DNA of 33,082 nt. Origin: Peptococcaceae bacterium (GTDB lineage Bacteria > Bacillota > Desulfitobacteriia > Desulfitobacteriales > Syntrophobotulaceae). The stretch covers positions 1 through 33,082 of the forward strand of contig JAAYMU010000141.1 in the NCBI GenBank assembly GCA_012521215.1, in the 5' to 3' direction. Below are positions 1 to 33,082 of the stretch, one piece after another. Numbering within the stretch: the first letter of the stretch is position 1; the number at the start of each line of letters is the position of its first letter. The position numbers and the translations under genes were made by a program. The notes under the pieces are model-generated. The model did not search any database, was not told where the DNA came from, and worked only from the letters and a program-made list of their open reading frames with translations.

Positions 1-2
1 AA

Positions 3-929
3 CCGACATTTCATAAGGATATTCTCTATATGGTGGGCAAAGTCAAAGCTTTAGGGCTAAATGTAGAAATCACAACCAACGGCACATTGCTTAATCGAAC
101 TATGGCCAAAGGGCTTTTGGAAAAGGGTTTAGATATGCTGTGGATATCTTTTGATAGCTGCAGTGCCGATAAGTACGAGGATATCCGGGATGGGGCCAAT
201 TTCAACAGTGTGGTGAACAACATTCGGGAATTACAGCTTTTAAACCAAGACAGTTCCCATAAAATTAAAGTCGGGATAGCTTTTGTTGTTATGAAAAAAA
301 ACATTGACGACCTCAAAAATCTCGGTGAGCTGGCGAACAAGATCGGAGCCCAAAAGATATCGGTGAGCAACCTTATCCCTTATAGCGAGGATATGATAGA
401 TGAAATGGTGTGTGATCTTGGGGTCAGCAATTTTCAACTTTCATGCTACCCCTCGAGCCTTTTAGCTATAGACATTCCGTTAATCGATAAAACAGAGTTT
501 ACTAAACAACCTCTATTTGACTTATTTAAAGACTATCCGAATATCAGCATGATGAAAAATAAAGTGGGATCGGATACCAATAGTTGCAAATTTATCCAAG
601 AAAGATGTGCTTTCATCAGATGGGATGGGGTTGTATGTCCCTGCATGGGGCTGCTGCATTCCTATAAGACTTATTTTAATTTAGGTAAGTTAGAGAGAGA
701 AGTTACCTATTATGGTTTAGGGAATATTAAAGAGCAGACTCTTAAGGAAATTTGGGATTCTCAGGAATATCATAATTTTAGAGAAAAAGTAAATAAGTTT
801 GAGTTCTCCCCTTGTTTATCCTGTGCTTCCTGTGATCTGGCCAAAAGTAACCTTGAGGATTGTTTTGGTAATACTTTTCCTACCTGCGGCGGGTGCTTAT
901 GGGGGCAAGGCGTGATTCAATGCCCGTAA
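3..929 (+). CDS. Radical SAM/SPASM domain protein, 5'-truncated (possible tungsten-cofactor oxidoreductase maturase)
   Basis: The reading frame is open back to the window edge (PTFHKDILYMVGK before the first internal ATG at 30), so the N-terminus with the CxxxCxxC radical SAM cluster motif lies outside. What remains has the barrel segment with VEITTNGTLL and WISFDS, typical of radical SAM enzymes. A Cys-rich SPASM-like C-terminus follows, with a CAFIRWDGVVCPCMG segment and then CLSCASCDL, DCFGN and PTCGGCLWGQGVIQCP, which would bind auxiliary Fe-S clusters. The ending resembles, from memory, the maturase family found beside aldehyde:ferredoxin oxidoreductase-type tungsten enzymes. That assignment is an inference; peptide-modifying SPASM enzymes are the alternative. 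It converges on mutS2 with about 30 bp between the stop codons. Confidence 0.8.
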   Translation, partial: PTFHKDILYMVGKVKALGLNVEITTNGTLLNRTMAKGLLEKGLDMLWISFDSCSADKYEDIRDGANFNSVVNNIRELQLLNQDSSHKIKVGIAFVVMKKNIDDLKNLGELANKIGAQKISVSNLIPYSEDMIDEMVCDLGVSNFQLSCYPSSLLAIDIPLIDKTEFTKQPLFDLFKDYPNISMMKNKVGSDTNSCKFIQERCAFIRWDGVVCPCMGLLHSYKTYFNLGKLEREVTYYGLGNIKEQTLKEIWDSQEYHNFREKVNKFEFSPCLSCASCDLAKSNLEDCFGNTFPTCGGCLWGQGVIQCP

Positions 930-959
930 ACTAAGCCAAAGTCAAGCTTGTTGGCCGAC

Positions 960-3347
960 TCATTTTAATTCTACTATAGTTACGCCTGAATCCCCTTCCC
1001 CAAATTCACCGAGACGGTAGGCTTTGACGTGAGGATGAGTCTTTAAAAATTGATGAATACCATGTCTTAAGGCCCCGGTTCCTTTACCGTGGATTATACT
1101 TACCTGATCAATGCCGGTTATGACAGCATCATCCAAATATTTATCCAAAAGCAACTCCGCTTCTTCCACCAGTTTTCCCCTTAAGTCAATTTCACTGCGC
1201 AGGGTAACCGCTTTGCCCATTCCCAAGGATCCTTGCATTGTTTTGGCCAAATGTTCGGGTTTCCTGGTTTCATCCACAATTCTTATTTGGGATAGGGGTA
1301 CGCTTACTTTAAGGATACCCGCCTGAATTAATACTTCATTATTATTGTCAGGTTTCTGCAGGACCTGGCCTTTTTGTCTTAGGTTAGGGATATAAACCAG
1401 CTGTCCCGCTTGGATTTGCTGAGGGCTGGGACCTTTTCTTTTGGAAGTTGAATCTTGATGATAAAGGTTTTTAGATAAGTTTTTAATATTCTGTCTAACT
1501 TTTTCTATTGCTGCTTCTTGTTGTTTACGTTCCTTTTTTTGTGCTTCTCGGATTTCCTTGATAATTGTTTCCGCTTCTGCTTTAACTTCACGAATTATTT
1601 CCAGGGCTTCTTCTTTTGCTTTTAAAATTGCCTGCTCATATTTTTCTTCCAGCTCCAGGTTCTTTCTTTTTAAGTCCGCAGCCTTTTGGGCGGCCTTTTG
1701 ATGTTCTTCCTGTAGTTTCTGTTTTTGTAATTCTATCTCTCTTTGAATATCCTCCAGGTTTTCCAATAGCCCGCTTTCCTTAATTTCTCGTTCGGAAAGG
1801 AAGGAACGTGATTTTTCTAAAACCTTAGGACTTAAACCCAATCTTTGGGCGATAGACAAAGCGTTACTGCGACCTGGGATCCCTGTAAGTAAGCGATAGG
1901 TAGGTTTTAGAGTCTCCGAATCGAATTCAACTGAAGCATTTTCCACTCCCGGAGTGTTATAAGCAAAGCTTTTAAGGGCACCGTAATGAGTTGTGGCTAC
2001 CCCGCAGCTGCCTCGCTCCAGCAGTTCTGAAAGTATAGCCATAGCCAAGGCAGACCCTTCGGCCGGATCTGTTCCTGCTCCCAGCTCGTCAAGGAGAACA
2101 AGGGATTTGGCATTAGCTTTATTGATGATGTCCACAATATTGACCATATGAGCGGAAAAGGTGCTTAGGGACTGTTCTACGCTTTGTTCATCTCCGATGT
2201 CAACAAATATGTGGCTAAATATTCCTAACTTGGATTCACTTTCAGCAGGAATATGAAGCCCGGACTGCATCATGACACTCATAAGGCCAATAGTCTTCAG
2301 GGTAACTGTTTTTCCACCGGTATTGGGCCCGGTAATTACTAAAAAACGATAGGCCTTGCCCAAACTTACAGAGATGGGCACCACATGGCCGGTTAATAAA
2401 GGATGCCTGGCGTTGACCAGCTTGATCTCCTGCTTATTAACCACGAGGGGAGAACCGGCTTGCATTTCTTCGCTTAGCCGGGCTTTGGCCAGGATAAAAT
2501 CCAATTTAGCCAGCGCTTCATATAGCTCTTCTATCTCCGCAACTTTAGCTGTGACCAAAGCAGCCAGTTCCTTTAAGATCCGTTGGATCTCCCTGTTTTC
2601 TTTAAGTATTGTTTCCCGCAGTTCATTACCCAGTTGCACAATAGCCAGGGGTTCGATAAAAACGGTAGCTCCACTGGCCGACTGGTCATGAACAATCCCG
2701 GGAAAGGCTGAGCTATACTCTAATTTAATTGGAACAACATAACGGTCTCCCCGGGTGGTAATAACATGGTCTTGGAGCATCTTTTGGTAATTGGCATTAC
2801 GCAGGATGCCATCAAGACTGTTCTTAATTTTTTGTTGTCCGCTACTCTTAGCTCGGCGCAGGCGGTTGAGTTCTGCGGAAGCCTGATCTTGAACGCTCCC
2901 GTCTTCACCAATGCTGCGTGTAATTTGATCCTCAATGTTTTTCTGGGGAATAACGGCTTCCACTGTTTCCCTAATGATAAATAATTCACTATAGAGGTCT
3001 TTGTTGGATTGTTTATTTTCGATTAGCGTCTGACGAATCTGCCTGGCAATCTTTACAGTGTCGCGGATTTTCAGCAGTTCTTCGGGGGTTAGCATCCCTC
3101 CTCGCCTGCATCTATCTAAATAGGGGCGGATCTCTTTAGCTCCGCGAACCGAAAACAAGGGTTTGATCCGCAGCAATAACTTCCCTTCATCGGTCTCCCT
3201 AAGCATATGCCGTACTGTACGCAAATCAGCCTGGGGCATTAGTCCTTCCGCCAATTCTTTAGCCCTCGGCAATATGCAATGTCCCGCCAATCTTTCTCGT
3301 ATGGCACCATAATCCAGTTTTGCCAATACTTTATCTGAAGCAATCAT
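960..3347 (-). CDS. mutS2: Endonuclease MutS2 (DNA mismatch-repair family ATPase with Smr domain)
   Basis: This 795-residue protein is the usual MutS2 length. It has the MutS core and ATPase: Walker A GPNTGGKT at about 340-347, Walker B LVLLDELGAGTDP near 417-429 and ATTHYG near 451. A long Glu/Lys/Gln-rich coiled coil covers about 515-635. A KOW-like stretch follows (GQLVYIPNLRQKGQV), then a C-terminal Smr domain (about 716-795) with IDLRG and IHGKGTGALRHG, the nuclease motifs. MutS2 lacks the mismatch-recognition domain of MutS. In Bacillus subtilis it acts in ribosome-collision rescue, elsewhere in suppressing recombination; which applies here is unknown. It starts 3 nt after the stop of the U32 gene, so the two are probably cotranscribed, and it is the last gene of this minus-strand run. 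Confidence 0.96.
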   Translation of the reverse strand: MIASDKVLAKLDYGAIRERLAGHCILPRAKELAEGLMPQADLRTVRHMLRETDEGKLLLRIKPLFSVRGAKEIRPYLDRCRRGGMLTPEELLKIRDTVKIARQIRQTLIENKQSNKDLYSELFIIRETVEAVIPQKNIEDQITRSIGEDGSVQDQASAELNRLRRAKSSGQQKIKNSLDGILRNANYQKMLQDHVITTRGDRYVVPIKLEYSSAFPGIVHDQSASGATVFIEPLAIVQLGNELRETILKENREIQRILKELAALVTAKVAEIEELYEALAKLDFILAKARLSEEMQAGSPLVVNKQEIKLVNARHPLLTGHVVPISVSLGKAYRFLVITGPNTGGKTVTLKTIGLMSVMMQSGLHIPAESESKLGIFSHIFVDIGDEQSVEQSLSTFSAHMVNIVDIINKANAKSLVLLDELGAGTDPAEGSALAMAILSELLERGSCGVATTHYGALKSFAYNTPGVENASVEFDSETLKPTYRLLTGIPGRSNALSIAQRLGLSPKVLEKSRSFLSEREIKESGLLENLEDIQREIELQKQKLQEEHQKAAQKAADLKRKNLELEEKYEQAILKAKEEALEIIREVKAEAETIIKEIREAQKKERKQQEAAIEKVRQNIKNLSKNLYHQDSTSKRKGPSPQQIQAGQLVYIPNLRQKGQVLQKPDNNNEVLIQAGILKVSVPLSQIRIVDETRKPEHLAKTMQGSLGMGKAVTLRSEIDLRGKLVEEAELLLDKYLDDAVITGIDQVSIIHGKGTGALRHGIHQFLKTHPHVKAYRLGEFGEGDSGVTIVELK

Positions 3348-3350
3348 TTC

Positions 3351-5957
3351 TTATGCCAGCACTCCTCTGTGAAAATGTCCTTTGGTAAATCCTTCGGGGT
3401 ATAAGCACTCCAGTTTATGCAGGGCCGCTTGTGTTTTTTGCTCGCTGATCATCTTACCCGCTGCAGCCTCGGTCCATAGGTCCTTAAATATTTTCACTGT
3501 CTCCCCGGCCTGGTTTTCCGTAGCCCTAGGCAATTCCAAACGGATATTGCGCAAACCGATTTCTGCAATTTTATTTAGCTCCGTTATCAGGTTCAATTTT
3601 CTGGCATTAAAAATATGCATTCTACATTCCCTGTCCGTAGCCAGCGGGAAGCGATAAGAAAGTCTGTCCTGTAAGAAATATTCCCGTCCATGACAAACCC
3701 AGCTGCATTTTTTTCGAAAAAGATCTGAACTCTGAACTTTTTCCCGGCCTGACCCCAAGGTGGCCCCGACCAAGCAAAATTCGCTGACCATCATTTCCAT
3801 GTCGCCGAAGACGAGCAGTTCAACAATATTCGGGGCTGAGAGTTTGGGAAGCTGTTCTTTGCTCAGTTCGGTGGATAGAGCAACTCTTTGGGCGCCTACA
3901 GTTCGTACCCAATGTAAAGCCCCTTGATTAAAGACATTAAAATAGTAATCTGTTTCCCATTCCCATTGGGGATCGAGAGATTTGATCATTTGAATACCGG
4001 CTAAATTAGCGGTCATAATAGCCGGTCTTGGTGACCAAGTGCAGACTTGGCTTAATTGGGCAAAGATTTTTTTACTTTGCTCCTCATTCATGATGCGGGG
4101 CAGGCGCCAAAGCAAAGGCGTTCCTTGCTTCTGACAAAATTGAACGGCTTCTTGCAAATCTTTAAGGGTAAGTTGAGGACGAAAGCGCCAGTGTTCTCCC
4201 CCGATAATAATTCTGTCCGCACCGCTTTTTACCAAAAGGGGAATACTCCTTATATCACTAACGGCAACTGTAAGCTGGGGTTTAAGGTTTTCTGATGCAG
4301 TGGCCTGACGAAAAGCTTTAGTCTCTACTTTTTGCTGCCACTGGGTAAGCCGTTTTTGATATTCTTCATAGTCGATTAAGCCCGGAGAGTTTTTCGCTCG
4401 AGCTTTATCAAGCAGCTGACTTACTAGCTGACGCCGCATATTATTAATTTCGCTGACCGGAAGCATTATATTCTCCGGAATTTCTAATTTTAATTCCGCA
4501 AGGGTAAAGGGAGTGTTGCCCAATCTGGCAAGCTGTTGCCATAAATAAGTATAAGTTAAAGGCTTGTTCAAAGCTTCTTGGGCCATAGTTTCGGACTCCG
4601 CAAAAACTTTGTGCTCCCCGTCATCTGCTTCTAGACGAAGCTTGGTGCCAATCCGGCCCGAGAGGACCATGTCGAGAGCCCTTTTACGTTTCTCTTGGCC
4701 TTCTTGGTAACTAAGTTTGGCTTTAGCGATTAATTCCTGGTCATGGGTTTTAAATACCCTGTCACCCTTACGGGCACTTCCCTTAAATTCTATGGCTGCT
4801 GTTTCCCCGGGAGCGGCGCTGTCTATGGCCCGGCCCGCAGAATTATACATCCTTTGGACCGTGATTCCTTCTCGCCCCCGTCTGGTCCAAATTTCCAGAC
4901 CGTCACCAATATTCAGCTTGTTTTCCAGTTTAAGAAGCAAACGTCCGGGCTTAATTTCCAGAATTCTACCCAGCATGGTTCCCCGATTATTGGGACGTTT
5001 AAAACTCATCATGCCGGCACCCTGGTATCCTTGAAAATAACCGGTTGTAAAATCACGATTAAAAATTTGGGTAAGTTCATATTTATCCTGGGCCGAGAGT
5101 CCGATCCTTCCGTCATAAAGAGCATCTAGAGCTTGGCGGTAGATTCTGACTACTGTAGCTACATATTCCGCTCTCTTCATTCGGCCCTCAAGTTTGAGGG
5201 AGCTTATACCTAAGCGCTGTACTTCAGCCAGGTATTCGGATAAATTAAGATCTTTGGGGCTCAAGAGATGATCACCCGGTTTAAGCCCGCTAAGCACATC
5301 CCTTCCCTTGGAATCCACCAATTTGTAGGCCATCCGACAGGGCTGAGCGCACCGGCCTCTGTTGCCGCTCCTGGCTCCTATATAGCTGGACATGAGGCAT
5401 TGCCCGGAGTAACAAATGCATAAAGCCCCGTGCCCGAAAATCTCCAACTCCAGCTTACTTTGGGCCGCCATTTTCTCAATTTCCTCCCTGGTGGTTTCCC
5501 TGGCCAACACGACACGGGAAAAACCCATTTCCTCTAATTGCCGCAGCCCAAAACTGTTATTAATAGTCATCTGAGTACTGGCATGGATCTTCATGTTGGG
5601 TAAAACTTGTCGGATAAGATGAGCCACACCGATATCCTGAACGATGATCGCATCTACCCCCAGGGAAGAAAGTTCATATAAAAAATCTTTAAGCTCAGGA
5701 AACTCGCTGTCCGCCACCAGAACATTGACCGTCACATAGACTTTTACCAAGCGGTCACGGGCATAGTTAACAGCCTTCTTTAACTCTTCACCCTCGAAAT
5801 TAGAGGCAGAAGCCCGGGCGTTAAACAGCTTACCCCCAAAATAAACTGCATCAGCTCCGTTCTCCACAGCTGCTTTTAAAGCCTCATAATCGCCGGCAGG
5901 AGCCAGTAGTTCTATTTTTGAAGTTCTGAATTTATTTACTTGATCAGCCCTTGTCAT
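3351..5957 (-). CDS. U32 family protein (collagenase-like / RlhA-type RNA hydroxylation family), long form
   Basis: The N-terminal TIM-barrel U32 domain is clear: IELLAPAGDYEALKAAVENGADAVYFGG at about 15-42 and EIFGHGALCICYSGQC near 172-187. RSGNRGRCAQPCRM follows, so C180, C182, C187, C203 and C207 are available for the Fe-S site reported in this family. At 868 residues it is far longer than the roughly 400-residue TrhP-type members and resembles long forms with an inserted DUF3656-type region. U32 proteins were first called peptidases; better-supported roles are prephenate-dependent hydroxylation of tRNA U34 (TrhP) or 23S rRNA C2501 (RlhA). The substrate here cannot be decided from sequence. 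It lies between the metalloenzyme gene and mutS2; U32 next to mutS2 is common in Firmicutes. Confidence 0.9.
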   Translation of the reverse strand: MTRADQVNKFRTSKIELLAPAGDYEALKAAVENGADAVYFGGKLFNARASASNFEGEELKKAVNYARDRLVKVYVTVNVLVADSEFPELKDFLYELSSLGVDAIIVQDIGVAHLIRQVLPNMKIHASTQMTINNSFGLRQLEEMGFSRVVLARETTREEIEKMAAQSKLELEIFGHGALCICYSGQCLMSSYIGARSGNRGRCAQPCRMAYKLVDSKGRDVLSGLKPGDHLLSPKDLNLSEYLAEVQRLGISSLKLEGRMKRAEYVATVVRIYRQALDALYDGRIGLSAQDKYELTQIFNRDFTTGYFQGYQGAGMMSFKRPNNRGTMLGRILEIKPGRLLLKLENKLNIGDGLEIWTRRGREGITVQRMYNSAGRAIDSAAPGETAAIEFKGSARKGDRVFKTHDQELIAKAKLSYQEGQEKRKRALDMVLSGRIGTKLRLEADDGEHKVFAESETMAQEALNKPLTYTYLWQQLARLGNTPFTLAELKLEIPENIMLPVSEINNMRRQLVSQLLDKARAKNSPGLIDYEEYQKRLTQWQQKVETKAFRQATASENLKPQLTVAVSDIRSIPLLVKSGADRIIIGGEHWRFRPQLTLKDLQEAVQFCQKQGTPLLWRLPRIMNEEQSKKIFAQLSQVCTWSPRPAIMTANLAGIQMIKSLDPQWEWETDYYFNVFNQGALHWVRTVGAQRVALSTELSKEQLPKLSAPNIVELLVFGDMEMMVSEFCLVGATLGSGREKVQSSDLFRKKCSWVCHGREYFLQDRLSYRFPLATDRECRMHIFNARKLNLITELNKIAEIGLRNIRLELPRATENQAGETVKIFKDLWTEAAAGKMISEQKTQAALHKLECLYPEGFTKGHFHRGVLA

Positions 5958-5980
5958 AATCTCACCTGAAGTTCTGTTAT

Positions 5981-6991
5981 TTAAGAATCAATTTCATATT
6001 TACCGTCCAGCAGATCGATAATAGCCGGAGTAACATCCGTGATGCTTTGTAGCCGAGGCCATTTCAAGCCAAAATTGGACCAGCACAGGGCAGGCACTTT
6101 GTTTAGGGTATGGGTGGAAATGGTTAAATCCTCTATATTACCGTGATCACTGGTTAAAATCAAAGCCATTTTAAGGCCGGATAAAGCCGGGGATTCCGCA
6201 ATCGAAAGATAGCCTCCTAAAAATTCATCCAGTGTTTCCATAACCGTAATCGCTTTTTCCAGCTGGCGTTTATGCCCTCTTAAGTCAGTCTGGAAATACT
6301 CAAACAGGGTAAAGTCATGTTCCCGGCTAAGACGGGCCAAGCGCTGCCCGGCAAGAGCCGGCTGCAAAATCGGCACCACTTCTGAAGTCTCTTCTTGCTG
6401 CGTTTTTTGCTGCACTTTTTTCTGCGTTTTTTGCTGCGCCTCTTTCTGCGCTTTTCTCTGTGCTTCTCTCTGGCGGAAGATCTCATTGGTAATATCCTGA
6501 AAGACAGCTTTGCCGGCTAACAAGTCTTCCTTGGTCCTTAATCTCAAGCCGGCAGTCAGGGCACAAAGGGTGGAAGCCGACAATTTTATATTGCCGGCTT
6601 TTATCAAGTCTGCAATATCTCGAAAAAAAGCGTTAGCGAAAGTAACTTTTTTCCCCTTGCCAATAAGTTTTATAAAGATATTTTCTTTTCGGATAATTTC
6701 TTTTAGCTCGGCATTAGGAAAGCCTCTCAAATGATAACCTAAAAGGCCAGCAGCATTAATTCCTGTCCACAAGGTAGTCTGTCCGGTAGCGCTCTGGGGA
6801 ATTCCGGGAACCCCCAAAGTAGCATCCAGGGAAAACAAAGTACAATTGTTGTGGTGTATTTCCGGATTTTCCCCCCATAAAAAATGCCCGCCGAGAAGCC
6901 TGTCAAGATGGGGAGTACGGGCCAAAAATACGGGATTGTTATTCTTGGAACCCAGTCCTAAGCCGTCAACAAAGATCATAGTTAAATGCAT
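5981..6991 (-). CDS. Alkaline-phosphatase-superfamily metalloenzyme (phosphoglycerate mutase/phosphopentomutase-like)
   Basis: The start MHLTMIFVDGLGLG carries the family's first metal aspartate, and IPQSATGQTTLWTG is the expected nucleophile region. Near the end, TDLRGH and LTSDHGNIED are the remaining metal-ligand motifs, so a two-metal phosphoryl-transfer or hydrolysis enzyme is likely. The substrate is unknown; it is shorter than true cofactor-independent phosphoglycerate mutase (about 510 residues). I chose ATG 6991 because GGGGG lies 8 nt upstream. The frame is open to ATG 7006 and TTG 7039, which lack a good ribosome binding site. Residues near 175-200 are six tetrapeptide repeats of xxAQ/xxTQ type encoded by a 12-bp tandem repeat, an unusual insertion. 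It follows the UPF0210 gene closely and precedes the U32 gene by about 23 bp. Confidence 0.8.
   Translation of the reverse strand: MHLTMIFVDGLGLGSKNNNPVFLARTPHLDRLLGGHFLWGENPEIHHNNCTLFSLDATLGVPGIPQSATGQTTLWTGINAAGLLGYHLRGFPNAELKEIIRKENIFIKLIGKGKKVTFANAFFRDIADLIKAGNIKLSASTLCALTAGLRLRTKEDLLAGKAVFQDITNEIFRQREAQRKAQKEAQQKTQKKVQQKTQQEETSEVVPILQPALAGQRLARLSREHDFTLFEYFQTDLRGHKRQLEKAITVMETLDEFLGGYLSIAESPALSGLKMALILTSDHGNIEDLTISTHTLNKVPALCWSNFGLKWPRLQSITDVTPAIIDLLDGKYEIDS
6398..6469 (-). repeat. Six-copy 12-bp tandem repeat inside the metalloenzyme gene
   Basis: On the plus strand six consecutive 12-bp units begin with CTG, at 6398, 6410, 6422, 6434, 6446 and 6458, for example CTGCGTTTTTTG. They encode in frame REAQ, RKAQ, KEAQ, QKTQ, KKVQ and QKTQ. 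Because the unit length is a multiple of three, copy-number change would keep the frame. The units have diverged, mostly within the pyrimidine tract. Confidence 0.9.
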
Positions 6992-7041
6992 TTTATTTGC
7001 CCCCATAGATTTTAAACTTGAGAACAGCTTCTTAAACAAAC

Positions 7042-8403
7042 TTAATTTTTAAAACTATGAATGGGGGCGGGGATCCGACCTCCCCGACTGATAAATTCCT
7101 CGGAACTAAACTCATGAACCGGCATAATGGGCGCATATCCCAGTAGGCCGCCAAATTCCGCTCTTTCCCCTACTTTTTTTCCGTAAACAGGAATAATACG
7201 AACAGCTGTAGTCTTGTGGTTAATAACCCCAATAGCCGCTTCATCAGCAATTATCGCCGCTATAGTCGATTCTTTGGTATCTCCGGGAACTGCTATCATA
7301 TCCAAGCCCACAGAACAAACACTGGTCATGGCTTCAAGTTTATCAAAGGTTAAAGCTCCGCACTTTACAGCATTAATCATGCCTTCGTCTTCACTTACCG
7401 GGATAAAAGCTCCGCTCAAACCCCCAACTGAAGAGGAGGCCATGATGCCTCCTTTTTTTACCGCATCGTTAAGCAGGGCTAAGGCCGCCGTAGTCCCATG
7501 AGTGCCGCAAACCTCCAGTCCGATTTCTTCTAAAATCCTGGCTACACTGTCTCCAATCTCCGGAGTCGGAGCCAGGGACAGATCCAGAATGCCAAAGGGA
7601 ACCTTAAGCCTCCGGGAAACTTCATTGCCAACCAACTGCCCGGCCCGGGTTATTTTAAAGGCCGTCTTTTTAATGTTTTCGGCGACCACATGTAAGGGCT
7701 CCCCTTTTACATTTTCCAGGGCTTTTTTAACCACTCCGGGGCCGCTTACCCCCACGTTGATTACTACTTCCGGTTCGCCTATCCCCTGAAAAGCACCGGC
7801 CATAAAAGGATTATCCTCTACGGCGTTAGCAAAAACTACCAATTTGGCGCAGCCGAGAGAATCCCGATCCCTGGTTAGATAAGCCGTGTCCTTGATAATC
7901 TTGCCCATGAGTTTTACAGCGTCCATATTAATACCGGCTTGGGAAGTTGCGACATTTACAGAAGAACATACTCTTTCAGTTTCGTTCAATACCTGGGGAA
8001 TAGATTCTATCAGTATCCTGTCCCCCTTGGTAAAACCTTTTTGCACCATGGCCGAGAAACCGCCAATAAAATTAACCCCCACTTGTTTAGCGGCCTCATC
8101 CAAAGTTCTGGCATATTCCCCATAGTGATCTTCCTTACTGGCTGAGGCAATCAAAGAAATAGGAGTAACCGCTATTCTTTTGTTGATAATAGGAATGCCG
8201 AACTCCGTTTCTATCTCATCCCCTACCTTAACAAGGTTAGCGGCCAGTTTGGTTATTTTATCATAAATTTTTTGCCGAGCCTTTGCCCCGTCTGAGTCTA
8301 TACAATCAAGCAAGGATATACCCATGGTTATGGTGCGAATATCCAGCTTTTCTTTCTCGATCATGTGTATGGTTTCAAAGATATTTTTGCTATATAAAGT
8401 CAT
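7042..8403 (-). CDS. UPF0210 (DUF711) / PFL family protein
   Basis: This protein of about 453 residues matches the usual length of UPF0210, a family also labelled PFL family protein. Family-like segments are the N-terminal [13 protein letters not shown] and, further in, [52 protein letters not shown] and the C-terminal [13 protein letters not shown]. The biochemical function is not established to my knowledge. The start is ambiguous: GGAGG lies 10 nt before ATG 8403 and 4 nt before GTG 8409; I prefer the ATG. The gene directly follows an ACT-domain gene. That ACT plus UPF0210 pair is widespread in Gram-positive bacteria and suggests a small-molecule-sensing partner, but this is inference. Confidence 0.9.
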
Positions 8404-8454
8404 CTTCACAATACCTCCACGGGCTTTTAAAAATATACCTCCTTGGGTTCCAAT

Positions 8455-8724
8455 TTAAATGTTATGCATATAATTAAAAATTTCTTCCCGCTGAATTTTT
8501 ATGGAAAGTCCGATCTCGTCGCCTAATATCTCCAGCTGTTCTTTGAGCCGGTTAAAATCACAATTCATTTTGGACAGGTTAACCAACATCATCATGGTGA
8601 AATAGTCCTGCAGGATTGTTTGGCTGATATCCTCGATATTGACGTTATTCTCAGTTAAAATTTTGGCAACGGCATAAATAATTCCTACTTTGTCCTTTCC
8701 TATTACCGTTATAATAGCTTTCAT
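8455..8724 (-). CDS. ACT domain protein, UPF0237 family
   Basis: This small protein of 89 residues is essentially one ACT domain: MKAIITVIGKDKVGIIYAVA, then ENNVNIEDISQTILQDYFTMMMLV, a beta-alpha-beta ligand-binding fold usually sensing amino acids. ATG 8724 is preceded by AGGAGG with a 6-nt spacer, so I reject the longer frame to 8757. The family resembles the regulatory GcvR-type double-ACT proteins but has a single copy and probably dimerises. It heads the unit ACT, UPF0210, metalloenzyme, U32, mutS2 and is separated from zapA by a hairpin terminator. Confidence 0.92.
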   Translation of the reverse strand: MKAIITVIGKDKVGIIYAVAKILTENNVNIEDISQTILQDYFTMMMLVNLSKMNCDFNRLKEQLEILGDEIGLSIKIQREEIFNYMHNI

Positions 8725-8822
8725 TTGGATCCTCCTATTTGCTAAAACAAGTTTCATACTATGCGAATACTTAATTTTACAAGAAGATGAACGGATTTAC
8801 AACTTTTTAAGCTTCTATATGT

Positions 8823-8860
8823 AAAGAGCCGCCATCAAGCTAAAGATGACAGCGGCTTTA
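8823..8860. terminator. Hairpin terminator between zapA and the ACT gene, possibly bidirectional
   Basis: An imperfect stem pairs AAAGAGCCGC with GCGGCTTT and CATC with GATG around a short loop. On the plus strand it runs into T-rich sequence, and on the minus strand it lies just past the zapA stop. The minus-strand U tract is poor (CTCTTTACAT), so efficiency in the needed direction is uncertain. Confidence 0.6.
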
Positions 8861-8881
8861 TTTTTGATTTTTTCCTATTTT

Positions 8882-9127
8882 CTATTCTAGCATAGCCATC
8901 ACGGTCTTTTGTTCTTCCTTAATCTTAGATAATTCATCGGCTAAATTGATGGCTACCAGAGTAGCCACTTGGTGAACGGCCAGTCGGGGAAATTTAGAAG
9001 CAACTTCTTTCATTCTCCTATCTACTTCTTTAGCAACCTTGGTGATATGTTCTTCCGACCTATGGCCTTTGATTACATATAACTCACCAAATATTTGAAC
9101 CGAAACTTTTTGAGCGTCCTGGTTCAC
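8882..9127 (-). CDS. zapA: Cell division protein ZapA
   Basis: This protein of 81 residues starts with VSVQIFGELYVIKG, the short N-terminal sheet of ZapA, and continues with a helical segment (EEHITKVAKEVDRRMKEVA) and the conserved ATLVAINLADELSK. ZapA binds FtsZ and bundles protofilaments at the division ring. The start is GTG 9127, with GGGG 7 nt upstream; no ATG fits. It lies 68 bp after pheT, a linkage common in Firmicutes, so it is probably the last gene of the pheST transcript and ends at the hairpin at 8823-8860. Confidence 0.93.
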   Translation of the reverse strand: MNQDAQKVSVQIFGELYVIKGHRSEEHITKVAKEVDRRMKEVASKFPRLAVHQVATLVAINLADELSKIKEEQKTVMAMLE

Positions 9128-9195
9128 CTTATTTCCCCACTCTCTATTATTTTCGTTAAAAATTTACTTTCTATGTTCAAATTCACTTTTAAGAT

Positions 9196-11607
9196 CTACT
9201 TTCGCCATTGAGCTCCAAATTCCTTCTGAACTGTTGCCAGGATGTTGGAATTGAGACTAATCACTTCCTCATCTTTTAAGGTTCGTTCCGGGGACTGATA
9301 ACGCAGGCTGAAAGCAACACTCTTATACCCTTCGGCAACCGGCTGTCCCTGATAAACATCAAAAATCTCCACAGTTTGCAGAAGTTCTCCCCCCAACTCC
9401 AAGATCCGGTTCTTAATGGCTTCCGAAGGAATATCCTGGGGAACAACCAAAGCTAAATCCCGCTGGATAGCAGGGAAGCGAGGATAGGATTTAGCCACAA
9501 GGGCTGTTTGAGAGTTTTTATAGAGAACATCGAAATCGAGTTCAAATAGAACCGGTCTGTTTAAGCCCCACTCTTCATCGAGCTGAGGGAATATTTCTCC
9601 CATAAAGCCGAGATATTCTCCACCCACCGTTATTTCCGCCGATCTACCGGGATGAAGCAGTTCTTGGTAACGGCTGTTGTTTAAGCGGGTATAGGTAAAT
9701 TCAACGCCGCAGGCCATTTCCAACTGACTCAAAATCCCTTTGAGAAAGTAGAAATCAAACTTAATTTGGGGAACAAGCCAATGACGTTGACTTTGGCCCT
9801 GGACCAAACCGGCTATTAATGTTTTTTCCTGAGGAAGAGTTGTTAGGGGCAGCTTGTGCGGCCAATAAACATTACCTATTTCAAAAAGCAATAAGTCCAG
9901 GTTGCGCCTGGCTGTATTGCGGGCAGCAGTTTCCAATAGTCCGGGTAGGAGAGAAGTTCTCATTACTCCAAGTTCCTCCCGCAGAGGGTTAAGAATAGGA
10001 ATGTTCATGTCCCGCCGGCCCCAAATATCATCGGAGTCCTTTTTGGTAAAAGAGTAGGTTAAGATTTCATTCATTCCGGCCTCAGTCAAAGTATGGCGAA
10101 CTTTCCTGCGAAATTCCTGTTCCGGCGTCCTTCTACCCTGAGTCTGAATCCCCTGGGGCAGAGTTGTGGGAATACGATCATATCCGATAATCCGGGCGAT
10201 TTCTTCAATCATATCTTCCTCTATCTTCAGGTCTTGCCTGTAAGAGGGGATATGGACTGTATATTTGCCGTTCGGCTTACTTTCATAATCAAAGTTCAGA
10301 GCCTCAAAGACCTGCTCTACTTCCTGCTCAGAATATTCAACTCCCAGAAGGGCATTGACTCTCTTTAAAGATACCTCAATTTCGGCTTGAGGAGGAAGAC
10401 AGACACAATGTTCAGTAAAAGACATGGGAACACCGGCTTCAAGCTCCAAAAGCAATTCCGCTACCCGGGCTAAGGTTGTTACTGTTCCATGGGGATCTAC
10501 ACCTTTTTCAAAGCGGCTGGAGGATTCGGAGCGCATACCCAATTTTCTGCTGGTGCGACGAATATTTGCACCTGCAAAATGAGCGGATTCAAAAAGAATT
10601 CTTTTGGTGGACGCGGTTACCTCGGTATCTAATCCTCCCATAACACCGGCAAGAGCGATGGGCCCGCTATCATCGGCAATTACCAGCATCGAGTTATCCA
10701 ATTGGCGCTCAACTCCATCCAGAGTGACCAGTTTCTCCCCTTCGCGAGCCAGACGGACCCGAACTGTTCCTTTTAACCTATCCCTATCGAAAGCATGTAA
10801 AGGTTGTCCGGTCTCCAGCATACAATAGTTAGTGATGTCTACAATATTATTGATGGGGCGGATACCGGCAGCCCGTAACCTATTACGCATCCAACGGGGA
10901 GAAGGGCGGATAACAACGTCTTCTACCAATAAGGCCGAATAACGCCAGGATAATTCGGGGTTTTCAATTTCTATTTTTTGTTTGACGTCTGTGGGCCAGA
11001 GAGGTGTATTAACTTCCAGCCAGTCGGCAAACTTTGGTTTTAGCCCTAAAAGGGTCCCCACCTCGCGGGCTACGTTGACCATAGACATACAGTCCGGTCT
11101 GTTAGGGTATAACTCCAATTCTAAAACGCTATTATCCAGACCTAAATAGTCCTCCAATTTGCTACCGACTTCAGCATCGGGGAGCAGAATTAATATTCCC
11201 CCTTTACTTCTATCCAGGCCTACAAACTCAAGGCCCAATTCCTTATCCGAACAAAGCATACCTTGGGACTTAACCCCTCTTAAGTCAGTTGGTTCAATAA
11301 CCTTGTCACCGGGTAATTTTGCTCCGGGAACAGCTACCGGGACCTTATCCCCAACCAGGATATTATCCGCCCCTGTAACTATTGTGAGTTCTTCTGAACC
11401 GATATTAACATCGCAAACTTGCAGCTTTTGGGCATTGGGGTGAGGTTTGATGCTTTTAATCTCACCGATAATAATATTCTTAAAACCTTTATTCAGGTCC
11501 TCGACTCCTCCGACCTCAATGCCGCCTCTGGTAAGTATTTCGGCAAGCTCCTCCGGGGTCTGTTCTATTTTAAGGTATTGTCTCAACCATTCTATACTTA
11601 CTCTCAT
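9196..11607 (-). CDS. pheT: Phenylalanyl-tRNA synthetase beta subunit
   Basis: This 803-residue protein is the usual PheT length. It begins MRVSIEWLRQYLKIEQTPEELAEILT and carries the EMAP/tRNA-binding OB-like region (IIIGEIKSIKPHPNAQKLQVC). B3/B4 editing-domain sequence (RNRLRAAGIRPINNIVDITNY, with GQPLHAFD nearby) and the B5 segment (LKRVNALLGVEYS) follow. The C-terminal FDX-ACB domain begins near SYPRFPAIQRDLALVVP. With PheS it forms the alpha2-beta2 enzyme charging tRNA-Phe. ATG 11607 is preceded by AGGAGG at a 10-nt spacer. The gene follows pheS and is expected to share its T-box control. Confidence 0.97.
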   Translation of the reverse strand: MRVSIEWLRQYLKIEQTPEELAEILTRGGIEVGGVEDLNKGFKNIIIGEIKSIKPHPNAQKLQVCDVNIGSEELTIVTGADNILVGDKVPVAVPGAKLPGDKVIEPTDLRGVKSQGMLCSDKELGLEFVGLDRSKGGILILLPDAEVGSKLEDYLGLDNSVLELELYPNRPDCMSMVNVAREVGTLLGLKPKFADWLEVNTPLWPTDVKQKIEIENPELSWRYSALLVEDVVIRPSPRWMRNRLRAAGIRPINNIVDITNYCMLETGQPLHAFDRDRLKGTVRVRLAREGEKLVTLDGVERQLDNSMLVIADDSGPIALAGVMGGLDTEVTASTKRILFESAHFAGANIRRTSRKLGMRSESSSRFEKGVDPHGTVTTLARVAELLLELEAGVPMSFTEHCVCLPPQAEIEVSLKRVNALLGVEYSEQEVEQVFEALNFDYESKPNGKYTVHIPSYRQDLKIEEDMIEEIARIIGYDRIPTTLPQGIQTQGRRTPEQEFRRKVRHTLTEAGMNEILTYSFTKKDSDDIWGRRDMNIPILNPLREELGVMRTSLLPGLLETAARNTARRNLDLLLFEIGNVYWPHKLPLTTLPQEKTLIAGLVQGQSQRHWLVPQIKFDFYFLKGILSQLEMACGVEFTYTRLNNSRYQELLHPGRSAEITVGGEYLGFMGEIFPQLDEEWGLNRPVLFELDFDVLYKNSQTALVAKSYPRFPAIQRDLALVVPQDIPSEAIKNRILELGGELLQTVEIFDVYQGQPVAEGYKSVAFSLRYQSPERTLKDEEVISLNSNILATVQKEFGAQWRK

Positions 11608-11653
11608 GGACTGAATTCCTCCTAAAACGTTTTCCCGAAAAGTTAAATAATAA

Positions 11654-12685
11654 TTAGAATTGTTTTAAGAACCTAATATCATTATCAAATAACAATCTCA
11701 TGTCTTCAATTCCGTATTTCAACATGGCAATTCTTTCTACTCCCATCCCAAAGGCAAAACCGGTTACTTCTTGAGGATTATACCCTCCCATTTCCAAAAC
11801 CCGGGGATGAACCATTCCAGAGCCTAAAATTTCGATCCAGCCTGTATTTTTACAAAGCCTGCAGCCCTCTCCGCCGCAAAGCATACAGGATACATCAACT
11901 TCCGCACTTGGTTCGGTGAAAGGGAAAAAACTGGGCCTCAGTCGTATTTCCCGGCTTTCGCCAAACATTTGCCTGGAAAAGTACAGCAATATTCCTTTGA
12001 GATCGGACATTCTTATTCCTTTATCTACTAATAATCCTTCAACCTGATGAAACATAGGGGAATGGGTAGCATCATCATCATGGCGGAATACTTTACCCGG
12101 GGCGATAACCTTGACCGGCAGCTTAGGCTTCATTTTCTCCATAGTCCTGACTTGCACCGGTGAGGTCTGCGTCCGAAGAAGTATATCTTCTGTAATAAAA
12201 AACGTATCCTGCATGTCTCTTGCCGGATGATCTTTAGGCAGGTTTAAAGCTTCAAAGTTGTAATAATCAGTTTCAATTTCCGGCCCCTCGGCAATGGTAA
12301 AGCCCATGCCCAAAAAAATATCTTCTATTTCTTCTATGACCTTGCTTAAAGGATGCTGGTTTCCTTTGAGCAGCCGATAGCCTGGCAGGGTAATATCTAT
12401 TTTTTCCTCTTCCAGCCTGGCCGCCAAGGCTAATTGCTCAAGCTCTTTGGCTTTAGCTTCCCAGGCCTCTTCAAATTTAGCCCGCACTTCGTTAACCATC
12501 TGCCCCATTTTGGGCCGTTCCTCCGGGCTTAAACGTCCCATTTGTTTGAGCAAGGCAGTAAGAGAACCTTTTTTACCCATAATTTTTACTTTCAGATCTT
12601 GAAGCTCCTCCATGGTGTTAAGCTGCTCCAGCTTATGTAATGTTTCTTTTTTGATCTTTTCCAATTCCGCTTTCAAGCCAATCAT
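11654..12685 (-). CDS. pheS: Phenylalanyl-tRNA synthetase alpha subunit
   Basis: The catalytic subunit is about 343 residues, matching typical PheS (about 344). Class II features include [49 protein letters not shown] (motif 1 region), [10 protein letters not shown] and [18 protein letters not shown] (motif 2). [10 protein letters not shown] and the C-terminal [17 protein letters not shown] (motif 3) complete it. The frame is open to ATG 12703 (GGAG 4 nt upstream) and TTG 12733. I chose ATG 12685 because it matches the family N-terminus and has AAGGA nearby; 12703 is a real alternative. TTG 12733 abuts the leader terminator and is unlikely. A Phe-specific T-box precedes it. Confidence 0.95.
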
Positions 12686-12737
12686 CCTTTCCTTTTGAAC
12701 CATATTACTCCAACCACGGTCGATTTTATACAAACTT

Positions 12738-12932
12738 TTAAACAGAAAACTCCCGCCCCCTAGGGACGAGAGTTCAACTCCCGCGGTACCACCCTTGTTT
12801 AACCAAAAAACTAAGGTTACTCTTAGCTAGCGGATAACGGTGCTTGCCGTTTGACTCATAGGTGAAATTTAACCTCTTACTAATTGAGGTGGATGCCTCC
12901 CTGGAACGACTTACAGTCTGGGGTCGATCCTC
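12738..12932 (-). promoter_or_regulatory. T-box riboswitch (tRNA-Phe responsive) controlling pheST
   Basis: Read on the minus strand, the conserved T-box core GGGTGGTACCGCGG lies near 12781-12794. A stem III-like hairpin (ACGGCAAGCACCGT) and the CCGTTATC motif precede it. In stem I, CCAGGGAG resembles the AG-bulge motif. The codon TTC at 12864-12866 is followed by ACC and TATGAGT, as in specifier loops, so the specifier is UUC (Phe), matching the gene. The terminator at 12748-12774 follows. Uncharged tRNA-Phe is expected to stabilise the antiterminator. The 5' boundary is approximate, just after the yqzL-like stop. Confidence 0.88.
12748..12774 (-). terminator. Intrinsic terminator of the pheS T-box
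   Basis: On the minus strand a 12-bp stem pairs AACTCTCGTCCC with GGGGCGGGAGTT (two G-U-type pairs) around a tiny loop, followed by TTTTCTGTTT. It lies between the T-box core and pheS, the regulated position. Confidence 0.88.
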
Positions 12933-12934
12933 CC

Positions 12935-13063
12935 TTAAAGGTTGGCATTCCTTTTAGCCCAATCATCGCCATTATTATTTTTTCTTTGTTTCTTATAAAG
13001 CATATAAATTTGAGGAGAACCGGTGGCCTCGAAAGCTTTCCAGAAATAATCTTCTGTTGACAT
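12935..13063 (-). CDS. Small YqzL-like protein (42 residues)
   Basis: ATG 13063 opens 42 codons: MSTEDYFWKAFEATGSPQIY, then MLYKKQRKNNNGDDWAKRNANL. AAGGTGG lies 7 nt upstream as a ribosome binding site. The W-x-x-F-x-x-TG-x-x-x-x-Y-x-L-Y-K pattern resembles the YqzL family of very small Firmicutes proteins of unknown function. A strong promoter (13123-13151) lies about 60 nt upstream, and the stop falls just before the pheS T-box, so the gene is probably the first in the pheST transcript. A longer overlapping frame (12880-13074) has no such similarity. The assignment rests on a short motif seen by eye. Confidence 0.65.
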   Translation of the reverse strand: MSTEDYFWKAFEATGSPQIYMLYKKQRKNNNGDDWAKRNANL

Positions 13064-13122
13064 GTTATGCCCACCTTTCTTCGGCTTTGGTTCGAAGCAA
13101 AAATAATTTTTGCTTTTTCAGA

Positions 13123-13151
13123 ATTATATCACTTTAAATTCAGCTTTACAA
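13123..13151 (-). promoter_or_regulatory. SigA-type promoter for the yqzL-like gene, T-box and pheST
   Basis: On the minus strand TTGTAA (13146-13151) and TATAAT (13123-13128) are separated by exactly 17 nt. The -35 box overlaps the stop of the upstream RNA methyltransferase gene. A perfect 9-bp A/T-rich hairpin (13095-13115) would form at the very 5' end of the transcript. Confidence 0.8.
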
Positions 13152-13955
13152 GAATCCTTGCTGTCTGCGGAGTTCATAAAGGAATATTCCGGTAGCCATA
13201 GCGGCATTTAAGGAATCAACCTGGTTAAACATGGGGATAGAGAACTTTTTCCCGGCTTTTTTTACCAGAAATTCAGAAACTCCGGTAGCTTCATTGCCGA
13301 TAACTAAAGCCAAGGGATAAATTTCTTTTGTCCGGGCAGCAAAAACGGATTCTCCGTCCATGGTAGAGACAGCCAAGATAAAATTGTGTTGATGGCAGAA
13401 ATTTACTATTTCAGCGGGTTCTTTGTTGGTTAAAATTGTTTGGGAGAAAATTGCTCCCATACTGCTGCGCAGTACTTTAGGATTATAAAGATCAACTGTG
13501 CCTTTAGTTAAGATAATCCGCCGGACATCTGCCGCCAAGGCAGTTCTTAAAATGGTGCCCAGATTACCGGGATCCTGAATATTATCCAAAATCAACATAA
13601 TGTCATCCCTCTTAGCAAAGGCCTTCTCAGGGCCGCCAAAAATGTCCGGCCAGTCAGAAGGCGTCATGCTTATAACCGCCAAGATACCCTGAGGTTCTTC
13701 TGTGGCCGCCATCTTCTTCATGACCGGTCCGGATACCTCTTGTACAGTTATACCTAATAAAGAGGCTTCTTCCACCAGGTTATTGACCTCTTTATTATTT
13801 ACAAAGTAGATTATCCTGATCTTGGCCTTCCTCAGTAAAGCCTCTCTGACAAAACGTTTGCCTTCCACCAGGTATTCCCGGCTTAAGGATCTTCCTTTAT
13901 TCTTATGTAAAGCAACTACCTGTTTGACCTGTTCATTCTGTAAAGACGTAATCAT
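13146..13955 (-). CDS. SpoU/TrmH family RNA 2'-O-ribose methyltransferase
   Basis: This protein of 269 residues has an N-terminal substrate-binding part (YLVEGKRFVREALL, about 28-41) and a SPOUT knot catalytic domain. The three SpoU motifs are visible: LDNIQDPGNLGTILRTA, LALVIGNEATGVS, and IPMFNQVDSLNAAMATGIFLYE at the C-terminus. Such enzymes use S-adenosylmethionine to methylate a ribose 2'-OH in rRNA or tRNA; this RlmB/TrmH-like form usually targets 23S rRNA, but the exact site cannot be read from sequence. ATG 13955 has GGAGG with a 6-nt spacer. It lies between the rplT terminator and the pheS leader promoter, so it may be a separate unit or receive readthrough from rplT. Confidence 0.93.
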   Translation of the reverse strand: MITSLQNEQVKQVVALHKNKGRSLSREYLVEGKRFVREALLRKAKIRIIYFVNNKEVNNLVEEASLLGITVQEVSGPVMKKMAATEEPQGILAVISMTPSDWPDIFGGPEKAFAKRDDIMLILDNIQDPGNLGTILRTALAADVRRIILTKGTVDLYNPKVLRSSMGAIFSQTILTNKEPAEIVNFCHQHNFILAVSTMDGESVFAARTKEIYPLALVIGNEATGVSEFLVKKAGKKFSIPMFNQVDSLNAAMATGIFLYELRRQQGFL

Positions 13956-13987
13956 GATAATCCTCCGACCGACAGCCAGATAAAGAC

Positions 13988-14021
13988 AGGAGCTCGATAC
14001 TTATTAAAAGCTCGAACTCCT
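13988..14021 (-). terminator. Hairpin downstream of rplT
   Basis: A 10-bp perfect stem (with one G-U pair) pairs AGGAGTTCGA with TCGAGCTCCT on the minus strand around a 14-nt loop, 22 bp after the rplT stop. The tail GTCTTTAT is only moderately U-rich, so it may be a terminator or an mRNA-end stabiliser. Confidence 0.6.
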
Positions 14022-14043
14022 CAAACATCTTTTCGGTATAAAT

Positions 14044-14430
14044 TTAAGCATTGGCCTGAACTTTGGTATTATTGCTGTCAATTTTCTCCTTAGCTATTTC
14101 CACCAGTTTGGCAAATGCTGCCGGATCGCTGACAGCTAACTCAGCCATGATTTTGCGGTTTATATTGACACCGGCCAGTTTCAAGCCATACATCAAACGA
14201 TTATAGGAAATATTGTTCATTCTGGCAGCCGCATTGATTCTCGTAATCCAAAGCTTACGGAAATCCCTTCTTCTTAATTTACGATGAGCATAGGCATAGG
14301 CCATTGAACGCATAACTTGCTGGTTGGCCATTTTAAACGTTTTGCTTCTACGACCTCTATAGCCTCGGGCTAATTTCAATATCTTTTTATGGCGTTCATG
14401 TGCTCTAACGCCTCTTTTAACACGTGCCAT
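14044..14430 (-). CDS. rplT: 50S ribosomal protein L20
   Basis: This basic protein of 128 residues starts [19 protein letters not shown] and contains [18 protein letters not shown] and [11 protein letters not shown], all typical of L20. L20 is an early-assembly 23S rRNA-binding protein and in Bacillus represses its own operon by binding the leader. ATG 14430 has AGGAGG with an 8-nt spacer; the longer frame to 14469 would add residues absent from L20 and overlap rpmI. It is slightly longer than the usual 117-120 residues at the C-terminus ([10 protein letters not shown]). Last gene of infC-rpmI-rplT. Confidence 0.98.
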
Positions 14431-14452
14431 GGTACAGACCTCCTTAAAGTGC

Positions 14453-14653
14453 TTATTTGACGTAAGCAATCAGACGCGCAATCCGCTTAGCGTCAGTTTT
14501 ATGCATAATAGCCGATTTGCGAAGATTACGTTTACGTTTTGCTGTTTTCTTTTCTAAAATATGGCTCTTGTAAGCATGACGGCGTACAATTTTTCCAGTA
14601 CCAGTCTTTTTAAAACGTTTGGCAGCTCCACGATGTGTCTTCATTTTAGGCAT
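14453..14653 (-). CDS. rpmI: 50S ribosomal protein L35
   Basis: This basic protein of 66 residues, [20 protein letters not shown] and onward, is a clear L35 of standard length. ATG 14653 has GGAGG 10 nt upstream. It sits between infC (42 bp) and rplT (22 bp), the conserved order of this operon, and shares control by the L20-type leader. Confidence 0.98.
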
Positions 14654-14695
14654 TTATGAGCAACCTCCTTTTCATTTTAGTCGTGTTTAGTAACA

Positions 14696-15217
14696 TTAAT
14701 CCTGTTTATGAGTAGCAGGAGATAAAATCATAACCATATTGTGGCCTTCAACTTTTGGTTCACGTTCGATAACCGCTTGTCCGTTCAGGAATTCAGCTAA
14801 TTTTAAACATAACATCCTTCCCTGATCAGGATGGGTAATTTCTCTGCCCCTGAACATAATTGTCACCTTGACCTTATCACCGCCGCTTAAGAAACGCAGA
14901 GCGTTTCGAGCCTTCGTCTCAAAATCATGGGGCTCAATATTGGGACGAAGTTTTACTTCTTTGACTTCAACGACTTTTTGTTTTTTACGCGCTTCTTTCT
15001 CACGTTTGGCTTGTTCATATTTATATTTGCCATAGTCCATGAGTTTGCATACCGGCGGTTTGGCGTTAGGTGCAATTTCAACAAGGTCCACCGATTTTTC
15101 AGCCGCAATACGCAGTGCTTCATTAAGAGGAATAATCCCGAGTTGTTCTCCGTTTTCACTGACAAGTCGAACCTCTCGAGCCCGGATTGCTTCATTAATC
15201 CGTAATTCTTTGTTAAT
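14696..15217 (-). CDS. infC: Translation initiation factor IF-3, with AUU start codon
   Basis: The 173-residue frame reads (M)NKELRINEAIRAREVRLVSE from an ATT codon at 15215-15217 through IIPLNEALRIAAEKSVDLVEIAP and PPVCKLMDYGKYKYEQAK to KVTIMFRGREITHPDQG. Both IF-3 domains and the linker are complete. The ATG at 15091 would delete most of the N-terminal domain. Upstream GGAGGTGA, a very strong ribosome binding site, is spaced 9 nt from the ATT. IF-3 blocks 50S joining and discriminates against non-standard start codons, so an AUU start on its own gene gives autoregulation, as known in Escherichia coli. Confidence 0.96.
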   Translation of the reverse strand: MNKELRINEAIRAREVRLVSENGEQLGIIPLNEALRIAAEKSVDLVEIAPNAKPPVCKLMDYGKYKYEQAKREKEARKKQKVVEVKEVKLRPNIEPHDFETKARNALRFLSGGDKVKVTIMFRGREITHPDQGRMLCLKLAEFLNGQAVIEREPKVEGHNMVMILSPATHKQD

Positions 15218-15270
15218 AGGAAATCACCTCCGGAGTTATTAACAGGGATATAAAGGCTATAAAATAAATA

Positions 15271-15294
15271 AAGACGGTGCAAACCACCCGTCTT
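15271..15294 (-). terminator. Leader attenuator/terminator of the infC operon
   Basis: AAGACGG pairs with CCGTCTT around GTGGTTTGCA on the minus strand, followed by TATTTATTTT. It lies about 54 nt upstream of the infC start. Confidence 0.85.
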
Positions 15295-15392
15295 CTAATA
15301 TCAAAAATGAGAATTGCCATGCAAGGAAAAACTCACTCGTAACCTCATTAACAATTGTCATGAGGTGAGAAGCGGATGGCTTCTACTTTGCA
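15271..15392 (-). promoter_or_regulatory. L20-type (infC-rpmI-rplT) leader RNA
   Basis: The leader starts near 15391 and contains a hairpin AGAAGC/GCTTCT (15368-15384), a second hairpin pairing CCTCAT with ATGAGG (15343-15365) and a terminator at its end. The 5' segment TGTGCAAA can pair with TTTGCAC in the terminator loop. This arrangement matches the Bacillus-type leader in which L20 binding promotes premature termination. Only the architecture is visible; binding is inferred. Confidence 0.8.
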
Positions 15393-15397
15393 CAAAT

Positions 15398-15426
15398 AGT
15401 ATACACGTCAAGACTATAAATGTCAA
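15398..15426 (-). promoter_or_regulatory. SigA-type promoter for infC-rpmI-rplT
   Basis: On the minus strand a perfect TTGACA (15421-15426) is followed after 17 nt by TATACT (15398-15403). The predicted start near 15391 gives the L20-type leader. Confidence 0.85.
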
Positions 15427-15442
15427 TCACTGACTGCTTTTA

Positions 15443-15482
15443 TAGGCTATTATCTTTATCATTCTTTATAATTATTATAGCC
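15443..15482 (-). terminator. Weak hairpin after the lipoprotein gene
   Basis: AGGCTAT pairs with ATAGCCT around a 26-nt A/T-rich loop, beginning 2 nt after the lipoprotein stop. There is no clear U tract, so a terminator role is tentative. Confidence 0.3.
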
Positions 15483-15484
15483 TG

Positions 15485-16534
15485 TCAATTATCGATAAAT
15501 TCTAGATATTCCGTTTCATTGCGCGGAACTGCCAACTCTCCGGCGATAATTTTTTCTTGAAGGGCAAGAAGGCTATTGTGAGTTTCCTCCGGTATCATGT
15601 CCGGGGATGTACTGCTAAGTTCCAGAGCATTTTCCGCTAGGCCTAAGGTTAAATTTTTTAGCTCCAGTTTATTTTCCTTATATTGTTCGGCCAGATCATA
15701 TATAATGCCGTCCCATTTTTTGGTTATAGATGCTAGCGTAGCTTGATATCCGTCTAAAAGCTCTACTGTGCCTGTATCGGGCTTGCCTGTTACTTGTAGG
15801 ATTATATCCGCCCGCGAATCAATCATTCTCTCAGCAATTGCTTGATAGCGGTTCTTATTAGTATAGGTTGCTGCCAACCCTTTCATTAATTGGCAATTAG
15901 GTCTGGCATATCTTAAGCCTGCCTTATAAGCATAGTGATATTTTTGAGCTAAATCTTTGTTGTCTCCGGAGACAAATCCAGCAACGCGAGTTTTGGTCAT
16001 TTTCCCGGCCAAATAGCCCGCCAAAAATGCAGGTTCTTCCACTTTAAAGGTTACGGCCATAACGTTAGCGGGATGTGTACCTTCCTCTAAGGAAGTATCG
16101 AGACAAATATATTTAATTTGAGGATTTTGTGCGGCGGCTTCCAATACTGCCGGAACAGCATCACTGCCCAAAGTTAAAATCAGGCCACAGTTCTGCTGTT
16201 TTAATTGGGCCAGTATGCTACTATACTCTTTTAGATTCCGGGCTTGGACATAGTCACAGCCAATATTAAAATCCCGGCTAACCTTTTGGAGACCCTGCCA
16301 AACATCCTGATTATACGGAGCGTCAATTCCCCTATCATCGACAATCAGTCCTATTTTTAGATCCCCATTGGCGTTATTACCCGCTTGCCCTCTTTCACTG
16401 CCCGGCATTCCACATCCGATCAGAGATAAGAGGAGTACAGTAATTAGACTCCAGACAATTACTCTATAGTTACGCCATTTTTTATTCACTGTCTTCACTC
16501 GCTTCACTCTCCGTACTTTAGCCAGAGTTTTCAT
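15485..16534 (-). CDS. BMP/Med-family substrate-binding lipoprotein
   Basis: From ATG 16534 the protein has 349 residues. A basic N-terminus (KVRRVKRVKTVNKKWRNYR), a hydrophobic segment VIVWSLITVLLLSLIGC and a lipobox with C41 mark it as a lipoprotein. The rest looks like the BMP/PnrA/Med periplasmic-binding fold: LKIGLIVDDRGIDAPYNQDV, then ILTLGSDAVPAVLEAA, KVEEPAFLAGYLAGKMT and VAGFVSGDN. BMP proteins bind purine nucleosides in studied cases; Bacillus Med influences competence. AGGA lies 8 nt upstream of ATG 16534. The frame extends to 16678 but would overlap yhaM by 83 bp and put the signal sequence about 70 residues in. No ABC permease is adjacent, so transport is unproven. Confidence 0.85.
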   Translation of the reverse strand: MKTLAKVRRVKRVKTVNKKWRNYRVIVWSLITVLLLSLIGCGMPGSERGQAGNNANGDLKIGLIVDDRGIDAPYNQDVWQGLQKVSRDFNIGCDYVQARNLKEYSSILAQLKQQNCGLILTLGSDAVPAVLEAAAQNPQIKYICLDTSLEEGTHPANVMAVTFKVEEPAFLAGYLAGKMTKTRVAGFVSGDNKDLAQKYHYAYKAGLRYARPNCQLMKGLAATYTNKNRYQAIAERMIDSRADIILQVTGKPDTGTVELLDGYQATLASITKKWDGIIYDLAEQYKENKLELKNLTLGLAENALELSSTSPDMIPEETHNSLLALQEKIIAGELAVPRNETEYLEFIDN

Positions 16535-16595
16535 GCCAGTTGTCCTGAATATTTTTAACCAGGAACGCGGTCTTGTCAAGGTCGGTGGCTTTGTA

Positions 16596-17552
16596 TTATT
16601 TATTGTGAGTTGATTTATATAATCTCCGGTTATCCAGAACCCACACTCTGTCGCTGAAGTCACCGAGGTCAACTTCACTTAAAGCCTTTTGCATATCAAA
16701 CATCCTGGCATCCAGAATATCCAGGTAATGAAGAACTTCAGCTTCAGGAAACATTGGTTTCTTGGGACTGCCAAATTCCGGTTCATAATGATGGGCAAGA
16801 ATCATGTGCTGTAATTGAAGACTCAATTCTTCTTCCAAACCGACCTGACGGGCTGCCCGATCAATAATTTTAATGCCTTGAATAATATGGCCCAAAAGCT
16901 GCCCTTCGGTACTATAATCTGAAGCCAACCCCAGATCATTAGCTTCGATTTCCTCAATTTTGGCAATGTCATGCAAAATTATACCTGCCAGCAATAAATC
17001 TTTGTTTAGGAAAGTATAGATTTGCAGAAGCGCTTCTCCAGCTTGCAGCATGGTAAGGGTGTGATAAAGCAGTCCCGAGCGCAGGGCATGATGATTATGA
17101 AGAGCGGCCGGCCAAGTCAGTAATTTATCTTCCACTTGGCCAATAATAAGCCGTACGGTTTCTCTAAGTTTTTGATGGCCGATCCGCTCAAGATAAGCAA
17201 GCAATGCGGTATACATTTCTTGAGCGGGATAGGGAGCTGCGGGCACAAAATCATTAATATCCAATTTGTCCTTTTCGCTGGCCTGGCGGATTCTATCAAT
17301 TTTTATTTGTTTTTTCCCCTGCCATTCAACTACCAGGCCCTTTACTTTGATCAGCATGTTTTTGGCAAAGCGAGACTCGTCTTCGGGAGTACAATCCCAT
17401 AATTTAGCTGGGATTTCACCGCTAATATCGCTGAGGACCAAATCCAGATATTTGTTGCCGCTGTTAGTACTACGGCATTCCACTTTGCGGATTAAGAAAA
17501 AAGATACAAAGGTCTCCCCGGGTTTTAATTGACTTATTTTTCTTAATTCCAT
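16596..17552 (-). CDS. yhaM: YhaM-family 3'-5' exoribonuclease (OB-fold plus HD domain)
   Basis: This protein of 318 residues starts with an OB-fold nucleic-acid-binding region (VSFFLIRKVECRSTNSGNKY, DLVLSDISGEIPAKLWD). An HD phosphohydrolase-type domain follows with HHALRSGLLYHTLTM (H164), IILHDIAKIEE (H194-D195) and LAHHYEPEFGSP as metal-binding positions. The order and length match Bacillus YhaM (about 314 residues), a 3'-5' exonuclease acting on RNA and single-stranded DNA. ATG 17552 has GGGAG with a 6-nt spacer; the frame continues to 17576 without a better site. It is 35 bp from thrS and 61 bp from the lipoprotein gene, so probably cotranscribed with thrS. Confidence 0.9.
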   Translation of the reverse strand: MELRKISQLKPGETFVSFFLIRKVECRSTNSGNKYLDLVLSDISGEIPAKLWDCTPEDESRFAKNMLIKVKGLVVEWQGKKQIKIDRIRQASEKDKLDINDFVPAAPYPAQEMYTALLAYLERIGHQKLRETVRLIIGQVEDKLLTWPAALHNHHALRSGLLYHTLTMLQAGEALLQIYTFLNKDLLLAGIILHDIAKIEEIEANDLGLASDYSTEGQLLGHIIQGIKIIDRAARQVGLEEELSLQLQHMILAHHYEPEFGSPKKPMFPEAEVLHYLDILDARMFDMQKALSEVDLGDFSDRVWVLDNRRLYKSTHNK

Positions 17553-17587
17553 ATAAAGCTCCCTTTCCATTCTCAAAATGTTCTTAT

Positions 17588-19510
17588 TTAAACCGTTTTG
17601 CCGCTAATGCTTTTAGTGCTGATTTCTGTTTTAATCAAGGAGATGAAATCCTTAAGATCCATGCTGGTCGTCTTTTGTTCCCCATAACGGCGGACGGACA
17701 CACTCTCTGCTTCCATTTCCTTATCTCCGACTACCAAAGCAAAAGGAATTTTTTCGGTCTGGGCTTCCCTGATTTTGTAGTTGATTTTTTCACGGCGCTG
17801 ATCAATTTCCACGCGAATGTTTTCTTCTTTCAAAATAGCCTTTACTTTTTCGGCATACTCGTTATGCCTATCGCTAATGGGTAACACTCTAATTTGGATC
17901 GGGGAAAGCCAAACCGGAAAGGCCCCGGCATAATGTTCGATTAAAAGAGCAATAAACCGCTCCAAGCTGCCGTAAACCACCCTATGAATCATAACCGGGC
18001 GATGTTTTTCCCCGTCTTCACCAATATAGGTCAAATCAAATTTTTCCGGCATCTGAAAATCCAACTGGATTGTGCCGCACTGCCAGGTTCTGTCCAAACA
18101 ATCCTTAACATGAAAATCGATTTTGGGACCGTAAAAGGCTCCGTCTCCAGGGTTGATTTTATATGCTATACCCTTGGTTGCCAAGGCCTCTTTCAAAGCA
18201 TTGGTGGCCGTTTCCCACTCCTCATCGGTTCCCATGGAATTTTCCGGACGGGTGGACAGTTCTACATGGTATTCAAAGCCAAATACTTTGTAGAAGTAAT
18301 CAATCAAATCAATAACACCGATAATTTCCTCAATAATCTGGGAGGGAAGCATAAAGATATGGGCATCATCCTGGGTAAAACTGCGCACTCTTAAAAGACC
18401 GTGCAAAGCGCCGGACAGTTCGTGTCTGTGTACCAGACCGAGTTCACCGCAGCGAATTGGCAGATCCCGGTAACTACGGATTTTAGATTTGTACATAAGC
18501 ATACCGCCCGGGCAATTCATTGGCTTGACCGCAAAATCCTGCTCGTCAATCTTGGTAAAATACATATTGTCTTTATAATGGTCCCAGTGCCCGGATTGTT
18601 CCCACAGACTTCTGTTGAGAATAATCGGCGTGCGAATCTCTACATAATCCCTTTTTAGATGTTCTTCCCGCCAGAATTCTTCCAGGGTGTTTCTTAAGAC
18701 CATACCCTTAGGATGGTAAAAGGGAAAACCAGGGGCTTCATCATGTAGACTAAAGAGATCAAGTTCCATTCCTAATTTGCGGTGATCACGCCTCTTGGCC
18801 TCTTCCAATTTATAAAGGTAATCCTGTAGATCGGAAGCTTTGGCAAAAGCCAGACCGTATATGCGTTGCAGCATTTTATTCTTCTCGCTGCCCCGCCAAT
18901 AAGCCCCAGCCACACTCTGTAATTTAAAGGCCTTAAGCATTTTGGTGGACTGTACATGGGGCCCGGCACAAAGATCTGTGAAATTACCCTGGATATAGAT
19001 CGAAATCGGAGCATCTTCCGGCAGATCATTAATAAGTTCAACTTTATATTTTTCTCCTCTTTGCTGAAAATAATCTATGGCCTGCTCCCTGGGCATTTCT
19101 CTCCGTTCAAACTTATAGTCCTCTTTAGCCAGCCTCTTCATTTCAGCTTCTATCTTTTCCAGATCTTCAGGAGTAAAAGTATGCTCGGAGTCAAAATCAT
19201 AGTAAAACCCATTGGCAATGGCCGGTCCAATCCCCAAGATCGTTCCCGGAAAAAGGTTTTTAACGGCTTGAGCCAGCAGATGAGCAGTGGAATGTCTCAT
19301 TACAGCCAAACCCTCTTCACTATCCAGGGTCAAAATTTCAAGTTGAGCATCTTCTTGAAGCTCGGTATTTAAGTCTTCAACACGGCCGTTAACTTTTGCC
19401 GCTACAGCAGCTCGGGCCAATCCTTGGGAAATAGAGGAGGCTATTTCCCGAATAGTTGTTCCTGCCGGAACTTGTCTAACTGAGCCGTCTTTTAAAGTTA
19501 CCTTAATCAT
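17588..19510 (-). CDS. thrS: Threonyl-tRNA synthetase
   Basis: This 640-residue enzyme has all ThrS domains: TGS at 1-62 (IKVTLKDGSVRQVPAGTT), the editing domain with H73xxxH77 in MRHSTAHLLAQAV, and a class II core. Core landmarks are VKPMNCPGGMLMYK, RCGELGLVHRHELSGALHGL with VRSFTQDDAHIF (motif 2 region), GAFYGPKIDFHVKD and HRVVYGSLERFIALLIEHYAGAFP (motif 3). The C-terminal anticodon-binding domain begins near WLSPIQIRVLPIS. ATG 19510 is preceded by AGGAGG at a long 12-nt spacer. It is controlled by a Thr-specific T-box and lies downstream of ytxC, as in Bacillus. Confidence 0.97.
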   Translation of the reverse strand: MIKVTLKDGSVRQVPAGTTIREIASSISQGLARAAVAAKVNGRVEDLNTELQEDAQLEILTLDSEEGLAVMRHSTAHLLAQAVKNLFPGTILGIGPAIANGFYYDFDSEHTFTPEDLEKIEAEMKRLAKEDYKFERREMPREQAIDYFQQRGEKYKVELINDLPEDAPISIYIQGNFTDLCAGPHVQSTKMLKAFKLQSVAGAYWRGSEKNKMLQRIYGLAFAKASDLQDYLYKLEEAKRRDHRKLGMELDLFSLHDEAPGFPFYHPKGMVLRNTLEEFWREEHLKRDYVEIRTPIILNRSLWEQSGHWDHYKDNMYFTKIDEQDFAVKPMNCPGGMLMYKSKIRSYRDLPIRCGELGLVHRHELSGALHGLLRVRSFTQDDAHIFMLPSQIIEEIIGVIDLIDYFYKVFGFEYHVELSTRPENSMGTDEEWETATNALKEALATKGIAYKINPGDGAFYGPKIDFHVKDCLDRTWQCGTIQLDFQMPEKFDLTYIGEDGEKHRPVMIHRVVYGSLERFIALLIEHYAGAFPVWLSPIQIRVLPISDRHNEYAEKVKAILKEENIRVEIDQRREKINYKIREAQTEKIPFALVVGDKEMEAESVSVRRYGEQKTTSMDLKDFISLIKTEISTKSISGKTV

Positions 19511-19601
19511 GATCTGATTATTCCTCCTAAGGCAAGATAAATATTCTTTGGTAAAAAAATAAATGTTCCTTTAGTTAAAATAATTGTCCTTAATGTATCA
19601 A

Positions 19602-19845
19602 AGCTCTCGTCCCTATATGGGACGAGAGCAAAAAATAAACCCGTGGTTCCACCCAACTTTGAGAATTTTTATATTCTCCTCTAAACCCTTAACGCGGGCT
19701 AAAACGGCTAGCCTACTTTAATGTTCAGCCAAGCACTCCAGGGTGGTATTCATCACGAACTCCGCAGAAATGCTTTCAGCCTGGGCATTTCTCTCTGTTT
19801 GCATTTATTCGGATTACTGGTCCCTGTCATCGTGTTTTAATGTTT
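19602..19845 (-). promoter_or_regulatory. T-box riboswitch (tRNA-Thr responsive) controlling thrS
   Basis: On the minus strand the core GGGTGGAACCACGGG is near 19640-19655. Upstream, stem I shows CAGTAATCCGAAT followed by CAGAGAG (AG-bulge motif). In the specifier region AAT-ACC-ACC-CTGGAGT, the codon ACC at 19745-19747 is Thr, matching the gene. The terminator hairpin is at 19603-19629. The 5' end is approximate. Confidence 0.9.
19603..19629 (-). terminator. Intrinsic terminator of the thrS T-box
   Basis: A perfect 11-bp stem pairs GCTCTCGTCCC with GGGACGAGAGC around a 5-nt loop. The following U tract is short (TTTGATAC), weaker than in the pheS leader. Confidence 0.8.
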
Positions 19846-19863
19846 ATTTACCAATAGCTTATA

Positions 19864-19884
19864 CTACCTGCTTTCGCTTGTCAA
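19864..19884 (-). promoter_or_regulatory. Candidate promoter for thrS
   Basis: TTGACA (19879-19884) overlaps the ytxC stop and is followed after 15 nt by TATAAG just upstream of the T-box. The spacer is short for SigA, so the -10 assignment is uncertain. Confidence 0.45.
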
Positions 19885-20741
19885 TGACTCTGCTCACAAA
19901 GATAACAACCCTCACAAATACTGACTTTTCCTTCAAAAACTTCTTGGATAATCTGCATAGTGTGGGCATGTTTTTCCGTAAGCTTATGAACAACAAGTGT
20001 TTGAGGAGCGCATTTTAAAATTATACTAATTAAAAAATCTTCATACAATTCAATATCCGCTCTGTTATATTCTTCCAAACATTCCCGGCTAATATTTCGT
20101 CCCTGTTCATCAAAGAATTGAATTTCTCCCCTATGCTTAATAATTAAATTTATAGTAGGAAAAATAGTGGTCTGTTTAGCATGGAACTTTTTGAGCACAG
20201 TGATAAAATCCTGGTGTTCCTGGTCCAGTATATAATTATTGACGGCCCTGGCAATTTGTTTTCTAAGTTCGCGTTTATAATGGTCCGCTCTAAAATTCAT
20301 AAACCCTTCAATATTGAAGCGTTGATGAGTGTCCAGAAACTCCAAAATTGATTTAATAAGAATGTTTTTTTTCAGATTAGATAAAGGGATTTTGGTCTCA
20401 TCCTGGGCGTACCAGCATTTATCAATTAATTTATTTATTTCGGAAAAATCAAAACTGTATTCTTTTTTTAGAACTTTTTTAATGAAAAACCGTTCCCATT
20501 CCTGGAAAATAACTTCTGACAGAGCCCGGGCAAAATAGTAATTATATATTCTCAGGATGAGCCGATCTTCTTTTTGTGGGCCTTTAAAGGTGGAATACAC
20601 GCAGCGCACAAGATAAGAAGAGTCATTTTTCAACTCATATAATTCGAAAGGAAGCCCCTCCACGGAACGTAAATCTGAAAGCCTACGGTACAGATTTTCC
20701 TTGTAATTTGAGGTGCCCACTTCAATAAAATATTCCTGCAC
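19881..20741 (-). CDS. ytxC: YtxC-family protein (putative sporulation protein)
   Basis: This 286-residue protein is close to the length of Bacillus YtxC (about 281). The features I recognise are family-like segments VNNYILDQEHQDFITVLKKF, GRNISRECLEEYNRADIELYEDFLIS and ILKCAPQTLVVHKL, a charged helical body, and a C-terminal Cys cluster CEGCYLCEQ that could bind a metal. No transmembrane segment is seen. YtxC is annotated as a sporulation-related protein of unknown activity and lies next to thrS in Bacillus, the same order as here. The start is GTG 20741, with GGGGAGGG about 10 nt upstream. A DUF label would be the cautious alternative. Confidence 0.82.
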   Translation of the reverse strand: MQEYFIEVGTSNYKENLYRRLSDLRSVEGLPFELYELKNDSSYLVRCVYSTFKGPQKEDRLILRIYNYYFARALSEVIFQEWERFFIKKVLKKEYSFDFSEINKLIDKCWYAQDETKIPLSNLKKNILIKSILEFLDTHQRFNIEGFMNFRADHYKRELRKQIARAVNNYILDQEHQDFITVLKKFHAKQTTIFPTINLIIKHRGEIQFFDEQGRNISRECLEEYNRADIELYEDFLISIILKCAPQTLVVHKLTEKHAHTMQIIQEVFEGKVSICEGCYLCEQSH

Positions 20742-20864
20742 GTAAAAAAATCCCTCCCCGGGGAAAATATATGCTGGTTCTTTTCCTAATATTTCCGGTT
20801 TAGGATTTTATTATTCTAAGTTTATATTACTTTAGGTTTTCGCTTTTTTTCGTCCGGTCTTTGC

Positions 20865-21506
20865 CTAGATCCTTTTCTTTATATAACCAGGCAACACTAT
20901 AAACCCTATAAGCAGTAAAGAAATAATTATAGCCCCTATTTGCACATAGCGGGTTGTATATAAAAACTCCGTCATTTCTGCGGCTGCCAGATCCCCTTTG
21001 AGAACTGCCAGAGCATTCCCCTGAGAGTCCTTAAGCAACATGTACCTGGAGACAAAGGAATGGGATGAAGAGGCTCGATATTCACTCTTCACAGGTTGTT
21101 CTTTCCAGGTTCTCTCCATAAATACAGAGGCCTGTTTTTCAGTATTACCTATATTATGATAGGCCGGATTGTTTTTTTCTCTGGCCTCAAAAATATAAAT
21201 CCACCCTGTTTCGGGAATCTTGTGGAGCATAGCTAAACCGGCAAGATTATGATCTTGCTTTATTTTTATTAATTTTTGGTGGACCTGGTGATAATAAGGG
21301 GTTTGATCATCCAGAGTCTGAATAATACTTTCAAGATGTTTGATATCTAAATCCTGAGCGGCAAGGGTAAGGGCCTGGTCTATTTGGTCAGCTGCAATTT
21401 TCACCGCCAGTTGTTCCGCCCGATAATTTCCGATTCCGGTTACGACAATAAGGCAAAAAACCGCAATAATAATCACAGCATATACTTTTTTCCTGAGCGG
21501 TGGCAT
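20865..21506 (-). CDS. Membrane-anchored protein with a putative extracytoplasmic sensor domain
   Basis: I do not recognise a named family. The 213 residues have two hydrophobic helices, at about 8-26 (VYAVIIIAVFCLIVVTGIG) and 189-207 (QIGAIIISLLLIGFIVL), with about 160 residues between them. The protein ends a few residues past the second helix. The middle part (HKIPETGWIYIFEARE, FVSRYMLLKDSQGNALAVLKGD) resembles the extracytoplasmic sensing region of chemoreceptors and histidine kinases such as the single-Cache fold, but no HAMP, kinase, GGDEF or methyl-accepting part follows. ATG 21506 has GGAGG with a 7-nt spacer. It lies between ytxC and the divergent transporter gene, and function is unknown. 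Confidence 0.75.
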   Translation of the reverse strand: MPPLRKKVYAVIIIAVFCLIVVTGIGNYRAEQLAVKIAADQIDQALTLAAQDLDIKHLESIIQTLDDQTPYYHQVHQKLIKIKQDHNLAGLAMLHKIPETGWIYIFEAREKNNPAYHNIGNTEKQASVFMERTWKEQPVKSEYRASSSHSFVSRYMLLKDSQGNALAVLKGDLAAAEMTEFLYTTRYVQIGAIIISLLLIGFIVLPGYIKKRI

Positions 21507-21664
21507 TTACTTACCTCCATACTAAAATCTCAAAACCCATCATACTTATCTTTAGGAGATTCTATCCGAAGACTTTGTCAGGTCTTTAGCAAAAGTTAGC
21601 GCTTCAATAATTATACCTGAAAAACACAATTTCAGATAGCTTTCTTTAGAAAGTAGGGGATGAT

Positions 21665-22723
21665 ATGAAAAAGGGCCAACATCTATCTGCCCTGACGATT
21701 GCCGCCGCTTTTATCGGGACGGTGGTTGGAGCAGGCTTTGCTACAGGCCAGGAAGTGCTCCAATTCTTTACTCTATATGGCAAAATGGGCTTTGTAGGAA
21801 TAATACTGGCCTGCATTCTATTTTGCTTTTTCGGTTTTGCTGTTATGAAAATTTCTCGGGACTTAAAAGCCGACTCTCACTGTGAATTAGTGAGATTTTC
21901 GGCGGGCCTTAAACTGGGCTTATTTTTGGATTGGTTTATTACTATAAGCTTTGTGGGAGTCTTAGTTGTCATGGCTGCCGGCGCGGGTGCTATAGTTGAA
22001 GAGCACTTCAACCTGTCTTCTTTATATGGGAGTATAGTTATTGTGCTCTTAGCTTTCTTTACTGTAGTTTCAGGCCTTAGCAACGTGCTTAAAACCATAG
22101 GAATCGTGGTTCCCTTTCTCCTGGTCATTGTCTTAGGCGTGGCCCTGTTCTCCATTGTTAAGGACCCCGTAACTATCCAGAAAATAAACATTATAGAATC
22201 GCTGGAACCGCCGGTGACTAAAAGCTGGCTTTGGGCTGCCTTGCTTTATGTGTCTTATAATATTCTTTTGGCGGTTGCTATTCTAACCCCGTTAGGAGTT
22301 GAAGCTCCCAATAAGAGGACCATGTTTCAAGGCAGCATGATTGGCGCTCTGGGATTAGGAATCGGAATTCTGGCCATCAGCCTGGCTATTATCAGTGCTG
22401 CACCCGAAAGCCTTGCTTTCCAAGTTCCTATGGTTTTTTTGGCTAAAGGTTTTAATACTGTTACAGCCTTATGCTACGGTCTTATTCTGCTCTTGGAAAT
22501 ATATACCACTACCGTAGGTATACTCTATGGCTTCAGCGCCCGAGTTGCATACAGGTATATCTACCGTTATTTATGGGCGGCCGGGGTTTGTGTCTTTGCC
22601 GTCCTGGCAGCCCAGCTGGGTTTTTCACGAGTTATTACCATGGTCTATCCCCTAATGGGTTTCGTAGGCTTAGCCTTTTTAGCGGTTATTTTATGGACGG
22701 GGATCCGAGAACATTGGCGATAA
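21665..22723 (+). CDS. YkvI-like membrane transporter (APC-type fold)
   Basis: This 352-residue integral membrane protein has about ten hydrophobic helices. It begins LTIAAAFIGTVVGAGFATGQ, the glycine-rich unwound first helix seen in YkvI-like and other LeuT/APC-fold carriers, and ends near MVYPLMGFVGLAFLAVILW. YkvI family members are of undetermined substrate, probably amino acids or related amines. GGGGA lies 4-5 nt before ATG 21665. The gene is divergent from the sensor-like gene. Its last 38 bp overlap the convergent phosphoglucomutase gene, with no terminator between. Confidence 0.85.
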   Translation: MKKGQHLSALTIAAAFIGTVVGAGFATGQEVLQFFTLYGKMGFVGIILACILFCFFGFAVMKISRDLKADSHCELVRFSAGLKLGLFLDWFITISFVGVLVVMAAGAGAIVEEHFNLSSLYGSIVIVLLAFFTVVSGLSNVLKTIGIVVPFLLVIVLGVALFSIVKDPVTIQKINIIESLEPPVTKSWLWAALLYVSYNILLAVAILTPLGVEAPNKRTMFQGSMIGALGLGIGILAISLAIISAAPESLAFQVPMVFLAKGFNTVTALCYGLILLLEIYTTTVGILYGFSARVAYRYIYRYLWAAGVCVFAVLAAQLGFSRVITMVYPLMGFVGLAFLAVILWTGIREHWR

Positions 22724-24488
22724 CTTCTAAAAAGTCCGCTTTTACATTTTTAAGAGTTTCCTTAAGGCCGTCCATGTTGTTTCCTCTAAGGCAGAAGTAA
22801 AACCTGATTTTGGGTTCTGTCCCTGACGGCCTGGCCATCACAAAGCCGCCCTGTTCAAATCTTAATCCCAGTACATTTTCCGGAGGAAGTAAGGGCGGCC
22901 CCATCTCTTGCTCCTCACCCCGGACAAAATTAAATATTTTACGGCTCAGAAAATCATGCCTGTCTTTCACTTTTAGTCCCCCGAAGGAAGCGGGTTTTTG
23001 GGTCCTAAGATAGTGCATTATTTTCGCAATGTTTTCTTTCCCTTCCCTGCCTTCTAGAGAAATGGCCACCTGTTCATCCACATAGTAACCACATAATTGA
23101 AAAATTTCCTCCAAGACTTCAGGTAAAGTTTTATCTTCTTTTTCCCGGAAATACAAAGCGGCTTCAGCCAACAATGCGGCGGCTTGCACCGCATCTTTGT
23201 CCCTGGCATAAGTTCCTGCCAGATAACCGTGACTTTCTTCAAAACCAAAAATAAAACTGCCGGTCTTTTTTTGTTCCATTTCTCCGATCTGTTCGCCGAT
23301 ATATTTAAATCCCACCAGCACATTAATAGTATCTAAGCCGAAATGAGCGGCCACGGCATCACCAAGCTCAGTTGAAACAATAGTTTTTACTAATTTCCCG
23401 TCATTCGGCAGCTTGCCCAGTTTTTGCCGCTGAGACAATATATAATAGGCTAAAAGGACGCCAATCTGGTTGCCGGTGAAGCTCTGGAAAGAGCCGTTTT
23501 GATGCTTGGCATATAGCCCGAGCCGGTCAGCATCAGGATCCGTGGCCAGAACAATATCAGCCTGCTGCTCTTGAGCGTATTGCAGTGCTAATTCATAGGC
23601 TGCCGGGTCTTCGGGGTTAGGAGATTTTACAGTTGAAAATTCACTGTCCGGTTTTTCTTGTTCCGGCACAGTAAACACAGACGTAAAACCTAGATCATGC
23701 AAAATACTGCGGACAGGTTCATTTCCTGCACCGTGTAGTGGAGTGTAAACAATTTTAAGTTTGGAACCTTTTGTTTTGGTTAGTTCAGGATAAAGCATCC
23801 CTTTTTTTATTTCCTCATAATAGGCCCGGTCAACATCAAGGCCGGCCGGAAGCAATAATCCCCGTTCCTTGGCCTCTTGCTGATTTAATACCGGAATAAA
23901 CCAACCGGTACGACTCTGAATTTTTTCCACTATCCTCAAAGCCTTAGAAGGCGGGAGCTGTCCGCCATCTTCCCCATAAACTTTGTAACCGTTATATTCT
24001 TTGGGATTATGACTGGCTGTAATATTAACCCCGGCAATGGTATGAAGAAACCTTACGGCAAAGGATAGTTCCGGGGTGGGCTTTAAGCGGTTGAATATAA
24101 AAGCCCGAATTCCGTTAGCCGCCAGAACCAGTGCTGTTTCCAGAGCCAATTCCGCCGAGTTACGGCGGGAATCATAGGCAATAACTACCCCTCTTTTACA
24201 GGCCTCGGCTCCTTGTTCAGTAATGGTATCCGCTAAACCCTGTGTAACTTTACGTATGACATATTTATTTATCCTATTGGTACCTGCCCCCATTAAACCT
24301 CTCATTCCACCTGTCCCAAATTCCAGGTCGGTATAAAACCGCTCTTCTATTTCTTTGGGGTCCCGCAGTTGAAGAAGTTCCTCCCTGGTAGCACGGTCAA
24401 AATAATGGTTTTCCGTCCATAGTTTATATAATTCTCCGACTCTATCTTCTAAGGTCACATTTTCCAGGGCGGTTTTTTCTGAGATCAT
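22686..24488 (-). CDS. pgcA: Phosphoglucomutase / phospho-sugar mutase (alpha-D-phosphohexomutase)
   Basis: This 600-residue enzyme shows RFYTDLEFGTGGMRGLMGAG at the N-terminus and the catalytic serine loop ITASHNPKEYNGYKVYGEDG. The metal loop is LATDPDADRLGLY, the sugar loop FGFEESHGYLAG, and the phosphate-binding loop VMARPSGTEPKIRFY lies near the C-terminus. It interconverts glucose-1-phosphate and glucose-6-phosphate, linking glycolysis to sugar-nucleotide or glycogen synthesis. Long forms of this family also include phosphopentose or phosphomannose mutases, so substrate range is open. ATG 24488 has GGAGA about 13 nt upstream, and a minimal ATG-GAT-TAA frame sits in between. It lies 68 bp after pgi, fitting a sugar-phosphate operon. 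Confidence 0.94.
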   Translation of the reverse strand: MISEKTALENVTLEDRVGELYKLWTENHYFDRATREELLQLRDPKEIEERFYTDLEFGTGGMRGLMGAGTNRINKYVIRKVTQGLADTITEQGAEACKRGVVIAYDSRRNSAELALETALVLAANGIRAFIFNRLKPTPELSFAVRFLHTIAGVNITASHNPKEYNGYKVYGEDGGQLPPSKALRIVEKIQSRTGWFIPVLNQQEAKERGLLLPAGLDVDRAYYEEIKKGMLYPELTKTKGSKLKIVYTPLHGAGNEPVRSILHDLGFTSVFTVPEQEKPDSEFSTVKSPNPEDPAAYELALQYAQEQQADIVLATDPDADRLGLYAKHQNGSFQSFTGNQIGVLLAYYILSQRQKLGKLPNDGKLVKTIVSTELGDAVAAHFGLDTINVLVGFKYIGEQIGEMEQKKTGSFIFGFEESHGYLAGTYARDKDAVQAAALLAEAALYFREKEDKTLPEVLEEIFQLCGYYVDEQVAISLEGREGKENIAKIMHYLRTQKPASFGGLKVKDRHDFLSRKIFNFVRGEEQEMGPPLLPPENVLGLRFEQGGFVMARPSGTEPKIRFYFCLRGNNMDGLKETLKNVKADFLEVIANVLGSPSIK

Positions 24489-24512
24489 GGCTTTAATCCA
24501 TCTCCTTACATT

Positions 24513-24572
24513 ACATAAATCCTAATCTTTACACATGCCAAAACATAAATCCCAACTTATACACATGCATAA
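24513..24572. repeat. Two-copy 30-bp tandem repeat at the pgi 3' end
   Basis: ACATAAATCC starts at 24513 and again at 24543. The first 26 bp of each copy differ at only a few positions, and both end in ACACATGC. The second copy contains the pgi stop codon and the codons for its last residues; the first lies in the gap before the phosphoglucomutase gene. Confidence 0.85.
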
Positions 24573-26149
24573 TACTCCGTGTTAGCACCCTCTATTACTG
24601 CCTTGACACCGTTTTCCGGGTTATAAATAAGATGTTGGAGAATTCTATAAAGGGTCTCCCGATCTGTTTCCGGGCCTAACTCAGAAGCTAAAGTTTCAAC
24701 ATTGAATTTGTGGCCTTTCTTGGCCCGTAAAAAATTCAAGGCCTTATTTTTTAGTTCTATAACTTCATTGGCCTGCTTTTTGCCCAGCTCCACGGCCGGC
24801 TGGTGATAAGCATTAATATTAACGAGCAGAGCATACATGCTGACCGCTCTTTCAAATAGGGCTAACAAAACCCCAAGGGTGAACTCATTTATCTTCCGGA
24901 TGGTTATAGTTATAGACTGCCGTCCTTTGAGGGTCAGAGCTTTTCTGGTTCCCAGCAAAAAAGCCTGTAGATAATCCCCACTGCTAGAATTCTCGGCAAT
25001 TTTGGGAGAAGGATACTCCCTGTCTTTCAAGACCTCAATAAAAGTAACAAAAAAATTGTCCGGACCGTCAAGCAGCTGCTGCAAGTAAGAATGCTGGTCG
25101 GTTGAGCCTTTGTTCCCGTAGACAGCGATCCCTTGCCGGACAACTTGGCCGTCAAGATCGGTCTCCTTACCCAAGGATTCCATAATCAGCTGCTGGAGAT
25201 AAGGAGTCAGAAGCTGTAAGCGATCTTTGTAGGGAAGGATAACCATTTCTTTCCCTCCCTTACCCTCGGTAACAACATACCACATCAAAGCCAGCAAAGC
25301 TGCAGGGTTTTTAAAGGTTAGGGGCTGACGCGTTATTTCATCGCACTTGCCGGCACCTTGAAGCAATAAATCTATATCTACTCCCTGCAGAGCCAGAGGA
25401 AGCAATCCTACAGCAGATAACACCGAAGTACGTCCCCCCACCCAATCCCACATCGGGAAGCCGGCCAGCCATTGCTCTTGAAGACGGATTTTATCCAACA
25501 TGCTTCCTGCCTGGGTAATACTAACGGCATGTTTAGCAAAATCCAAACCCTTTTGACGATAAAGAATTCTAGTCTCTTCCATGGCGTTTCTGGTCTCGAT
25601 AGTTCCCCCGCTTTTGGAAATAACTATAGTTAAGGTTTGATCTAAGTTATTTTTTAACTTGTTAAATACTATGTCCATTCCGTCAGGATCTGTGTTATCA
25701 ATATAGAAGGGCTGCATTCTATCAGTTGGTTGACTTAAGGCTTGGGCTAAAAATTTGGGACCTAAACTTGAACCGCCGATACCGATAAGCAAAACATTAC
25801 TGAATGGACGGCCTCGCTCTCCGCATATAACCCCCTTATGCACCTGAGAGACAAATTCTTTAATAGCTGCAATAGTGGAAGTAATTTCTTGAGTAATCTC
25901 CGGCCTGGGAGCCAGTTCAGGGCAACGCAGCCAATAATGCCCCACCATTCTATTCTCATCCGGATTAAATATTTCACCCTGTTCCAGTTTGTTTATCTGC
26001 GCATAAACTGTGTTCATCCGGCTTTCCATCCGGGAAAAATACTGGTCTGTAAACCGGATCTTGCTAATATCCAGCTCAAGTTTAAGTTCTTCATTGCTAA
26101 ATAAATAACGGCAGAACCTTTGCCAGGAATTTGCTTGCAAACCATCCAC
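24557..26149 (-). CDS. pgi: Glucose-6-phosphate isomerase
   Basis: This 530-residue protein is of the long Pgi type. Motifs are VLLIGIGGSSLGPKFLAQAL, TIVISKSGGTIETRNAMEE (sugar-phosphate loops), MWDWVGGRTSVLSAVGLLPL and GNKGSTDQHSYLQQLLDGP, which include the family signature and catalytic residues. The C-terminal part contains AYHQPAVELGKKQANEV. It converts glucose-6-phosphate to fructose-6-phosphate. The start GTG 26149 is the only start before an in-frame stop upstream and has a weak AAAGGGG ribosome site, so the N-terminus is less certain than the rest. It is upstream of pgcA and divergent from hflX. Confidence 0.95.
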   Translation of the reverse strand: MDGLQANSWQRFCRYLFSNEELKLELDISKIRFTDQYFSRMESRMNTVYAQINKLEQGEIFNPDENRMVGHYWLRCPELAPRPEITQEITSTIAAIKEFVSQVHKGVICGERGRPFSNVLLIGIGGSSLGPKFLAQALSQPTDRMQPFYIDNTDPDGMDIVFNKLKNNLDQTLTIVISKSGGTIETRNAMEETRILYRQKGLDFAKHAVSITQAGSMLDKIRLQEQWLAGFPMWDWVGGRTSVLSAVGLLPLALQGVDIDLLLQGAGKCDEITRQPLTFKNPAALLALMWYVVTEGKGGKEMVILPYKDRLQLLTPYLQQLIMESLGKETDLDGQVVRQGIAVYGNKGSTDQHSYLQQLLDGPDNFFVTFIEVLKDREYPSPKIAENSSSGDYLQAFLLGTRKALTLKGRQSITITIRKINEFTLGVLLALFERAVSMYALLVNINAYHQPAVELGKKQANEVIELKNKALNFLRAKKGHKFNVETLASELGPETDRETLYRILQHLIYNPENGVKAVIEGANTEYYACV

Positions 26150-26263
26150 CCCTTTGCCTGAGCTTGTATCCTTATCTTACCAATTTATATCCAAGTCTGA
26201 AAGACCCCGGAGAATATTTGACTTCTGCATAGGTACATGTGTTTTAATATTATTTGAGAATAA

Positions 26264-26291
26264 TTGGTTTCTAATACATAGGGACTATATA
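26264..26291 (+). promoter_or_regulatory. Candidate promoter for hflX
   Basis: TTGGTT (26264-26269) and TATATA (26286-26291) are 16 nt apart, with a predicted start inside the tandem repeat at 26294-26339. The -35 box is poor and the 5' leader would be about 130 nt. Confidence 0.3.
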
Positions 26292-26293
26292 GA

Positions 26294-26339
26294 TAAAACA
26301 TAGTCTAAGAAATTGCTAAAACATAGTCTGAGAAACTGC
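26294..26339. repeat. Two-copy 23-bp tandem repeat in the pgi-hflX divergent region
   Basis: TAAAACATAGTCT followed by AAGAAATTGC (26294-26316) is repeated directly at 26317-26339 with two transitions (A to G, T to C). It could be a regulatory direct repeat or a simple duplication. Confidence 0.85.
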
Positions 26340-26428
26340 CCAAAGGCTTTTTCCATAAATTCACTATAGTATTTGCGAATTGAATAGTAATATTAGAATA
26401 GAGGAATAAAATAATCAATCAAGGTTAT

Positions 26429-28228
26429 ATGAAAGAAGTATACGGTAACACTAAAGGTTTGAAAAAAAATATTCTGCTGGAGCTGGCCAACCTCTATACC
26501 CTGACCGTCCCTCAAGAACACCTCTGGTCCCTTGAACTGATAGAAAGGATTTCCTACCTTTCGTCGCTGATAAACCGGGAGATAGCTCTTTATTTGGATC
26601 GCCGGGGACATGTCCTGGAGGTAAGCGTTGGGGATCATCAGAAGGTAACTCTGGGCGAGGTAGAAGGTAAGCGAAACATTCACCGGCTTTCCGGGATTCG
26701 CTGCCTGCATACTCATCCTAACGGGAGCGGCCGCTTGTCTGCTGTAGATATCAACGCCTTAAAAAAACTGCGCCTTGACGCCATGACAGCCGTAGGAATT
26801 GTAAATGGGCGGGCTCAAGAGTTATACACCGGCCTTATTTGGCCTGACGACCAGGAAGAAGTGAAAATTTTTGGCCCTTATAAGCCTAGTAAGGCGGATT
26901 TCAGTAGCTTGAACCGTTTAATCAGGAAAGCCGATCGTCGGCTGCGCCTGACCCCGGTGAGTAATGAAGTTTCTAAAGAAAGAGCCATCGTAGTAGGAAT
27001 TCAAACCCCCGATTCCTACTTGGACAGCTTAACCGAAGCTGAAATTTCTCTGGCTGAACTGAAAGAACTGGCAAAAACCGCGGGAGCTCAGGTCGTAGGA
27101 GAAGTAAAGCAAAAACGAAACAGTCCTAATTCTTCGACAATTATTGGTCAAGGCAAACTGGAAGAACTTCGGCTTATGGTCCAAGCCTTAAGCGCCGATT
27201 TAGTGATAATCGACACCGAATTATCGGGAACCCAGCAACGTAACATAGAAAAGTCCATTGGCTGCAAAGTAATAAGCCGTACAGCTCTCATTCTGGATAT
27301 TTTTGCCCAGCGAGCTCGTTCCAAGGAAGGTAAACTGCAAGTAGAACTGGCCCAACTAGAATACAGACTACCGCGACTCATGGGAACGGGACTGGTACTC
27401 TCTCGCTTGGGAGGTGGAATCGGTACCCGCGGCCCCGGTGAAACCAAGCTGGAAACGGACCGCCGTCATATCAGGGCTCGCATTGCCCATTTAAAAAATG
27501 AACTGGATGCTATCAGTAAGCAGAGAAATGTTTTACGCCGCAACCGCCAAAAAAACAAAATTCCACTTGTTTCTTTGGTGGGCTATACCAATGCCGGCAA
27601 ATCAACCTTACTCAATACTTTATGCTCAACGCAAGTACTGGCGGAAGATAAACTGTTTGCCACCCTTGATACCACGGTCCGTAAACTACCTCTGTCTAAC
27701 GACCGGACCGTCCTAATGGCAGATACAGTCGGCTTTATTCGCAAACTGCCGCCCGGCTTACTCGACGCCTTTAAATCCACCTTGGAAGAGGTTGTTCTGG
27801 CAGATTTAATCTTAATTGTGGCCGATGCCTCTGATCCTCAGGTTGAAGTTCAAATAAGAATTGTGGATGAGATCCTGGCCGAACTTAAAGCCGAAACCAA
27901 GCCCACTCTCATCGTTCTAAACAAGATTGATCTTCTAACAACAAAAAATCCGCTCTCCCTTCCTTTGGGAAACCGGACGATTATCGAAGTATCGGCTAAA
28001 ACGGGACAAGGTTTGGAATTGTTAAAAGCAACCATAGAAAACACTCTTTTTGGCCGGCGGATCCAGCTAAGTTTAATGATTCCTTATAGCGAAGGAGGAA
28101 TGTTAGCCTTTCTTTATGATCAAACTAAAGTGTTGGAAGAAACATTTAAGGAACAGGGGACTTTACTGAAAGTAGAGCTGGAAAAATCCCTGCTGGAAAA
28201 AGTAGCTAAATATAGAGTATACAATTAG
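26429..28228 (+). CDS. hflX: GTPase HflX with N-terminal JAMM-like domain
   Basis: The C-terminal 420 residues are HflX: the HflX N-domain (QVVGEVKQKRNSPNSSTIIG, then GTQQRNIEKSIGCKVISRTA), a Gly-rich GGGIGTRGPGETKLETDRR segment, and a G domain with GYTNAGKS (385-392), DTVGFIRKLP (432-441) and NKID (498-501). HflX binds the 50S subunit and splits stalled ribosomes. The first 180 residues are an extra domain beyond the usual 420-430. They contain HTHPNGSGRLSAVD, with H94-x-H96-x7-S104-x2-D107 and an upstream E51, matching the spacing of JAMM/RadC metalloprotease-fold sites. ATG 26429 has AAGG 4 nt upstream. It is divergent from pgi and converges on the hydrogenase cluster. Confidence 0.93.
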   Translation: MKEVYGNTKGLKKNILLELANLYTLTVPQEHLWSLELIERISYLSSLINREIALYLDRRGHVLEVSVGDHQKVTLGEVEGKRNIHRLSGIRCLHTHPNGSGRLSAVDINALKKLRLDAMTAVGIVNGRAQELYTGLIWPDDQEEVKIFGPYKPSKADFSSLNRLIRKADRRLRLTPVSNEVSKERAIVVGIQTPDSYLDSLTEAEISLAELKELAKTAGAQVVGEVKQKRNSPNSSTIIGQGKLEELRLMVQALSADLVIIDTELSGTQQRNIEKSIGCKVISRTALILDIFAQRARSKEGKLQVELAQLEYRLPRLMGTGLVLSRLGGGIGTRGPGETKLETDRRHIRARIAHLKNELDAISKQRNVLRRNRQKNKIPLVSLVGYTNAGKSTLLNTLCSTQVLAEDKLFATLDTTVRKLPLSNDRTVLMADTVGFIRKLPPGLLDAFKSTLEEVVLADLILIVADASDPQVEVQIRIVDEILAELKAETKPTLIVLNKIDLLTTKNPLSLPLGNRTIIEVSAKTGQGLELLKATIENTLFGRRIQLSLMIPYSEGGMLAFLYDQTKVLEETFKEQGTLLKVELEKSLLEKVAKYRVYN

Positions 28229-28240
28229 ATTTATCAATAT

Positions 28241-29398
28241 TTATCTCCGATGCAGGAGGATAATTTTTCCCATATCCTTTAATTTCTGCATTAGTAAATT
28301 AACAATAGTCTGCCGGGGCAAAACTCCCAATTGTTTAAAGGAAATATTATCATGCCCCGGGTTGCTGGCACCGCCTACAAAAAAATTTATGAAATCAGCT
28401 TCTAACATCATATTGCTCAGATCACTGACGCAAGTCCCACTCTCATAATTTTTCGGATCCTCATCCAAAATATTATAGACCTGATTTAGGGTAACCGCGC
28501 CTTCGGTGACCAGGTCGATTCCTTTAATGCTATATCTTGGAGGCTGAGCAAAGGAAGAGGATAAGGAAAGAATCTCAACCGGTTCTCCCACAACTCTGGC
28601 TACTATTTCGGAGGTAGTCGAACCGCAAACAACTCTATAGCCTTCCCGGCTAAGAAAATCGTGTACAAAACTCTCGTCTTCGCTCGGGTAAACAGCCGGT
28701 CCGGTCATCAAGTTTAAAACCTTGGCCTGTCGGCAGTTCAATACCGCAAGGGAAGCATCGTCTGCAAAAACTCCTCCGGAAAGCCGGCATGCTTTGTCCA
28801 TTATATCCTGAGCCGCTTCCATCAGAGATTTACCTCTATAAAGGGCAGTATTAAGAAAGGAATTAACACCCTCCACGCCCCAGCCTAAGCCCGGATTTTC
28901 TCCCAAGCCGGCCTGAGTTATACCGTCAGTCATGAGTAGCAGGGCTTCCCCATCACGAAGCATGCCGGTCGATTCTTTGACCGGTTCCTCGGCCAGGGTA
29001 ATATCCCTGGAAGCCATTATCTCCGCTCCGTTCCTATTAATCATCAAAGGTTCAGGGCTATCATAAGACAATACGGTATACTGGCCGTTATTTAGGATCC
29101 AGGCTACTGTAAAAGCGGCATAAGGAATATCCTTCTGCGTTCTGGCCTTATGCATCATAGACAAGACCGTTTCACAGGACTTAAATAAAGAGATTCCCGA
29201 CTCCAGAAGCCATAAAAGACGGTGGGCGCACATAGTAGCAGCAATGTTGGCTTTAATGCCTGAACCTAAGCCATCGCAAAGTATAAAAATGGTATGTTCA
29301 AAGGTCCTCTTACAGAGATAATAATCTCCACAGGTCCGATTACCCATCTTACTCGCTTGCTTAACCGCATCCTCAACATAAAGCCATTTAGCTTTCAT
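28241..29398 (-). CDS. SpoIIE/PP2C-type serine/threonine phosphatase linked to HydS
   Basis: This protein of 385 residues has PP2C/SpoIIE metal-binding motifs in order: GDYYLCK (D25), LCDGLGSGIKAN (D42), LLMTDGITQAG (D158) and FADDASLAVL (D213-D214). About 160 further residues (from about 225) have no motif I recognise. The family dephosphorylates serine or threonine in partner proteins. ATG 29398 lies inside the hydS 3' end, an 11-bp overlap suggesting translational coupling. The pairing with a PAS-containing hydrogenase-like protein fits the known sensory-hydrogenase arrangement, so an output role is likely, but the target protein is not in view. Confidence 0.85.
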   Translation of the reverse strand: MKAKWLYVEDAVKQASKMGNRTCGDYYLCKRTFEHTIFILCDGLGSGIKANIAATMCAHRLLWLLESGISLFKSCETVLSMMHKARTQKDIPYAAFTVAWILNNGQYTVLSYDSPEPLMINRNGAEIMASRDITLAEEPVKESTGMLRDGEALLLMTDGITQAGLGENPGLGWGVEGVNSFLNTALYRGKSLMEAAQDIMDKACRLSGGVFADDASLAVLNCRQAKVLNLMTGPAVYPSEDESFVHDFLSREGYRVVCGSTTSEIVARVVGEPVEILSLSSSFAQPPRYSIKGIDLVTEGAVTLNQVYNILDEDPKNYESGTCVSDLSNMMLEADFINFFVGGASNPGHDNISFKQLGVLPRQTIVNLLMQKLKDMGKIILLHRR

Positions 29399-31163
29399 AA
29401 GTGCCCATCAGCCTTTCTACTAATTCCTCACTGCGGGCGGTGCTTTCCCCTAAAAATTTAGCCATGGTTTGAGCTACCTTGATCTGGTGCTCCAAGAGTT
29501 CTTGGGCTTTCTTAATAGTTTGTGTTTTTAATTCTTCCATCTTGGCCTCGGTCACCAGCATTCCCGTAACATCGGTATAAATACCAACATACTGGTTTTC
29601 TTCATACAAGCGGTAGACCAACTGGTGAAACTCCCGGCCATAACAGGATACGATCGCTGAGGTATATTCCTTAACCCCGGTTGCTACTTTTTCAAAATTT
29701 TGGGCATCAAGCAAATAGGAAATATTCCTGCCGATCAAATGTTTCCCACATATAAAATAATCACAAAAAGAAGCATTCATAGCAAGAATATTCAAAGCTT
29801 TATCAAGGATGACTATTCCACTGGGACTGCTGTCCATAATTTTATCTGCTCTCTGCTCAGCCAGCTTGCGCATATAGGGGATGCACATTTCAATTCCCGC
29901 CATGCCCCTTAACACAGCCTTGGCTTTTTCCCGACAACTGGAATACCCACAGGCACCACAGTTCAATCTGCTTTCGGGATCAGCCTTATCCATCTTGGCA
30001 AATACCTGATTTATTTGCTCCTCGCGGAAATCCTCCCCAATATTTTCTTTAGGAGTAAAGACCGCGGTCAAACCAAGATCCAAATCATTAAAGTCCTTTA
30101 ACTCATCAAACTCATGTTCTTCCTCAGACCGGTCAACCGGAGGCTTGGACTCGCTTTCTGAATCTATACCTGCAGCCGGTAAATCGAATTTACCGGCTGC
30201 AGAATTTATGAGATTGGCTCGCCGCTCAAAAAGGTTAATCTCAAGGTTAATACCTAAACCATTGATACAACCTTCACTGCACATCAAAGGCTCTACAATC
30301 TCTAAATCGTTGAGGGTATTACCTAGCTCAAACAACAGTTTAACATTATCCATGCCACTGAGATGCATTATTTCTCTTTGGGTCCCGTCCTGCGCTATAC
30401 CCATAGTTTTCAGCATTCCCCCGGGCAAGGGAAACAGTCTGGCATGACCAGGCTTAAGGCAATTGTCAAAGTTATCCGGAGGACAATCCTCCAGCAGGAT
30501 ATTTTCTCTGGCCAGCCACTGGTTAAGTTCGCTGAAAGTTAAGACCACGTCTACATCCCCATAATAGGCGGGGCGTTCGGCTTCTTGTTTTTTGGCTAGA
30601 CAAGGACCGATAAAAACCACTTTAATGTCCGGCCCATAGTATTTTTTAAGGAATCTGGCATGGGCAATCATCGGGGAAACAACAGGGAAAAGTTTATTAA
30701 GGTGCTCCGGACAATACTTCTCTACATAATTAACTACTGCCGGACAAGCGGTACAAACAGACATCTCCGAAGAGGAAGAACTCATAATTTTTGTCGTTTG
30801 TTGGGCTACAATCCTGGCCCCTTCTGCCGTTTCCGCAACTTTGAAAAAGCCCAAACGGCGCAAGGCAGAAGGCAGTCTTTGCCCTTTCCGACTACCATAA
30901 ACGGCGCTGAAGGATGGTGCCACACTGGCTATAACTTTTCTCGCTAGCACAAGTTCCGCTGCGGACTCGATATCATTGCGGTAAATTTTGGCATGCTGGG
31001 GACATTCCCGCACACAGGTACCGCATAATATGCAGCGCTTGGCATCAACATATGCCTGATTATCCTTAATGCCAATAGCTTTGACCGGGCATATCCTCAC
31101 ACAGCGATAACAATCCCTGCATTTGGCTGATAAGGTTCTCAGAATCGCTTTAGCCCCGTCCAT
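29388..31163 (-). CDS. hydS: HydS-like sensory [FeFe] hydrogenase with PAS domain
   Basis: The 591 residues carry two N-terminal [4Fe-4S] motifs (C15,C18,C21,C25 and C44,C47,C50,C54). The H-cluster domain has L1 CTACPA (C140), L2 IGPCLAKKQEA (C188) and L3 EPLMCSEGCINGLG (C295,C299). A NCGACGYSSC Fe-S motif (C402,C405,C410,C427), a PAS domain (about 440-535) and a C-terminal coiled region follow. In catalytic enzymes L1 is TSCCP; here alanine (A139) replaces the proton-relay cysteine and L2 has Gly instead of Met before Pro-Cys. This is the pattern described for sensory group C HydS proteins, so slow catalysis and signalling are inferred. ATG 31163 has AGGAG with a 7-nt spacer, while the ATG at 31187 has none. 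It follows hydA by 52 bp. Confidence 0.9.
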   Translation of the reverse strand: MDGAKAILRTLSAKCRDCYRCVRICPVKAIGIKDNQAYVDAKRCILCGTCVRECPQHAKIYRNDIESAAELVLARKVIASVAPSFSAVYGSRKGQRLPSALRRLGFFKVAETAEGARIVAQQTTKIMSSSSSEMSVCTACPAVVNYVEKYCPEHLNKLFPVVSPMIAHARFLKKYYGPDIKVVFIGPCLAKKQEAERPAYYGDVDVVLTFSELNQWLARENILLEDCPPDNFDNCLKPGHARLFPLPGGMLKTMGIAQDGTQREIMHLSGMDNVKLLFELGNTLNDLEIVEPLMCSEGCINGLGINLEINLFERRANLINSAAGKFDLPAAGIDSESESKPPVDRSEEEHEFDELKDFNDLDLGLTAVFTPKENIGEDFREEQINQVFAKMDKADPESRLNCGACGYSSCREKAKAVLRGMAGIEMCIPYMRKLAEQRADKIMDSSPSGIVILDKALNILAMNASFCDYFICGKHLIGRNISYLLDAQNFEKVATGVKEYTSAIVSCYGREFHQLVYRLYEENQYVGIYTDVTGMLVTEAKMEELKTQTIKKAQELLEHQIKVAQTMAKFLGESTARSEELVERLMGTYES

Positions 31164-31215
31164 GAAACCACTCCTTTGGCCGGACATTTTTGGCTAGTAA
31201 CAGCTTGGGATTATA

Positions 31216-32949
31216 CTACCCGTTCTTTCTAGCCTGGTAAGAGGTGTGCAATAGTTCATGGGCAATCTCACTGCCCGGATGCTTAAACAAGGTATTGTAA
31301 AGGTCAGTCACATAAGGATTGTCCTGGGGTTTGTGCAATTGCAACGTTTTTTCACTGTCATAAAGACTGGCAGTTCTTTTGGCTTTAACACATAGATCCT
31401 TGGTAACCGGCTGTCCTCCACCATTTATGCATCCACCCGGACAAGCCATGACTTCGATTAAATCATAATGAACCTCTCCGCTTTTGATTTTTTCAATCAG
31501 CTTTTTAGCATTACCCAAACCGCTGACTACAGCCAGGGTTAATGTTTTTTCTCCCAGCTCAACCCTAACTTCCCGTACTTCATCCTTTCCACGGACGCAT
31601 TCAAATACATAGTTGTGGTTGCCGTTGTTCTTTTGGCCTTGAATTTTTTCGCTAACATATCTTAAAACGGCCTCCGAAACTCCACCTGAATTGCCAAAGA
31701 TCACACCGCCACCTGTTTTAAAACCAAAGGGCAGATCAAAGGAATCCTTAGGCAACTGGCTGAAATTCAGGCCCATTTCTTTAATCATTAACGCTAATTC
31801 CTGGGTAGTCAACACATAATCGACATCCCTAACAGAATCTTGGCTAAATTCAGGCCTTAAAGCTTCGCTCTTCTTAGCGGTGCACGGCATAATGGACACC
31901 ACTACAATATCTTCTTTTTTAAGATTTTTGCTGGCCGCCAGGCGGTTTTTAACAACAGAACCCATCATTTGCTGCGGGGATCTACAGGTAGACAGATGGG
32001 GTAAAAACTCTGGGTAATACTGTTCGGCAAAACTAACCCATGCCGGACAGCAGGAAGTAAACTGCGGAATATTTTCTCCTTTTTCTATGCGCCCTAAAAA
32101 TTCCTCCGCTTCCTCGACAACTGTTAAGTCCGCAGCGAAAGAAGTATCATACACAGCATCAAAGCCCATGGTTCTTAGAGCGGACACAATCTGGGGCGTG
32201 GTCAAGGTTCCGGCTTCCATATGGAAACTTTCTCCTAAGGATACCCTGACAGCCGGAGCTAGTTGAGCCACAACCATTTTCCCCGGGTCATGAATTGCAT
32301 CCCAAACCTCATCAATATTAGGTTTGGGGTGCAAGGCTCCGGTAGGACATACCCTGGCACATTGCCCGCAATTAACACACTCCACTTCTGCCAAATCTTT
32401 GCCAAAGTAAGGAGTTACCTTGGCGTGAGAACCGCGAAAAGCAAAATCAATGGCCCCTACTCCCTGGATCTCGTTGCACATCCGGACACAGTCCCCACAA
32501 AGAATACATTTGTTGGGTTCACGCACCAAAGAGGGGGATGATTCATCTATCTTAACCCTTTCAAATCCTTGGGAAAAGCGAATATGAGTTACTCCCATTC
32601 TACGGGCCAATGTTTGCAGCTGACAGTCTCCTCCCTTAACGCAGGTTGGGCAAGCGCTTTCATGACTGGCCAGGATGAGTTCCAGGATCATTTTACGAAT
32701 CTTACGCAATTCTTTGGTATTAGTATTAACAACCATTCCTTCTTCGGGCTTAATGGAACAAGCCGGCTGCAGACCCCTACCCTCTATTTCAACTAAACAT
32801 AGTCGACAGGCGCCGTAGATGCTCATCTCCGAGTGATAGCAAAAAGTGGGTAACTCAATATTAGCCTTGCGTATTACTTCCAGGAGGTTTCTCTCATCTT
32901 CGATCAACACCTTAATATTGTCTACAGTTAATAATCTATCTTTACTCAT
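31216..32949 (-). CDS. hydA: [FeFe] hydrogenase catalytic subunit (CpI/HydA-like)
   Basis: The 577 residues follow the CpI layout: [2Fe-2S] ligands C37, C48, C51, C64; a His-ligated cluster H96, C100, C103, C109; and two [4Fe-4S] motifs C148-C158 and C191-C201. The H-cluster domain has L1 TSCCPAW (C300 proton relay, C301 ligand), L2 MPCTAKKSEA (C356) and L3 VMACPGGCINGGGQ (C503, C507). It should catalyse reversible proton reduction. The form is typical of NADH-dependent or bifurcating subunits, whose partners would lie beyond the window end. ATG 32949 has AGGAG with an 8-nt spacer; the frame to 32985 has none. Confidence 0.96.
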   Translation of the reverse strand: MSKDRLLTVDNIKVLIEDERNLLEVIRKANIELPTFCYHSEMSIYGACRLCLVEIEGRGLQPACSIKPEEGMVVNTNTKELRKIRKMILELILASHESACPTCVKGGDCQLQTLARRMGVTHIRFSQGFERVKIDESSPSLVREPNKCILCGDCVRMCNEIQGVGAIDFAFRGSHAKVTPYFGKDLAEVECVNCGQCARVCPTGALHPKPNIDEVWDAIHDPGKMVVAQLAPAVRVSLGESFHMEAGTLTTPQIVSALRTMGFDAVYDTSFAADLTVVEEAEEFLGRIEKGENIPQFTSCCPAWVSFAEQYYPEFLPHLSTCRSPQQMMGSVVKNRLAASKNLKKEDIVVVSIMPCTAKKSEALRPEFSQDSVRDVDYVLTTQELALMIKEMGLNFSQLPKDSFDLPFGFKTGGGVIFGNSGGVSEAVLRYVSEKIQGQKNNGNHNYVFECVRGKDEVREVRVELGEKTLTLAVVSGLGNAKKLIEKIKSGEVHYDLIEVMACPGGCINGGGQPVTKDLCVKAKRTASLYDSEKTLQLHKPQDNPYVTDLYNTLFKHPGSEIAHELLHTSYQARKNG

Positions 32950-32987
32950 GCTCAACACTCCTCGTATAATATGTTTTGAAATCAAAA

Positions 32988-33016
32988 TTTATAGAATTTC
33001 CAATTGAGTTTACTAA
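32988..33016 (-). promoter_or_regulatory. Candidate promoter for hydA-hydS-phosphatase
   Basis: TTAGTA (33011-33016) and TATAAA (32988-32993) are 17 nt apart on the minus strand, giving a leader of about 30 nt to hydA. The -35 box is weak. Confidence 0.35.
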
Positions 33017-33026
33017 CGTTGGCCTG

Positions 33027-33082
33027 ATGTCAAGGGCGAGCAAAGCTCGTTTATCGGAGGCGAAGCCGGAAACCCTTGACAT
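33027..33082. repeat. Compound palindrome at window end (REP/MITE-like)
   Basis: Outer arms ATGTCAAGGG (33027-33036) and CCCTTGACAT (33073-33082) are a perfect 10-bp inverted repeat. Inside lie a perfect hairpin CGAGC-AAA-GCTCG (33037-33049) and a second inverted segment flanked by TTT/AAA (33050-33072) with CGG/CCG arms. The structure may extend past the window. Confidence 0.8.

Follow-up and report, generated by a model that had tools for sequence, protein, structure and literature searches.

HflX, a conserved factor in ribosome rescue, has been studied mainly in species where it carries no JAMM domain. In its GTP-bound state HflX moves into 70S ribosomes that are stalled or vacant, the helical domain extends as far as the peptidyl transferase centre, H69 is displaced by ND1, and the two subunits come apart (PMC12493154). 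In mycobacterial HflX additional sequence preceding ND1 passes uL16 and H38 to reach H69-H71 (PMC12493154). N-terminally extended HflX proteins were also noted in several Clostridium species by a 2025 review, with no domain described (PMC12493154). The strict signature of the JAMM proteases is ExnHS/THX7SXXD (PMC300881), and in the archaeal AfJAMM the glutamate and the first histidine (E22 and H67) are 45 residues apart (PMC300881).

Here we describe a gene of a Peptococcaceae bacterium (contig JAAYMU010000141.1, assembly GCA_012521215.1), in which these two kinds of sequence are joined. The stretch of DNA analysed, called the window in the following, is 33,082 nucleotides long. HflX and HflXr of E. 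coli and Listeria, as well as GTPBP6, are similar to residues 185-599 of the encoded protein and are without the JAMM domain. Mycobacterial HflX shares with it the presence of extra sequence before ND1, but the extension is 39-58 amino acids there (PMC12493154), compared with a folded JAMM domain of approximately 155 amino acids here. AfJAMM, PfJAMM1, AMSH, Rpn11, CSN5 and Cap3 have the same ExnH(S/T)Hx7SxxD site and the same predicted fold. These JAMM/MPN+ proteases are remote in sequence from the window domain, which, in contrast to them, is fused to a ribosome-splitting GTPase and has no recognised Ubl or E1 partner nearby. The arrangement is reminiscent of RadC-like DinG, where a JAB domain likewise lies N-terminal to a nucleotide-driven enzyme (PMC11981726), a helicase in that case and a ribosome GTPase in ours. 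We found no description of a JAB, JAMM, MPN or RadC fusion to HflX in the open-licence literature. HflX and JAMM are each known; their intact combination and its distribution appear to be undescribed.

Domain layout and predicted metal site

The features of the gene are as follows.

26429..28228, + strand: JAMM-HflX fusion gene, 599 amino acids, ATG start (open reading frame; TIGR03156 match of 465 bits)
26429..26893, + strand: predicted JAMM/MPN+ domain, residues 1-155 (AF2 pLDDT mostly >90, AMSH profile match, Foldseek, hhalign)
26579..26581, + strand: E51, the predicted catalytic glutamate, where a beta strand starts (invariant in 36 long HflX proteins; E/H/H/S/D set in 66 of 79 sequences)
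26708..26716, + strand: H94-T-H96, predicted zinc ligands (from sequence; invariant in 36)
26738..26749, + strand: S104-x2-D107, predicted oxyanion serine and third zinc ligand (from sequence; invariant in 36)
26894..26980, + strand: variable helix/linker of ~25 amino acids, residues 156-184 (low pairwise identity)
26981..28225, + strand: complete HflX core, residues 185-599 (Pfam domains, Foldseek)
27581..27604, + strand: G1/P-loop GYTNAGKS of the GTPase, residues 385-392 (columns mostly invariant in 33 long HflX proteins)

The C-terminal part is HflX. Residues 185-540 match TIGR03156 with 465 bits, well above the cut-off of 217, thus residues 1-184 are extra sequence preceding the normal HflX; the preliminary description had given residues 1-180. 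Pfam finds GTP-bdg_N, GTP-bdg_M, MMR_HSR1 and HflX_C in the 599-residue protein, the GTPase motif columns of long HflX proteins are invariant or nearly so, and the top Foldseek matches of the core are ribosome-bound HflX and HflXr structures (E down to 7e-41). Residues 185-599 are, by these models and profiles, a complete HflX GTPase, for which ribosome binding and splitting are predicted from structural similarity. Mean pairwise identity is 19% in the linker, 38% in the JAMM domain and 49-67% in the HflX ND/HD.

The preliminary description had pointed out an HxHx7SxxD motif with E51 located 43 residues ahead of H94, a spacing close to that of archaeal JAMM. Both the motif and the spacing are exact in the reading frame at 26429-28228, and 43 residues, which is also the distance in most of the relatives found, compares well with the 45 of AfJAMM. 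The stretch containing H94, H96, S104 and D107 reads HTHPNGSGRLSAVD (codons at 26708-26749), and together with E51 these residues fit the strict JAMM signature. In 184 amino acids of the same composition HxHx7SxxD would be expected by chance 8e-5 times. An alignment of 36 long HflX proteins has 12 invariant columns in the domain (E51, R58, G60, G68, R91, H94, T95, H96, P97, S104, D107 and D117), and all five named residues are among these 12 of 175 columns, for which the chance probability is 6e-7. Column invariance and the low expectation rule out a chance occurrence of the motif. A further nearly invariant position of the domain is the cysteine C92 (26702-26704), which lies two residues ahead of H94, the first histidine of the putative zinc site.

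Fold and family of the N-terminal domain

The AF2 model of residues 1-203 has a mean pLDDT of 88.5. Its elements follow in the order helix-helix-beta(E51)-beta-beta(HTH)-helix(D107)-beta-beta-beta-helix. The top-ranked Foldseek matches in the PDB are mostly JAB/MPN proteins (RadC, Cap3, Prp8-Jab1, CSN5, Rpn11 and PfJAMM1), with modest TM-scores and none at E<0.001. A profile of the domain (A1) searched against the PDB finds AMSH-type JAMM proteases with E=0.003, in an alignment that spans the motif, and PADLOC JAB models match the domain as well. Single-sequence Pfam matches of the window protein are weak (RadC E=0.027, Prok-JAB E=0.22, both below the curated cut-offs); among 36 relatives Prok-JAB matches 23 (best 5.6e-5) and RadC 14 (best 6e-4). 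Because the individual E-values are weak, the JAMM assignment rests on the concordance of the methods, which supports a predicted JAB/MPN fold. Taking the models and the conserved sequence pattern together, we are highly confident that the domain is of the JAMM type and that its metal site is real.

Its place within the JAB proteins is less simple. In hhalign comparisons the domain profile was nearest to RadC of related genomes (E=9.5e-5), followed by their Prok-JAB proteins (0.0055), with a negative control at 0.24. RadC (PF04002) and the window domain share the JAB core, but membership in the Pfam family was rejected at 14.8 bits against a cut-off of 22.1, and the RadC signature HNHP...PS..D is absent: the window protein has HTHP...LS..D, whereas RadC of the relatives reads HNHPSGDPTPSRED. 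The label RadC-type used in the preliminary description thus holds for profile proximity and fails for the family cut-off and the motif. The same text considered a degenerate JAB fold, which does not apply to the window protein with its complete site and does describe two side branches of the family (see below).

Conservation and losses

The domain profile was run against 398 genomes drawn evenly from the phylum (Bacillota). Matches were found in 84 genomes, and in 73 of these, belonging to 28 families, the domain is on HflX. The other 11 were left out: they are 221-297 amino acids long, in the size range of RadC, and have weak E-values, and one of them (L111) reads HNHPSG. In the class of the window organism the domain is present in 15 of 16 genomes. 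The full site occurs in 60 of the 73 genomes with the domain on HflX. The preliminary description had also asked about a known long form of HflX; long HflX is indeed widespread, while for the domain itself we found no description.

Among 79 distinct sequences, 66 keep E/H/H/S/D. The 13 others, which lack the H-x-H site, all come from three families (f42, f86 and f94), and some of them retain E51 and S104/D107; one further degenerate copy belongs to f85. Of the two outcomes that the preliminary description had named as contradicting its reading, a predicted fold other than JAB/MPN and absence of the motif residues from close relatives, neither was observed. The fold region is kept in the degenerate proteins (L096-L099 and L102 in f42; L103-L107, L109 and L110 in f86; L108 in f94; L127 in f85). 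On a tree of the HflX core two losses of the site suffice, the f85 copy included. On this poorly resolved tree the domain switches between present and absent 13 times. Short HflX proteins nested inside the long forms (L124 in family f45, L145 within the degenerate group) point to losses of the domain. Divergence of the domain parallels that of the HflX core (Mantel, 0 of 999), and as far as their sequences tell, the domain is co-inherited with the core. MPN domains with and without the metal site (MPN+ and MPN-) are a familiar pattern in eukaryotes, and the site-kept and site-lost HflX domains match it.

Outside the phylum, HflX of Fusobacterium animalis and F. vincentii (600 amino acids) has an intact site; these proteins were found through two plasmid records, one of them 2.1 Mb long. 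The F. animalis gene (L155:5998-7800) lies on a record labelled as a 219-kb plasmid, beside shikimate kinase and WYL genes. A mobile or phage origin was considered and rejected, as no phage record matched the domain; the single viral-contig match (L153) may be a bacterial fragment.

A C-terminal extension of HflX was seen in family f52. One protein (L125, genome G088) is a 739-residue open frame, in which HflX is followed by a tRNA-dihydrouridine synthase (Dus domain E=8e-95). In two others (L126 of G123 and L152 of G205) Dus-like sequence follows HflX and the open frame stops within it.

Possible function

That the site is kept in most domain-bearing relatives and, in just two branches, lost as a unit suggests that HflX brings an undescribed enzyme to the ribosome. 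Judged from motif, models and conservation, a zinc hydrolase is the likeliest identity of the domain, with a peptidase as the probable kind, and HflX would carry it to 50S subunits, stalled or split. HflX-GTP would dock on stalled or vacant ribosomes and split them. Because the N-terminus of HflX is expected, by analogy with mycobacterial HflX, to lie at the intersubunit face, the flexible and variable linker of ~25 residues would place the JAMM domain there, and the likeliest target for hydrolysis by the zinc enzyme would be a peptide or isopeptide bond, either in a nascent chain or in a protein bound to the ribosome. We think it rather likely that the domain is a hydrolase acting at the ribosome, and we lean, a little less firmly, towards a two-enzyme protein consisting of a normal HflX and an N-terminally tethered JAMM/MPN+ zinc hydrolase acting there. 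That a peptide bond is cut is a tentative proposal. To our knowledge, all JAMM domains with demonstrated activity cut peptide or isopeptide bonds; for this reason, and because the nuclease idea for RadC-like domains is contextual, we favour a peptidase. It is speculative, and on balance doubtful, that a ribosome-targeted JAMM protease exists in a large share of Clostridia-type Firmicutes and, at the least, in Fusobacterium. Such an enzyme would free stalled or split ribosomes of a tag or a protein modification, a step of bacterial quality control comparable to ribosome-associated deubiquitination.

The domain could instead be a RadC-like nuclease cutting rRNA, tRNA or mRNA on the ribosome that HflX is splitting. 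The proximity to the RadC profile and the position of HflX on rRNA are in line with this, and RadC-clade and toxin JAB domains have been proposed from context to be nucleases (PMC3482391). The role of RadC as a nuclease is, however, itself a proposal, a DALI search with a RadC-like domain found metalloproteases rather than nucleases (PMC11981726), and the HTH of the motif is that of proven JAMM proteases, not the HNH of the RadCs examined. We consider such a nuclease unlikely.

The losses of the site bear on a mechanical role, in which the domain would serve as a wedge, or for docking, at the intersubunit face, aiding splitting or keeping the subunits apart, with catalysis secondary. The fold region does persist in two lineages that lost the site, and the unrelated mycobacterial extension acts mechanically on H68-H71 (PMC12493154), but 66 of the 79 distinct sequences have kept all five catalytic residues, which makes this quite improbable as the main function. 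We give the lowest probability to a regulatory metal site, whose zinc occupancy would sense the zinc supply and gate docking or splitting by HflX. The ligand set is complete, and in some bacteria ribosome composition is tied to zinc through zinc-free ribosomal protein paralogues (PMC12493154); E51 and S104 are, however, as invariant as the ligands, and a pure zinc sensor needs neither.

Returning to the putative hydrolase, activity of the site is dispensable for HflX function in general, since two lineages are without the site and many genomes without the domain. An intact JAMM domain is present on HflX in about 15% of the sampled Bacillota genomes and in Fusobacterium, and if it is an enzyme, ribosome splitting would be coupled there to a hydrolysis step for which no one has searched. 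Nature provides ready-made controls: the active site was lost twice, and there are close relatives without the domain.

Genomic setting

The organism has one HflX, encoded by the fusion gene, and a separate RadC. Recurrent neighbours of hflX in the relatives, assigned by eye and not by profile search, are MiaA, a SpoVK-like AAA protein, a methionine gamma-lyase-like protein and LexA. As these are the usual neighbours of hflX in Firmicutes, the domain sits at an ordinary hflX locus; none of these neighbours was recognised as a Ubl or E1 partner. In the window the neighbours are all on the opposite strand, glucose-6-phosphate isomerase upstream, and genes for a SpoIIE-like phosphatase and [FeFe]-hydrogenase downstream. 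In this downstream part (28241-32985, minus strand) the SpoIIE-like phosphatase adjoins two [FeFe]-hydrogenase-type proteins, one of which has a shortened hydrogenase region (29388-31187).
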